A DNA stretch of 64,000 nt from Lacihabitans soyangensis (lineage in GTDB: Bacteria > Bacteroidota > Bacteroidia > Cytophagales > Spirosomataceae). Both the position numbers and the translations under genes were made by a program. Below the pieces are notes generated by a model that searched no databases, was not told where the DNA came from, and was given only the letters and a program-made list of their open reading frames with translations. The stretch is taken from assembly GCF_024343775.1 (NCBI RefSeq), contig NZ_RJUF01000198.1:1-64000 (forward strand), written 5' to 3'. Below, piece by piece: positions 1-64,000 of this stretch. The stretch's first letter is position 1; each line of letters begins with the position of its first letter.

Positions 1-612
1 TACTGCTAGTGTTTCCACTGCTGGAGCTGCAATTGGAGCAGCCACAGCTCCTCCAACCGTTACAGATGCCAACACACCGCCGATGGCCACTACGCTACCT
101 TCTTCAGCAATGATGTTGAGTGTACCTGCAAATGGAGAAGGCAATTCAAAAGTCGCCTTATCTGACTCTAATTCACATATAATTTCGTCCAAGCCTACTG
201 TTTCTCCTGATTTTTTCACCCAGCTTGCGATGGTTACTTCAGTGATAGACTCACCAACAGTAGGAACTTTTATGTCCAAAGTTTCGGTTTTTACCTCGCT
301 AACAGGCGTAGCAACTGCCACTGGGGCAGCAACCTCGGCAGGAGCAGTCTCAACTTTCGGAGCCGCCGCCACAGCACCTTGTGGTTCAATAGAACAAATA
401 GCAGCACCTATTTTGAGGGTATCGCCTTCTTTTCCGATAATGCGAAGAATACCGTCAGCCTCAGCTGGCAACTCAAACGTCGCTTTATCAGACTCCAGCT
501 CACATATAACTTCGTCCATTTTTACAAAATCCCCATCCTTTTTTACCCAAGCAGCTATGGTAACCTCTGTTACTGATTCGCCTACCGAAGGTACTTTCAT
601 GTCAATAGCCAT
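1..612 (-). CDS. sucB: 2-oxoglutarate dehydrogenase E2 (dihydrolipoyl succinyltransferase), N-terminal part
   Basis: Partial gene; 204 codons are visible before the left edge. It encodes the lipoyl-bearing E2 core of the 2-oxoglutarate dehydrogenase complex (TCA cycle, cytoplasm). Two lipoyl domains are visible, each with an ESDKATFELP motif; the lipoylated lysines are K43 and K152. They are joined by an Ala/Pro/Val-rich linker. The E3/E1-binding and catalytic domains lie outside the window. Two lipoyl domains are more than the single one in E. coli SucB, but Bacteroidota E2 proteins vary. The ATG at 612 lies 2 nt after the sucA stop codon, so the genes are co-transcribed. A pyruvate dehydrogenase E2 is possible from the lipoyl domains alone, but adjacency to sucA favours succinyltransferase. 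Confidence 0.9.
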   Translation of the reverse strand, partial: MAIDMKVPSVGESVTEVTIAAWVKKDGDFVKMDEVICELESDKATFELPAEADGILRIIGKEGDTLKIGAAICSIEPQGAVAAAPKVETAPAEVAAPVAVATPVSEVKTETLDIKVPTVGESITEVTIASWVKKSGETVGLDEIICELESDKATFELPSPFAGTLNIIAEEGSVVAIGGVLASVTVGGAVAAPIAAPAVETLAV

Positions 613-614
613 AA

Positions 615-3389
615 TTAATTCAATTGGAATGCTTTTTCTAAAATTTTACTTTGAATATCGTTGTGATTCTTGGTATAACCTGTTGCCGGTGAAGCACTAA
701 GTTTTCTCGAAATCACGTCATCAATACCGCCAGGGAACTCCCGAACTATGAATGACCAATATCCCATATTTAACGGTTCTTCTTGAACCCAAATCTTTTC
801 TGCCTTACTGTATTTAGCCAGTTCGTTTTCAATTTTTGTTTTCGGGAAAGGATACAATTGCTCCACTCTTATGATAGCAATATCCTCTCTCTTATCGTCT
901 AGTCTTCTCTTGTGAAGATCATAATATATTTTACCACTACACAACAACACTTTTCTAACTTTCTTAGGGTCAGCCAATTCATCAGCTATTATTTCTTTGA
1001 AACTGGTGTTTTCGGCAAACTCGCTCATCTCTGAAACGGCCATCGGATGTCTTAGCATCGACTTTGGCGACATGTGTACACATGGCTTGCGGAAAGGAAG
1101 AGCCAATTGTCTTCTCAACATGTGGAAGAAGTTGGCCGGTGTAGTACAGTTACACACATAAATGTTGTATTCGGCAGCCAATTGCAAAAATCTCTCAGGA
1201 CGGGCGTTAGAGTGCTCAGGACCCTGACCTTCGTAACCATGAGGCAGCAATAAAACCAAACCATTCATGGAATTCCATTTAGACTCGGCGGCTACCAAAA
1301 ACTGGTCGATCATGATTTGAGCACCGTTGGCGAAGTCTCCGAATTGAGCCTCCCAAATAACCAAAGCACTTGGGTTGGCCAATGCATAGCCATATTCAAA
1401 GCCCATCACGGCGTACTCAGAAAGGAAGGAGTTGTAAATCTCGAACTTTCCTTGATCTGGACTGATGTGGGCCAAATTGTTATATTTCGAATAATTCTTG
1501 ATGTCGTGCAATATGGCATGACGATGTGAGAATGTACCTCTTTGAACATCTTGACCAGTCATACGCACCCAATTGCCTTGTTGTAGCAATGAACCGAAAG
1601 CCAATAATTCTGCTGCAGCCCAATTGAATGGTTTCTTACCAGCAAAAATGTCCTTACGCTCCTCTAAAACTTTTTCTATTTGTTTGATAGGAGTAAAACC
1701 TTCAGGCACATTGGATAAAACCGCCCCAACTTGGGTGATTACATCTTTCGAAATACCTGTTTTCGGTGATTCTTCAAAATCTTCGATTGTTGAACGACGC
1801 AATTTCGCCCAGTCTCTTTCCAATTTTGGAAGTTCATACGGCAATTGATTTTGCTTCACTCTTGAAAGAATATCTTGCAAATCGTCGTCAAACTGTGCTT
1901 TGATTTTCTTGGCATCCTCCTCGTTTATAGTACCGTCGGCTTTGAGTTTGTCTACATATATCTCCCTAGGCGTTTGGTGCTTACTGATCAGCTCATACAT
2001 GCCTGGCTGTGTAAAACGAGGCTCATCGGCTTCGTTGTGGCCATGTTTACGGTAGCAAATCATATCCACAAAAACGTCCTTGTTGAATTCTTTCCTAAAT
2101 TCTATGGCCAAGTCCATGGCATAAACCACCGCCTCTGGATCGTCACCATTAACGTGGAATATCGGCGTATCCAACATTTTAGCCACATCTGAGCAATACA
2201 AGGTAGAACGTGCGTCAGCGTTGTCGGTAGTGAAACCTATTTGGTTATTGATAATGAAATGTATAGCTCCACCTACGTAGTAACCAGGTAGATTAGACAT
2301 CTGAGCTATCTCGTAGACAATACCTTGACCTGCCAAAGAAGCATCACCGTGTATGATGATTGGAAGAATCTTGTCATAAATATCAGCAAATTCATTCGGC
2401 TTAAGACCTTGACTTTCAAAGTGAGCATCGGCTCTGGCACGTGCATATCCTAAAACCACGGGATCTACTGTTTCTAAGTGCGAAGGGTTGGCCATAAGCT
2501 TCATGGAAACTCTTTTACCTGATGGAGTTTCAATTTGACTAGAATAACCCATGTGGTATTTCACGTCACCATCGCTAAACTCAAGCGTAGGAACGTTCTC
2601 CTCAAACTCATTAAAAACCTGATCATAAGGCTTCTGCATGATATTGGTCAACACATTGAGTCTTCCTCTGTGGGCCATACCTATTACTACCTCCTCAACA
2701 CCCAGTTCAGCACCTTTCAATATGGCGGCATCAAGGCCAGCTATGGCTGACTCACCACCTTCAAGCGAAAATCTTTTCTTGCCCAAAAACTTGGTGTGAA
2801 GGAAGTTCTCAAAAGCTACAGCCTGATTTACTTTTTTCAGAATTCTTCTTTTCTGATCAAACGAAGGATTGTAAGTCAGATAATCCTTTTCGATTTTGCG
2901 TCTAAACCAACTTTTGATTTTACGATCGCGTATGAAAAGGTATTCGAAGCCAATTTTGCCTCCGTAAATGGTTTTCAAAGAGGTTTCAATTTCTCTCAAT
3001 GTGGCTGGTCTTCCAAAAACCTCTACACCTGCCTCAAAAACCGTATCCAAATCTTTCTCAGACAACTGAAAATAAGCCAAGTCAAGATTGGCGTTGTATT
3101 TTCTGTTCGAATAGAGAGGATCGATTTTGGACATCATGTGTCCTCTTGATCTGTAACCACGGATCAGGTGTACAACTTCGCGTTCTTTGAAGATTCTTTC
3201 TTTTTCGGAGTCACTCGAAACTGCTGCTGTTGGAGCAGGAGATTCAGCGTTCCATGACTTCGAAAACTCAAATCCTTTGAAAAAATATTGCCAACTGGCA
3301 TCTACAGATTCAGGATTTTGAAGATATTGTTGGTAAAGCGATTCCAAGGCGGCTACGTCGCCATTTGCTATATATGAAAACTGGTCCAT
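615..3389 (-). CDS. sucA: 2-oxoglutarate dehydrogenase E1 component
   Basis: Thiamine-diphosphate-dependent decarboxylase of the 2-oxoglutarate dehydrogenase complex, 924 aa, a normal length for the family. The N-terminal segment (FSYIANGDVAALESLYQQYL) is the E2-interacting region. Residues 237-243 are GMAHRGR, and the ThDP motif runs from GDA at 348-350 to NN at 381-382. The C-terminal transketolase-like part includes the SPDQGKFEIYNS and GYEGQGPEHSNARPERFLQL (histidine-bearing) regions. The gene immediately precedes sucB. The 5' region is AT-rich with no clear TAnnTTTG box. Confidence 0.97.
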   Translation of the reverse strand: MDQFSYIANGDVAALESLYQQYLQNPESVDASWQYFFKGFEFSKSWNAESPAPTAAVSSDSEKERIFKEREVVHLIRGYRSRGHMMSKIDPLYSNRKYNANLDLAYFQLSEKDLDTVFEAGVEVFGRPATLREIETSLKTIYGGKIGFEYLFIRDRKIKSWFRRKIEKDYLTYNPSFDQKRRILKKVNQAVAFENFLHTKFLGKKRFSLEGGESAIAGLDAAILKGAELGVEEVVIGMAHRGRLNVLTNIMQKPYDQVFNEFEENVPTLEFSDGDVKYHMGYSSQIETPSGKRVSMKLMANPSHLETVDPVVLGYARARADAHFESQGLKPNEFADIYDKILPIIIHGDASLAGQGIVYEIAQMSNLPGYYVGGAIHFIINNQIGFTTDNADARSTLYCSDVAKMLDTPIFHVNGDDPEAVVYAMDLAIEFRKEFNKDVFVDMICYRKHGHNEADEPRFTQPGMYELISKHQTPREIYVDKLKADGTINEEDAKKIKAQFDDDLQDILSRVKQNQLPYELPKLERDWAKLRRSTIEDFEESPKTGISKDVITQVGAVLSNVPEGFTPIKQIEKVLEERKDIFAGKKPFNWAAAELLAFGSLLQQGNWVRMTGQDVQRGTFSHRHAILHDIKNYSKYNNLAHISPDQGKFEIYNSFLSEYAVMGFEYGYALANPSALVIWEAQFGDFANGAQIMIDQFLVAAESKWNSMNGLVLLLPHGYEGQGPEHSNARPERFLQLAAEYNIYVCNCTTPANFFHMLRRQLALPFRKPCVHMSPKSMLRHPMAVSEMSEFAENTSFKEIIADELADPKKVRKVLLCSGKIYYDLHKRRLDDKREDIAIIRVEQLYPFPKTKIENELAKYSKAEKIWVQEEPLNMGYWSFIVREFPGGIDDVISRKLSASPATGYTKNHNDIQSKILEKAFQLN

Positions 3390-3640
3390 TATTATTTTAT
3401 GTACACTTAAAGCGTTGTTTAATTCGAAAAAGCCAATGATTTCGTAATACTTAAACGATAATAAAAATATTTTTATGCGAACTAAATATTTTTATTTTTA
3501 ATAAGCAAAAATTTGTGTTTTTTTTATAAAAAATGTATTAAATATTTCCTTTTATTGAACTTTTTAAAGAAAAAGGAGAGAAAATAGGAACTTTTTTTGA
3601 AATTTTAATTAGACATATTACTAAATATTTAAATAAACCA
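3390..3640. other. AT-rich intergenic region upstream of sucA
   Basis: About 250 bp between sucA and the downstream hairpins of the IS200-like element. It is rich in T and A runs and presumably holds the sucA promoter. I see no match to TAnnTTTG on the minus strand, no RNA gene and no coding region. Confidence 0.5.
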
Positions 3641-3661
3641 CTATGGACTAAAAGTCCATAG
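3641..3661. repeat. Hairpin at 3' side of transposase (9-bp stem)
   Basis: Stem CTATGGACT / AGTCCATAG with an AAA loop, perfectly paired. Such subterminal hairpins are recognised by TnpA in IS200/IS605 elements. Confidence 0.7.
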
Positions 3662-3669
3662 TTTTCGTA

Positions 3670-3684
3670 CAGACTGAAAGTCTG
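3670..3684. repeat. Second hairpin at 3' side of transposase (6-bp stem)
   Basis: Stem CAGACT / AGTCTG with a GAA loop, directly before the transposase stop codon. It may act in transposition or as a weak terminator. Confidence 0.55.
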
Positions 3685-3685
3685 C

Positions 3686-4120
3686 CTATTCAACGATGAA
3701 ATTTGTATTGTCATTAGAATCAGGATTTCTATGATGTTCCAAATATTCGTTTACCATTTCATCTGTTATATTGCCTGTACTCCAACATCCAAATCCTATT
3801 GCCCAAAAGTGACGACCCCAATATCTCTTCTTTAACTCCGGAAATTCCATCTGCAATTTTCTTGATGAACGCCCCTTTAACAGCTTCACTAAAGTACTCA
3901 AATCTTGCGATGGCCTGTATTCTACATGCATGTGAATATGATTCTTCGATACAACACCTTTCAAAATCTGTACACCTTCTGCCTCACAAATTTGTATCAA
4001 GATAGTTCGACAACGTATCTTTATATCACCTTCCAAAACCGAATATCTATACTTCGTTGACCATACAATATGAGCAGTCAATCGGGATACTGTATGTCCG
4101 CCACTTCTTTGAAATTCCAT
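3686..4120 (-). CDS. tnpA: IS200/IS605-family transposase (TnpA, Y1 HUH)
   Basis: 144 aa, the usual size of TnpA single-strand transposases. The HUH metal-binding motif is H61-I-H63 in the segment SKNHIHMHVEY, and the catalytic tyrosine is probably Y126 in VNEYLEHH. Both are intact and the frame is open, so the protein is probably functional. The family cuts and joins single-stranded DNA at hairpin ends. Flanking hairpins at 3641-3684 and 4158-4173 support a complete element. No accessory tnpB/IscB-like gene is present. Confidence 0.9.
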   Translation of the reverse strand: MEFQRSGGHTVSRLTAHIVWSTKYRYSVLEGDIKIRCRTILIQICEAEGVQILKGVVSKNHIHMHVEYRPSQDLSTLVKLLKGRSSRKLQMEFPELKKRYWGRHFWAIGFGCWSTGNITDEMVNEYLEHHRNPDSNDNTNFIVE

Positions 4121-4157
4121 AACATAAAGTTACAAATTTTTTAGAAACTAAAGTGAC

Positions 4158-4173
4158 ATGCAATAAATTGCAT
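4158..4173. repeat. Hairpin at 5' side of transposase (7-bp stem)
   Basis: Stem ATGCAAT / ATTGCAT with a 2-nt AA loop, 38 bp upstream of tnpA. Probably the left-end hairpin of the element. Confidence 0.5.
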
Positions 4174-4204
4174 AGTTTTAACTTAATTTGAGACCAATAA
4201 AGAT

Positions 4205-5095
4205 TTAAAACTTACCAAAAAACCAGCTATCACCTCCAGTATCATCACTATTGTATTTCAGCATAAACTGAAAAATCCCACCCAATGCTAAATTTGGTGT
4301 ATTGGGTTGCGTCTCTACGGTGGGTTGGGAATCATAGGACAAAGCAAAACTCATGGTTCTGGTTGCCTTATATTCTGCAAAAGGTATGAGCGTTGGTTTA
4401 GATTCCCCATAGGCCATGAGCTTGTTGGATCGGTAGGATGCACCAAGACCAAATCTGTTATTTATGGAAGCTTTTAAATTAAAATCATAGCTGCTTCTTT
4501 GGGTTTGAAAATCGTGATAGTACAGCATATTGGCATTGAAGCCGAAGATAGATTCATTTTCAAAAATATATCCCCCGTTTACGAGCAAAGGTTTCTGTTC
4601 ACCAATTTGGCGAGAAGCCAAAAGCATGGGATTAGAAACGCCTAAAAATACGCCCTTGTAGCTACTAAAAACCCCAAGACCACCATGAGGTAATACCCGC
4701 TGAGTCAAATTGGTAGCCAACAAATTGGGTTGAATAAAAATAGCTGCATTTGCCCCCATTTTTAGTTTTAATTCACCAATTTCAAAACCTTTGGCATAAC
4801 TAAAACCCAATCCTGTACTTATTATGTTGCCCGAATTATTTCGGTAACCTTGAAAAGCCAAACCGCCCTTGTTATACAATTGGCCGTCCAAGACCAATAT
4901 TTGATTCACCTGATTGAACCTGATGGAGCCATTGAACTGATTGCCCAATATACCCTTAAGAGTAAATGGGCTATTTTCACCGGCCAAAGCCGGATTTATG
5001 GCTAGGTAGTTTAGGTGGTATTGTTTCAAAAGCCCTATTTGAGCAATTCCAATTTTTGAAAACAATAAAAGAGCTATTAAGAAAGCTTTCTTCAT
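4205..5095 (-). CDS. PorP/SprF-family type IX secretion outer-membrane protein
   Basis: 296 aa with an N-terminal signal peptide (MKKAFLIALLLFSKIGIAQ). The family hallmark follows: QYHLNYLAINPALAGEN near residues 24-41. Strands rich in alternating aromatic/Gly residues fit an outer-membrane beta-barrel. PorP/SprF proteins take part in secretion or surface attachment of T9SS substrates. It lies downstream of an OmpA/PD40 gene and a second PorP/SprF gene, but a terminator (5196-5219) separates it, so it may have its own promoter. It is more divergent than the protein at 7824-8825. Confidence 0.8.
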   Translation of the reverse strand: MKKAFLIALLLFSKIGIAQIGLLKQYHLNYLAINPALAGENSPFTLKGILGNQFNGSIRFNQVNQILVLDGQLYNKGGLAFQGYRNNSGNIISTGLGFSYAKGFEIGELKLKMGANAAIFIQPNLLATNLTQRVLPHGGLGVFSSYKGVFLGVSNPMLLASRQIGEQKPLLVNGGYIFENESIFGFNANMLYYHDFQTQRSSYDFNLKASINNRFGLGASYRSNKLMAYGESKPTLIPFAEYKATRTMSFALSYDSQPTVETQPNTPNLALGGIFQFMLKYNSDDTGGDSWFFGKF

Positions 5096-5186
5096 ACTTT
5101 TATATTTTACCGTTTGTAAGCAAAGGAGTAATACGAATTACTGCCATGAACTTACCTGCGGGTGTTTAATTTTTGCAGCTTTTAAC

Positions 5187-5219
5187 CAAAAAAAATGACC
5201 GTCTATTTCTAAACGGTCA
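5187..5219 (-). terminator. Rho-independent terminator after the OmpA/PD40 gene
   Basis: Stem TGACCGT (5196-5202) / ACGGTCA (5213-5219), followed on the minus strand by a run of T residues (A-run 5187-5195 on the plus strand). Confidence 0.7.
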
Positions 5220-5242
5220 AATTATAAAATCTTGCTATAAAA

Positions 5243-7792
5243 TTAATCCATTTGTAGGATTTTTATTTCCGTACGTCTGTTTCTTTGATGTTCAGCCTCT
5301 GAGCATTGTACACCATCGGCACAGTTGTTTACTAGCTGAGTTTCGCCATATCCTTTATACTCCACTCTTGAGCGGCTTATGCCCCTTTTAAATAGATAAT
5401 CTGCAGATGCTTTGGCTCTTCCTTCAGACAATTTTTGGTTAAAATCAGACGGACTTCTGCTGTCTGTGTGAGAACCCAACTCAATTTTCATTTTTGGATA
5501 TTCACGCATTAGTTTCACCAATTTGTCCAATTCAACTCTGGCATCAGAACGAATGTTACATTTGCCATAATCGAAGTAAATGTTATCGATTTCAACCACA
5601 TCACCTTTGGTAAACATAAAGATGTCTGAACTTACGTTTTCGTTAGTCTTACAATTCAACTTCTTAAGCGATTTAGACTTAGAAGCCATGCTTTCTTTCT
5701 TACCCTCGATGGTATAATCGCAACCCTCAACTGCGGTGAATTGGAAGTTCCCGTTTTTGTCGGAATATGCAGTTACTATTGAACCATCACATCCGTTTTT
5801 CAAAGAAACCAACACCCCTTCAATAGTTTGCTTGTTCGACTGCAAGGATACTTTACCCTTGATTATACAAGTTTTACCTGCTTTAGAAGTACCAGACGGC
5901 AAGCTTCCATTTTGATTTTTACTATTGGTGTTGTCAGTATTATTGGCGAGGTCAGGATTCACGGTTGTTCCATCCTCTGCCAATTTAGATTTATCCGGTG
6001 TAATAGAAGTAACATTCTCTGTAGAATCTGCCGCCTTTGGTCTTTCTAGAGGAATCTCTAATCTCGAAGGTTCGTTGTCACACTCATCGGTAGAATAACT
6101 AACCGTGTTGTTGCTGTAACCATCACGTTTAGTTTTAAATGAATACTCGTGATCTACAGCCACGTTGTCAAGGGCTATTATTCCTTCAGAATTGGTAACT
6201 AGTTCTATATTGTTTCCTGCTTCGTCGGTGTAATTTATTGTTGTATTATCAAGCGGCATTTTAGTGTCGGCATCGTAAACAGCAATCAACAACTCGCAAC
6301 CCTCTTTGATTTCACACTCTCTGTCGAATTTGTAAATATCGTCATCATTTCCACCTCTTTTACGGTTAGAACTGAAGTATCCACTTTGTCTAAGCCCGTC
6401 AGTGATGATACCGAAGTCGTCTTTACTTGAGTTAATGGGAGCACCCAAATTGATAACTCTACCTTTTTGCGTAACGCCATCCAGCTGAGTGAAGAAGATG
6501 TCCAATTCACCTAAACCTGGAAGACCTTCTGAAGAGAAATAAAGGTTACCTTTTTCGTCAACATAAGGAAACATTTCATTGCCTTTGGTATTGATGGTGT
6601 TACCCATGTTTACAGGAGCTGACCAGTTTACACCGTCATAGCGTGTTACATAGATATCCGTTCCACCAAATCCGCCTGGCATATCAGATGCAAAAAACAA
6701 TAATTTTTCGTCAGGCGAAAGTGCTGGATGACCTGTTGAGTATTCGTTAGAGTTAAATGGTAGTTCAGCTACATTTCCCCAACCGTCTTTTTTGGCTTCG
6801 CCCATGTAGAGCTTTAGTTTGATGATTCCGTCAGAGCTTTTCTTAGCAGCACCACTTGAAGATGTATTGTTCCTTGTGAAAATCACTTTCGAGCCATCTT
6901 TAAAAAACGCAGCTGGACCTTCATGATATTTTGAGTTTATAGACCCACCCATTCTATCACTTTCAGTTATTGGTTTGTCGGCATATCCATATCCCTGAGA
7001 AATGTTTTTTCCGCCATAAGTACCAATAGTACGCGAGTCATTGGCTGTAGGCATGGTGTATTCGTCAGAACCTACTGTACCGGTTGAACCCGCTTTTGCC
7101 TTTTTAGAAGAAGATCCCCCTCCACCTAAACCAGCCTCAGTGGCCGACAGGTAGGCGATATCTTCAAGATGATAAAGGTCCAAAAACGGGGTATTGTTCC
7201 AAGTAAATACTCTTCTAACACCTGATGTATTTCTTCTGTTCGATACGAAAATTAAGCCGTTTTGATAATTTGTAGGACTAAAATCTGCCGCATTGGTATT
7301 AATAGACAAATAATCTACTTTGTAACAAGCTGCATTTTTTGACAACACACTAACATCATTATAAAGCTTGGAAAAGCCCTTGGCTCTTGTATCGTTGTCT
7401 ACAATGGCAAGATATTTCTGATATTGCTCTTGAGATTCTTTATACTTGGCATTGCTAGCGAGAGCTTGTGCATAGTCCATCAGTACTTTTGCACGATCAC
7501 CTGAGAAATCACTTGAAGAACCAACTAAATCACGTAAAACTCTCTCTGCATTCACGGCATCTTTGACTTTAAGATAACTCTCTGAGAGATTTCGCATGGC
7601 CGAAAACTTGTCGGCTTCAGATAAACCCTTCTTTTTCAAGGCTTGCTCGTAAGCATCGATGGCTTTTATATAACTGAGGTTATCGAAGTGATGATCCGCA
7701 GTTTTTAGAAGTGCATTCTGACCAATTGCCATGAAAGACATCAGCCCAGCACATGCCAATAGTGTAATTTTTCTTTTAATCCTGACAAACAT
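5243..7792 (-). CDS. OmpA-family protein with TPR, PD40 and carboxypeptidase-regulatory-like domains
   Basis: The start is set at the ATG at 7792 (MFVRIKRKITLLACAGLMSF, signal peptide). The longer frame would overlap the upstream gene and hide the signal peptide. 849 aa. Order: TPR-like helices (about 25-160); PD40/WD40-like blades (about 280-510, including ALSPDEKLLFFASD and GNLYFSSEG); a carboxypeptidase-regulatory-like region; a low-complexity D/N/S linker; another Cna-B-like fold; and a C-terminal OmpA peptidoglycan-binding domain (about 735-849, IELGSHTDSR ... RRTEIKIL). This architecture resembles PorE/SprE-associated lipoproteins found next to porP/sprF in T9SS clusters. It likely links outer-membrane secretion parts to peptidoglycan. 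Confidence 0.88.
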   Translation of the reverse strand: MFVRIKRKITLLACAGLMSFMAIGQNALLKTADHHFDNLSYIKAIDAYEQALKKKGLSEADKFSAMRNLSESYLKVKDAVNAERVLRDLVGSSSDFSGDRAKVLMDYAQALASNAKYKESQEQYQKYLAIVDNDTRAKGFSKLYNDVSVLSKNAACYKVDYLSINTNAADFSPTNYQNGLIFVSNRRNTSGVRRVFTWNNTPFLDLYHLEDIAYLSATEAGLGGGGSSSKKAKAGSTGTVGSDEYTMPTANDSRTIGTYGGKNISQGYGYADKPITESDRMGGSINSKYHEGPAAFFKDGSKVIFTRNNTSSSGAAKKSSDGIIKLKLYMGEAKKDGWGNVAELPFNSNEYSTGHPALSPDEKLLFFASDMPGGFGGTDIYVTRYDGVNWSAPVNMGNTINTKGNEMFPYVDEKGNLYFSSEGLPGLGELDIFFTQLDGVTQKGRVINLGAPINSSKDDFGIITDGLRQSGYFSSNRKRGGNDDDIYKFDRECEIKEGCELLIAVYDADTKMPLDNTTINYTDEAGNNIELVTNSEGIIALDNVAVDHEYSFKTKRDGYSNNTVSYSTDECDNEPSRLEIPLERPKAADSTENVTSITPDKSKLAEDGTTVNPDLANNTDNTNSKNQNGSLPSGTSKAGKTCIIKGKVSLQSNKQTIEGVLVSLKNGCDGSIVTAYSDKNGNFQFTAVEGCDYTIEGKKESMASKSKSLKKLNCKTNENVSSDIFMFTKGDVVEIDNIYFDYGKCNIRSDARVELDKLVKLMREYPKMKIELGSHTDSRSPSDFNQKLSEGRAKASADYLFKRGISRSRVEYKGYGETQLVNNCADGVQCSEAEHQRNRRTEIKILQMD

Positions 7793-7823
7793 AATTTTAA
7801 TATTTATATGGGGGACTTTGGTA

Positions 7824-8825
7824 TTAGAAGTACCTCGGTGTGAGAATTTTAGACTTGCCGTAGCCAAACTCATACCTTAGTAACCATTCGTGTGTTGGGG
7901 TACCCGTGAGCTTGTTATACAAAGCAGAGGTACCTCCTACTTTGGTATTCAACCTGTTGTTATTATAGTCGTAAGCATAGCCTAGTCTAAGCTGAGGGGT
8001 AAGTTGAAGTTCAAACATTCCCACAACCGCGTCTATGTTGTCTTGGCCCGAAAGTACGGTTTGAGATTTTCTACCCGACACACCCAAAGAGATTTTGTCT
8101 TTATACCAAAAGTTGATGTTTCCATCAACACCAAGTGGAGAACCAGCGGCATATCTTAACATAGTCGATGGCTTGATTTTGAAGTTTCCTTTTCCAACTA
8201 CAAAACCCATCATTGCAAAATAGTGTCTTTTGATTTTACCAGTACTTGTAGCTATATCAGGAGTGATTTTTTGCTCAATTATTTGAGGTACCGAAAATCC
8301 AAAATAAGATTTATCATTGCTCACGAACATACCCAAACCAGCATTGAACATAAATCTACTTCTATCTGCCGAAAAAATATTTTCGTCGACCAATGTTGTA
8401 ACCTGAGAAAGTGCAAGATTAACGTTTGTCACGGTTGGTTGTAAACCCAATGACATGGTAGTTTTAGCACCTAATTTGAATCTATAGGCATAAGCCAAGT
8501 TTAGTCCTGTATTATTAGCAACTCCGAGTGCATCGTTATAAGCCACAAGACCAATACCCATCTTTTCGTTTTTAATTGGCATATCCAAAGAAAACGAGTG
8601 CGTAGTTGGAGAGCCTGGCACATTCCTGTCCAGCCATTGATACCTTCCTAAGGCGGTAAGGCTTAAGACGTCTCTGCTTCCGGCGTATGCTGGATTGATG
8701 GCAAGTGTATTAAACATGTACTGAGAATACATGACCTCCTGCTGTGCAAAGATTTTTGTGGTTGAAATAAGGCATAATAGGGCAAATACTATAGCCTTAT
8801 TCCTTGCGGAGTGAAAATGTTTCAT
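7824..8825 (-). CDS. PorP/SprF-family type IX secretion outer-membrane protein
   Basis: 333 aa with a signal peptide ending near KIFAQ. It has the classic family start QQEVMYSQYMFNTLAINPAYAGSRD. The rest is a 14-or-so-strand beta-barrel ending in RYEFGYGKSKILTPRYF. Flavobacterium SprF is needed for surface delivery of the adhesin SprB, which also carries a type B C-terminal domain. This gene lies directly downstream of a giant type B adhesin and 31 bp upstream of the OmpA/PD40 gene, so it is likely the dedicated partner of that adhesin. Its own -7 box is at 8906-8913. Confidence 0.92.
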   Translation of the reverse strand: MKHFHSARNKAIVFALLCLISTTKIFAQQEVMYSQYMFNTLAINPAYAGSRDVLSLTALGRYQWLDRNVPGSPTTHSFSLDMPIKNEKMGIGLVAYNDALGVANNTGLNLAYAYRFKLGAKTTMSLGLQPTVTNVNLALSQVTTLVDENIFSADRSRFMFNAGLGMFVSNDKSYFGFSVPQIIEQKITPDIATSTGKIKRHYFAMMGFVVGKGNFKIKPSTMLRYAAGSPLGVDGNINFWYKDKISLGVSGRKSQTVLSGQDNIDAVVGMFELQLTPQLRLGYAYDYNNNRLNTKVGGTSALYNKLTGTPTHEWLLRYEFGYGKSKILTPRYF

Positions 8826-8905
8826 TGTCTGATTATTTATAATTTTTTTCCTGAAATATATTTTCTTTTAATGCAATCCAAAAAGATTGACACTCAATAG
8901 ATTAG

Positions 8906-8913
8906 CAAAAATA
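8906..8913 (-). promoter_or_regulatory. Bacteroidota -7 promoter box (TATTTTTG)
   Basis: The minus strand reads TATTTTTG (TAnnTTTG consensus), 80 bp upstream of the porP/sprF start codon and after the adhesin terminator. No convincing -33 element. Confidence 0.35.
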
Positions 8914-8934
8914 TAAAATTTTTTAGTTTTTATA

Positions 8935-8968
8935 ATAAATGGAGGAAATTTTTATTTCCCCCATTTAT
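8935..8968 (-). terminator. Rho-independent terminator after the giant adhesin
   Basis: Long imperfect stem: ATAAATGG...GGAAAT pairs with ATTTCC...CCATTTAT. It lies 5 bp beyond the adhesin stop codon and is followed by an A/T tract. Confidence 0.55.
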
Positions 8969-8973
8969 TGTAT

Positions 8974-11900
8974 TTATCTTTTAACTGTTATGAAGTTTAC
9001 ATACGGCATCCCTCCGAACAATCTTGGGTTTGTGCTGGAGATTACATAATAGTATGTACCATCTGGAACGTATTTATCTTCTTCAACTCTCACACCAGTG
9101 TTAGATGTTCCATCCCATCCGTTAGGGCTATTTACATCAGTTCCTTTTGGATAATCTTTGAAGTAGTTTTCTGTTTCGAAAACCAAATGACCCCATCTGT
9201 TATATATGTAAACCGAGATATTATCATCCTCTGTCAGTGTTATTTTGTTCTCTTTGTCTTTGATGACAAGTACATCGTTCTGACCATCGCCGTTTGGTGT
9301 TAGACCGTCATATACTATGACACTTACAGCCGAAGTATCCTCAATTGCTGGCACCAAAGTGATACCAGTAGGCTCGTTATCATTTCCAGGATTGCCGTCG
9401 TTGTTTTTGTCAGCTAGAGCTCCAGAGTTAGATTTATCAGATACCAATATCGTATCAGACAAGGCTGTTCCGCTAACGGTATTTAGATAGGTCTGTGCCT
9501 CAGAGTCATTATTAATGACTTTCACTTTGAATGTCAAAGTATCGGACTGACCTGCCGCAAGTGAACTTTGGTTAGCAATAAGCATAGTCTTAACCGTATC
9601 ACCGTCATATTTAGCATTTACTTTCAACGTGCTGCTATCATTAAGTGTTGGCACACCCATCAATACAAACTGTGTTTTGTTACTAAATACATCGGCCAAG
9701 TCATCTGTCAACTGAACGCTATCTAGTTTAGTAGTTCCAAAGTTTTTCACGATTACTTTGTAAGTCAATAAATAGCTTCCATCCGCACTTCCCAGAGTAT
9801 CAACTGACTTAGCTATACCCAGTGGAGTAATTGGTGTCAGATCAAGAAGACCTGTGAAGTCAATTACCGTAGGGTCTGAGTCATCAGTAGGATCACCAGA
9901 CAAATCATCATCTGGATTAAGACCTGTTACTGAGGCGTCTGATACTGAACCTCCATTGTAGTAACCTATAGCCAATGCAATGTTTTCATATTTCAATGTA
10001 TCAGCCATGCTCATGTCAACTCTTACCACCAAGCCAACTGACTTAGAGGTATAAAGTGGCAATGTACTTAAAGAATCTGCCAAGATATTTATTAATTCTC
10101 CTTTACCTGTGTAGTTGGCATTAGCTACTAAACCAGTTTCAGGGTCTTTGATATAAACAGAGTCAATGATGACTTTGTCTCCGAAGGTATAAGCCAGGTT
10201 GTCTTGCAGTTGAACTTTCGTAAACGGCACGATACCGTAGTTTTTCAATACAAAACCAAACTCAATATCAAACACCTTTGGTCTGTTTGGTACCTTGGTG
10301 ATACCTACTAGGTTTTTAGCAAGACCAATAACTTCATCAAGAATATTATCGTTGAAGTTCAGAATGGTAGGATTAGAACCTGCTGGTGCTGGGTTTATTC
10401 CATCATTAGAAACATCTGAAACCACTTGTCCACTTGGACTAGTTGAGTTAACGGTTATGTTGTTTCTAAATGGTCCATTGTTGCTATTCAACTTAATATT
10501 AATTGTCCATCTTAAAGTATCGGTTTTACCAGCTGCTAAGCTGCTTGTGGCAGATTTGAGCAAGCAAGTGTTGGTTATACCGTTGAACGTTGTATCGGCA
10601 GCCAATGTACTTCCACTGTTTGTGAATGGTTTCACCACTACTTTCACCTCTGTAGGAGATGAGAAGGTATTGCTGAGTGTATCACAGATAGCCACATTGG
10701 TGAGAGCAAGGTTGCCACAATTTCTAACAATAGCCTGGTAAGTGATATTGTAAGTACCATCTTCCAGTTTTGTTTTATTTATTGAAGTAAGTGCTAGACC
10801 TACACAAGTATTGATCTCAGAGCCTTGATTTTGCGAACCAAATATCAACTGTGTTGGTGTGCTTCCTGGAATATTTGGATTAACACCAGAGTTAGATACA
10901 TCCGTAACTGTCGAGGTTGTTCCATTTGTAAGTGTTCCTGTTCCGTTGGCGATCGCCTGGTTCTGGAACTCTTTCTTGCCACCCGTTACTAAGTTAATAG
11001 TGAACATAATGGTATCTTGTTTACCAACTGCAAGCTTACTCGTTGGCAATGTCAGTCTGGTATCAGAAGTACCATTGAATGCATTGTTTGGAGCCAACAA
11101 GCTGGTTAGATTAAGCCCTGGAGTTCCGACCATTGTGAATGATGCTGGAGCACCGAAGTATTTAGATAGTGTATCTGTTACTATTACATTGCTCAAATCT
11201 AAAGAACCATTGTTTTTCACAATAGCTTGGAAGGTAACGTTGTAACTTCCGTTTGTTTGCTTAACTGTATCCTTAACAGCCAACACAATAGCTATACTTG
11301 GTGACTTGAACAGTTTAACCACTGTAGGATCAGCCAATGCTTTCACTACCACACTACCGTCATTAGAAACATCTGACACGTCTTGAGCAATACCGAAGGC
11401 TGTCATACCTACACCTTTAGCTATGGCATTGGTAGAATATGGTCCTTCCGTACCCATAGGCAGTAGATTTATGACAAACACAACGGTGTCTGTTTTACCT
11501 ACCGGTAATGTGCTGGAAAGTTTATTCAGAACAGCAATGTTAGAAGTTCCATTGTAGCTATCGTTACCCACCAAGGTGCTTGTAGCATTTGGAGTTGGTT
11601 TTTGTATTATGGTAAATGTAGTAGGACTTGGGAACATCGTGCTTAGGTTCTCATCCAACTCAACACCACTCAATGCCACATTACCACAGTTTTTAAGCAA
11701 TGCCGTAAACTTGATATTGAAGCTTCCATTAGATTGTCTGATCGTATCAGCTTTGAAAGCTGTAGCGATACATGTTTCTTGACAAGTTGTACATTCAATG
11801 GCGAAATCGTCTGAATTGTTGCTAGTGATTGGGTCATTCTGATCAGCAGAAACCTTGTTCACAACGTTATTCACATTGCCTGCTTTCGAGAGCTTGGCAG

Positions 11901-14900
11901 TGTAAGTGTAAGTATTGGTCGCACCCACTACAAGAGTAGGTATTACTATCTTCAGATTAGTACCCTCTGTCAATAAACCAGGGGTTCCTCCCTGTACAAC
12001 CAATCCCTCAGGTAACTCATTCATCACGACTACATTTGTAGCTGTAGCTGGACCATTATTTTTAACCTGAATGGTATAGATAACTTCGTCACCAATAACT
12101 ACACTTGTTTTGTTTCCAGAGATATTGACTTGAATATCGGCATCACCTGCTACTACATTACAGTTATCTATAGAAACAGTAATGGCTGATGATCCGCTAT
12201 AACAACCTGTTAACGTTTTCTCAAATACATAGTAAGTACCTGCTCCAACTGCATTGGTTGATGCTAACATCGCGGAGTTAGGATTATTTTCTACATGGTA
12301 CTCAAACACACCTCCAACCGTAACTGGAGAGCTGGTAACTTTAGAAACCAAGTTAACCGTAGTGGTTGGACAAGTATTTGTTGCTTGAGCAACAACTGTT
12401 GGTGCTGCAATAGAGCTACTCAAATTAACTTGAGTAACCGCCGAACTAATCGATCTACAGCCTCCAGCGTTCACGTATTGTACTGTGTACGAACCTGGCG
12501 TTTTAACCAATATACTTCTAGTAGTTGCACCATTGCTCCACATGTAAGTATTGGTACCGCTTACGCTTGCTGTCAACAATACCGAGTCTCCCAAACAAAT
12601 AATTGGAGATTTGTTAGTAGTAATAGTTGGCACTGCACTCACACCGTTGATAGTTACAACTTTCGAAGAAGTAGCCGCTTGGCATGGACCTGCATTGTCA
12701 GGATCATTGGTGGTCAATGTTAAAGTAACCGTACCATTTGTAATATCCTGAGCAGAGAAGAAGTATTTAGTAACTGGAGTTATTGAGTTTTCAAATGTTC
12801 CAGTTCCGTTGGTAGTCCATCTAGAAGAATTCGCAGCTCCACCTATAGATCCGTTCAGTGTAATGTAATCATTAGTTACACAATAGGTCTCATTTGCACC
12901 AGCTGAAGCTGTGGCTGGAGATGTGACACAATTTACAGGAGGCTCTTGGCAGACAACTATTCCTACATTTATTCTTGAACCTTCGCTGAAACAACCATTA
13001 CCAATTGAGGCAAATACGTAGTATGTACCAGTTGTGGCTATTGATGTAGGGTTAGCTACTACAGGTGATTCAGGAGTAGAACCTGATCTGTAAACGTAGG
13101 TTCCACCAACCGGTGCGGTACTTGTCACAGCAGTAGTAAGATCAACCGTAGTATTTGGACATACATTTACCAAGTCTCTAACGGTTGGTTTTGCTACTCC
13201 AGTACCTGTAACTACTACAGAAATAGAGTTAGACTGACCGCTTTCACAAATACCTGCATCACAAACTGCAAAATAAGTTGTCAAAGTAGTTGGACTGACA
13301 GATATAACTGTTCCTTCCATACCATTAGACCATTTAACAGTTCCAACACATCCAGCGGCTTCTAATGTTGTAGAACCACCTGAACATATAACCGTATTGT
13401 TACATGTAACTATTGGAGGAATTGGATTTCCAACTGTGATAGTAGCCGCACCTGAAACAGGACTTACACAGTTTCCAATAGTACAGGTGGTAGTATAAAC
13501 TGTTGTAACAACTGGGTTTATTGTTAAAGTAGTACCTGTGGCAGTCGTATTGTTATAATTCCAGGTTACTGTACCTTCACAACCAATGGCTGTCAATACA
13601 AGAGATTCTCCAAGACAAATTCTGTCGGCACTACATGTGATAACAGGTGCGTTCGGAATTGGAGAAACAGTAACCGAGATACTGTTTGATGATGGGCTAT
13701 CACAATTTTGATTTGCCGATCTACAAATGGCCGAATAAGTAGTATTTACCACCGGACTAACCGATATCTGACTAGTGGTCATACCATTAGACCAAAGAAT
13801 ATTTCCTGAGCAATTTGTTGCATTTAAAGTCACACCAGAGCCATTACATACTACTGTTCCGTTGCTCGTAATTACTGGTGCAGCTAGTGCTCCAACATTT
13901 ACGGTAACTGAGTTTGAAGCTGGACTGACACAAGTACCGGCAGTACATGTTGCACTGAAGGTCTGGGTAGTACTTACAGTCAAAGTCTGGGTAGTTCCTG
14001 TTTGACCATTTGACCAATTTACTGTTCCTGAACAACCAGTAGCTGTGAGGGTAACCGAACCAGCTTCGCAAAGCCCAGAAACACTTGAACTAACAACAGG
14101 AGCCGTTAAAGAACTATTAGATACATTGATAGTAACTGAAGATGTACCAATACAAGTACCAGAACCACAATTAGCTGTATAAGTGGTCGTTGCATTAGGA
14201 CTTACAGTGATGCTACTTGCAGTTGCACCTGTGCTCCAAACCAAGCCCGAAGCACAATTTGCCGCTGTAAGCGTCACTGCTGTTCCGCTACAAACATTGG
14301 TATTAGATGCTGTAATCGTAGGGTTAGTAGCCGTACCCACAGTTATAACCTGAATAGCTGTTCCAGCACAAGTTCCTGTTCCACAAGTAGCTGTATAAGT
14401 ACTTGTTTCGATAGGACTAACAGTAATGCTAGCAGTAGTTGCCCCCGTATTCCAAACCAGACCAGAGGCACAATTTGAAGCGGTAATGGTCACACTTTGA
14501 CCAGCACAAATGTTGCTGTTGCTTGCAACAAGTGTTGGAACATTCTGAGAAACTACATTTATTTCCTGACTTACCGATCTCAAACAAACACCCGTTCCGC
14601 AAGAAGCAGTGTATGTTGTATTGACTGTTGGATTCACCGTGATGGCGGCCGTAGTAGCACCATTGCTCCAGGTAAGACCTCCAGAGCACCCTGATGCCGT
14701 TAAGGTAGTGCTTTGTCCAGCACAAATAAATGCGTTAGATACCGAGATTACTGGAACCTGAGCATTCGAAACATTTACAGTTATACTCGCAAAGCCAGAG
14801 CATGAAGGTGTTCCACAAGACGCTGAATAAGTTGTAGTATTTGCTGGTATTACTGTTATAGAATTTCCAGTAGCTCCTGTGTTCCATGTTATAGTTGATG

Positions 14901-17900
14901 CACAATTGCTAGCTGTCAATACCACAGAAGTACCCGCACATACATTATTAGTTGAGGCTGCCAAGGTTGGTGCTTGACCCGAGCCTATGTTTATAACTTT
15001 AGAAGCTGTACCCACACAACCTTCAACCGTACAAGTTACAGAGTAAGTTGTTTGAGCAGTTGGCGATACATTTATTGAAACCGAAGTTGCCCCTGTGTTC
15101 CACAATAAAGTTCCAGTACAATTAGACGCAGTCAAGGTTACATTTCCACCAGCACAAACTGTTTCAGAAGAAGCCGTAATTGTTGGTGTTTGCGTAATAA
15201 CCGTGATAAGAACTGGCACCGAAGCTGGACTTACACAACCATTGATTGTACAAGTGGCCGAATAAGTAGTATTAACAGTTGGTCTTACAACCATTACGTT
15301 TCCGACAGAGCCATTTGACCAGTTGACAGTTCCCGTACAATTATGAGCTGTAAATACTAAACTATCGCCTGCACAAATTCTCTCTGCACCGCAAGTTACT
15401 ATTGGAGCAGCAGAGTTAGACGTAACATTAATTGCAATTGTCGCAAATCCACTACAGCCAGTTCCTGTTGCACAAGTTGCTGTGTAAGAAACAGACATTA
15501 TTGGGCTAATATTAAACGTACTTCCGGTACCCAAAGCCACTGAAGGATTTGAAGTCAGCGACCAAGTAATGGTGCCTGTACAGTTGCTAGCTGTTAATGT
15601 AATTGGCGTATTAGCACAAACATTGTTAGCAGATGCGGTAATGGTTGGTGTCATGCCAAGCCCTCCAACGTTTATCGCTTTTTGAACTGTAGCAGCACAA
15701 GTACCTGTTCCACAAGTTACTGAGAAGGTGGTGGTTACAGTAGGAGTTACTGCAATAGATAGCGTTGTTGCTCCATTTGACCATAATATACCTCCAGTAC
15801 AGTTACTTACAGTTAGAGTTACAGGCTCGCCTCCACAGGTATTGTCTTTAGAAGCCAATATTGTTGGTGTTTGTGATGTACCTACATTTATTATCAATGG
15901 AGTCGAAACAGCACTCACACATGATCCTACAGCACAAGTTGCTGTGTAGCTTGTGGTCACCAATGGAGAAACGGTTATAGATGCTCCAGTTTGACCAGTT
16001 GACCAAGTAACTAAACCTGTACACAAAGCGGCATTCAAATTAGTGCTCTGTCCAGAACAAATATTGGCATTAGATGCAGTCAGAACTGGTGCTACTGGGC
16101 TTCCAGTTAAGGTAATACTTACAGAATTAGAAACATTACTGATACAACTTAATGTACCGCAGGTGGCTGTATATGTTGTTACCGGAGCGGTAGGACTAAC
16201 TTGTATAGAAGAACCCAAAGTACCATTTGACCATGTAACTGTTCCAGTACAACCAGTGGCAGTCAATGTTACAGAACCACCAGCACAAACTGTACTAGAT
16301 GAAGCTGTAATCAATGGCGGAGCTATGGCATTTACAATTATTTGAATATTATTAGAATTTGGACTAAAACAAGTTCCTACTTGACAACGAGCATTGTATA
16401 TGGTTGTTATAGAAGGACTTACTGTAATGATATTTCCTGTCATACCGTTAGACCAAACTACTGTTCCATTACAGCCAATAGCAGATATAGAGACACTTTC
16501 TCCAGGGCAAATATAAGGGTTAGCACATGAAATCAAAGGAGTAGTAGGATTACAAGGTGCTTGAACGGTGATAGTATTGATATCATCATCGTCTTCGTTT
16601 CCTCCATTATTTGGTGTAGAGTCAGGATCCAATTGATCTGACTTGGTTACTTCTGCACTGTTTACTATGCTTCCAGAACCAGTAACAGTTGCCAAAATAT
16701 AAAACTCATCAGAAGAGCCTGCTATTATATTAGAGAAAGTTGCAGTGGCAGTACTTCCTGTAGCAAGGTTAACATCAGCACCTGTAACTGATACCAAAGT
16801 AAGGCCCGCAGGAAGAATATCTTTCACTTCAACATTGGTAGCATTATTTGGACCAGCATTAGAAACTCTAACGGTGTAAGTAATATTATCCCCTACAGAT
16901 GGAGACGAATTACTTACCAGTTTTTGCAAACTTAGGTCAGCCATTGGATTTGGAACAATAACATTGATAACCTCGTCGTCATCGTCGTCCTCGTTAATGG
17001 TTACTCCGTTTCCTGGTGTTGAGTCACTGTCTCTTTGATCTGCCGCTACAACTTCTGCCACATTAATGATGCTTCCAGAGCCTATTGCTCTAGCCGTATA
17101 AGTAAAGTATATTGTTTGACCCGAAAGTATCGAAGGGATTGTGGCTGTTAAGAGACCACTTGTATTTGTCAAAGTTGAACTAGATACAAATTGTAAACCA
17201 GAAGGTAGTCTATCTTCAATTCTCACGTTTGTTGCTAAATCAGGACCTGCGTTAGTTAACTGAATGGTGTAAACAATGTTATCATTTAAGTTCACAGTAC
17301 GTTTGTCAGCTGTTTTCAATAACGACAAGTCTATTGTTGTTGCACAGCTTTTGGCAACCACTGTCACCAATGTAGGATTGCTATAACATCCAGCACCAGA
17401 TTTCTCAAATAAGTAATAGTTTCCAGCACCAACCGCAAGTGGATTAGTCACCAACGGTGATGTAGGTAAGAATCCTGTATGCCATTCAAATACTCCACCT
17501 GGGGTGGTTGTACCGTTAATAATATGTGTATTCAGATTTGTGGTTTGACCCGTACAAACCTCCACCAAGTTTCCACAAGTTGGATTTTGTGGTCTTTGAT
17601 TCACAACCAATGCTACTGGTGTACGATCCGTAGGACAACCAGGAGCCACAGTGCTAAGTTGAGCATAATATACAGTGGTAGTAGTTGGGTATACCAATCG
17701 GTTCTGACCACTGTTTGTAGTAAACAATGGCGTGCCACCTGAAGGCACCAAGTACCAGTTTATAGAAACACCATTAGAAGAAGTTGCAACCAAATAAGTA
17801 GAATCTCCCGAACAAATATCACTGTCTAAAGCAGAAATACTGATGATGTCGGCACAACTTGGAAGGTAGAATCCAGCGTCAATAGTTTGATTGTACTGAC

Positions 17901-20736
17901 CGGCTACCAACACATAAGTTGCTGTTTTGCCAGAGGTAACATCTGCATCACTGTCTAAATTATCATTTGCTCCTGTATTAGGCGTACTTGAGGTGTAACC
18001 TGAAGGTTTTCCAAAAGACACTACATAAGAACCGGGAGCTAAATTGCTAAATAAATATTGTCCGTTGATGTCTGTAGTAGTAGTTGCTACCACAGAACCA
18101 TCAGGTCTTTCTAATGTAACATTTACACCAGAAATGCCTGTTTCGCCCACATCTTGAATTCCGTTTTGGTTAGCATCTAACCATACGAAGTTACCAATAG
18201 AAGCAGGAGCTATAACCGTAATATCTGAATAATCTGAATCGTCTTCATCTCCACCAGTTTTACCATTTTGAGTGATAGCATCATCAACTGATATACCGTC
18301 GTTCGCAGGATTATTGTCTGGGTTTGAGTCAATATCTGTAATAGTCTCACCAGCTGGGCCTTTGGCATCACTGATTTCGGCAGAGTTGCGTATAGCACCA
18401 CCTGCAAATGTATTGCTAACTACAAAATCAATAGTAAGAGGAACCATCTGACCAGCCAAAATAACCATGTTTGGATTATTGTAAGTGGCGGTGGCACCTG
18501 TCTGAGTCCAGTCGGCATCAGCCAAAACCAAACCTGCAGGTATATAATCTGTAATTTTCACACCTGTGGCCATAACTGTACCTTGGTTGAAAACATCGAT
18601 TTTATAAGTAACTGTTGAACCTGGATATAGAGGTCCCGTAGTTAGATTGGTTTTACGCAAAGCCAAGTCAAATACAGGAACAGGACTTACGTTTATAGCA
18701 CTGATGTCAGAATCGTCTTCGTCTCCACCAGTTTTACCATTTCCTGAAATATTATCATCTTGGGCCGCACCGTCGTTGCCACTGTTAGCATCTGGTGTAG
18801 AGTCGACGTCAGTCAATAATTCTCCCAATGGACCTCTAGCTGAAGATATTTCGGCAGAGTTAGTAACTAAACCTGTGGCAGCCGGAGAAACATTAAAAGT
18901 AATACTTACGCTAGTAGTATCACCCGCAGTTAATAATGCTATTGGTGTCACCAATGTGGCTATAGAACCAGCAACTGTCCAATTCGGATCGGCCAAAGTA
19001 AGTCCGGCCGGAATGTAATCTGAAACCTGAATATTGGTGGCATTTACATTTCCTTGGTTAAATACGTCTATGTTGTAGGTTACTTGCCCGCCAGCTACAA
19101 CACTTGTTGCTACAGAGGTTTTTCTTAGAGCAAGGTCAAATACAGGAGCCGGAGTGACTGTGATATTACCGATATCGGAGTTGTCATTATCACCACCCGT
19201 TTTACCGTTTTCATTAACAACATTATCTTTTGGCGTTCCGTTATTGTTTGGATTATTGTCTAAATCAGAGTCAACATCTGGTATGATTTCTCCCAAAGGT
19301 CCTCTTGCCGATGAAATTTCAGCCGAATTAGATAAAGCCCCAGTGTATGTTGGAGAAACATTAAATGTGATGGTTCTTGAAGTAGAAGCCCCCGCTGCCA
19401 ATGAGGCAATCGGAGTTACCAAAGTGGCCACTCCGCCAGATTGTGTCCAATTGGCATCAGCCAAGGTTAAACCTGTTGGAATATAATCCGAAAGTTGGAT
19501 GGCCGTAGCGGCCACATTTCCCTGATTGATAACATTAAGTGTATAGGTTATTTGACCACCCGCAACCACCGTTGTTACATTTGGTGTTTTGGTAAACGCC
19601 AAATCGAATATTGGCCCTTGAATCAAGATAATTGGGCAACAACCAGTGGCAGAACAAGTAGTAAGTGAGGTAGTGAAAGTATAACTACCAATACCACGAA
19701 TGGTTAGGGAGTTATCAACGTTGACAGTCGCCTCAGGAGTAGTTGGCCCAATTGGCTGACTGTTTCTAAACCAAACAATCCCTGTTCCATAGGAAAAGGG
19801 AGCTGGTACTTCTACTGTATATTCATCACCTGCATACCACTCAATCGGAACCGAGAAACATGAGGTGGCTATGTCGTCTTCTGTTAAATCTGTATCCCCC
19901 GGCACTGAGTCTATGTCTGTATCGGGACTTGAGAGAACCTGTGCAATGTTAAAGAAAACACCTGGTGCGGTGGCCACCCCATTTATTTCTAATCTTACTG
20001 AGTCGCCTCCAGCCAGAGAAGGTACCGTCCATAAACCAACACCAGAAGTGCCATTGTAAGACCATGAACCGCTAGTCTGGGTAGTCGAAATCGAACCTAA
20101 ACCAGTGATTGGAACTTTGTTTTCAACAACTATATTGGTGGCCGTAGTATTACCTTGGTTAACCAAATATACAGTATATTTAATAGCACCACCTGTAGAA
20201 GGCGTTGCATTGCTAACACTTTGTTTAACAGCCAAATCCACTTCAGCGGCACGAACAAAACTACTCAAAGAAGTCAGCAGAATTATTGCTGACAGGCCTA
20301 TTTTGTATGTTCGGAATATGTCTTTGAACCTATAAAGCCACCTATCGTTCCTATCTAAATACAAATGAGAGCCCAAACTAATCCAGATCTCTAAGAAATT
20401 AGTAAATTTTGTTCGGGAGGAAAGCTGTTTCATAAACTGGTGAAAAATAAATTTGTAGATGTTTTTTCCTGTTAATACTAACATTAAGACATTGTTTATC
20501 ATAAAGTTGTGTTTTTCAGTTTCGCCATCATTTTGGGTTTCGGTAAGAGGAATCAAGCTATTTGGGCAGTTTCCTTCATTGCCCATCTCGCTTTTCTGAG
20601 ATGCACCTTTATATTCGGCCACATCAAGCGGCTGATTTTGGAGTGTACAAAATGATGACTTCATTGCGTATATTTTTTTCATTTCTGAAAAACTAAAATC
20701 CTTAAAATAAATAGTTTTAGAACCGACTAAAGCCAA
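8974..20736 (-). CDS. Giant T9SS-secreted repeat adhesin (DUF11, SdrD B-like, Ig-like repeats, type B C-terminal domain)
   Basis: 3920 codons. A signal-peptide-like stretch (YKIGLSAIILLTSLSSFVRA) lies at residues 144-163, so the real start is uncertain; M102 (20433) still leaves a long N-region. Domains in order: four DUF11 repeats (about 166-840), each ending in Asp/Asn-rich EDDSD segments; an SdrD B-like domain (about 844-955); two more DUF11 (about 1134, 1264); 15 Cys-containing Ig-like repeats (about 1405-2480); a linker region; another DUF11 (about 2863); and five related repeats (about 2990-3790). The C-terminal type B/CHU_C domain (about 3800-3920) contains TPNGDGQND and IYNRWGHLVFET. 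Exported by T9SS and surface-attached; probable adhesin or gliding factor. The partner is probably the adjacent PorP/SprF protein. Confidence 0.92.
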   Translation of the reverse strand: MALVGSKTIYFKDFSFSEMKKIYAMKSSFCTLQNQPLDVAEYKGASQKSEMGNEGNCPNSLIPLTETQNDGETEKHNFMINNVLMLVLTGKNIYKFIFHQFMKQLSSRTKFTNFLEIWISLGSHLYLDRNDRWLYRFKDIFRTYKIGLSAIILLTSLSSFVRAAEVDLAVKQSVSNATPSTGGAIKYTVYLVNQGNTTATNIVVENKVPITGLGSISTTQTSGSWSYNGTSGVGLWTVPSLAGGDSVRLEINGVATAPGVFFNIAQVLSSPDTDIDSVPGDTDLTEDDIATSCFSVPIEWYAGDEYTVEVPAPFSYGTGIVWFRNSQPIGPTTPEATVNVDNSLTIRGIGSYTFTTSLTTCSATGCCPIILIQGPIFDLAFTKTPNVTTVVAGGQITYTLNVINQGNVAATAIQLSDYIPTGLTLADANWTQSGGVATLVTPIASLAAGASTSRTITFNVSPTYTGALSNSAEISSARGPLGEIIPDVDSDLDNNPNNNGTPKDNVVNENGKTGGDNDNSDIGNITVTPAPVFDLALRKTSVATSVVAGGQVTYNIDVFNQGNVNATNIQVSDYIPAGLTLADPNWTVAGSIATLVTPIALLTAGDTTSVSITFNVSPAATGLVTNSAEISSARGPLGELLTDVDSTPDANSGNDGAAQDDNISGNGKTGGDEDDSDISAINVSPVPVFDLALRKTNLTTGPLYPGSTVTYKIDVFNQGTVMATGVKITDYIPAGLVLADADWTQTGATATYNNPNMVILAGQMVPLTIDFVVSNTFAGGAIRNSAEISDAKGPAGETITDIDSNPDNNPANDGISVDDAITQNGKTGGDEDDSDYSDITVIAPASIGNFVWLDANQNGIQDVGETGISGVNVTLERPDGSVVATTTTDINGQYLFSNLAPGSYVVSFGKPSGYTSSTPNTGANDNLDSDADVTSGKTATYVLVAGQYNQTIDAGFYLPSCADIISISALDSDICSGDSTYLVATSSNGVSINWYLVPSGGTPLFTTNSGQNRLVYPTTTTVYYAQLSTVAPGCPTDRTPVALVVNQRPQNPTCGNLVEVCTGQTTNLNTHIINGTTTPGGVFEWHTGFLPTSPLVTNPLAVGAGNYYLFEKSGAGCYSNPTLVTVVAKSCATTIDLSLLKTADKRTVNLNDNIVYTIQLTNAGPDLATNVRIEDRLPSGLQFVSSSTLTNTSGLLTATIPSILSGQTIYFTYTARAIGSGSIINVAEVVAADQRDSDSTPGNGVTINEDDDDDEVINVIVPNPMADLSLQKLVSNSSPSVGDNITYTVRVSNAGPNNATNVEVKDILPAGLTLVSVTGADVNLATGSTATATFSNIIAGSSDEFYILATVTGSGSIVNSAEVTKSDQLDPDSTPNNGGNEDDDDINTITVQAPCNPTTPLISCANPYICPGESVSISAIGCNGTVVWSNGMTGNIITVSPSITTIYNARCQVGTCFSPNSNNIQIIVNAIAPPLITASSSTVCAGGSVTLTATGCTGTVTWSNGTLGSSIQVSPTAPVTTYTATCGTLSCISNVSNSVSITLTGSPVAPVLTASNANICSGQSTNLNAALCTGLVTWSTGQTGASITVSPLVTTSYTATCAVGSCVSAVSTPLIINVGTSQTPTILASKDNTCGGEPVTLTVSNCTGGILWSNGATTLSIAVTPTVTTTFSVTCGTGTCAATVQKAINVGGLGMTPTITASANNVCANTPITLTASNCTGTITWSLTSNPSVALGTGSTFNISPIMSVSYTATCATGTGCSGFATIAINVTSNSAAPIVTCGAERICAGDSLVFTAHNCTGTVNWSNGSVGNVMVVRPTVNTTYSATCTINGCVSPASVPVLITVITQTPTITASSETVCAGGNVTLTASNCTGTLLWNTGATSVSINVSPTAQTTYSVTCTVEGCVGTASKVINIGSGQAPTLAASTNNVCAGTSVVLTASNCASTITWNTGATGNSITVIPANTTTYSASCGTPSCSGFASITVNVSNAQVPVISVSNAFICAGQSTTLTASGCSGGLTWSNGATTAAITVNPTVNTTYTASCGTGVCLRSVSQEINVVSQNVPTLVASNSNICAGQSVTITASNCASGLVWNTGATTASITVSPIETSTYTATCGTGTCAGTAIQVITVGTATNPTITASNTNVCSGTAVTLTAANCASGLVWSTGATASSITVSPNATTTYTANCGSGTCIGTSSVTINVSNSSLTAPVVSSSVSGLCEAGSVTLTATGCSGTVNWSNGQTGTTQTLTVSTTQTFSATCTAGTCVSPASNSVTVNVGALAAPVITSNGTVVCNGSGVTLNATNCSGNILWSNGMTTSQISVSPVVNTTYSAICRSANQNCDSPSSNSISVTVSPIPNAPVITCSADRICLGESLVLTAIGCEGTVTWNYNNTTATGTTLTINPVVTTVYTTTCTIGNCVSPVSGAATITVGNPIPPIVTCNNTVICSGGSTTLEAAGCVGTVKWSNGMEGTVISVSPTTLTTYFAVCDAGICESGQSNSISVVVTGTGVAKPTVRDLVNVCPNTTVDLTTAVTSTAPVGGTYVYRSGSTPESPVVANPTSIATTGTYYVFASIGNGCFSEGSRINVGIVVCQEPPVNCVTSPATASAGANETYCVTNDYITLNGSIGGAANSSRWTTNGTGTFENSITPVTKYFFSAQDITNGTVTLTLTTNDPDNAGPCQAATSSKVVTINGVSAVPTITTNKSPIICLGDSVLLTASVSGTNTYMWSNGATTRSILVKTPGSYTVQYVNAGGCRSISSAVTQVNLSSSIAAPTVVAQATNTCPTTTVNLVSKVTSSPVTVGGVFEYHVENNPNSAMLASTNAVGAGTYYVFEKTLTGCYSGSSAITVSIDNCNVVAGDADIQVNISGNKTSVVIGDEVIYTIQVKNNGPATATNVVVMNELPEGLVVQGGTPGLLTEGTNLKIVIPTLVVGATNTYTYTAKLSKAGNVNNVVNKVSADQNDPITSNNSDDFAIECTTCQETCIATAFKADTIRQSNGSFNIKFTALLKNCGNVALSGVELDENLSTMFPSPTTFTIIQKPTPNATSTLVGNDSYNGTSNIAVLNKLSSTLPVGKTDTVVFVINLLPMGTEGPYSTNAIAKGVGMTAFGIAQDVSDVSNDGSVVVKALADPTVVKLFKSPSIAIVLAVKDTVKQTNGSYNVTFQAIVKNNGSLDLSNVIVTDTLSKYFGAPASFTMVGTPGLNLTSLLAPNNAFNGTSDTRLTLPTSKLAVGKQDTIMFTINLVTGGKKEFQNQAIANGTGTLTNGTTSTVTDVSNSGVNPNIPGSTPTQLIFGSQNQGSEINTCVGLALTSINKTKLEDGTYNITYQAIVRNCGNLALTNVAICDTLSNTFSSPTEVKVVVKPFTNSGSTLAADTTFNGITNTCLLKSATSSLAAGKTDTLRWTINIKLNSNNGPFRNNITVNSTSPSGQVVSDVSNDGINPAPAGSNPTILNFNDNILDEVIGLAKNLVGITKVPNRPKVFDIEFGFVLKNYGIVPFTKVQLQDNLAYTFGDKVIIDSVYIKDPETGLVANANYTGKGELINILADSLSTLPLYTSKSVGLVVRVDMSMADTLKYENIALAIGYYNGGSVSDASVTGLNPDDDLSGDPTDDSDPTVIDFTGLLDLTPITPLGIAKSVDTLGSADGSYLLTYKVIVKNFGTTKLDSVQLTDDLADVFSNKTQFVLMGVPTLNDSSTLKVNAKYDGDTVKTMLIANQSSLAAGQSDTLTFKVKVINNDSEAQTYLNTVSGTALSDTILVSDKSNSGALADKNNDGNPGNDNEPTGITLVPAIEDTSAVSVIVYDGLTPNGDGQNDVLVIKDKENKITLTEDDNISVYIYNRWGHLVFETENYFKDYPKGTDVNSPNGWDGTSNTGVRVEEDKYVPDGTYYYVISSTNPRLFGGMPYVNFITVKR
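13340..16535 (-). repeat. 15 tandem Ig-like coding repeats inside the giant adhesin
   Basis: About 15 units of roughly 70-75 codons. Each has the pattern (V/I)CxGxSVTLTAxxCxGxxxWSxG followed by (I/S)xVxPxxTTTYxAxCxxGxC. Three or four cysteines per unit recur at fixed spacing and may form disulfides. DNA copies are diverged, so they are old or under diversifying drift rather than recent expansions. Confidence 0.8.
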
Positions 20737-21008
20737 TATGCCCTACTCGCAACTATCATGTATCCAAAACTATGCCAATTAGAAAAAAAAATACACTTAT
20801 TTGGTTTGGCAAAATTTCAAGAATGTAATACGCTGGTAATGTGTAACTTGCAGAAATGGATTTTTTTAATAAAATTACACCGCTTGATAATATTTTGGAT
20901 AGGAAATATAAAAAAAATACAAGAAACATAGCAGCTAAAACTATGCCAAAAGAATCCAATAAAATTTATTAATCGATGCCAAATAGATTTGAATGTACTA
21001 AAAATGAG
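20737..21008. other. AT-rich intergenic region upstream of the adhesin
   Basis: About 270 bp between the adhesin reading frame and the 106-bp duplication. The only signal I see is the -7 box at 20765-20772. No credible coding region or RNA. Confidence 0.5.
20765..20772 (-). promoter_or_regulatory. Bacteroidota -7 promoter box (TAGTTTTG) before the adhesin
   Basis: The minus strand reads TAGTTTTG. Transcription from here would begin near 20758. This is just upstream of the longest adhesin frame (20736) and more than 300 nt before the alternative start at 20433. Confidence 0.35.
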
Positions 21009-21220
21009 GTGGAGTTTTTTCCAAAAATTAGAAGTCTTTTCCAATGGAAATGTACAACTTAGGTTTTGAAAATGCTTTATCTTCCTTTCCTACGGCATAA
21101 TCAGCTTTAACAAAGTGGAGTTTTTTCCAAAAATTAGAAGTCTTTTCCTATGGAAATGTACAACTTAGGTTTTGAAAATGCTTTATCTTCCTTTCCTACG
21201 GCATAATCAGCTTTGACAAA
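21009..21220. repeat. Two-copy 106-bp tandem duplication covering the 3' end of an outer-membrane protein gene
   Basis: Copy 1 is 21009-21114 and copy 2 is 21115-21220. They differ only at 21043/21149 (A/T) and 21109/21215 (A/G). Copy 2 holds the last 28 codons and stop of the gene at 21134-23431; copy 1 is an untranslated duplicate of that end. The 106-bp period is not a multiple of three, so copy 1 lies after the stop codon and is not read. Confidence 0.95.
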
Positions 21221-23431
21221 AAGGCCTAAAATAGTGGTTCTAAGACCTAATCCCGTACCCATCAAAAAAGGGTTTTTGAAGTTGGTTACTTCAGCAAAGA
21301 AAGGACTTATTCCGTCTGTACCAATAAGAATGGTGTTGAGGCTATTCTGTCTGCTGAAAGGCCCCTTATTACCATTCCAAGCTGTACCTATATCATAAAA
21401 TGCAACCATCTGAAGGCTTCTTAGAAAGGTGCTAGACATGGAGCTTCTTGGGAAATATTCTGCCAAATATCCCCTTAGTTCAAAGTTGGTCAAGATGTAA
21501 TTATTGCCAAATAATCGAGCAAAGTCAAAGCCGCGAAGTTGACCAGGAAAATTATAAAACAGGATATCTCTAAAGTCGCCAGCAGGTCCAGGTAATAGGC
21601 CTTGGGCATCATAAATAGAGCGATTTACGGTATTCTCCATCCCTCCTAGGTAAGAAAATTTGGGTGAATTGCCCATGCTCTTACCAAAGTTAAATCTCCC
21701 AGCTAAAACCAAACCTTTGACTAACTTCTGATAATGCCTAAGGTCGAGATTTAAGCTTTCAAAGTTCTGTTTGGTATCTTTAAAGCTGATGTTTTTCTCT
21801 ACACCAAATTTCCCACGAGTACCGAGATCTACACCGCTGGAGTTGGCAAGAGTATTGTCAAAGACCAAATTCACACCAGCAGAAAGATAAAGATTATTGA
21901 GGTTTTCACGACCGGGAAGTTCATAATCAATGTCCGTGGCTTTTAAAAACGATGGCGTAAACTCAAATTTGAGATTTTCGGAAAAAGGATAAACTACACT
22001 AGCTGAGAACTTCTGCGATATAATTCGCCTTGACAACAAAATGGTTTTGTCTGCTTGCGGATAAATTTTTATAGGTCGGAACAAATAATTATTGTCCTCA
22101 TCTATACCATCAAAATTGATAGAACGCTTCTCAAATTTAAAGATGTAATCTATTTTTTTAGCAAAATTGCCATAGGTAAGTGAGTAATCGTAGTTCTTAA
22201 AGAAAGGAGCCGACGGTCGGACGTATGTCTTTAATGTAAGTACATTGTTTTCTAGCAAATCATTAAACATTAACTTATATCCCACCCCAAATCTTCTCGC
22301 AGGGTCTATCAATATCCCCAAATCGTTACCTCCTGAAACCAACAAATTGTTGTAGGCCTTCACAGGACTAAGTTTAAACTCATCTGCTGATTTCTTTAAA
22401 CCCTCTCTTTGTCCATTGCCTACAAGTATATTTGGAGAATCATCTGTTTTTTTCAAAAGCTTATACTGCTGAATATTGACCTCGTCAAAAACATAATTAT
22501 CTGTGTCAATTTCTCCATTTTTGAGGTTCAAGAGCACATTTGGCGTGCTAGGCTGAGCTTCTTCCACTTTCACGACTTCCTTTTTCTGCTCTCTTTCTAA
22601 ATTACCTTCCAAATAGAACGCCTGCCATTCTCTTTGAAACTTTGAAAAAGATAAGCCCAAAGTACTGGTTATGCTGGACTGCTCGTTTCTGATAATTCTG
22701 GTTAGATTAAGAATATTAGAAATGTTGTCCTTCCCGTACTTAATGGCAATATAATGCCATATCGACTGCCCAATTATTTCCGCATCTTTACCTCGCAATT
22801 GCGAAAGTTTCTGGTTTCTATTTTCGGCGATTACTTTCTTAAACTGTTCATATTTAACAGAATTATCAGCCTCAGCAATATATGCCGAGATACCACTTAT
22901 GTACCAATCGGGAACCATAAGTAGCAATTGACTTTGAACCGCCTCTTTCAAACTACCACCATATAGCATGTCATAAACAAACAAATTGGCGATTTCTTTG
23001 ATCAATTTATTATAAAAAAGGGAGTCGCTCTTTTGATAAGGAAGTTGAACACGGGCTTTGGAGAGATTTAAGATGCCGCCGTCTAAATCCAGTGGAGCAG
23101 TGTTACCTATGTTACTTTGTCTTTGATCCTCTGGTGAATTATAAATGAAGACTTTCATGACCGAAAAAGGTGTATAGCCCAAGGTTTCGGTTATTTTTTC
23201 AAATTCTTCTTCGGCTTTTTTTGCAGCTTTACGGGCCAAATCCTCACCACCTCGGTAGAAATTAAACTCGAAATTGTTGCTTTTAATGGTTTTCCAATCG
23301 AACCTTTTCTTCTGAATCTTACTTTTCCCAAATTCTTCTCCCGTAACGCCATAATATCGCTGCGAAAAAGCCACCGAACTTAGAAAAACAGATAATACCC
23401 CAGTAATAAGTAATGTTTTTATAGACTTCAT
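21134..23431 (-). CDS. Outer-membrane beta-barrel protein with degenerate peptidase-MA-like domain
   Basis: 765 aa; signal peptide to about residue 23. The N-terminal half resembles the peptidase-MA-like (gluzincin) domain of Bacteroidota 'TolB-like' proteins. The metal site is degraded: the expected HExxH is KEIAN (145-149), and the expected WxxEG is WYISG (176-180). Only E146 of the metal and catalytic residues remains, so it is probably not a protease. The C-terminal third (about 480-765) looks like a bacterial surface antigen/Omp85-type barrel ending in PKLYISIGKDF with a terminal Phe. Likely surface or periplasmic scaffold function; the exact role is unknown. Its 3' end is duplicated (21009-21220). 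Confidence 0.7.
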   Translation of the reverse strand: MKSIKTLLITGVLSVFLSSVAFSQRYYGVTGEEFGKSKIQKKRFDWKTIKSNNFEFNFYRGGEDLARKAAKKAEEEFEKITETLGYTPFSVMKVFIYNSPEDQRQSNIGNTAPLDLDGGILNLSKARVQLPYQKSDSLFYNKLIKEIANLFVYDMLYGGSLKEAVQSQLLLMVPDWYISGISAYIAEADNSVKYEQFKKVIAENRNQKLSQLRGKDAEIIGQSIWHYIAIKYGKDNISNILNLTRIIRNEQSSITSTLGLSFSKFQREWQAFYLEGNLEREQKKEVVKVEEAQPSTPNVLLNLKNGEIDTDNYVFDEVNIQQYKLLKKTDDSPNILVGNGQREGLKKSADEFKLSPVKAYNNLLVSGGNDLGILIDPARRFGVGYKLMFNDLLENNVLTLKTYVRPSAPFFKNYDYSLTYGNFAKKIDYIFKFEKRSINFDGIDEDNNYLFRPIKIYPQADKTILLSRRIISQKFSASVVYPFSENLKFEFTPSFLKATDIDYELPGRENLNNLYLSAGVNLVFDNTLANSSGVDLGTRGKFGVEKNISFKDTKQNFESLNLDLRHYQKLVKGLVLAGRFNFGKSMGNSPKFSYLGGMENTVNRSIYDAQGLLPGPAGDFRDILFYNFPGQLRGFDFARLFGNNYILTNFELRGYLAEYFPRSSMSSTFLRSLQMVAFYDIGTAWNGNKGPFSRQNSLNTILIGTDGISPFFAEVTNFKNPFLMGTGLGLRTTILGLFVKADYAVGKEDKAFSKPKLYISIGKDF

Positions 23432-23475
23432 TAGTTTAAGAAAAGGTCAAAAAATCGTACTAAACCAGTTAATAA

Positions 23476-24546
23476 TTACGAATATAACGCATAATGCCTT
23501 TCAATGTTTGCTTCGGGATTAATATCTTTTTGTATAAAAATGAAATCTAAGAGCTGTTTTACAAAATATGGTGCCAAAGAAACCCCTTTTGTGCCTAGAC
23601 CATTAAATACAAACATATTTTTGTGATGAGGGTGTTCGCCCACAATGGGACGTCGGTCTTTGGTTGAGGGCCTCACTCCTGCCTGTTGAGCCAAAATCTC
23701 AAATTCAATATTTAGTATTTTTCGTGCATTTGTCACTAGCTCGTCTCGACCCCGTTCAGTAGCTTCAAAGTCAAGCTCATGCCAACTATAGGTAGCTCCA
23801 ATCCGTATTTTGTCGTTACCCAATGGCATTATCCATTTACCCTGGTTAACTATAGACTTTATTTTATAGTTATTTACTTTGGCCAAAACACTCTCTCCTT
23901 TTACAGGATTAAATGGTAGCCAATGAAAATACGGATTCTGGGTTGCATAAAAACCTTCACAAAAAATGATTTTCTCAGCAAAAATATCATTGTATCGGAA
24001 ACCTGAATTGTCAAGCATCAAATCTTCATGAACGAATTTTGACTCTACAAAAGACTCTTTTTCCAAAAGCTTTTCTTTGATTTTGGCGAGCATTGCTGGT
24101 ACATCTAACCAACCTGCCTTTTGGGTATACATGCCACCCAAGTTGACACTAAAATATGGAGAATAGTCCGTAGGGTTATCTTGAACCTCCAGATAATCCT
24201 GAAGTTGATGTTTTTCTATTTGATTTAGAAAATTTACCTTACTTTCTTGGTTTGCAAAAGGCCTAAACAAACCCGTTTGATGAAAAAAACTCGCTTTAAA
24301 CTCCCTTTCTAAGCCTCGATAATAATCAAACAACAGGCCAAAAAGCTCATCGATTAACCAAGTTTTTGCCAAATACTTGCCTGTAACAGGGTTCACCATA
24401 CCACCAGCAACCATACTCGAGGATTTCATGGTAGGATCCCCAAAAACCAATATATTCTGTCCTTTATTGAGCAATTCATTCGCCAACAAGGAACCCGCAA
24501 GTCCGTTTCCTACTATTATGAAGTCGTATTTTTTCAAGCCTTCCAT
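23476..24546 (-). CDS. FAD-dependent oxidoreductase (DAO family)
   Basis: 356 aa. An N-terminal Rossmann dinucleotide-binding motif lies at residues 13-18 (GNGLAG) within FIIVGNGLAGSLLANELL. The C-terminal GVRPSTKDRRPIVGEHPHHK and NGLGTKGVSLAPYF motifs match the D-amino-acid-oxidase superfamily, closest in style to MnmC C-terminal or glycine-oxidase proteins. The substrate cannot be assigned; an amine or amino-acid oxidase is likely. Its start codon lies inside the end of cmk (13-nt overlap), so translation is probably coupled. Confidence 0.8.
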   Translation of the reverse strand: MEGLKKYDFIIVGNGLAGSLLANELLNKGQNILVFGDPTMKSSSMVAGGMVNPVTGKYLAKTWLIDELFGLLFDYYRGLEREFKASFFHQTGLFRPFANQESKVNFLNQIEKHQLQDYLEVQDNPTDYSPYFSVNLGGMYTQKAGWLDVPAMLAKIKEKLLEKESFVESKFVHEDLMLDNSGFRYNDIFAEKIIFCEGFYATQNPYFHWLPFNPVKGESVLAKVNNYKIKSIVNQGKWIMPLGNDKIRIGATYSWHELDFEATERGRDELVTNARKILNIEFEILAQQAGVRPSTKDRRPIVGEHPHHKNMFVFNGLGTKGVSLAPYFVKQLLDFIFIQKDINPEANIERHYALYS

Positions 24547-25223
24547 TTTTTAAGCACCACCATGTCGGCCAAAAGAATAACCTGATCTACCTGCTCATCG
24601 AGCGTCATATAAGTGGTATCTATCACTACCGCATCATCGGCCTGTTTTAATGGACTTTCGGCACGCGTACTGTCAATAACATCTCGACCTTTGATATTTT
24701 CTAAGATCTCTTCAATATCTAGCACCTCGCCCTTTTCCATGAGTTCAATTTGGCGGCGTTGGGCTCGTACAAGTGGATCTGCAGTCATGAAAATCTTGAG
24801 TTCGGCTTCAGGAAAAACAACCGTACCTATATCTCTCCCGTCCATAACTAGGCCCTTTTTCTTGCCCATTTTTCGTTGCTGGTCTACCATGGCGTGCCTA
24901 ACAGCTGCTATGGCACTCACCTCGCTCACTTTGTTGGCTACATATAATTTCCTTATTTCATCCTCCACATTTAGTCCATTGAGATAAGTCTGATTTTGTC
25001 CTGCAGAATTAATCCTAAACTCTATGCTAATGTTTTCCAAAGCCTTTTCCACCTCTTTTGGGTTGGAAAGTGACACATGATTTTGAAGGAAATAAAGTGT
25101 TACCGCCCTATACATTGCTCCTGTATCTATGTAACTGTAAGCCATGTTTGCGGCCGCCTTTTTGGCCGTGGAGCTTTTTCCGCAAGAGGAATGGCCATCT
25201 ATAGCTATTATAATTTTTGACAT
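24534..25223 (-). CDS. cmk: Cytidylate kinase
   Basis: 229 aa from the ATG at 25223 (MSKIIIAIDGHSSCGKSSTA). The longer upstream frame would overlap miaA and adds no conserved sequence. The P-loop is G10-S17 (GHSSCGKS). Further family motifs are YIDTGAMYRAVT, KGLVMDGRDIGTVVFPEAE and LKIFMTADPLVRAQRR. It phosphorylates CMP/dCMP with ATP in pyrimidine salvage. It is followed by, and overlaps, the FAD oxidoreductase gene and lies behind miaA. Confidence 0.96.
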   Translation of the reverse strand: MSKIIIAIDGHSSCGKSSTAKKAAANMAYSYIDTGAMYRAVTLYFLQNHVSLSNPKEVEKALENISIEFRINSAGQNQTYLNGLNVEDEIRKLYVANKVSEVSAIAAVRHAMVDQQRKMGKKKGLVMDGRDIGTVVFPEAELKIFMTADPLVRAQRRQIELMEKGEVLDIEEILENIKGRDVIDSTRAESPLKQADDAVVIDTTYMTLDEQVDQVILLADMVVLKKWKA

Positions 25224-25308
25224 AATTCTGTTCTTTTGAAAGCCACTTGTAAGATGTTTTTTAAAAATAAATGAAACTACCCAGTTCTGACAGAAAAAAA
25301 TGCGATAT

Positions 25309-26202
25309 TTAAGAAATTTCCTTTGAAATAAATTCTTTAATTTCTTCAAATGACTGAGCATCAAACCATTCAAAGGAGTCCTTGTTTTTAAACCAAGTCA
25401 ACTGTCGTTTGGCATATCGTCTGGTATTGCGTTTTATGAGGTCCATCGTGGTCGGCAGGTCTTGTTCACCCTCCAAAAAACCAAAAACCTCTCTGTAGCC
25501 AACAGTTTGAAGGGCATTTTTGTCTTTAAATTCTCGCAAACCTTTTACTTCATCGAGCAATCCTTGCTCAAACATGGCCTCTACTCTTAAATTTATTCTT
25601 TGATACAATTCTTCCCTCGGTCGTTCTATACCAATCTTTACTATTTTATAAAAATGCTTCTTTTCTCCCTTTTTTTGAAATGATGAAAATGGTTTACTTG
25701 TACTTAAGCATACCTCCAAAGCCCTTACCAACCGCTGACTATTATGTATATCTATATTCTGATAAGCCACGGCATCTAAAGATTTGAGTTCGTTTTGCAT
25801 GCTCTCTTTTTCCCCGTTTTCAAGTCTTTGCATAAGTTCGGCCCGCAACTCCAAGGGTGCTTCGGGCATATCATCCAGGCCATTAACTACTGCATCGACA
25901 AACAATCCCGAGCCACCAGTCATAATGACCACATTGTTTTGTTGAAAATAAGACTCTAAAAAAGCTTCAACATCTCTTTCAAAATCGCCAGCACTGTAAA
26001 GTACTTCCACACTGTGTGAATCTATAAAATGATGTTTCACATTTTGCATTTCTTCTAATGTAGGCTTGGCAGTGCCGATACTCAATTCCTTGTAAAACTG
26101 CCGCGAATCGCACGAAATTATATCACAGCTAAGCCACTGAGCCAGTTTTACGCACAAGTCCGTTTTGCCCACAGCGGTGGGACCAACTATAATTATTAAC
26201 GT
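25309..26202 (-). CDS. miaA: tRNA dimethylallyltransferase, apparent non-AUG start
   Basis: Transfers the dimethylallyl group to A37 of tRNAs reading UNN codons. The P-loop is GPTAVGKT, followed by CDSRQFYKELSIGTAKP, a MTGGSGLFVDAVV segment and the C-terminal RRYAKRQLTWFKNKDSFEWF. The open frame extends to 26247, but no ATG, GTG or TTG precedes the P-loop. The first GTG (26172) lies inside it and would remove GPTA. I set the start at an ACG (26202) that would give MLIIIVGPTAVGKT, a normal N-terminus; ATC (26232, 26220) or ATA/ATT (26196-26190) are alternatives. A sequencing error or a mutation of ATG to ACG is possible. 297 aa, a normal length. Confidence 0.85.
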   Translation of the reverse strand, partial: TLIIIVGPTAVGKTDLCVKLAQWLSCDIISCDSRQFYKELSIGTAKPTLEEMQNVKHHFIDSHSVEVLYSAGDFERDVEAFLESYFQQNNVVIMTGGSGLFVDAVVNGLDDMPEAPLELRAELMQRLENGEKESMQNELKSLDAVAYQNIDIHNSQRLVRALEVCLSTSKPFSSFQKKGEKKHFYKIVKIGIERPREELYQRINLRVEAMFEQGLLDEVKGLREFKDKNALQTVGYREVFGFLEGEQDLPTTMDLIKRNTRRYAKRQLTWFKNKDSFEWFDAQSFEEIKEFISKEIS

Positions 26203-26242
26203 AGGTAACTGTTCTTCGATAAGGAATTCGATAAATTTTGAG

Positions 26243-26250
26243 CAAATTTA
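26243..26250 (-). promoter_or_regulatory. Bacteroidota -7 promoter box (TAAATTTG) before miaA
   Basis: The minus strand reads TAAATTTG, matching TAnnTTTG. A transcript would begin near 26236, downstream of the in-frame ATT at 26247, which would rule that codon out as the miaA start. Confidence 0.35.
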
Positions 26251-26293
26251 TGATAATGTTCTTAATTTAGACTTTCAAATCACAAAATACAAC

Positions 26294-26953
26294 ATGGAAT
26301 TTCTTTTATTCATCATCGCTTTGGCAGTTGGAAGCTTGGCCTCGTGGCAGGTGTTCAACTGGATGTACGGCAAAAAACTCAAAGACAATACAGAAAGTTT
26401 AAGGGTGGAATCCAACGTTTTGCTTGAAAGAATCGAGAAAGTATTCAAGGTGGTTTTGGCTGAAGGCTATTTTACCGAAATATACGACCACAACTCTAAA
26501 AAGGAATTTTGGGGATTGTTTAAGTCTAGTAACAAAGCCTTAGTAGTAGCGAAGGCCAAGGTTTCGGTAGGATATGATTTTAGCAAAATGAAGTTTAGCA
26601 GAGAGAATTCAGAACGTAAATTAATTATAGAAGAGTTTGCTCCAGCTGAAATACTTTCCGTTGATACCGACTACAAGTTTTACGATTTAAACCAAGGACT
26701 TTTGAGCAAATTCAACAACGATGATTACACCGCTATACTAGCTGAGGCAAAAAAAATGATGCAAGATAAAGCCCAAGAAAGTGACTTGCCGCTGATAGCC
26801 GCCAACCAAGTGAAAGTAATGATGAAACAATTAGCAGCCTCTATGAACTGGGAGTTGGAGATAAAAGAGGTTGGTGGCAAAAAGACAATCTTACTCGAAG
26901 ACCATGAGATTCTACCTAAAGTACTCGAAAAAGCATCTTTTAAAGAAGTTTGA
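26294..26953 (+). CDS. DUF4230-family membrane-anchored protein
   Basis: 219 aa from the ATG at 26294 (MEFLLFIIALAVGSLASWQV). The frame upstream lies inside miaA and is not used. There is one N-terminal transmembrane segment (about 2-22), then a soluble domain of DUF4230 type: motifs LAEGYFTEIYDH, KALVVAKAKVSVGYDF and a C-terminal helix LIAANQVKVMMKQLAASMNW. Function unknown; members are small single-pass proteins with a beta-rich domain. Divergently transcribed from miaA. Confidence 0.8.
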   Translation: MEFLLFIIALAVGSLASWQVFNWMYGKKLKDNTESLRVESNVLLERIEKVFKVVLAEGYFTEIYDHNSKKEFWGLFKSSNKALVVAKAKVSVGYDFSKMKFSRENSERKLIIEEFAPAEILSVDTDYKFYDLNQGLLSKFNNDDYTAILAEAKKMMQDKAQESDLPLIAANQVKVMMKQLAASMNWELEIKEVGGKKTILLEDHEILPKVLEKASFKEV

Positions 26954-27077
26954 TTAGACATTTAATTTTGGTAAATATTAAAGCAATGGCTTAACCTTTA
27001 TGTGCTTTGGCCTAATTCTAATGAAGCAAATACATAGCTCAAATTAAAGATTATTCGGTCTAAAAGTCTTTTATCAT

Positions 27078-27085
27078 TACCTTTG
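27078..27085 (+). promoter_or_regulatory. Bacteroidota -7 promoter box (TACCTTTG)
   Basis: TACCTTTG, 22 nt upstream of the methyltransferase ATG at 27108; matches TAnnTTTG. Confidence 0.4.
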
Positions 27086-27107
27086 TGGCGAATAACCAAA
27101 AACATTT

Positions 27108-27854
27108 ATGGCATTAATAGAAGAATTGGAGGAGCAAGGCAACGTATTGTTTAAATTTCGGAGCTATATTCCTATTTTCTTTTTGGCATCAGGCTTGGGC
27201 GTATATGCCTACAAAATATACGACATGAGCTACCCAGACCTTGGTTTTAATTACTGGCTAGTATGCTTAGCTGTAGGGCTATTGGGGCTTTTGGTTAGAA
27301 TATACGCCGTAGGTCACACACCTGCAAACACCTCCGGTAGAAACACCGCCGAGGGACAAGTAGCAGCAGAACTTAATCAAACAGGTATTTATTCTTTAGT
27401 TAGACATCCCCTATACCTAGGTAATTTCTTGATGTGGTTGGGTGTGGCTATGTTAACAGCTGACTTGTGGTATTTGGTGGCATTTACTTTTACCTACTGG
27501 GTTTACTACGAACGCATTATGTTTGCCGAAGAAGCATTTTTAAGAAGAAAATTTGGTGAACCATATCTCAAATGGGCATCAGATAAACCTGCGTTTATAC
27601 CAAAACTAAAGTCTCCGACTACTCCAAAATACCCTTTTTCGATTAAAAAAATATTGAAAAAAGAGAAAAACGGTGTTGCTGCTATGTTTGGTTTGTTTTA
27701 TATCTTCGAAGTGGTGGGAGAATACATCAAATGGGGTGAATATACCTTTAAGCCAACTTTCTGGTTTTGGGGCTTTGCAGTCAGTACCATACTCTATTTA
27801 ATTCTGAAAGTCATAAAACGTTCAACAAACATTCTTGAAGAAGAAGGCAGATGA
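27108..27854 (+). CDS. ICMT/PEMT-like membrane methyltransferase
   Basis: 248 aa, about five to six membrane segments. The signature NQTGIYSLVRHPLYLGNFLM near residues 94-113, followed by ERIMFAEEAFLRRKFGEPYLKW, is the SAM-binding core of the isoprenylcysteine/phospholipid methyltransferase superfamily. Some Bacteroidota and Leptospira relatives are annotated as lipid A Kdo2 1-phosphate O-methyltransferase (LmtA); that is plausible but not proven here. Its stop overlaps the next start by 4 nt (ATGA), so the two form an operon with the downstream polytopic protein. Confidence 0.8.
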   Translation: MALIEELEEQGNVLFKFRSYIPIFFLASGLGVYAYKIYDMSYPDLGFNYWLVCLAVGLLGLLVRIYAVGHTPANTSGRNTAEGQVAAELNQTGIYSLVRHPLYLGNFLMWLGVAMLTADLWYLVAFTFTYWVYYERIMFAEEAFLRRKFGEPYLKWASDKPAFIPKLKSPTTPKYPFSIKKILKKEKNGVAAMFGLFYIFEVVGEYIKWGEYTFKPTFWFWGFAVSTILYLILKVIKRSTNILEEEGR

Positions 27855-29398
27855 AACCTAACTGGGATGGCATATTAACCAAGGCTTCCTATCTCTATTT
27901 GAGTCTTCCATTCCTGATATTTTGTCTTGCATGGCTGAATTTGCCTTCCGCAATAGCTTTTTCGAGTATTACGTTGGTTTCCATTTTTCTTTGTTTAAAA
28001 AACGTCCATTCTGATTTTTCAATCAATTATTTGTTAAGTAAAAACCCAAGAACGATTTGGGTCTCTTTGCTAATAATTCTTTTCATCATTTTTTTCTCAG
28101 GTATTGGGCACTATACGTATCAAAACAACGACCATCTGTACCGAGGAGCCCTCTTTGCCGATTTGGTAAAATACGACTGGCCTGTGATGTACAAAGTAAG
28201 TGGTTTCCCAGGGCATTTTCTTGAAGGAAAAACCACCATGATGACCTATTACCTTGGCTTTTATCTTCCCGCAGCCGCCCTTGGAAAAGCTTTTGGTTTA
28301 GAATTCGGTAGGTTTGCTTTGTTTTTCTGGACATTTATCGGGACAGTTTTAGTCGTTTTTCAAACTGGAAAATATCTCCGAAAATTCAATTACAAACTGC
28401 TTCTTTTGTTTTTCGGATGGGGCACGCTCTTTTTCATTGGGGCTTTGTACAAAAACTCCTTCTTAGATATCTATACCGAAACGGCCAATCCACTTTGGGC
28501 TGGTATGATTCTTTATGCTGATAGCAACTTGGGTCTTATCTACTGGACTTTCAATCAGTCACTTACAGCTTGGCTTATACTTCTCTTAATCTACAACAAA
28601 GGTCCAAAACAGAATACATTATTCCTTTACGCTCTTACATTTTTCCTTAGCCCATTTGCCTTTGTGGGCATGTTTCCATTTATAATTTTTAGTATATGGA
28701 AATACTACCAAGGTACACTTAAAGATGACTTATGGAAAAACGTAAAACATTATCTTAGCTTCCAAAATATCATTGGAGCAGCTCTGGTGGTGGGTCTAAA
28801 CTTTATTTATATAGACTCGAACAAGGCCGGCAAGTTTTTCCAAGTGCTGCACCATCGACCAAAAATACTGATTGTATTTTATCTACTTTCTTGGGCAATT
28901 ATTGCATTCTTGATCAGTTCAAAATTTAAGAAAAATGCACTTTTCTGGCTGGTGGTCATCGTGCTTATTCCACTACCTTTTTTTCAGCAAGGCTATGGCA
29001 TTGATTTCCCCGGAAGGCTTTCTATACCGGCCTTGTTTTTTCTAATGTTGTTGGTTGGGCAGTTTTTGATAGAAGAAAAATCGGGTTGGAGAAAATGGGC
29101 TGTGCTCGCCTACATGTCTGTGAGTGCGGTCTGGCACATTGGTTTTGAAGTCGGCAAGCCCATCATTTGGACATCTGCCGAAAACATCAGCCACAAAACC
29201 GACTGGGACGATAAACTCATGACCTCCGAGAACCCTAAACTTCGAAAAGTTGGGAAAATACTTAAAGACATTGAAGGCAAAGATATCTTGATACAAGACC
29301 ACAAAACGATCGTAAATCCCAACAATAATGTAATATGGAATTATATGGCAGATATTGAAGGTTCGAGGTTTTATCGTTGGTTTGCGAAAAAGAAATGA
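27851..29398 (+). CDS. Polytopic membrane protein, possibly GT-C-type glycosyltransferase
   Basis: 515 aa with about 10-12 hydrophobic segments. A first extracytoplasmic loop holds NNDHLYRGALFADLVKYDWP (about 92-111), with acidic residues where GT-C enzymes place their catalytic Asp. A short soluble C-terminus contains KTIVNPNNNVIWNYMADIEG. No clear match to a named family by eye. The translational overlap with the methyltransferase gene suggests a shared role in envelope lipid or polysaccharide modification; this is inference. Confidence 0.55.
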   Translation: MKPNWDGILTKASYLYLSLPFLIFCLAWLNLPSAIAFSSITLVSIFLCLKNVHSDFSINYLLSKNPRTIWVSLLIILFIIFFSGIGHYTYQNNDHLYRGALFADLVKYDWPVMYKVSGFPGHFLEGKTTMMTYYLGFYLPAAALGKAFGLEFGRFALFFWTFIGTVLVVFQTGKYLRKFNYKLLLLFFGWGTLFFIGALYKNSFLDIYTETANPLWAGMILYADSNLGLIYWTFNQSLTAWLILLLIYNKGPKQNTLFLYALTFFLSPFAFVGMFPFIIFSIWKYYQGTLKDDLWKNVKHYLSFQNIIGAALVVGLNFIYIDSNKAGKFFQVLHHRPKILIVFYLLSWAIIAFLISSKFKKNALFWLVVIVLIPLPFFQQGYGIDFPGRLSIPALFFLMLLVGQFLIEEKSGWRKWAVLAYMSVSAVWHIGFEVGKPIIWTSAENISHKTDWDDKLMTSENPKLRKVGKILKDIEGKDILIQDHKTIVNPNNNVIWNYMADIEGSRFYRWFAKKK

Positions 29399-29417
29399 AG
29401 GTTTTGATGTAATGGAG

Positions 29418-29530
29418 AAGTTTGTGAGGAAACAAAATTGGGCGAGGACACAAACTTGGACAGCGTTAAGTTTGTGAGGACACAAACTTTGGCTAGGACA
29501 CAAACTTTGGCGACGACATAAACTCTGGCA
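29418..29530. repeat. Palindromic short-repeat cluster (GGACACAAACTTTGGC type)
   Basis: Five diverged copies of a word like AGGACACAAACTTTGGC within about 110 bp. They include a perfect 9-bp stem AAGTTTGTG / CACAAACTT with an AGGA loop at 29468-29489, and a wider inverted pair at 29418-29457. It lies just after the stop codon of the upstream gene. This resembles dispersed palindromic repeats in the 3' regions of Bacteroidota genes. Confidence 0.75.
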
Positions 29531-29534
29531 GTAA

Positions 29535-29568
29535 AAAAACCTCGCCTGATGAGTCAAACGAGGTTTTT
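29535..29568. terminator. Bidirectional rho-independent terminator
   Basis: Perfect 10-bp stem AAAAACCTCG / CGAGGTTTTT with a 14-nt loop. It lies between convergent genes ending at 29398 (+) and 29594 (-). Confidence 0.85.
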
Positions 29569-29593
29569 GAAAATAATCATTTATAAAAACTCA

Positions 29594-30334
29594 TTAATAA
29601 AGCCACCAAGGCAGCCTATGCATGGCCTCACTTTGTTTGATATAATCCACAATAATCTTATTATATCCATCTGTATTAATTTTCTTGCCTTTCACTTTTT
29701 TGGGCAATTTTGGATATTCCAAAGCGGGGTTAGTATCGACACTGACCGTAGAAATTACATAGGCACCGTCGTCCAATGTGACTTCCATAATAACTCCAGG
29801 TAAACCATAAAAGCGGTCAGGCCCGGAGGAAGTTACAAAATCAGTACAAAACCAAGCTTCTATTTTCTGATCTTTTAAAGCATCATAAGCTACTGCTTTC
29901 ATACAAATATAGCCTGCTATGTCTTTTACATCATTCATGATTTTCCAATTGTACGGCTTCAAGCTATCTTCTACAATATAAGTTTTACCTAGAACATTCT
30001 GATAGTCAAAGTAAGTGCCTTTCTCAAAATCCCTTGTAAGGTAAAAATCATCATGCGTATAGGTAAATGTACCGTCTTCGGTAGTTTCCTGCTGATTTTC
30101 GAAGGTATAGAACGAATTCTTGTCTGTAAAATTCAGAGCATACTTGGTTTTCTGAGAAAACATATTCTTCCATGTCTCAGACTCTCTATCTTTTTCTTCT
30201 TTGGACATAAACTTGGCCTTGGCCAAAGTCTTACCAAGATCTCTTGAGGTTTCATAAATGATTCGTCCTGAGATCTTTTGACCTTGAACCAAAGCTGAAA
30301 CAAACACTAAACATATTATTATTAAATTTCTCAT
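29594..30334 (-). CDS. GLPGLI-family protein
   Basis: 246 aa from the ATG at 30334 (MRNLIIICLVFVSALVQGQ, signal peptide). GRIIYE follows the signal, and the family motif appears as FYGLPGVIMEVTLDDG, after KIEAWFCTDF. GLPGLI proteins are secreted or periplasmic, of unknown biochemical role, and are regularly encoded next to TonB-type receptors. Here the gene follows such a receptor with a 14-bp gap, a typical two-gene unit. The codons upstream of 30334 overlap the receptor gene and are not used. Confidence 0.88.
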   Translation of the reverse strand: MRNLIIICLVFVSALVQGQKISGRIIYETSRDLGKTLAKAKFMSKEEKDRESETWKNMFSQKTKYALNFTDKNSFYTFENQQETTEDGTFTYTHDDFYLTRDFEKGTYFDYQNVLGKTYIVEDSLKPYNWKIMNDVKDIAGYICMKAVAYDALKDQKIEAWFCTDFVTSSGPDRFYGLPGVIMEVTLDDGAYVISTVSVDTNPALEYPKLPKKVKGKKINTDGYNKIIVDYIKQSEAMHRLPWWLY

Positions 30335-30348
30335 TGTATTATTTGATA

Positions 30349-33189
30349 TTAATCTTCCCATCTACTTTTTTTAACTCTAGCCGTTATGCCCTTCATGTTA
30401 TAGGTATAAGTAACCATAAAATATCTCGAGAGCGTTTGCGAAACTGAACTACTTATCACATTCTGAAACGCATTCTGATTCACCCTGACATTACGTTTGA
30501 AGGCATCGTAAAGGCTCAGTCTAATTTCTGATTTCTTGTTTTTACCTACAACTTTGTATGCACTTAAATTTAGAATTGGCACATGTTGATTAAACCCTAA
30601 TTTGTTGTTTTTGAAATGCGTATAATTAAAATCAGTTGTAAAGAAAATCAATTTAGGCAACTGCAAGACCGTATTTGATTGTACCGAATTGTTAAAAAAC
30701 TTTTGATTTTGATTGGTTGAGATCGAGTAGCTCGCGTTATTTATACCCGCGTTAGCCGAAATAAACCATGAGAACCAGTCTATCGGTGTAAGGTCTAGCC
30801 TAGTTCCGAGATAGAAATTCTCTCCTTTATTTTCGTTCAACTCGTTATTGATGTACATGAGATTTTTGGAAATTCCGGTACTGGCGTTCAAAGCCATGGC
30901 CACTTTGGTTTTCTTTATCGGAAATCCAAAATAAGTGTACACATTAAAATTATCACCTCCCGAAATATTCTCAGGAGTGTAAACAGTAGACAAATCACTA
31001 TTAACTTGCTGATTAAGAATAACTTGATTTTTGTATCTGGTATAACTCACACCCGCGTTTAAATTGATGAAAGATACCGGATTGAACATATAATAGTACA
31101 AATTGGAATTGTAAGTGGTAGTTGGAAGTAGATTCGGGTTACCTTTTCTCACAAACATCGGATTGGAATTGTCAATGAACGGCTGCAAGTCTCTAATCCT
31201 TGGAGCATTGAGACCCACGTTATAGTCAAAATTCAAATATCTACTGTTCTTTAGGTCGTAGTTAATGGAGACATTTGGCAAAATAGCCCTGTAAGTATTC
31301 TTTATGTTTCCGATTTCTGACTGACCTTGGTTATTAAAAAATTTGCCTCTTATATCAAATTTTTGGGCGGCTATTCCTCCTGAAATATTAAGCCCCTTGG
31401 CATTGAAACGCAAAGCAGTACCCACTCTGTTAAACAAAATGTTATTATCAAAATATCTACTCAATGAATCTACCCTTGGCTTGCTATCAGCAAAAAGATT
31501 AAATACATCTCGGTCAACATTCTGGCTTAGATTGCTGAAGTTATAAAAAGTCTCCAAAACAACTTTTTTGCTCAAGGGCTCCATGTACAATAAACTACTT
31601 TTTATCTCATCTGAACCTGACAGTCCTAAAACATTCTGATTCAAATTTCTGATATTGGAACCTAGCGGGAATTTTTCGCCAACTACTGAATACTCATTAA
31701 AAATAGAAGTTTGGTTGGCATTTTGGTCACTGTTATTCTTATTGTAGGTTCCTGAAATGGCAAAATTCCTGCCTTTTTTCATGAATTTGTGTCGGTAAAT
31801 GGCCGAACTGGACAAAACAAAACTGGTGGCATCATAAGAATTACTAGAGGCCTGATTTCTAAATCTCTCATTACTTGTATTTAAAAAGTCGATACCATTT
31901 ACAGAAGACTGCGTTCTATTGCCAGCCCTTCCATTTACGTTTAACACGAATGTATTCAAGGAGTCTATTTCCTTCTCAAATCTCAGGCTCATTCTATGAT
32001 TTTGGGAGTAATTTCTATTGAAACTAGTATCTGCCCTAAAATAACTCGACGTTGGTAAAAAATACTGTGAGTTAGTGAGTTGGTCAAGGGTTTGGTCGGT
32101 TTGGTTGAAGAAATAATTAGAACTTACCTTGGTTTTCTTGGTGTCATAGTTATAGTTCAAACCACCCGCATAGTTCTTTGAAAATCCCTGCCCAGGACCC
32201 CAAGTCTGTGGTATTTCCAGATTATCATCATTGTCGTCGTCACCACCAAAATAGAAAAACCGCATGCCTCCTTGCGAAAATCCAAAGTCGGCGTTATCGT
32301 TCCAGTTATAGGATTGACTTCCTTTAAAGTCTTGATAATCATTATTAGAAAGACCTGTTTGGTTGATATTGTTACCAAAACCCACTACTGCAAACTGATT
32401 TTTACTATCAAATTTATTATAATTGGCCTTGCCCATTACACGTTGGTCAGAGCCTGCCCCAGCTGTGGCCTTGCCAAATCCTCCCTTTTTAAATTCGTCC
32501 TTCAGTTCTAGGTTGACCGTCTTTTCTCTTTTCCCGTCTTCCACACCCGTCAACTTTGCCGACTCAGATTTATCATTAAAGACTTGGACTTTGTTGATTG
32601 CCTCAGCTGGAAGGTTTTTCGTGGCCAACTTCGGATCATCCCCAAAGAAGCGTTTGCCATCTACAGTCACTCTTTTGACCTCTTCTCCCTGAGCTTTAAT
32701 ATTACCTTCAGCGTCTATTTGTACACCAGGAAGTTTCCTGAGCAAATCTTCCACCGAAGAGCCTGGCGGTACTTTAAATTTGCTGGCATCGTACTCTATG
32801 GTGTCGCCTTTGAAACTCATCGGAGCCTTCGCCGTCCGAACAACTACTTCAAAAAGTTCTTTTTGAATAGGTTTCAAAACCAGCTGCCCGAGGTCTTTTT
32901 GTAAGGTTGCTGGGTCAAACTTGATCAAATCTTGTAAAGGAACATAACCTACAAAGGTAGCTTTGAGTAGATAATCTTGCTTTTTGAGGTTTTTAAAAAG
33001 GAAATTACCATCTGTATCGGCCCGAACGAAAGTTATCATGGACGAGTCCAAGGGAGAAAGTAGTAAAACCGTTGTGAAGGAGAGCGGAGCCTTTTCAGAA
33101 TCAATCAATGAACCTTTGATGCTGTAGTTCTGTGCGTAGGTCAATGTGGCCATGTATAGTGCGGCCACAAGGAGTAATAGTTTTTTCAT
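30349..33189 (-). CDS. TonB-dependent-receptor-like outer-membrane beta-barrel protein
   Basis: 946 aa. Signal peptide MKKLLLLVAALYMATLTYAQ; carboxypeptidase-regulatory-like domain (about 22-105, SIKGSLIDSEKAPLSFTTVLLL); plug-like region (about 110-220, with VEDLLRKLPGVQIDAEGNIK); then a large barrel of the OMP_b-brl_3 type. The C-terminus is not the classical TonB-receptor end. In this group the ligand is often unknown; peptide or metal-related transport has been suggested for relatives. The paired GLPGLI gene follows directly. Confidence 0.85.
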   Translation of the reverse strand: MKKLLLLVAALYMATLTYAQNYSIKGSLIDSEKAPLSFTTVLLLSPLDSSMITFVRADTDGNFLFKNLKKQDYLLKATFVGYVPLQDLIKFDPATLQKDLGQLVLKPIQKELFEVVVRTAKAPMSFKGDTIEYDASKFKVPPGSSVEDLLRKLPGVQIDAEGNIKAQGEEVKRVTVDGKRFFGDDPKLATKNLPAEAINKVQVFNDKSESAKLTGVEDGKREKTVNLELKDEFKKGGFGKATAGAGSDQRVMGKANYNKFDSKNQFAVVGFGNNINQTGLSNNDYQDFKGSQSYNWNDNADFGFSQGGMRFFYFGGDDDNDDNLEIPQTWGPGQGFSKNYAGGLNYNYDTKKTKVSSNYFFNQTDQTLDQLTNSQYFLPTSSYFRADTSFNRNYSQNHRMSLRFEKEIDSLNTFVLNVNGRAGNRTQSSVNGIDFLNTSNERFRNQASSNSYDATSFVLSSSAIYRHKFMKKGRNFAISGTYNKNNSDQNANQTSIFNEYSVVGEKFPLGSNIRNLNQNVLGLSGSDEIKSSLLYMEPLSKKVVLETFYNFSNLSQNVDRDVFNLFADSKPRVDSLSRYFDNNILFNRVGTALRFNAKGLNISGGIAAQKFDIRGKFFNNQGQSEIGNIKNTYRAILPNVSINYDLKNSRYLNFDYNVGLNAPRIRDLQPFIDNSNPMFVRKGNPNLLPTTTYNSNLYYYMFNPVSFINLNAGVSYTRYKNQVILNQQVNSDLSTVYTPENISGGDNFNVYTYFGFPIKKTKVAMALNASTGISKNLMYINNELNENKGENFYLGTRLDLTPIDWFSWFISANAGINNASYSISTNQNQKFFNNSVQSNTVLQLPKLIFFTTDFNYTHFKNNKLGFNQHVPILNLSAYKVVGKNKKSEIRLSLYDAFKRNVRVNQNAFQNVISSSVSQTLSRYFMVTYTYNMKGITARVKKSRWED

Positions 33190-33354
33190 TTTTCGAATTA
33201 GTTTCTAATGGTTTGCAAATTGTAACGGGTTTCTTTCTCAAAAAAATGTAACGTGTGGATTTTACATTATTTAACAATTGTTTGCTTAACAAAAGTTAAA
33301 AAACATGCAGAATGCCATGAAAAGAACTGTGTCACAAAACTAAAACATTAGTTT

Positions 33355-33981
33355 TTATAAATTATTGTAGATATCCGAAAATTTTTTCAAATCCTCTTCT
33401 GTATCAATGTCGCTGAGAACTGGCAGAAAGTTGCAAGTGTAAGAATATGAATTAATTGTCTCCAAACCCTCGTTTGCCACATGTTCATGGCTCCATGTTT
33501 TATTCAAGAAAACATCTTGTAGAAAATTTGCTGAGTGAATTTTTTCAAAATTAAAACCAATGGCGTAATAACCACCATCATGGGATGGCCCGAGGACAGT
33601 TTCAGCGTTTTCCAAAAGTTCATAACCATCTTGAAGAATTTCGGTGGAAACTTCATAAATATCGCTTCCGACAATAAGTGCCTTGGTGTAACCTAAATCT
33701 CTGGCCTCCTCAAATGCTGAAAGCATCCTTTGACCTAAATCTGGAGATGGACTCTGAACAAACTTATTGAAGACCTCATTTTCCCAAATGTCATTTTTAT
33801 CTACGTACGTGGAATAAAACAAAAGTTTATCCGCTTTCACATTCAGAGATTTGTCATGAATATTAACAAGCAGTTTTTTAAAAACCTTTAGTGCTTTTTC
33901 ATCCCCAATGGTGGCTGCCAATCGGGTTTTTACTTTACCAAGTTCAGGGTTTTTTATGAATATGAGGAGAGCTGATTTCAA
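33355..33981 (-). CDS. TIGR04282-family (DUF2064) glycosyltransferase
   Basis: 208 aa. Motifs IFIKNPELGKVKTRLAATIG near residues 7-26, ALIVGSDIYEV near 98-108, and LGPSHDGGYYAIGF near 131-144 define the family, a nucleotidyl/glycosyl-transferase fold. Members are called arsenosugar biosynthesis glycosyltransferases, because some sit in arsenosugar clusters, or mobA-like. No arsenosugar genes are visible nearby, so only the fold is secure. Its ATG overlaps the stop of the upstream toxin gene by 4 nt. Confidence 0.82.
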   Translation of the reverse strand: MKSALLIFIKNPELGKVKTRLAATIGDEKALKVFKKLLVNIHDKSLNVKADKLLFYSTYVDKNDIWENEVFNKFVQSPSPDLGQRMLSAFEEARDLGYTKALIVGSDIYEVSTEILQDGYELLENAETVLGPSHDGGYYAIGFNFEKIHSANFLQDVFLNKTWSHEHVANEGLETINSYSYTCNFLPVLSDIDTEEDLKKFSDIYNNL

Positions 33982-34313
33982 TCTTGATAGAGGATTTTTG
34001 ATAGCCTATTTTCTATTTCTGCTGAAATAATATTTCCAATTTCTGCTTTATCATATAATGCAACTAGATAAACCTTACCCAATATGACTTTAACACAAGT
34101 AATTATTCTCGCACCACCACTTTTCCCTCTATTTTTACTCGAAATTCTTATTCTTATTTTGAAGTAATCTTTACCTAAACTTATACCTTGATGCGGATTC
34201 AATTCTAAAGAGTGGAATAATTTAAGCAGATCACTTTTGAGGGAAGGATATTTCTTTGAAAGCTTTTTAAATTCTTTCTCGAATTCGGGTATAGCTTCTA
34301 ACTCAAACTTCAT
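33978..34313 (-). CDS. RelE/ParE-superfamily toxin
   Basis: 111 aa. Reads as a RelE/ParE fold: N-terminal helices (FEKEFKKLSKKYPSLKSDLLKLF), then strands with GKDYFKIRIRISSKNRGKSGGARIIT and VYLVALYDKAEIGNI. Type II toxins of this group cleave mRNA on the ribosome or target gyrase; which applies is unclear. Its start overlaps the antitoxin stop by 11 nt (antitoxin first). Its stop overlaps the downstream glycosyltransferase start, an uncommon arrangement. Confidence 0.8.
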   Translation of the reverse strand: MKFELEAIPEFEKEFKKLSKKYPSLKSDLLKLFHSLELNPHQGISLGKDYFKIRIRISSKNRGKSGGARIITCVKVILGKVYLVALYDKAEIGNIISAEIENRLSKILYQD

Positions 34314-34527
34314 TTAGTAAATCAAATGCATTTTTGAATACCTTTTTCTCTTTAATTCCTTTCTCAAGATCCAATATTCTTGACTCTAAGGAAGTAAGAA
34401 ATTCATTCTTTTTTCTAATTTTTGAATCAAGTTCGATCACCTCCGATTTAATCTTCATTTTCTTAAGAACTTCCCTTAACAATTCCATTTCATCTTTGGA
34501 TTTCGGGCGAATTAATAATGACTCCAT
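34303..34527 (-). CDS. Putative antitoxin of RelE-type system
   Basis: 74 aa from the ATG at 34527 (MESLLIRPKSKDEMELLREV). A longer start at 34566 is possible, but the internal one matches antitoxin N-termini (SLLIRPKSKDEMELLREVLKKMKIK). Lys/Glu-rich and mostly helical, it fits a small partner that wraps a toxin. It overlaps the toxin gene by 11 nt, so the pair is co-translated. A -7 box lies at 34592-34599. Confidence 0.72.
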   Translation of the reverse strand: MESLLIRPKSKDEMELLREVLKKMKIKSEVIELDSKIRKKNEFLTSLESRILDLEKGIKEKKVFKNAFDLLNEV

Positions 34528-34591
34528 ACAGTAAAGGTCTAGATTATTAAACATTTGATAAACCAAGATTACAATTGGTTACAAATTTCAA

Positions 34592-34599
34592 CAAATATA
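34592..34599 (-). promoter_or_regulatory. Bacteroidota -7 promoter box (TATATTTG) before the toxin-antitoxin genes
   Basis: The minus strand reads TATATTTG, 64 nt upstream of the chosen antitoxin start. Confidence 0.4.
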
Positions 34600-34768
34600 G
34601 AAGTATAAACGGATTTTAGGAAATAAAAGATTTTTGCTACATTTATTTTACATTTCTGGTGGTAACTTTTCTTTTTTAGTGAAGTTCATACTTTTTCTTG
34701 GAAATTGAAAAAAAAAATAGATTTACAAATCCGCTAATTTCTATTAAAACACCTCAAACTGCCGCAAA

Positions 34769-36568
34769 ATGTCGAGATTAAAACAGCATACCAAAAACCT
34801 AAAACTTGTCACCATTTTTTTGTTGTTTTTTACTCAACTAGTTTTTGGACAAAAATCCATCAAAGGCAAAATTATAGACCATCAAACCAAAGAACCACTG
34901 GCCTACGGAACAGTAATTATAAACAATACAACGAAAGCAACTACTTCTGATGATTACATTTTTCAAGAGAAACTGAAGAAGGAGTTTACATCGACACGGG
35001 AAAGAAATAACCAATTTATAATCCGAAACGAATCTATTTCCTCTCATTTAAATCAAAGCTACTATTACCCAGAAGAAACTATTTGGTTCAGCTTGAAAAT
35101 CAATAAGATATCTCCAGAATCCGTATCTAGCAAGGTTGTTTATATAGACATTTTCTCAGAAGAAAAACGAAATATTTTTTCAGGTTCCTATCTTTTTGAA
35201 AATGGCAGAAGTTCGGGCTCATGGAAAGTACCTCAAAACCTTGCAGAGGGTAAATATGTGCTTAGAGCTTATACCAATTGGATGCGTAATTTTGATGATT
35301 CAACTTTCAGTTATACTGAATTTAAAATACTTCCGCTGGATAAGGTTCCCAACGTTAACATTGCTTCCACATATTTTGAGAACAAATATTTGAAGGTTGA
35401 AAAATCGAAATTTGGTAAAACCGACACAATACACTTCGAAATAAAGGAATGCATGAATTGCATTTTTTCAACAACTGTAACAAAAGCAAATTTTTTAAAT
35501 CCACAACTTGAAAATCTACATAAAAACAAGCAACTAACTAAAATCGTAGATTCACTTCCTTCATATCCCATGGAAGATGAAGGAAGACTAATTTATGGCA
35601 ATTTGGCAAATAATATTAAAGGCTCAGTATGGTTTTTAAATAATAATTTGAGTGATTTCAAAGTTGTTGAAACTAATGATAGTGGAAAATTCAACCTTAT
35701 ACTTCCTAATACATACGACAGTACGGTGTTTTATTTGAAAGCCTATAACGAGAAAAATAAAATCGTAAAAAACATCACCTTGGCTGAAAAACCGACCGTA
35801 CATTTAAAGTATAAATTCTCAAGTGAAAACAACATTGACCAAATAGTGGAAAGTCCAGTCTTCAATAAAGTATACAATTTTGAAAATATGGATCAGCTGG
35901 TAACTTTAGATGAAGTTGTAGTTAAAGCAAAAAAACTCGAAAATAAATTATTAGCGAAAGACCGAAAACTTTTTGGGCGACCACCATCACAAAGTTTCGC
36001 ATCGAAAGACCTTAAAAAGTCAACTGGACCAAATATCCTCTATTCTTTAAATTCTCTGGTACCTGGAATAAGAATAGTTCATGATGTAGAAAGGCACACT
36101 ACAAACCTGATGTTGCTTAACAAACCTGTGGGTGTGAGTATTATATACGATGGAATGGAGGTCACTCCTGAAACTATTGGGCATCTTTCGGCTGACATGA
36201 TTGGGGTGCTTGATTTTTATAGAAGTTTTCCACCATTAATTGTTATCTATTCTAAATCCTATCTCAATATTGAAGTAGAACAAAGAAAAACGAGGGACAA
36301 AAACGAAGCTAAACTGTTTATTACAAAAGGTATCAATTCTACCAAAAACTTCTATTTGCCCTCAAAAATTAAAGATAGAGAACGATTAGATTTATTCGAA
36401 AACAGAAATACCATCTACTGGAATTCGAATATTGAAACTGGCGAGACTGGGAAAGCCCATGTTTCATTTGAAGTCTTGGCTATGCCTGGAGAATATGTGA
36501 TTGAGCTGGCCGGAAAAGATGATAATGGAAAAGTGATTTCGGAGAGAAAAGTGATTGAAATAAGGTAA
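34769..36568 (+). CDS. Secreted protein with truncated carboxypeptidase-regulatory-like, macroglobulin-like and plug-like regions
   Basis: 599 aa; signal peptide (LVTIFLLFFTQLVFGQ, to about residue 28). A carboxypeptidase-regulatory-like start (SIKGKIIDHQTKEPLAYGTV) breaks off near residue 55 and runs straight into a macroglobulin (MG2)-like segment (SYYYPEETIWFSLKINK ... KYVLRAYTNWMRNF). A TonB-plug-like region follows at about 385-500 (VTLDEVVVKAKKLENKLLAK; NSLVPGIRIVHDV). Relatives are usually 800-1000 aa, so an internal deletion is likely; the frame is intact. No barrel follows. It converges on lutC with a 3-bp gap. Function unknown. Confidence 0.6.
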   Translation: MSRLKQHTKNLKLVTIFLLFFTQLVFGQKSIKGKIIDHQTKEPLAYGTVIINNTTKATTSDDYIFQEKLKKEFTSTRERNNQFIIRNESISSHLNQSYYYPEETIWFSLKINKISPESVSSKVVYIDIFSEEKRNIFSGSYLFENGRSSGSWKVPQNLAEGKYVLRAYTNWMRNFDDSTFSYTEFKILPLDKVPNVNIASTYFENKYLKVEKSKFGKTDTIHFEIKECMNCIFSTTVTKANFLNPQLENLHKNKQLTKIVDSLPSYPMEDEGRLIYGNLANNIKGSVWFLNNNLSDFKVVETNDSGKFNLILPNTYDSTVFYLKAYNEKNKIVKNITLAEKPTVHLKYKFSSENNIDQIVESPVFNKVYNFENMDQLVTLDEVVVKAKKLENKLLAKDRKLFGRPPSQSFASKDLKKSTGPNILYSLNSLVPGIRIVHDVERHTTNLMLLNKPVGVSIIYDGMEVTPETIGHLSADMIGVLDFYRSFPPLIVIYSKSYLNIEVEQRKTRDKNEAKLFITKGINSTKNFYLPSKIKDRERLDLFENRNTIYWNSNIETGETGKAHVSFEVLAMPGEYVIELAGKDDNGKVISERKVIEIR

Positions 36569-36571
36569 ATT

Positions 36572-37147
36572 TTAAACCAAAAAAACCACTAAACCACGAG
36601 CTCCATGGGCACCGAGTACTAATGATTGTTCAATGTCCGCAGTTTTGGAAGGACCAGCCAAAAATACACCAAAGCCATAATCTGACATACCTATTTGCTC
36701 ATAAGCCTGATGCATGGTGGGCAGAATGGCGGATTTTTCGATAATGATTGCCAAATATTGTGTAATAAATGGAGCTACCCGTTGTCCCATTTCCAACTCT
36801 GTCAGCCAAATTGCCCCGTTTTCGGCCACAGCAAATTGACCTTTTATAATTAAAAAGTCAGCATCCTTTAATTTATGTGGGTCAGCTATTTGCCAGTCTT
36901 TATTTTCCGAAAATTCTGGCAATGTAGAGATAACTCTAGCGTTGATAGGATAATTGGAGATAATATATTTTTTAATTTCTTCAAAATTCGAAACTTGCAA
37001 AACCTTCCCTCCTATGCCTTCCAAAATTTCGGTGAATTTTTGCACCAAATCATACTGTTCAGTACCCAAAACCGACAAATCCGGCAAAGGCAACAAATCT
37101 GGTTGATTCTGTTTTATTTTAGAAAGTATCTCGTTTCTACTGCTCAT
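36572..37147 (-). CDS. lutC: Lactate utilization protein C (LUD domain)
   Basis: 191 aa LUD-domain protein. The segment FAVAENGAIWLTE near residues 108-120 is the family signature, and GPSKTADIEQSLVLGAHGARGL is the conserved C-terminal block. LutC acts with LutA and LutB in the iron-sulfur-dependent oxidation of L-lactate to pyruvate in the cytoplasm. It is last in the operon lutA-lutB-lutC; a 63-bp spacer with a palindromic repeat separates it from lutB. Confidence 0.9.
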   Translation of the reverse strand: MSSRNEILSKIKQNQPDLLPLPDLSVLGTEQYDLVQKFTEILEGIGGKVLQVSNFEEIKKYIISNYPINARVISTLPEFSENKDWQIADPHKLKDADFLIIKGQFAVAENGAIWLTELEMGQRVAPFITQYLAIIIEKSAILPTMHQAYEQIGMSDYGFGVFLAGPSKTADIEQSLVLGAHGARGLVVFLV

Positions 37148-37210
37148 ATTAAATTCAACCTCACCCCTAAATCACCTCTCCAAAGGAAGAGGGAACTTTC
37201 GTGAGTTTTT
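37148..37210. repeat. Short palindromic repeat between lutB and lutC
   Basis: The segment CCTCTCCAAAGGAAGAGG (37175-37192) within CCTCACCCCTAAATCACC... is a degenerate copy of a repeat I recognise as widespread in Bacteroidota intergenic DNA. It can form a small hairpin in the lut transcript. Confidence 0.5.
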
Positions 37211-38599
37211 TTATTTTTTCCTATTCTTTTTATACCAATCTCTAAAGCTTTCTTCCGGTGGCTCGGGCATTTCACGCTGCTTGTACCATGGATTCATGTT
37301 GTTGTTTACCAAAAATGGCAATTTATCCATCAACATTCTTCCTACTTTTCCTGAAAATTTAAATATGCCCGGATTTGATAAAACTGTTGACATGCCTTTC
37401 ATGGCCAAGGTTTTAGATGCAGGTGCATAACCCTCTTGCACTAAAACTTGTCGCCATTTGTACAATTGTTGATGGATATCGATTTTAACTGGACAAACAT
37501 TGCTACACGAACCACAAAGTGTGCTCGCAAATGGCAAATCGGCGTTGGCTCGCATGTCTAAATTTGGAGCCAAAATAGAGCCAATAGGCCCTGCAACAGC
37601 ATTGTGATAGCTATGTCCTCCACTTCTACGATAAACCGGACAAGTATTGAAACATGCCGCACATCTTATACACTTCAAAGAATTTCGAAAATCTTCACGA
37701 CCCAATTGTGTTGAGCGACCATTGTCCACAATCACGATATGCATCTGTTGGCCTTCACGTGGCTTTTTAAAATGACTCGAATAAGTGGTTATTGGTTGGC
37801 CAGTAGCACTTCTAGCCAAAAGCCTCAAGAACACGCCAAGGTGTTTTTTTTGCGGAATAATCTTTTCAAATCCCATACTGGCTATATGAATATCAGCCAA
37901 ATGAGCTCCCATGTCTGCATTGCCTTCGTTGGTGCAAACCACGAATTCTCCTGTTTCAGCAACGGCAAAATTTACTCCTGTCAGGGCAATCGGTCGGGTT
38001 AGAAACTTATCTCTCAGGTGCTGACGAGCAGCTTCTGTTAGATATTGAGGGTCTTTGTTTCCTTTTTCAGTGCCTAGATGTTTGTGAAACAATTCTCCGA
38101 TTTCTTCTTTTTTCCAGTGAATACAAGGCATCACAATATGTGAAGGTGGCTCTTCTGCCAATTGGACAATTCGCTCTCCTAAGTCTGTATCTATAACTTC
38201 AATGCCTTTTTCTGCCAAAAATTCGTTCATATGGCATTCCTCTGTCAGCATTGATTTGGATTTTACCATGCCTTTGAAAGTATCAACAGGAATCTCACCT
38301 TTGTAATATTCAGAAATGATACCGTAAACTATCTCATTATGTTCCTTGGCATCTGCAGCCCAGTGTATTTTTATACCGTTCTTTATGGCGTTCTCTTCAA
38401 ATTGCAACAAATAATCGTGCATGTTTGAAAGAACATTGTTTTTTATGGAAGAAGCAGTTTCACGCAAAAGTTCCCAATCCTTAATCTGAAAAGCGGCTTT
38501 ATCACGTTTTTGGCGAACGAAATATAGGGTTTCATCGTGCCAAGTGGTGCGATCAAAGTCTTTGTTGAATATTTCAGCCGCTTCGCTATGGGTTTTCAT
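37211..38599 (-). CDS. lutB: Lactate utilization iron-sulfur protein B
   Basis: 462 aa. The N-terminal LUD domain (VNFAVAETGEFVVCTNEGNAD) is followed by two ferredoxin-type clusters: CIRCAACFNTCPVYRRSGG (about 308-326) and TLCGSCSNVCPVKID (about 357-371), giving two CxxCxxCxxxCP motifs. It belongs to the LutABC lactate dehydrogenase complex. Its ATG overlaps the lutA stop by 1 nt (TAATG), pointing to coupled translation. Confidence 0.95.
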   Translation of the reverse strand: MKTHSEAAEIFNKDFDRTTWHDETLYFVRQKRDKAAFQIKDWELLRETASSIKNNVLSNMHDYLLQFEENAIKNGIKIHWAADAKEHNEIVYGIISEYYKGEIPVDTFKGMVKSKSMLTEECHMNEFLAEKGIEVIDTDLGERIVQLAEEPPSHIVMPCIHWKKEEIGELFHKHLGTEKGNKDPQYLTEAARQHLRDKFLTRPIALTGVNFAVAETGEFVVCTNEGNADMGAHLADIHIASMGFEKIIPQKKHLGVFLRLLARSATGQPITTYSSHFKKPREGQQMHIVIVDNGRSTQLGREDFRNSLKCIRCAACFNTCPVYRRSGGHSYHNAVAGPIGSILAPNLDMRANADLPFASTLCGSCSNVCPVKIDIHQQLYKWRQVLVQEGYAPASKTLAMKGMSTVLSNPGIFKFSGKVGRMLMDKLPFLVNNNMNPWYKQREMPEPPEESFRDWYKKNRKK

Positions 38600-39306
38600 T
38601 AGATTGCTTGATTAAGAATTTCTGCAATATGCATAACCTTGATGCTGTGTTTTTCTCTACGAATAATTCCTTCCATGTGCATCAAGCAAGAGGTATCTCC
38701 ACCTGTTAATACTTCTGTTCCATTTTTAAGATGATCCGCCAATCGATCTTGTCCCATTCTGACCGAAACAGCTTCTTCGGCTACACAAAACGTACCTCCG
38801 AAGCCACAGCACTCGTCTTTTCTATCCAAAGTAACTAACTCCAAGCCCTTAAGGTTTTTGAGCAATTGCTCTGGTTTCGAGAAAAACGGGGCATTGAGTT
38901 CGGACATTTGGCTGAGTTTGAGTCCACGCTGCCCGTGGCAACTTTGATGCAGCCCAACTTTATGCTTAAACTCGCCTTCAAGGCTTTCAACTTTTAAAAT
39001 ATCTGTTATAAATTCTATCAATTCATAAATTTTACCCTTCAAAGGAATATGTTCTTTCACATGTAAAGTACAACTACCAGAAGGAGAAACTACAAAATCA
39101 TAATCATCAAAATTGTCCTGAAATAGTTTGGTGCAATCGCCGGTAATATGCTCATAGCCTGAGTTGGCCATAGGTTGTCCACAGCAGGTTTGATTTTGCG
39201 GAAATACAACTTCGCAGCCCAACTTTTCGAGCAATTGCAAAGTTGCGATACCAACCTTCGGGTAGAATTGATCAATATAACAGGGGATGAATAGGGCTAC
39301 TTTCAT
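38599..39306 (-). CDS. lutA: Lactate utilization protein A (CCG domain)
   Basis: 235 aa, cysteine-rich CCG-domain protein. Two paired-Cys motifs: QTCCGQPMANSGY (C41, C42) and KDECCGFGGTFCV (C166, C167), typical of LutA/GlpC-type heterodisulfide-reductase-like subunits that bind an iron-sulfur cluster. First gene of lutABC. Its start overlaps the stop of the preceding DUF6169-like gene by 4 nt (ATGA). Confidence 0.94.
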   Translation of the reverse strand: MKVALFIPCYIDQFYPKVGIATLQLLEKLGCEVVFPQNQTCCGQPMANSGYEHITGDCTKLFQDNFDDYDFVVSPSGSCTLHVKEHIPLKGKIYELIEFITDILKVESLEGEFKHKVGLHQSCHGQRGLKLSQMSELNAPFFSKPEQLLKNLKGLELVTLDRKDECCGFGGTFCVAEEAVSVRMGQDRLADHLKNGTEVLTGGDTSCLMHMEGIIRREKHSIKVMHIAEILNQAI

Positions 39307-39815
39307 TTGGAATATGTTGAAGATAAGGAGCCAAAATATTTAATTATTTCATTGAAGTTAGGATTGTCTGTTTTAATTATGAGTGAGCTGTAAATTTTAT
39401 TTTTCTCAAGATCAATAATTTCAGCATCGACTTTAAAAAAATCGTCTCCCTTAAATAATTCTACCCAACTATCAAATTTCCTCTTTCGTGCTGATTGTCT
39501 TGAATCTGAAGAGTCAATTATATATACAACCGTACCTAATCCGTTTGATTTAAAAAAATCTTTAAAAATAGCAGCTACTGTACTAGGAATCACGCTATCC
39601 AAAATAACTTTTGAGTTCCCTTGGGGATAGACTAAATCAACAACAAACTCGAAAGAATTTGGACTGATTGTTTTAATAGGCGAAAATAAATAACTGGACT
39701 CTTTAAATTTTATCTGATAAAAATAACCATTTTTAGTTTCGAAGAAATATGATTTATCATTCCCATCTTGAAATTCAAAATCATAGTAGTTTTTAATTGA
39801 GCTATCATCTAGCAT
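39303..39815 (-). CDS. DUF6169-like protein
   Basis: 170 aa, soluble, no signal peptide. The N-terminal half has YDFEFQDGNDKSYFFETKNG and YQIKFKESSYLF; a central segment reads FKSNGLGTVVYIIDSSDSRQSARKRKFDSW. It resembles the DUF6169 family from memory; function unknown. It overlaps a 57-codon gene at its 5' end (11 nt) and lutA at its 3' end (4 nt), so it sits inside the operon. Such small coupled pairs resemble toxin-antitoxin or regulatory pairs, but nothing shows toxicity. Confidence 0.65.
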   Translation of the reverse strand: MLDDSSIKNYYDFEFQDGNDKSYFFETKNGYFYQIKFKESSYLFSPIKTISPNSFEFVVDLVYPQGNSKVILDSVIPSTVAAIFKDFFKSNGLGTVVYIIDSSDSRQSARKRKFDSWVELFKGDDFFKVDAEIIDLEKNKIYSSLIIKTDNPNFNEIIKYFGSLSSTYSK

Positions 39816-39978
39816 TCTTTTTCTCCCTTAATCTTTTCACTATTGTCTGAAACTCATCAGTTCTGGCAAACTCCCTCATTTCAGCCTGAGTTTGCTTCTT
39901 ACTTTCAAGCAATTTCTTTGCTAAGTCTATAGCTTGAGGGCTACTTGGCCCCTTACTTTTTATTGTTAGCGTAATCAT
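39805..39978 (-). CDS. Small protein encoded before the DUF6169-like gene
   Basis: 57 aa from the ATG at 39978 (MITLTIKSKGPSSPQAIDLA). Lys/Arg-rich and helical toward the C-terminus (EMREFARTDEFQTIVKRLRE). It overlaps the DUF6169-like gene by 11 nt. No family recognised. A -7 box (39996-40003) lies 17 nt upstream, so it is probably the first gene of the unit that includes lutABC. Confidence 0.65.
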   Translation of the reverse strand: MITLTIKSKGPSSPQAIDLAKKLLESKKQTQAEMREFARTDEFQTIVKRLREKKNAR

Positions 39979-39995
39979 AATGCATTTTTTTAATT

Positions 39996-40003
39996 CAAAT
40001 ATA
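39996..40003 (-). promoter_or_regulatory. Bacteroidota -7 promoter box (TATATTTG) before the lut unit
   Basis: The minus strand reads TATATTTG between the rhaI stop codon and the 57-codon gene, suggesting that the lut genes are transcribed separately from rhaI. Confidence 0.45.
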
Positions 40004-40016
40004 CAAACAAAAATTA

Positions 40017-41297
40017 TCACAATCCAGTTGCAACCGTTTTCAAACCACGTTCACCTATTAAAACATTACGAACTTTCAGGTCACGGAAAATACCAATGGG
40101 TGAAAGAGCCGCACCAGCTCTCAATCTTGCCTCGGCTACAATTGGTCTCACATCAGTGCGATAGGCTGCTTGAATAATTTCTTGGGCTTTTACTACGTCA
40201 TTGCTTTCACGTGCGTCCTCTAATGCTTTTGAATCAACCAAAAGCGATTGAGCATAAGCTACCATAATGGCTTCTACTGACTGTAATAAATCCTCTAAAG
40301 GATCTTTGATATTATGAGATGCATCAATCATCCAACCAAATCCAGAGCCCAATTCAAATGGAGCGTTATTTGGCTGAGTTCCGTGCGTCAATTCATTGAA
40401 AATCAAAAATAACTGATAAGGATTGATACTTCCAACTGTCAGGTCGTCGTCGCCATATTTCGAATCATTGAAATGAAAACCACCCAATTTACCTTCCATC
40501 ATCAATAGACTTACTATTTGCTCAATGTTGGCGTTTGGCAAATGATGACCCAAATCCACCAACGTGAATGCCTTTTCTCCCAATTTTGATGCATACAAAT
40601 GTGATTGTCCCCAATCGCCCACAGTCATAGAATAAAAGTTCGGCTCAAAGGCTTTGTATTCGACAAACAACTTCCAATCTGAAGGAAGGGCAGCATATAT
40701 TTCTTGTAAACTCTCCAATGTATTCTCAAAAGCCTTTCTAAAATTCAACTGGCCAGGAAAACATGAACCGTCTGATAACCAAACTGTTAGAGATTTAGAA
40801 CCTAAATCTATGCCATGTTTTATAACTTCGATGTTATGGTCTATTGCTTGCTTGCGTATGGCTTTGTTGACATTTTGCAAAGAACCAAATTTGTAGGTCA
40901 AAGCTTGATCTGGCTGGTCTTGAAAAGTGTTAGAGTTTACAGCATCAAAAGCCAATCCATGCTGAGCTGCTAGGGTCTGTATTTCCTTAGGAGATGTAGG
41001 AATATCCCAAGGAATGTGTAAAGAAATAGCACCAGAAGTTTTGTTTAACTTATGCAAAAGTCCTACGTCTTCAATTTTTTCTTCAAGGCTCCTTGGCTCT
41101 CCTCCACCAGGAAAACGTCCGAAACGTGTTCCACCAGTTCCTAATGCCCAAGATGGAATGGCAACTTGGAAGTCTATTAATCGTTGAATTATTTTTTCAA
41201 CACCTTCTGTTTCGTTTTTTGCGAAATCAAAGAGTGTTTTGTGTTTCGCCATTTGTTTGGCGTTATGGTCATCTATTATATTTTGAGAAATTATCAT
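40017..41297 (-). CDS. rhaI: L-rhamnose isomerase (RhaI-type TIM barrel)
   Basis: 426 aa. It interconverts L-rhamnose and L-rhamnulose. Motifs of the RhaI/xylose-isomerase-like TIM barrel: GTGGTRFGRFPGGGEPRSLE (loop with substrate contacts), LHIPWDIP, KSLTVWLSDGS, LFVEYKAFEPNFY (metal Glu), LVDLGHHLPNANIEQ and GGFHFNDSKYGDDDL (metal Asp). It lies next to the rhamnulose-phosphate aldolase/dehydrogenase gene, from which it is separated by the GxxExxY insertion. No rhamnulokinase gene appears in the window. Confidence 0.95.
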   Translation of the reverse strand: MIISQNIIDDHNAKQMAKHKTLFDFAKNETEGVEKIIQRLIDFQVAIPSWALGTGGTRFGRFPGGGEPRSLEEKIEDVGLLHKLNKTSGAISLHIPWDIPTSPKEIQTLAAQHGLAFDAVNSNTFQDQPDQALTYKFGSLQNVNKAIRKQAIDHNIEVIKHGIDLGSKSLTVWLSDGSCFPGQLNFRKAFENTLESLQEIYAALPSDWKLFVEYKAFEPNFYSMTVGDWGQSHLYASKLGEKAFTLVDLGHHLPNANIEQIVSLLMMEGKLGGFHFNDSKYGDDDLTVGSINPYQLFLIFNELTHGTQPNNAPFELGSGFGWMIDASHNIKDPLEDLLQSVEAIMVAYAQSLLVDSKALEDARESNDVVKAQEIIQAAYRTDVRPIVAEARLRAGAALSPIGIFRDLKVRNVLIGERGLKTVATGL

Positions 41298-41306
41298 CTT
41301 TTGTTG

Positions 41307-41357
41307 TTTTATAGAACACGGATCAACACAGATTGGACACGGATTCTTTTTTAAATT
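41307..41357. repeat. Left inverted repeat of the GxxExxY unit
   Basis: Reads TTTTATAGAACACGGAT... inward on the plus strand. It is the inverse partner of 41808-41873, with about 26 bp near-identical plus ACGGATT and a T-run. Confidence 0.85.
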
Positions 41358-41371
41358 GAATTACTAAATTT

Positions 41372-41758
41372 CTAAATGGGTATGTACTTCAAATGGTTAT
41401 CGTAAACTTTTCTTTTGAATTCTGCTTTTTTTCCAAAATTAAATAGTAATCCTACTTCAATACTTGTTCCTCTTAAATAATTAAGCAATTGAGCCTCATT
41501 CTCTTCAAGTAAACATTCAGCTGCTTTTAATTCAATTATTACCAAATTTTCAACAATTAAATCAGCAAAATATTCACCAACTTTATACCCTCGAAACCAA
41601 ACATCTATTTTTTTTTGAGCTTCTATTTCCAAACCTTCCTCTCTTAATGCCAAAAACATTGCATTTTGATAAACCTTTTCTAAAAAGCCGTACCCAAGTT
41701 CATTATAAACCTGATAATAAACTTTAATAATTCTTTGGGTTAATACATCATGCTTCAT
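41372..41758 (-). CDS. GxxExxY-family protein
   Basis: 128 aa from the ATG at 41758 (MKHDVLTQRIIKVYYQVYNE). An upstream 40-codon extension reads through the inverted repeat and is unlikely to be genuine. The namesake motif is G24-F-L-E27-K-V-Y30. It has a compact nuclease-like core (FADLIVENLVIIELKAAE) resembling PD-(D/E)xK proteins. Function unknown; members are small and often multicopy in Bacteroidota. It sits between inverted repeats inside the rhamnose genes. Confidence 0.85.
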   Translation of the reverse strand: MKHDVLTQRIIKVYYQVYNELGYGFLEKVYQNAMFLALREEGLEIEAQKKIDVWFRGYKVGEYFADLIVENLVIIELKAAECLLEENEAQLLNYLRGTSIEVGLLFNFGKKAEFKRKVYDNHLKYIPI

Positions 41759-41807
41759 TATTTCGAATAGTTCTTTTGGGCAATGAATAACACAATAGAT
41801 CAAGAAA

Positions 41808-41873
41808 AATTTTAAAAAAATCCGTCCGGGCCGCCGGTGCGGTCCCATCAGTGTTAATCCGTGTTCCATAAAA
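41808..41873. repeat. Right inverted repeat of the GxxExxY unit
   Basis: On the minus strand it reads TTTTATGGAACACGGATTAA... and then contains a GC-rich 16-nt insertion relative to the left repeat, before ACGGATT and a T-run. It ends just downstream of the aldolase/dehydrogenase stop codon. Confidence 0.85.
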
Positions 41874-41874
41874 A

Positions 41875-43986
41875 TCACCTATAAAAGCCCATGGCTACAC
41901 CACCATCCACATTAATAGCGTTTCCAGTTGACTTATTTAGCAATCCACCTACAAATGCGAAACATGCATTAGCAATATCATCTGGTAAAATAATTTCATT
42001 CAATAGTGTCCTTTTTGCATAATATGCTGGCAGTTCCTCTACGGTAATTCCGTAGGCTTTGGCACGGCCTTCGGCCCATCCTCCTGCCCAAATGTTTGAG
42101 TCGGAGATAACAGCATCTGGATTTACAGTATTTACTCTGATCTTATCGGCTCCCAATTCTGCAGCCATTAATCTGGTCATGTGAGCTTGAGCAGCTTTTG
42201 CAGATCCATACCCAGGATTGTTAGGCCCGGCCACTACGGCATTTTTGGAAACTATATTTACGATATCTCCTCCAATACCTTGTTTACGCATGATAGCTAC
42301 CCCTGCTTGTGATACTATAAACTGACCTTTTACCAAAATATCATACAGTCTATCCCACTCTTCAAGACTGTGCTCTGCAATAGATTTTGAGATACTAATT
42401 CCTGCGTTGTTTACCACAATATCAACACCTCCGAAAGCTAAGGCTGTATTTTCGAATGCCGCAAAAGCCGAATCTTTATCAGTAACATTTAACAAAGTAG
42501 AGGCCACAGCATCTCTGCCGAAAAGTTTCAGAAATTCTTCGGTTGCCGAGTCCAGTCTCTCTTGGTTGATATCGTTCAAAATCACACAAGCACCTTCTTC
42601 AGCAAATTTCCTTGCAATTGCCTTTCCAATCCCACCAGCACTTCCGGTAATCAAGGCAATTCTTCCTGAAAGAGCCTTTGGCTTAGGCATTCTTTGTAGT
42701 TTTGCTTCCTCTAATAACCAATACTCTATGTCAAAGGCCTCCTGATGTGGTAATGCAGTATATTCGGAAACTGCCTCAGCACCCTTCATTACATTTATGG
42801 CATTGGTATAATATTCCGATGCTAAACGGGCCATGGTTTTATCTTTCGCAAATGTAAACATACCAACTCCTGGGTAAAGTATTACCACAGGATTAGGATC
42901 ACGCATGGCTGGCGAATTTGGATGTTTGCAGGCATAATAGTAGGCTTTGTAACCCGTTCTGTATTCTTCGAAAACTGAAGTTAAGTATTCTTTATTTTCA
43001 ATTTTTGCAGGGTCTAAAACCAAAGGAGCGATTTTAGTACGTAAAAAGTGGTCAGGACAAGAAGTCCCTAATGGAGCCAATTTTGCCAAATCATTCGAAT
43101 TTATAAATTCCAAAACTCGGCTATCATCAGTGAAATGGCCCACCATTTTACGCTCAGAAGAGCAATATCCTCTTAGCGTTGGAGCTAATGCTGCTGCTTT
43201 AGCTTTTCTATCTGCATCTGCTAAACTTTCTATTTTTTGTCCTCCAAAAACTGGTCTAGTTTTACCAAAATTATCCTCTAAATATTGAGCACATTTTTCT
43301 ATAACTTCTAAAGTGTTGATATAGCTAGAATATGCAGTATCTCCCCAAGTGAATAATCCATGAGAGCCCAACATAATTCCTTTTAGCGTGATGCCTTTGG
43401 CTGCTGCTTCGTTCAGGCAAGCTCTGAGTTTTAATCCCAAGTCAAATCCTGGCCTTTGCCAGCCCACCCAACCAATTTCTCCATTGAATAATTCTTCAGT
43501 TATTTTTTTACCATCCTTAGCAGCGGCAATCGCTATGGCAGCATCAGGGTGTAAGTGATCAATATGTTTAAATGGCAAAAATCCATGTAATGGTGTGTCA
43601 ATGGAAGGAGCTTTGGAGGCCAAATCAAAAATGCAGTGATTGAAAAGTTCTACCATTTCGTCTTCATGCTCAATACCTCTATATACGTTCTCAAGGTTCA
43701 ATAACCTTTCCATATAAAGTGCCGCACAGCCTGACTTTTTCAAGGTACCGATGTCACCACCCGAACCTTTGATCCACATTACCTGTGTTTCTTTGCCCGT
43801 TAAGGGATCTTTGTCTGATATTTTAACCGAGGTGTTACCACCTCCATAGTTTGTTAATCTTAGATCGGCCCCAAGGAGATTGGAGCGGTATATAAATAAC
43901 GCAACTTCATCGCCAGCCATTTCAGCAGCTTTGGCCTCGTCCCATAGATAATTTGCGTGTTTGAAACTGTCTTTATTAAACGACAT
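41875..43986 (-). CDS. rhaD: Bifunctional rhamnulose-1-phosphate aldolase / short-chain dehydrogenase
   Basis: 703 aa. Residues about 1-420 form a class II aldolase domain (GADLRLTNYGGGNTSVK; IDHLHPDAAIAIAAAKDGKK; MLGSHGLFTWGDT). Residues about 440-703 form an NAD(P)-dependent short-chain dehydrogenase: TGxxxGIG at 447-454 (TGSAGGIG) and catalytic Y593/K597 (YGSAK). The fusion matches the RhaD aldolase/alcohol-dehydrogenase type. It splits L-rhamnulose 1-phosphate to dihydroxyacetone phosphate and L-lactaldehyde, and the second domain may oxidise lactaldehyde. The lactate product would feed the nearby lutABC. Confidence 0.93.
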   Translation of the reverse strand: MSFNKDSFKHANYLWDEAKAAEMAGDEVALFIYRSNLLGADLRLTNYGGGNTSVKISDKDPLTGKETQVMWIKGSGGDIGTLKKSGCAALYMERLLNLENVYRGIEHEDEMVELFNHCIFDLASKAPSIDTPLHGFLPFKHIDHLHPDAAIAIAAAKDGKKITEELFNGEIGWVGWQRPGFDLGLKLRACLNEAAAKGITLKGIMLGSHGLFTWGDTAYSSYINTLEVIEKCAQYLEDNFGKTRPVFGGQKIESLADADRKAKAAALAPTLRGYCSSERKMVGHFTDDSRVLEFINSNDLAKLAPLGTSCPDHFLRTKIAPLVLDPAKIENKEYLTSVFEEYRTGYKAYYYACKHPNSPAMRDPNPVVILYPGVGMFTFAKDKTMARLASEYYTNAINVMKGAEAVSEYTALPHQEAFDIEYWLLEEAKLQRMPKPKALSGRIALITGSAGGIGKAIARKFAEEGACVILNDINQERLDSATEEFLKLFGRDAVASTLLNVTDKDSAFAAFENTALAFGGVDIVVNNAGISISKSIAEHSLEEWDRLYDILVKGQFIVSQAGVAIMRKQGIGGDIVNIVSKNAVVAGPNNPGYGSAKAAQAHMTRLMAAELGADKIRVNTVNPDAVISDSNIWAGGWAEGRAKAYGITVEELPAYYAKRTLLNEIILPDDIANACFAFVGGLLNKSTGNAINVDGGVAMGFYR

Positions 43987-44069
43987 ACTAAAATGTATTT
44001 TTTTTAAAATCTACTACAAAAAAATGGTTTAGGATTTATTAAACTGTCCTTTACTGTACTGAGGAATAC

Positions 44070-44663
44070 CTACTCTGTCCAAGAATTTTGACCTTTTAGA
44101 GGCATGCAACCGATATATTCGCCAGGCACAGGGTCATAAACCAAGACATTTCTCCCGATTTCTTCGGAGGTAAAAAAACCGAACAATGTTAAACCTTTGA
44201 TAGTCTTGAAAAAGGTGGCTTCTGGCACATCTTTTTCCAAGGCAATTCCCCACATCGTGAGCCCGGAACGAGGTTTTTCTTTATCTAATTTTTCGAGAAA
44301 TTCTTGCCGTTGGCTTGGTTTCAAAGAAATAAAATCAGTGTTGTATTTTGCCTTTACCTCCTCTTCAAATGAATCTATTCCTGCTATCAATTTTTTCTGC
44401 GAGGCCTCATCCATGGTTTCCTTTACCATTTTATCAATAAACTGTGGCACAGCCATTTCTTTAGCACCGGGAGTTTTGGTTTTCGGCAGAATCGTTTCTG
44501 CTATTTCTGCTATTAAAGCCGCTTGATTATTCGTAAAAAAAACCGGTTTCCAATCTAACTTGGCTTGCTTTTGACACGAAAGGAGCATTTCGGACATGGA
44601 AATTCCCGTTAGGGTTAAGCCGAATGCCGCTGCAGTATTTTTTAGGTAATCTCTTCTGTTCAT
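44070..44663 (-). CDS. Gluconate 2-dehydrogenase subunit 3 family protein
   Basis: 197 aa from the ATG at 44663 (MNRRDYLKNTAAAFGLTLTG). The RRDYLK and following hydrophobic stretch look like a Tat-type signal, and SEMLLSCQK could be a lipobox. The core has AALIAEIAETILPKTKTPGAKEMAVPQF, the family signature. Subunit 3 binds or helps export the large GMC flavoprotein. It follows a GMC gene (45008-46729) with a palindromic repeat array in between. In E. coli-type enzymes the third subunit is a cytochrome; none is adjacent. Confidence 0.88.
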   Translation of the reverse strand: MNRRDYLKNTAAAFGLTLTGISMSEMLLSCQKQAKLDWKPVFFTNNQAALIAEIAETILPKTKTPGAKEMAVPQFIDKMVKETMDEASQKKLIAGIDSFEEEVKAKYNTDFISLKPSQRQEFLEKLDKEKPRSGLTMWGIALEKDVPEATFFKTIKGLTLFGFFTSEEIGRNVLVYDPVPGEYIGCMPLKGQNSWTE

Positions 44664-44682
44664 TTTATTGTTTCTTATTGTT

Positions 44683-45000
44683 ACTGAGATACAAGGCATT
44701 GTATCCATCTATGCTTGAGACGCAATGCATTTACTCTGGCTTGAGACGCAATGCATTTACTCTGGCTTGAGACGCAATGCATTTACTCCGGCTTGAGACG
44801 CAATGCATTTACTCTGGCTTGAGACGCAATGCATTTACTCTGGCTTGAGACGCAATGCATTGCGTCTTTACCTCGGATTGAGATGCGATGCATTGTATCC
44901 ATCTATGCTTGAGATGCAGTGCGTTGCGTCCACCTAGGATTGAGATGCTATGCATTGCGTCCACCTAGGATTGAGACGCAATGCATTGCGTCTTTACCTG
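44683..45000. repeat. Palindromic tandem repeat array (11 units)
   Basis: Eleven units: one degenerate unit (44683-44713), five 26-bp units (44714-44843) and five of 31-33 bp (44844-45000). Each has a core like TTGAGACGCAATGCATT. The complete units contain the 18-bp palindrome GACGCAATGCATTGCGTC (44848-44865 and 44974-44991); the 26-bp units lack the second half of that palindrome. It lies between the subunit-3 gene and the upstream GMC gene, in the untranslated part of their transcript. There is no CRISPR-like spacer structure. Confidence 0.9.
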
Positions 45001-45007
45001 TACCGAC

Positions 45008-46729
45008 TCATAGATTATGCTTATTGAGTTCGTCTACAGCATAGTTCGCTGCTCGTGCTGTGAGAGCCATGTAGGTGATCGATGGATTCACGCAGTTTGA
45101 GCTCGTCATGCACGCACCGTCTGTGATAAACACATTTTTGACAGCATGCACCTGATTGTTTCCATTCAATACCGAAGTTTTCGGATCTTTACCCATTCTA
45201 GCGGTTCCCATTTCATGCACACCTACACCCATTCCCCCAGAATTATCAAAAGATTTTATATTCTTAAATCCTGAGACTTCTAACATTTCTACGGCATCTG
45301 CTTTGATTTGCTTACGCATTTCGAGTTCATTTTTCATAAAACCAGCATCAAAAACTATCTGAGGCATACCCCATTTGTCTGTTTTCGTAAAATCTAAGTG
45401 CATTTTATTCTCATGATAGGGTAAAACCTCTCCAAATCCCATCAATGACATACTCCAGCCACCCGGTTTATAAAGGGATTCCTTAAAATCTGCACCTATG
45501 CCTATTTCATCTCCACCTCTACCCCAATTGCTTCTAGCTGATGCTCCTTGATAATCAAAACCTCTCAAGAAGTTTTTGTTCTGCGTTTGTGCATCAATGT
45601 TGACATATTTGGGAATAAAAATACCTACCGGCTTTCTGCCTTTATAATAGTCTTCTTCCATGCCATCAAAATCACCCATAGCTCCCACATGATAGTGATG
45701 GTCCATGATGTTATGACCCAATTCACCAGAATCATTACCCATGCCATTTGGAAAACGCTCTGATTTCGAATTCATCAAAATCTGAGCCGTTGACATGGCT
45801 GAGGCGTTTAAGAAAATGATTTTTGCTTTGAAGGTATGCTCTTCCATAGTTTCGGCGTCTATCACCACTACACCAGTTGCTTTTTGAGTTTGATTATCAA
45901 ATAGCACTTCTTTTACCACTGAATGAGGGCGAATGACAAAATTACCCGTATTGTTAGCAGCAGGTAAAGTGGATGAATTGGCACTAAAATAAGCTCCAAA
46001 AGGACAACCTCTTGAGCAGCGATTTCTGTTCTGACATTTTCCTCGGCCCAGCTTTAGCTGTTCTTCGGTAGGTTCTGTTAAGTGGGCCACACGACCAGAG
46101 GTGACGTACCTGCCTTTGAATTTGCTTTGAATTTGAGACTTAAAATGATCCTCTAAACAATTCAACGGAAAGGGCGGCTGAAACTCACCGTCTGGAAAAT
46201 GGCTAAGACCCAATTTCTCACCACTGATACCAACGAATTTTTCAACATAGCTATACCATGGAGCTATGTCTTTGTAACGAATAGGCCAATCTATGGCTAT
46301 GCCTTCACGGGCATTGGCTTCAAAGTCGTGCTCGCTCCAACGGTAAGTGTGTTTACCCCAAAGCAGACTCCTTCCACCTGTGTGATGTCCGCGAATCCAA
46401 TCAAACGGCTGAATTTCCTGATAAGGATTATCTATGTCATTGGTCCAGAAATGTTTGGTATCTTCACCTACAAACCCACTTCTGATCTGAATATGATGCT
46501 TTTTTCTATCCTCAGCAGTAAGTGCTCCTCTGTGCTCCTTGTCCCATGGGTCTTGATTCATGGTCGGATAGTCTTCCAAATGGTTGACCATTCGTCCTTT
46601 CTCTAAAACTAGCGTCTTCAGACCCTTCTCCGAAAGTTCTTTGGCTGCCCAACTCCCGCTCATGCCTGAACCTACCACTATGGCATCGTACGTATTTGTT
46701 TTATTAAGTTTTGTATTCAGATTGGCCAT
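45008..46729 (-). CDS. GMC-family oxidoreductase
   Basis: 573 aa. FAD-binding N-terminus DAIVVGSGMSGSWAAKELSE; C-terminal GMC motifs HEMGTARMGKDPKTSVLNGN and GACMTSSNCVNPSITYMALT, with the catalytic His/Asn pair. Contains a Cys-rich insert (CQNRNRCSRGCPFGAYFS) of the kind seen in gluconate/2-keto-gluconate dehydrogenase-like GMC enzymes. No signal peptide of its own; export probably relies on the subunit 3 partner encoded downstream. Sugar or alcohol substrate unknown. Paralogue of the protein at 49704-51416. Confidence 0.9.
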   Translation of the reverse strand: MANLNTKLNKTNTYDAIVVGSGMSGSWAAKELSEKGLKTLVLEKGRMVNHLEDYPTMNQDPWDKEHRGALTAEDRKKHHIQIRSGFVGEDTKHFWTNDIDNPYQEIQPFDWIRGHHTGGRSLLWGKHTYRWSEHDFEANAREGIAIDWPIRYKDIAPWYSYVEKFVGISGEKLGLSHFPDGEFQPPFPLNCLEDHFKSQIQSKFKGRYVTSGRVAHLTEPTEEQLKLGRGKCQNRNRCSRGCPFGAYFSANSSTLPAANNTGNFVIRPHSVVKEVLFDNQTQKATGVVVIDAETMEEHTFKAKIIFLNASAMSTAQILMNSKSERFPNGMGNDSGELGHNIMDHHYHVGAMGDFDGMEEDYYKGRKPVGIFIPKYVNIDAQTQNKNFLRGFDYQGASARSNWGRGGDEIGIGADFKESLYKPGGWSMSLMGFGEVLPYHENKMHLDFTKTDKWGMPQIVFDAGFMKNELEMRKQIKADAVEMLEVSGFKNIKSFDNSGGMGVGVHEMGTARMGKDPKTSVLNGNNQVHAVKNVFITDGACMTSSNCVNPSITYMALTARAANYAVDELNKHNL

Positions 46730-47035
46730 TAAATATTTTTTGGTTGAATGACTGCGAATTTATGCTTTTGTTTATTCAAAACCGACAAAAGCCTAAAATA
46801 ATTACTCCATAAAATTGAAATTAAAGGCTACATTATTGTGCTATACCGATAATTTCTTAAACAAATTCTATTTTTTATGCCATAAAACTAAATCAAGAAT
46901 AACGATTCCAAAAAATTAAGCGTAATAGATTTTAAAGTTCTCGAAATTTAAAAGTTTACGATATCAGAATAAAATCATGAGTTGTCAAAAACGGCAACTT
47001 CAGGCATCCAGAAAATTTTTATAACGCATTTACCA
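46730..47035. other. Divergent intergenic region
   Basis: About 306 bp between divergent genes. AT-rich; I see no TAnnTTTG box. A weak hairpin lies near 46979-46999 (GAGTTGTC...GGCAACT). No gene or RNA recognised. Confidence 0.5.
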
Positions 47036-49627
47036 ATGAAATTCTCTAAAACACTCTTAAGCTTAGCTCTGTTAGGAACTCTCTCTTGCAATGAAAACGC
47101 TTCCATAGATCCCGAGGGAGCTACAATTACTTCAATTGCTTGTTCAAATGCCACATTTTCAGTGCCTGCAACTAGTGGAGCGTCATACACAGCCACTGCG
47201 AGTGTTCCTTACACTGGTGGAAATGGTGGTGATTACACTTCCGACGACGCTGTGGCCTCTTCTGGGGTTTTGGGTCTTACAGCAACCTTACAAGCAGGCA
47301 CCTTGGCAGAAGGAAGCGGCACGGCTAATTTCATAATCACAGGAACACCCACTACATCTGGTACTGCAAGTTTTGCCATTGCTTTAGGCGGCCAAACTTG
47401 CACTTTGGCTTTGCCTGTGGCCGTTTCAAAATCCAGCATTTCTTCATTAGTTTGCGTAGCAACTCCCGCAAACGGTACCAGCGGAACGGCCTACACGGGT
47501 ACTTTAACGATGAATTATACAGGTGGAAATGGTGGTGTATATGATGTGTCAACGGCATCATCAATTGGAGTTGAAGGACTGACTGCCACAGTAGCAGCCG
47601 GTACATTAAGCAACGGAGCCGGAAGCTTGGTTTACAATATTTCGGGTACACCTAGTTCAGCCGGAAACGCAATTTTTAATTTAAGTTTAGGTGGACAGAG
47701 TTGTACAGTTTCGCTGATTGTAGCGGCAACAGCTTCTGGAACTGCTACACCTGCCAAAGACACTGTGGTAATAAACTACTCAGGAGTAAGTGCAGCCATA
47801 AGTAATCCTTACCAAAGCGACGGTGTGTCCATAACTTTAAGTGGAGCCGATGTGACTGTAAAATCGACCAATGTTTCCAAAGAAATTGTCTATTTATTAT
47901 CAGGCAATGCCACTAAAGGAAGTTTTAAACTTTATAGCGAATACCGCTACAATATCACCATGAAAGGTGTTAATATCACTAACTCCATAGGACCAGCTGT
48001 CAATATCCAATCGACAAAAAAAGGAACTATTAACGTTTTGGCTGGAACAACCAACAACTTAGTGGACGGAGTAACCTATTCTACCAGTACTGAAGATCAA
48101 AAAGGCACTTTTTTTAGTGAAGGTCAGTTGAATTTTATGGGAACAGGAACCCTAAATGTTACAGGAAACAACAAACATGGTATTGTAGCAGATGATTATA
48201 TAGCCATAAGCGAGGCAAAAATTATCATAAAATCTGCAATAAAAGACGGAATTCATGCCAATGATTATTTTTTGATGGACAATGGAAACTTGAGCCTAAC
48301 ATCATCAGGTGACGGCATTGTGGCCGAAGAAGGATACGTAGCAATTAATGGCGGAACTATTAATATTAACAGTGTAGATGATGGCATATCTGCACCTTAT
48401 GAAGGCACAGATGCTAGTATTACGCCATATGTATTGATCAAAGGTGGAAAAATAACCGTGAACACCTCGGGCGAAAAAGGAAATGCTCTGAAAAGCCAAA
48501 GTTACACTACCATCATTACCATAGATGCTATTAATTTGAATGTTTCTGGCAAAGGAGCAAAAGGCATAAAAACCGGTGGAGATTTCACGCTGAATGCTGG
48601 CACTGTAAAAATCACGAATTCGGGTGTGGCCTATTACAACACCACAGATGCTGATATAGTCGCCCCAGCCGGTATAAATTGTGATAAAAACCTAAAAATA
48701 AACGGTGGTGACGTAAGCATCACTTGTACTGGGCAAGGAGGTAAAGGAATAAATGTGGACGGCACAGCTACCCTAGGAGGAGGTGCGACAAACATTACTG
48801 CCTCAGGTGCTAAATTTACCTACAGTAGCACCCAAACCAGCGAAGCCAAAGGTTTTAAAAGCGATGGAGCATTTGTGATGAACAATGGCGAACTAAATAT
48901 ATCTGCAACTGACGACGGTTTGAAATCTGGAACCTCGGTAACTGTTAACAACGGTACAATCAATGTTACAAAATCCTATGAAGGAATGGAGTCTATTTTT
49001 ATTAACATAAACGGTGGAGTGACCAACCTTACGGCTTCTAATGATGGCATCAATACCTCTTATGGCACAGTTTCAGGTGGAACAGAGTCGAACGATGGAA
49101 GTAGCCTGACAATAGGTGGTGGTGTACTAATAGTTACAGGGTCGGATGGAGTTGATGTTAATGGAAATTTCTTCATCAAGGGAGGAACCACCATAGTTAG
49201 TGGCAACGAAGGTATTGATATCAACGGAAACTTCATTATAAGCGGAGGAACTATTATTTCCTCAGGGCCGAACTCAAACATGACCAAATCAATGAGCACC
49301 TCTTCTACTCAGGTGAGTATGTTTATTAAATCTACTTCGTCTTTGGCAGCTACTTCACTTATTCATATTGAAGATGCTTCTGGAAAAGACTTGGTAACCT
49401 GTAAACCGAGAAGTGCTGCCGCAATTTTTCATTTTTCAAGTCCAAGTTTGGCCAAAAATACGTCCTACAAAATATATTATGGTGGTACTTACACAGGTGG
49501 AAGTTTTGTTGGAAATTCATCAGGATGGGGCTTGTATACAGGAGGGTCCTATTCAAACACAGGAGCAACTTTGAAGTCCTCACCAACTACTTCGAGTTCA
49601 GCTGCGGTGAATGCTCTAACTTTTTAA
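47036..49627 (+). CDS. DUF4353-type carbohydrate-binding beta-helix lipoprotein
   Basis: 863 aa from the ATG at 47036; the longer frame starts from a TTG and is disregarded. The signal peptide ends in LLGTLSC, and Cys18 may be lipidated. Two 90-residue repeats of immunoglobulin-like type (YTGGNGGDYTSDD; YTGGNGGVYDVST) follow at about 30-230. A long right-handed beta-helix-like region comes next (IINVNSVDDGISA-type and GDGIVAEEGYVAINGGT turns). Repeated 'GDGI' and 'NGG' turns fit the DUF4353 carbohydrate-binding family. Probably surface-exposed. It lies between the two GMC operons in the opposite direction. Confidence 0.82.
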   Translation: MKFSKTLLSLALLGTLSCNENASIDPEGATITSIACSNATFSVPATSGASYTATASVPYTGGNGGDYTSDDAVASSGVLGLTATLQAGTLAEGSGTANFIITGTPTTSGTASFAIALGGQTCTLALPVAVSKSSISSLVCVATPANGTSGTAYTGTLTMNYTGGNGGVYDVSTASSIGVEGLTATVAAGTLSNGAGSLVYNISGTPSSAGNAIFNLSLGGQSCTVSLIVAATASGTATPAKDTVVINYSGVSAAISNPYQSDGVSITLSGADVTVKSTNVSKEIVYLLSGNATKGSFKLYSEYRYNITMKGVNITNSIGPAVNIQSTKKGTINVLAGTTNNLVDGVTYSTSTEDQKGTFFSEGQLNFMGTGTLNVTGNNKHGIVADDYIAISEAKIIIKSAIKDGIHANDYFLMDNGNLSLTSSGDGIVAEEGYVAINGGTININSVDDGISAPYEGTDASITPYVLIKGGKITVNTSGEKGNALKSQSYTTIITIDAINLNVSGKGAKGIKTGGDFTLNAGTVKITNSGVAYYNTTDADIVAPAGINCDKNLKINGGDVSITCTGQGGKGINVDGTATLGGGATNITASGAKFTYSSTQTSEAKGFKSDGAFVMNNGELNISATDDGLKSGTSVTVNNGTINVTKSYEGMESIFININGGVTNLTASNDGINTSYGTVSGGTESNDGSSLTIGGGVLIVTGSDGVDVNGNFFIKGGTTIVSGNEGIDINGNFIISGGTIISSGPNSNMTKSMSTSSTQVSMFIKSTSSLAATSLIHIEDASGKDLVTCKPRSAAAIFHFSSPSLAKNTSYKIYYGGTYTGGSFVGNSSGWGLYTGGSYSNTGATLKSSPTTSSSAAVNALTF

Positions 49628-49648
49628 AAATAATTTCTTTATATCAAA

Positions 49649-49684
49649 AAAAAGACTCTTCAGGATACCTTGAAGAGTCTTTTT
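49649..49684. terminator. Bidirectional rho-independent terminator
   Basis: 14-bp perfect stem AAAAAGACTCTTCA / TGAAGAGTCTTTTT with an 8-nt loop, between convergent genes ending at 49627 (+) and 49704 (-). Confidence 0.9.
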
Positions 49685-49703
49685 TACATTTCATCGGGTA
49701 TAA

Positions 49704-51416
49704 TCAAATATTCTTTTTCTTCATTTCCCTTACTGCAAAATCGGCCGCACGAGCAGTTAATGCCATGTAAGTCAAAGATGGATTGACGCAAGAAGCTGAG
49801 GTCATTGCGGCACCGTCTGTTACAAAAACGTTAGGAACTGAATGCAGTTGATTGTTGCCATTCAATACCGAAGTTTTAGGATCTCGGCCCATACGGGCAG
49901 TTCCCATTTCATGGATGGCCATGCCAGGATAAGATTTATTATCGTATGATCTTACATTTTTCATACCTGCTTTTTCGAGCATTTCAGCGGCATCATTTTG
50001 CATGTCTATACGCATCTTGGCCTCGTTTTCTTTGAATTCCGCATCAAAAACCACAATCGGCAACCCCCACTTGTCTTTTTCGGTTTTGTGAAGATACATG
50101 CGGTTTTCATGGTATGGTAAACATTCGCCGAAACCGCTCAATCCCATTCTCCATGGACCTGGCTTGGTTAGAGCCTCTTTCATATCAGCACCGAAGGCTT
50201 TTGCATCAGAGCCTTGATTCCAACCAGCTCTTGAGCCTCCACCTTGGTAACCGAAGCCACGAACGTAATCGCGTTTGTCGTTACCAATATTTCTATAACG
50301 TGGCACATAAATACCGTTGGCTCTTCTACCAAAGTAATAATTATCTTTTCCGCCTTCCCATTCACCGCTCGCTCCAATTTTGAAGTGGTGATCCATCAAA
50401 TTGTGACCCAATTCGCCTGAATCATTACCCATTCCATTCGGAAATCTGTTTGAGGTTGAGTTGAGTAATACCGATGTTGAGCCTAATGTACTTCCATTTA
50501 CAAAAACTATTTTGGCATAAAACTCTACTACTTCCAAAGTGTTTGTGTCGATGACTCTTACCCCAGTAGCACGATTTTTATTTTCATCGTACATAATTTC
50601 TTTTACGACAGAATCGGGTCTTACGGTCAATTTGCCTGTTTTCATTGCAGCTGGCAAGGTGGCCGACTGCGTGCTGAAATACGCACCATAAGGACATCCC
50701 AATGAGCATTTGTTGCGGTATTGACAACCCGAACGACCTACACCCGTTTGAGCTTTTTGAGCTTCGGAAAGGTTAGCTACACGACCAATAGTCATTATTC
50801 TACCAGGAAAATGCTCAGCGATTTTCTTCTTCACCTCTTTTTCCACACAGTACATATCCATTGCTGGTAAGAAATCAGAATCTGGCAACTGAGGCAGGCC
50901 CAATTTTTCACCTGAGATACCCGCGAATTTCTCGACATAAGAATACCAAGGAGCTATATCTTTATATCTTATCGGCCAGTCCACTGCAATGCCTTCTTTT
51001 AGGTTGGCTTCAAAGTCAATGTCGCTCAATCTGTACGACTGTCTACCCCACATAATTGATTTTCCACCGACGATATCAGGTCTGAACCAGTCGAAACGCT
51101 TCTCTTCTTGGTACATCGAATCCGAGTCGTTCATCCAATATTTTTCGGTATTTTCGTTGTAAGGATAATCTCTCGCCAATTTCGGATGAGATTCTTTTTG
51201 AGCCACAGTCAAGCGACCATTATACATCGTATCCCAAGGGTTTTTCATAGCGTTTTCATAGCCACTTACGTGTTCAAGTTGCTTGCCCTTGTCGAGCATC
51301 AGCACTTTTAATCCTTTCTCGGTAAGCTCTTTGGCGGCCCAACCACCAGATATTCCCGAGCCTATCACTATGGCATCGAAAGTTTGAGCTTTTACTGCAT
51401 CTATATTTAAATTCAT
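49704..51416 (-). CDS. GMC-family oxidoreductase
   Basis: 570 aa from the ATG at 51416 (MNLNIDAVKAQTFDAIVIGS); the upstream in-frame extension overlaps the subunit 3 gene and is disregarded. FAD motif DAIVIGSGISGGWAAKELTE; C-terminal HEMGTARMGRDPKTSVLNGN and AAMTSASCVNPSLTYMALT. Cys insert CQYRNKCSLGCPYGAYFS. Strongly similar to the GMC protein at 45008-46729, so the two are paralogues. Expected to oxidise an alcohol or sugar and pass electrons to the respiratory chain. The partner subunit 3 is encoded immediately upstream. Confidence 0.92.
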   Translation of the reverse strand: MNLNIDAVKAQTFDAIVIGSGISGGWAAKELTEKGLKVLMLDKGKQLEHVSGYENAMKNPWDTMYNGRLTVAQKESHPKLARDYPYNENTEKYWMNDSDSMYQEEKRFDWFRPDIVGGKSIMWGRQSYRLSDIDFEANLKEGIAVDWPIRYKDIAPWYSYVEKFAGISGEKLGLPQLPDSDFLPAMDMYCVEKEVKKKIAEHFPGRIMTIGRVANLSEAQKAQTGVGRSGCQYRNKCSLGCPYGAYFSTQSATLPAAMKTGKLTVRPDSVVKEIMYDENKNRATGVRVIDTNTLEVVEFYAKIVFVNGSTLGSTSVLLNSTSNRFPNGMGNDSGELGHNLMDHHFKIGASGEWEGGKDNYYFGRRANGIYVPRYRNIGNDKRDYVRGFGYQGGGSRAGWNQGSDAKAFGADMKEALTKPGPWRMGLSGFGECLPYHENRMYLHKTEKDKWGLPIVVFDAEFKENEAKMRIDMQNDAAEMLEKAGMKNVRSYDNKSYPGMAIHEMGTARMGRDPKTSVLNGNNQLHSVPNVFVTDGAAMTSASCVNPSLTYMALTARAADFAVREMKKKNI

Positions 51417-51444
51417 TTTTATTATTGATTTTAGAGGGTTGAAA

Positions 51445-51975
51445 TTATAAAGCCCAAGCTTTTTGGCCTTTTTCCAAGGTGGTGCAGCCATCAAATCTGC
51501 CTGGAATCGGATCATAAGCCAAAGCCTGCGTAGCACCGATTTCAGAGGTAAAATAGCCTGTAATGGTGAGGTTTTTCATTTCTCTGAAAAAGTCTTTGTT
51601 GTACACCGTGGCGTCTTCTATCATTTCGTTTTTTTGTGGAAGTGTCAAATCCACAAATCCCTTTCCGAATTTTGATTTGCTGTCGTCGTTCAGCTTTCCC
51701 AGCCCATCATAAAACTTCTTTTGTTCGTCTTTGGTGAAACAATCACGCACCACTCTGATGATAAAATTATGGGCTCCAGCCTCTTTGGCACCGGGGGTAG
51801 AAGTAGCAGGGATAATAATGTCAGCCACCTCGGCCAATAGTCTTTCCTGCAAATCGTCGGCCACCAAACCTGGTTCGGAATTTAGCACCTCTCCCATGGC
51901 ACCGGCCATCAAAGGTGCAGCCATAACGCCCCCAAGCATAAACGTAACCCTCTGTATGAGTTCTCTTCTGTTCAT
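51445..51975 (-). CDS. Gluconate 2-dehydrogenase subunit 3 family protein
   Basis: 176 aa. The N-terminus MNRRELIQRVTFMLGGVMAA resembles a Tat-like signal (RRELIQ). Core segment LLAEVADIIIPATSTPGAKEAGAHNFII matches the family. Here the subunit precedes its GMC partner (28-bp gap), the reverse of the pair at 44070-46729. A TATCTTTG -7 box lies at 52020-52027. Confidence 0.9.
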   Translation of the reverse strand: MNRRELIQRVTFMLGGVMAAPLMAGAMGEVLNSEPGLVADDLQERLLAEVADIIIPATSTPGAKEAGAHNFIIRVVRDCFTKDEQKKFYDGLGKLNDDSKSKFGKGFVDLTLPQKNEMIEDATVYNKDFFREMKNLTITGYFTSEIGATQALAYDPIPGRFDGCTTLEKGQKAWAL

Positions 51976-52019
51976 TTTAGATAGATTTTAAGATAATTAT
52001 ATAAGCCCAAGAATCACAA

Positions 52020-52027
52020 CAAAGATA
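52020..52027 (-). promoter_or_regulatory. Bacteroidota -7 promoter box (TATCTTTG)
   Basis: The minus strand reads TATCTTTG, 44 bp upstream of the subunit 3 start codon. Confidence 0.4.
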
Positions 52028-52184
52028 TTTTATATTTTTTCAAAAAATAACCATAGAAGTATTTTTTCATCTACTAATATGGAGGATTGGACTAAAAGAG
52101 CAAATACAGGTATGAAATTACATGAAGCTAAGTAATAACTGGTCAATTGTTGAGAAGCAATAAAACAGATAATTTCGAAATAAA

Positions 52185-52217
52185 AAAGCCACAAAGAATT
52201 GAATTCAATGTGGCTTT
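52185..52217 (-). terminator. Rho-independent terminator after the dienelactone hydrolase gene
   Basis: 9-bp stem AAAGCCACA / TGTGGCTTT, followed on the minus strand by T residues. Confidence 0.7.
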
Positions 52218-52234
52218 AATCAATAAAATTCTCC

Positions 52235-53095
52235 TTAAAACTTACCCTTCAAATACCCCAAAGCCATACCGTAGGCTTCTTTGGTAAGAGCTGGGTCATG
52301 TTTTGGATTGCTTGGATTGGCAAATCCGTGTACGCCATCAAATATTTTGTAATCCAGCTTTTTGCCGGCTATTTTCATGTTTTCAGCAAATTTCTCAATT
52401 ACTTCTTTTGAGATTCTAGTTTCAGTGGCGAAAAGGCCTAGAACGTCAGAATTGAGTTTTTTGAGTTCATTTACATCGCTAACAGGCATACCGTAATACA
52501 TAACCGAACCTACAGTTTGTTTACCTCCCAAAATAGCAGAGCGAAGCGACCAAGCACCACCAAAACACCAGCCAACATTGGCTATTTTTGCTTTTTTACC
52601 AGCAAAAGTTGTGGCTCCATTTACGATAGCTACCAAACGATCCTCTTTTGTACCTGACATCAATTTACCCGCTTCTTGAGGATTAGAAGTGGATTGTCCA
52701 TCATACATATCTACTGCCAAAACGTTTACATTTTCACCCAAATCTTTGTAAAACTTATCTGATTCTTGACGGATATAGTCATTTAATCCCCACCATTCTT
52801 GGTAAACAAAAAGCCACTTGTTGGATTTCTTTTTGGCTTTTACCAAATAACCTTTGCCATCTGTACCATCCGTAGTTTTGAAGGTTACATTGGTTCCTAC
52901 TCCAGTATATTGAAGCGGAGCCGGTGCGAAATGGAGAGCCTGAAACTCTGGATCAAGTGCAAACTGACGCATGTCATCACCAGGAAAAGTGTGGCAGATG
53001 GTCATCGGTTCGGCCTTTGTGTCCAAATCATTGAAAGTTGGGACAAAAAGAACAAACGAAAAAAAAATAGGAAGGATAAAGCTTAGTTTAAACAT
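52235..53095 (-). CDS. Secreted dienelactone hydrolase family protein
   Basis: 286 aa; signal peptide at 1-20. An alpha/beta-hydrolase core with the nucleophile Cys in NVGWCFGGAW (C177), typical of the DLH family, which uses Cys instead of Ser. The His of the triad is H256 (FDGVHGFANP). The acid residue would be near FATETRIS (222-229), where many relatives have Asp; here only Glu225 is nearby. A 40-residue unusual stretch lies between the signal peptide and the core. Substrate unknown. Confidence 0.85.
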   Translation of the reverse strand: MFKLSFILPIFFSFVLFVPTFNDLDTKAEPMTICHTFPGDDMRQFALDPEFQALHFAPAPLQYTGVGTNVTFKTTDGTDGKGYLVKAKKKSNKWLFVYQEWWGLNDYIRQESDKFYKDLGENVNVLAVDMYDGQSTSNPQEAGKLMSGTKEDRLVAIVNGATTFAGKKAKIANVGWCFGGAWSLRSAILGGKQTVGSVMYYGMPVSDVNELKKLNSDVLGLFATETRISKEVIEKFAENMKIAGKKLDYKIFDGVHGFANPSNPKHDPALTKEAYGMALGYLKGKF

Positions 53096-53251
53096 AGTTT
53101 TGTTAAGGTTTTAATTTTAGATTGCTTGTTTCGACACTGAGTTTCACAGTATTTTTCTTTATTCACATTATGTTTTTGAGTTTCACGGAGTTTTCGCTCT
53201 GCTCATTTTTACCCGAAAGTTAACTTCGAATAGCCCTTAGACTGTTCTAAC
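53096..53251. repeat. Degenerate GAGTTTCAC repeats
   Basis: Two diverged copies of a word like TGAGTTTCAC(A/G)G (around 53138 and 53178) in the intergenic DNA, possibly part of a dispersed repeat. Confidence 0.35.
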
Positions 53252-53285
53252 AAAAAAACCGTCAATATGTTTCGACGGCTTTTTT
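53252..53285 (-). terminator. Rho-independent terminator after the heme-binding protein gene
   Basis: Stem CCGTC / GACGG extended by A-run/T-run pairing with one mismatch. Confidence 0.7.
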
Positions 53286-53301
53286 GGTAGGTGAATGTTC
53301 T

Positions 53302-53808
53302 CTATTTCGCTGGTTTTGGTCTTGGCTTCATTTTCAGGCTATCAGCAGGGTAATGTGCCTTCAATGAATCCATTTGGGCACTGGCCCAGCTTACTATTGC
53401 TTCTCTTTGAGCATCGGTAAGGTTCGCCTCCTTGTGTAGTCCAAAATAGGTATATGACTCCAAAGGCATCTCTTTTTCTTTGACCATTTCTATAGTCTCT
53501 TCTAACTTATGGTTTTGAACGGCTACAGGTAATTTTGTAAAAGTAGAGATATTGAAATGTTTCTTTCCATCTACCACATGATGATCTAAAAACCATGCAA
53601 TGGGCTGAATATTAGAATACCACGGGTAGACAGTCTTGTTGGAGTGGCAATCGTTACAAGCTACTTCAAACGTCTTTTTGACATCCTCTGGCATATCATA
53701 TTTGGTAGTGATGGCGTAAGTATTGTCGTCGGAAAGGTTTTTTTCTGGTTTTACAAACTGGATGGCAATCAACACGACTGCGAGGCCAATAAAGATTTTT
53801 TTAAGCAT
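53302..53808 (-). CDS. Heme-binding domain-containing protein (c-type)
   Basis: 168 aa from the ATG at 53808. An N-terminal membrane anchor (about 4-18) is followed by a single heme c motif CNDCH at 51-55. Motifs KTVYPWYSNIQPIAWFLDHHV and LTDAQREAIVSWASAQMDSL match the Bacteroidota heme-binding domain family. Periplasmic-facing and anchored. Could pass electrons from an enzyme such as the nearby GMC oxidoreductases; this is inference. Confidence 0.86.
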   Translation of the reverse strand: MLKKIFIGLAVVLIAIQFVKPEKNLSDDNTYAITTKYDMPEDVKKTFEVACNDCHSNKTVYPWYSNIQPIAWFLDHHVVDGKKHFNISTFTKLPVAVQNHKLEETIEMVKEKEMPLESYTYFGLHKEANLTDAQREAIVSWASAQMDSLKAHYPADSLKMKPRPKPAK

Positions 53809-53913
53809 TGTACTATTTATATTAGGTGATCTATAAAAATTTGCGTTTCGGATAATTGAAATCATAATTTACAAAACATAAATAAGATTATCATCATCCG
53901 CAATCGCAATTTC

Positions 53914-54486
53914 TTATTTTTTCTGAAACTCACCTGTTGCTCTGATAGCGATTTCGTCACCCACCATCACGTTTTCCAGTTTTCCTCCAATGCCGAACTC
54001 GCTTCTTTTAATTGTCCCTGTGGCTTTAATACCCAATTGTGGTATTTTATTGTTGGGATTTGGATGAGCCATTGGTCCATTCATAGTAACATCCAAAGTG
54101 ATAGGTTTAGTGATACCTTTGATGGTAATATTTCCAGCCATTTTATATTTATTGCCAGAAACCTTGGTCAGTTTGGTGCTTTTAAAAGTTATGGCAGGAA
54201 ACTTCTCGACATTAAACATATCCTCACTTTTGAGGTGATTATCACGCATTTCTAAGTCGGTGTTGATGCTCGCAGACTCTATCGAAATCTCAAAAACTGC
54301 ATCGGACAAATCGTCTTTGGCAGCGGTAATTTTTCCATCAAACTTCTTGAAATAACCATCCACCTCGGACAAACCGTGATGCTCGGCTATAAAAGTAAAT
54401 TTGGTATGGCCTTTGTCAATGCTCCATTGGGCAAAAGTAAAGGTAGAAACTAGCAAAAAAGCGAATGATAAGACTGTTTTTTTCAT
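53914..54486 (-). CDS. YceI-family protein
   Basis: 190 aa from the ATG at 54486 (signal peptide MKKTVLSFAFLLVSTFTFAQ). Lipocalin-like YceI fold: WSIDKGHTKFTFIAEHHGLSEVDGYF near the start, then ITAAKDDLSDAVFEISIESA, MRDNHLKSEDMFNVEKFPAI and C-terminal FGIGGKLENVMVGDEIAIRATGE. YceI proteins bind isoprenoid lipids in the periplasm. A -7 box (TACCTTTG) lies 38 nt upstream in a dispersed repeat. Confidence 0.92.
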   Translation of the reverse strand: MKKTVLSFAFLLVSTFTFAQWSIDKGHTKFTFIAEHHGLSEVDGYFKKFDGKITAAKDDLSDAVFEISIESASINTDLEMRDNHLKSEDMFNVEKFPAITFKSTKLTKVSGNKYKMAGNITIKGITKPITLDVTMNGPMAHPNPNNKIPQLGIKATGTIKRSEFGIGGKLENVMVGDEIAIRATGEFQKK

Positions 54487-54523
54487 TGTTTTAGGTTTAA
54501 TTATACTATACGAGACTATTACA

Positions 54524-54531
54524 CAAAGGTA
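54524..54531 (-). promoter_or_regulatory. Bacteroidota -7 promoter box (TACCTTTG) within a dispersed repeat
   Basis: The minus strand reads TACCTTTG. It is embedded in a CACTAAGGAGGCACGAAGGATCAC-like sequence (54519-54560), a type I recall from Bacteroidota intergenic regions. Confidence 0.4.
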
Positions 54532-54584
54532 CACTAAGGAGGCACGAAGGATCACAAAGTGATTTCTTAATTTTACACAAAATA

Positions 54585-55877
54585 TCAAATACTTACTGTG
54601 CTTATTTTTAGCTTATTCTTTTTGTTAGATTGTATAATTTCGTTGGCAATTATTACTGTATTTCCAACATTCAAGCCCACCACGTTGGTTGAGTTTGCGG
54701 AGCCTTCTACCCATGTCATTTCTGATGCTTTGTTATCGGCGATTTTCCTGAAAGCGATTTGAGACGGGTTATTTTCGTCTTTGTTTTGCTCCCAAAAAAG
54801 TACTGAAGCCGAAGGTGTTTTTACCAAATATTGGTTTTTGGCTGATGCATCGTCCAATACAAAAAGCTTTTTACCTTCAGTAGTTGCGACTCTGATGCCC
54901 ATTTCGTTATCGGTACCCGAAAACCAAGAAACCAAGCCTCCTTTGCCGTTGATGGTAGAGACCGCACCACTGTGGGGGCAACCGTTAATTTCCCATTTAT
55001 CGTTAAAAACAATCTCAGGTTTAGAGAATGTATTGCCGTTGTCTTTGGAGACCACACGAGCTATGTCTCTGATATTGTTATTGTTATCCCTGTAAAAGAC
55101 ATTCAAATTACCTTCCGAATCTATCAAAAAGTTAATTGGACAACAATCGCAAACTACGGGATCAATCAATCGCTCTGGCTGAAAAATGCCGTCTTTGGAG
55201 GTTACCAATCGGAGGTCTCTTTCCTCGTGCTTGGTGCTGTTGGCAACATCTTTTAGGTAAGCCACGGCTATTTCATCATTTCTCATTACTATGGCATCAA
55301 AAAAACCTCTTACTATTCCTTGTTTAGGGTCGGAATCTACGTTCGCTGGTTTTGTCCAGGTATTTCCACCATCTGTGGATTCACAAAAAACAATATTAGA
55401 CCAACGGCCTCCGCGACCTGAAGCATTTGGAGCACTTTCACCCCTGTTTGAAAATACGGCCACCAAAGTTCCGTTTTTCTTGCTTAAAACTTTGGCTCTC
55501 ATCATGCGGCTATTGCCGATACCATTTCCCGAGAAAATAACTTTTTTGTCCGAAAATGTCTTTCCTTGGTCCTTTGAAAATGCCACACAAAAAGAGACAA
55601 GTCCTTGTTCGTCTTTCTCAGTCCAAGAAAGCATTACGTCTCCCGAAGAAGTTTTGGCCAATAATGGCATGCTGTAAGCTTTATTTGGATCGTTTTCAAA
55701 AGGAATTTCTGTTGCTTTTACTGAAGAAAAATCCCCTTCAATAGTTTTCACACTGGATTCATTATGAGGCACATAAGCACATAAAGTCATCTCCGGAACT
55801 TTTTCGGTATTAGTAGACATCATTGCAACCAAAAGGCCTAGGAAAACCAGAGGAAAAGTGAAAATCAATCGTATCAT
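54585..55877 (-). CDS. Secreted sialidase/BNR-like beta-propeller protein
   Basis: 430 aa from the ATG at 55877 (MIRLIFTFPLVFLGLLVAMM). Three Asp-box-type motifs are visible: FSKDQGKTF, STDGGNTW and SKDNGNTF, the mark of six-bladed sialidase folds. Conserved catalytic Tyr/Glu/Arg residues cannot be placed with confidence, so it is called sialidase-like rather than an active sialidase. Exported to the periplasm or surface. A -7 box is at 55923-55930. Confidence 0.75.
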   Translation of the reverse strand: MIRLIFTFPLVFLGLLVAMMSTNTEKVPEMTLCAYVPHNESSVKTIEGDFSSVKATEIPFENDPNKAYSMPLLAKTSSGDVMLSWTEKDEQGLVSFCVAFSKDQGKTFSDKKVIFSGNGIGNSRMMRAKVLSKKNGTLVAVFSNRGESAPNASGRGGRWSNIVFCESTDGGNTWTKPANVDSDPKQGIVRGFFDAIVMRNDEIAVAYLKDVANSTKHEERDLRLVTSKDGIFQPERLIDPVVCDCCPINFLIDSEGNLNVFYRDNNNNIRDIARVVSKDNGNTFSKPEIVFNDKWEINGCPHSGAVSTINGKGGLVSWFSGTDNEMGIRVATTEGKKLFVLDDASAKNQYLVKTPSASVLFWEQNKDENNPSQIAFRKIADNKASEMTWVEGSANSTNVVGLNVGNTVIIANEIIQSNKKNKLKISTVSI

Positions 55878-55922
55878 ATCAAATATTTTTTTTAGATTAA
55901 AGCAATTCTTATCATCTGAAAA

Positions 55923-55930
55923 CAAATATA
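55923..55930 (-). promoter_or_regulatory. Bacteroidota -7 promoter box (TATATTTG)
   Basis: The minus strand reads TATATTTG, 45 nt upstream of the sialidase-like protein start. Confidence 0.4.
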
Positions 55931-56043
55931 GCAACCTCAAAAAAGATAAGATAATCAAATATATGAAGCAGGAGAAATATTCGACAGATGGGTCGGAATA
56001 AAATATAAATTAAAACTTTTGGGAAAGGAATCAACCCAAACAA

Positions 56044-56073
56044 AAATGACCACACAATTCTGAATGGTCATTT
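56044..56073 (-). terminator. Rho-independent terminator after rhaT
   Basis: 9-bp stem AAATGACCA / TGGTCATTT. Confidence 0.65.
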
Positions 56074-56100
56074 AAGGTTTTTGAATAATATTTTAGATAC

Positions 56101-57153
56101 TTACATCGAATTCCCAATACCAACCAAGAAGATTGACAACATTATGATGGCTATGCCAGCTACGAAAGTTCGGAAAGCATTTGCTGAAACGCCCTTCCAT
56201 TCTTTTAACCAAAGTCCCCAAAGATTGGCTGTGAGTATAATCGTAGCCATGTGAAGTATCCACGAACTGGCACCATTTCCAAGTTTACTTTCGCCCATGC
56301 CGTAAAAGAAAAACTGCAAAAACCACATGGTTCCGGCAATTCCTGAGAAAAGAACGTTGCTGGCTATTGGAGTTTTAGCATTGGTATAATCACCAAAGGT
56401 TTTGTTCTTGAAATTAAGATACATACACCATATAAAATTGGTAGTAAGACCGCCCCACATAACAATAATATAAGTGACATTATTCTGAAAAAGCGGGTTG
56501 TTGCCAGAAGCAACAGCGGCGTCGGCCATAGGTTTTCCTGACTCAATACCAAAGTTAAAAAAGGAACTCAGAATACCCGAAATAATGGCGATGATGAGGC
56601 CCTTTACCAAACTAAACTCTTTCACACTAGCCACTTTTTGTTCTTGCGTAAGACTTTTTTCTTTCAAAAGCCCCGCTCTTCCCAAAACTGCAATGCCAAT
56701 AATACAAACCAAAACCCCCGTCAATACCACTTGACCACCGCTACTGTGAAGCATATCAGTAAAGGTGGTTTTACCATCGATTGGGTTAAAATCATAATAA
56801 ATAGCAGGAACCAATGCACCGAAGGCCGAGCAAAAACCCAGAACCACTGAATTCCCAAGCGACATTCCTAAATATCTTACACCAAGGCCATAAGTAAGAC
56901 CACCAATTCCCCACAACAAACCCATCAAAAAAGTAAAATTCAAGACGGAAGACCCCGTGCCAGAAATTATTTCTCCAAAATTTGGTATGGTTAAATAGGC
57001 TGCTATCGGCGGAACGATTAACCAAGAAAATAATCCTCCCACTATCCAATAACTCTCCCAAGCCCAGCCTTTGACCTTTTTGAATGGCATGTAAAAACTG
57101 CCTGAAGAAAAGCCTCCTATGGAGTGAAAAATGATTCCTAGTATCGATTCCAT
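56101..57153 (-). CDS. rhaT: L-rhamnose/proton symporter RhaT
   Basis: 350 aa, ten predicted membrane segments. RhaT signatures: FHSIGGFSSGSFYMPFKKVKGWAWE (about 9-33), GIGGLTYGLGVRYLGMSLGNSVVLG and the C-terminal IIMLSIFLVGIGN. Imports L-rhamnose using the proton gradient. The catabolic genes rhaI and rhaD lie 13-17 kb away. A TATATTTG box at 57184-57191 is its likely promoter. Confidence 0.94.
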   Translation of the reverse strand: MESILGIIFHSIGGFSSGSFYMPFKKVKGWAWESYWIVGGLFSWLIVPPIAAYLTIPNFGEIISGTGSSVLNFTFLMGLLWGIGGLTYGLGVRYLGMSLGNSVVLGFCSAFGALVPAIYYDFNPIDGKTTFTDMLHSSGGQVVLTGVLVCIIGIAVLGRAGLLKEKSLTQEQKVASVKEFSLVKGLIIAIISGILSSFFNFGIESGKPMADAAVASGNNPLFQNNVTYIIVMWGGLTTNFIWCMYLNFKNKTFGDYTNAKTPIASNVLFSGIAGTMWFLQFFFYGMGESKLGNGASSWILHMATIILTANLWGLWLKEWKGVSANAFRTFVAGIAIIMLSIFLVGIGNSM

Positions 57154-57183
57154 TGTATTTTAGGGTTGTTTTTTATGAATTTA

Positions 57184-57191
57184 CAAATATA
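57184..57191 (-). promoter_or_regulatory. Bacteroidota -7 promoter box (TATATTTG) before rhaT
   Basis: The minus strand reads TATATTTG, 30 nt upstream of the rhaT start codon. Confidence 0.45.
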
Positions 57192-57299
57192 AACGACTTT
57201 TTGAAATTCACTCTCCTTTACTCACCTTTTAGGCTTTTTTTGGTTTATAGTATTTTTTTTCTACCTGAAACTAGTTATTGGGTGGCATCATTTTTGTAG

Positions 57300-64000
<6,701 letters not shown>

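Follow-up and report, generated by a model that had tools for sequence, protein, structure and literature searches.

Small intergenic elements bounded by inverted arrays of short repeats form a family in the genome of Lacihabitans soyangensis and turn over at fixed sites, which in close relatives are occupied, otherwise filled or empty. One such element, located in the window that we analyzed (a stretch of 64,000 nucleotides at the start of contig NZ_RJUF01000198.1), carries a gene encoding a GxxExxY protein. GxxExxY genes are generally enclosed by inverted arrays, and the sequence of the arrays co-varies with that of the protein. We judge the chances to be about even that this segment represents a dispersed intergenic mini-element in its gene-bearing form, that the nuclease it encodes acts on the element's own end arrays, and that the gene-less copies are derivatives.

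A GxxExxY gene between rhaI and rhaD

Positions 41307–41873 of the window comprise a GxxExxY (PDDEXK_3) gene enclosed by an inverted repeat. The segment lies between a rhaI-type gene (40017–41297, minus strand, downstream in transcription; 25 of the 39 genomes searched, including this one) and a rhaD-type aldolase/dehydrogenase gene (41875–43986, minus strand, upstream in transcription). The outer arms of the repeat (41307–41338 and 41842–41873) are 32 nt long with a complementarity of 88%, and their local-alignment score is 44 compared with 25.75 for the 99% quantile of control windows from the same kind of loci. Each end is composed of three units of ~10 nt, GAACACGGAT, a middle unit ACnGAT that ends in GAT, and GACACGGAT, and the two ends are mutually inverted; 10 nt is about one turn of the DNA helix. 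The array adjoining rhaI (TTTTATAGAACACGGATCAACACAGATTGGACACGGATT; 41307–41348, plus strand) matches our end model, R1, at 41311–41348 (37.8 bits, E = 7.6e-9), and the array adjoining the rhaD-type gene (41816–41873, minus strand) matches it at 41816–41869 (27 bits). The latter contains a 16-nt GC-rich insertion at 41826–41841 of the plus strand, which reads CGCACCGGCGGCCCGG on the gene strand and is placed at GAC^ACGGAT. The first-pass annotation, made from the sequence without database searches, had described the inverted repeats, the insertion in the right-hand repeat and a GxxExxY gene sited between rhaI and rhaD-type genes, and all of these are borne out. The GC-rich module is also seen in other ends: many end arrays (L003, L004, L005, L006, L010, L041, L255 and L265) contain a word of 15–16 nt (such as CGCACCGGCGGCCCGG, AGCATCGGCTGCCGC or CGGTACTCCGGCCGC) inserted in the same register, GAC^ACNGAT, and the presence of these words varies between orthologous sites.

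The gene (41372–41758, minus strand; stop codon at 41372–41374) encodes 128 aa and matches TIGR04256 (3.8e-37, 127 bits against a cut-off of 35) and PF13366 (2.4e-39, 134.8 bits against a cut-off of 22). PDDEXK_3 was the only Pfam family to match the gene; neither the S23/IVP family nor the HUH Y1 transposase family did. The 40-codon upstream extension (41759–41878, minus strand) that had earlier been described as read from the repeat is an open frame that crosses the end array, but it begins with a GTG (41878) that falls immediately beyond the repeat and overlaps the stop codon of the rhaD-type gene. Because the open frames of the orthologues (142, 148 and 130 aa) do not conserve the 168-aa frame found here, ATG 41758 is the likely start and the extension is probably untranslated; translation from the GTG was rejected on the same comparison.

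Relative to orthologues at the same rha site, the gene has a dN/dS of 0.03–0.07, indicating strong purifying selection, and the GxxExxY motif (G24, E27, Y30), D66, E76xK78 and Q90xxxY94 are invariant in 54 proteins. The protein is conserved as a predicted PD-(D/E)XK nuclease of the Cas4/RecB type. The best PDB match to its AlphaFold2 model (pLDDT 91.4) is 4ic1, the Cas4 protein SSO0001 (Foldseek E = 7.8e-5; Z = 10.1 in VIA), and other top structure matches are LHK-Exo, MGME1, AdnA and Hjc; a Z score near 10 supports the predicted fold and not a function. A search of the PDB by sequence returned no match, and PADLOC reported no defense family. One of the eight GxxExxY copies of this genome (L027:1471–1878) has a lysine in place of the glutamate of ExK and is probably catalytically dead, and several copies of the family elsewhere contain stops.

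Dispersed copies and turnover at fixed sites

The ends are dispersed in the genome, as seen with the segment itself as DNA query and with the pattern GAACACRGATN{2,18}ACACRGAT, which has 20 matches compared with one for the reversed control. An end model built from 23 ends and run on this genome and nine congeners identified 46 ends here; six congeners have 42, 24, 53, 22, 11 and 43 ends, and three more distant ones have 0, 1 and 0. The dialect is therefore limited to part of the genus. Most ends in this genome form inverted pairs that are 100–300 bp apart and enclose no gene. The outcome that the first-pass annotation had set against its own reading, a repeat found nowhere else and one arrangement in all relatives, is contradicted, as further copies of the repeats are many and the arrangement varies. 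A 790-bp element in G003 (C62:45243–46031; L075:1744–2532) has ACACGGAT ends and contains an ankyrin-repeat ORF in place of GxxExxY, and at G001:C8:34755–34982 (L078) end arrays of one dialect stand in direct tandem, in the same orientation and with a period of ~45 bp.

The rhaD–rhaI gap contains a GxxExxY element in the congeners G005, G003 and G006. In G001 it contains a gene-less element of 165 bp whose ends are of the same kind, and in G002 and G008 a shorter gene-less insert of another repeat dialect (GCAAAGTCACGAAG/CTCTGTGAAACTC). The empty site that had been proposed as a check exists in G007 and G009, where the gap measures 18–33 bp only. Other genera have other short inverted repeats in the gap or a Y1 (IS200-like) transposase gene; the latter, of RAYT type, was seen in two of them (L056:3046–3591 and L063:2787–3350). 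The gap seems to be a recurrent landing site. Gene trees place G002 as the sister of G005, yet the fillings of their rha gaps are unrelated, and the filling of G002 is 96% identical to that of G008 compared with 85–87% identity in flanking gene sequence, the high identity being restricted to the gap except that it extends slightly into rhaI. We count this discordance in favor of exchange limited to the element. Between this genome and G005, the dS of the GxxExxY gene is 0.30 compared with 0.65–0.75 in the rha genes, which is suggestive of horizontal exchange, but the gene is short.

Comparable differences are found at other sites. The GxxExxY element of C17, which provides the stop codon of the upstream gene, measures 591 bp here compared with 40 bp in G002; the GxxExxY gene of C40 is absent in G003; and at the C37 site, where this genome has a GxxExxY gene, G008 contains 478 bp with arrays at the ends, and G001, G002, G003 and G005 have 55–77 bp. 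The gene-less site e29 measures 310 bp here compared with 0 bp in G001, and site e194a is occupied in this genome and G001 by a gene-less ACACGGAT element and in G002, G003 and G005 by an element that encodes a four-helix IVP protein and has repeats of the AGCTATT type. The discordance of the rha gap recurs at e175, where one version is common to this genome, G008 and G002 (0.87–0.90) and the sister G005 has another. Mean identity at other orthologous sites is 0.715 in elements compared with 0.825 in flanks. Several other gene-less sites are common to most congeners; the elements therefore persist long and their movement is slow. Target-site duplications were sought by comparing occupied with empty sites, and none could be fixed as the flanks are too diverged or too AT-rich for a call; no transposase was found between matching ends in the loci examined.

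Inverted arrays around GxxExxY and IVP genes

Of the eight GxxExxY genes of this genome, six lie between paired inverted arrays, with a different dialect for each gene, and three protein clades stand side by side with three dialect groups in this genome alone. The eight proteins are too diverse to serve as one scan alignment; clade A was used for a profile scan over 84,980 species genomes (GTDB), which gave 77 usable loci (mostly Bacteroidota, also Planctomycetota, Nostoc, Pyrinomonadaceae and a Rhizobium-named MAG), and loci of clade B were drawn from a genome search. A further set of 37 clade-B/C loci comprises 30 from that search and seven own-genome genes of clades A–C. The inverted-array score exceeds the 95% quantile of control windows from the same loci at 70% of the clade-A loci and the 99% quantile at 61%; the corresponding values for the 37 further loci are 81% and 76%. 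Cross-paired loci, a conservative control in which dialects are shared, give a similar contrast. Autocorrelation of the flanks peaks at a lag of 10 (0.33/0.32 compared with 0.26), with a second peak at 20–23.

The dialect varies with the clade of the protein: CRCARAG is typical of clade A, ACRCNGAT of clade B, ACAGGATT of a subgroup and AGGATT/TGATT of clade C; ACGCTGAT and CACAAAG are among the array dialects. Protein similarity correlates with 6-mer similarity of the flanks (r = 0.38 overall, 0.36 in clade A and 0.62 in clade B; none of 2000 permutations reaches these values), a Mantel correlation that is partly due to shared ancestry because related genomes inherit gene and flank together. 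Across 121 genomes of the host's bacterial family, 57 of which have a clade-A GxxExxY copy (E = 1e-30), repeat and gene co-occur for clade A (28/57 with the gene compared with 7/64 without, p = 6e-6) and for clade B (20/24 compared with 30/97, p = 4e-6), both values being inflated by phylogeny and by the gene's own ends; p is 0.0014 for clade B when only genomes with at least three B ends are counted. Some genomes, including G109, G117 and G131, have 41–52 B-dialect ends and no clade-B gene (E = 1e-15), although a clade-A gene is present in the first two. These three belong, with G079 and G101, to one genus that has 37–64 B-dialect ends per genome, many of them 60–90-bp palindromes, with or without a clade-B gene. 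A search of the open-access literature yielded no description of the bracketing arrays, which is weak evidence of absence.

Because GxxExxY genes are in general bracketed and the dialect follows the protein, the nuclease is the prime candidate for an actor on the ends. The earlier description of the segment as a MITE-like cassette survives in that its copies are dispersed, bounded by inverted repeats and also found gene-less, with the site empty or otherwise filled in relatives; the part that treated the nuclease-like protein, lacking a transposase of its own, as chance cargo is not supported in that wording, given the same bracketing and dialect. Inverted arrays are also found around genes of an unrelated protein family. 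Genes encoding four-helix 23S_rRNA_IVP proteins lie within inverted arrays with units of 7–8 nt, and 21 of 31 such loci score at least 30 compared with 2.3% of cross-pairs; their array units in the host's bacterial family are AGCTATT, GGTAAGTT and GACAAGA (L074, L205–L234). Bracketing alone therefore does not point to the nuclease, and the similar bracketing links the GxxExxY element to 23S intervening sequences (IVS).

Proposed mechanism, alternatives and known systems

In the mechanism that we propose, the GxxExxY protein would recognize its own array dialect and nick or resect DNA at the array, and host recombination or repair would then copy the element into other intergenic sites, including those already occupied by one of its relatives. 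Internal deletion would have given rise to the gene-less copies, which would depend on the protein acting in trans. We infer that the nuclease drives the movement of the element. More generally, and with confidence that falls a little short of even, we posit that GxxExxY proteins may be the dedicated nucleases of a widespread and undescribed class of mini mobile elements with helically phased inverted arrays, in which gene-bearing and gene-less forms spread without a transposase and bracketed IVP genes represent a second, convergent member. GxxExxY proteins are common in Bacteroidota, and the co-varying arrays provide them with a concrete candidate substrate and a transposase-free mobile-element hypothesis. 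If true, this would explain part of the short intergenic repeats in these bacteria, and the bracketing of IVP genes sets the mobility of IVS/S23 elements, a long-standing question, in a wider frame.

A different division of roles, which we regard as possible but somewhat doubtful, is that the arrays constitute a general mini-element spread by host recombination or by a transposase acting in trans, with GxxExxY, IVP and occasional small genes as beneficial cargo. The IVP genes share the same architecture and are the strongest argument for such a general device, in which GxxExxY might be a passenger, and the B-dialect element of G003 with its ankyrin-repeat ORF, the greater number of gene-less ends than of genes, the genomes with many ends and no clade-B gene and the Y1 transposase genes in the rha gap of two other genera are consistent with it. 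However, an indifferent passenger would not be expected to have a dialect that tracks its clade, also inside one genome. The invariant catalytic residues and the co-occurrence of repeat and gene over 121 genomes, inflated as it is by phylogeny and own ends, likewise argue against cargo.

We think it unlikely that the segment is instead an RNA-level, IVS-like element, whose ends would pair in the transcript as a ~30-bp stem excised by RNase III, which would be tolerated through processing of the rhaD–rhaI message and would spread rarely by an RNA/cDNA-type or recombinational route. The terminal stem does form in the predicted RNA fold of the segment (z = −4.59; none of 100 shuffles folds as well), genes of the IVS protein family (IVP) have similar brackets, and the Coxiella 23S IVS is similar in build, with a length of 428 nt, a 28-bp terminal stem, a small S23 ORF and excision by RNase III (PMC4990558). 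However, the element lies between genes, its protein is of predicted DNA-nuclease type instead of an IVP, its period of 10–11 nt fits the turn of the DNA helix and not a requirement of dsRNA, and an Rfam search of the element returned no family. That the gene is an ordinary one flanked by terminators or by repeats that arose by chance, a reading for which short hairpins are common enough between genes and some arrays directly follow stop codons, is so improbable as to be refuted by arms that stand 500 bp apart around the gene, by the 46 dispersed ends and by the brackets of homologous genes in different genera and phyla, which clearly exceed the controls.

The element that we propose is both RAYT/REP-like and IVS-like and is a member of neither group, as it fails the defining features of both. 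RAYT (TnpA-REP) genes and their REP, BIME and REPIN sequences are alike in having a single gene between inverted short repeats, many gene-less palindromic intergenic copies and co-evolution of gene and repeat, the last of which has been stated for TnpA-REP (PMC8266576). They differ in that their enzyme is an HUH Y1 protein in contrast to the predicted PD-(D/E)XK nuclease, and their repeat is a single tagged hairpin in contrast to arrays of ~10-nt units; furthermore, it is here the gene-bearing unit itself that is found at alternative sites. The IVS of 23S rRNA are similar in size (0.4–0.6 kb), in a terminal inverted repeat that can pair into a stem of ~28–32 bp, in a single small ORF and in sporadic occurrence (PMC4990558), whereas the segment is intergenic in a catabolic locus (rhaI/rhaD-type), has phased array ends and contains a nuclease-type gene and no S23/IVP ORF. 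Like MITEs, the gene-less copies are short, non-coding, bounded by terminal inverted repeats and dispersed between genes; in contrast, the complete element contains GxxExxY, and the loci examined yielded no DDE-type parent element. A classical MITE should have a target-site duplication. The protein has the predicted fold and the E-D-ExK-QxxxY residue set of Cas4, RecB and lambda-exonuclease-type nucleases; unlike Cas4, it is only ~128 aa long, is not encoded beside CRISPR or recombinase genes and, with one cysteine in 128 aa, could not form an Fe-S cluster site. Within the GxxExxY/PDDEXK_3 family (TIGR04256, PF13366) the gene is a clear member, and bracketing by arrays is a feature of that family.
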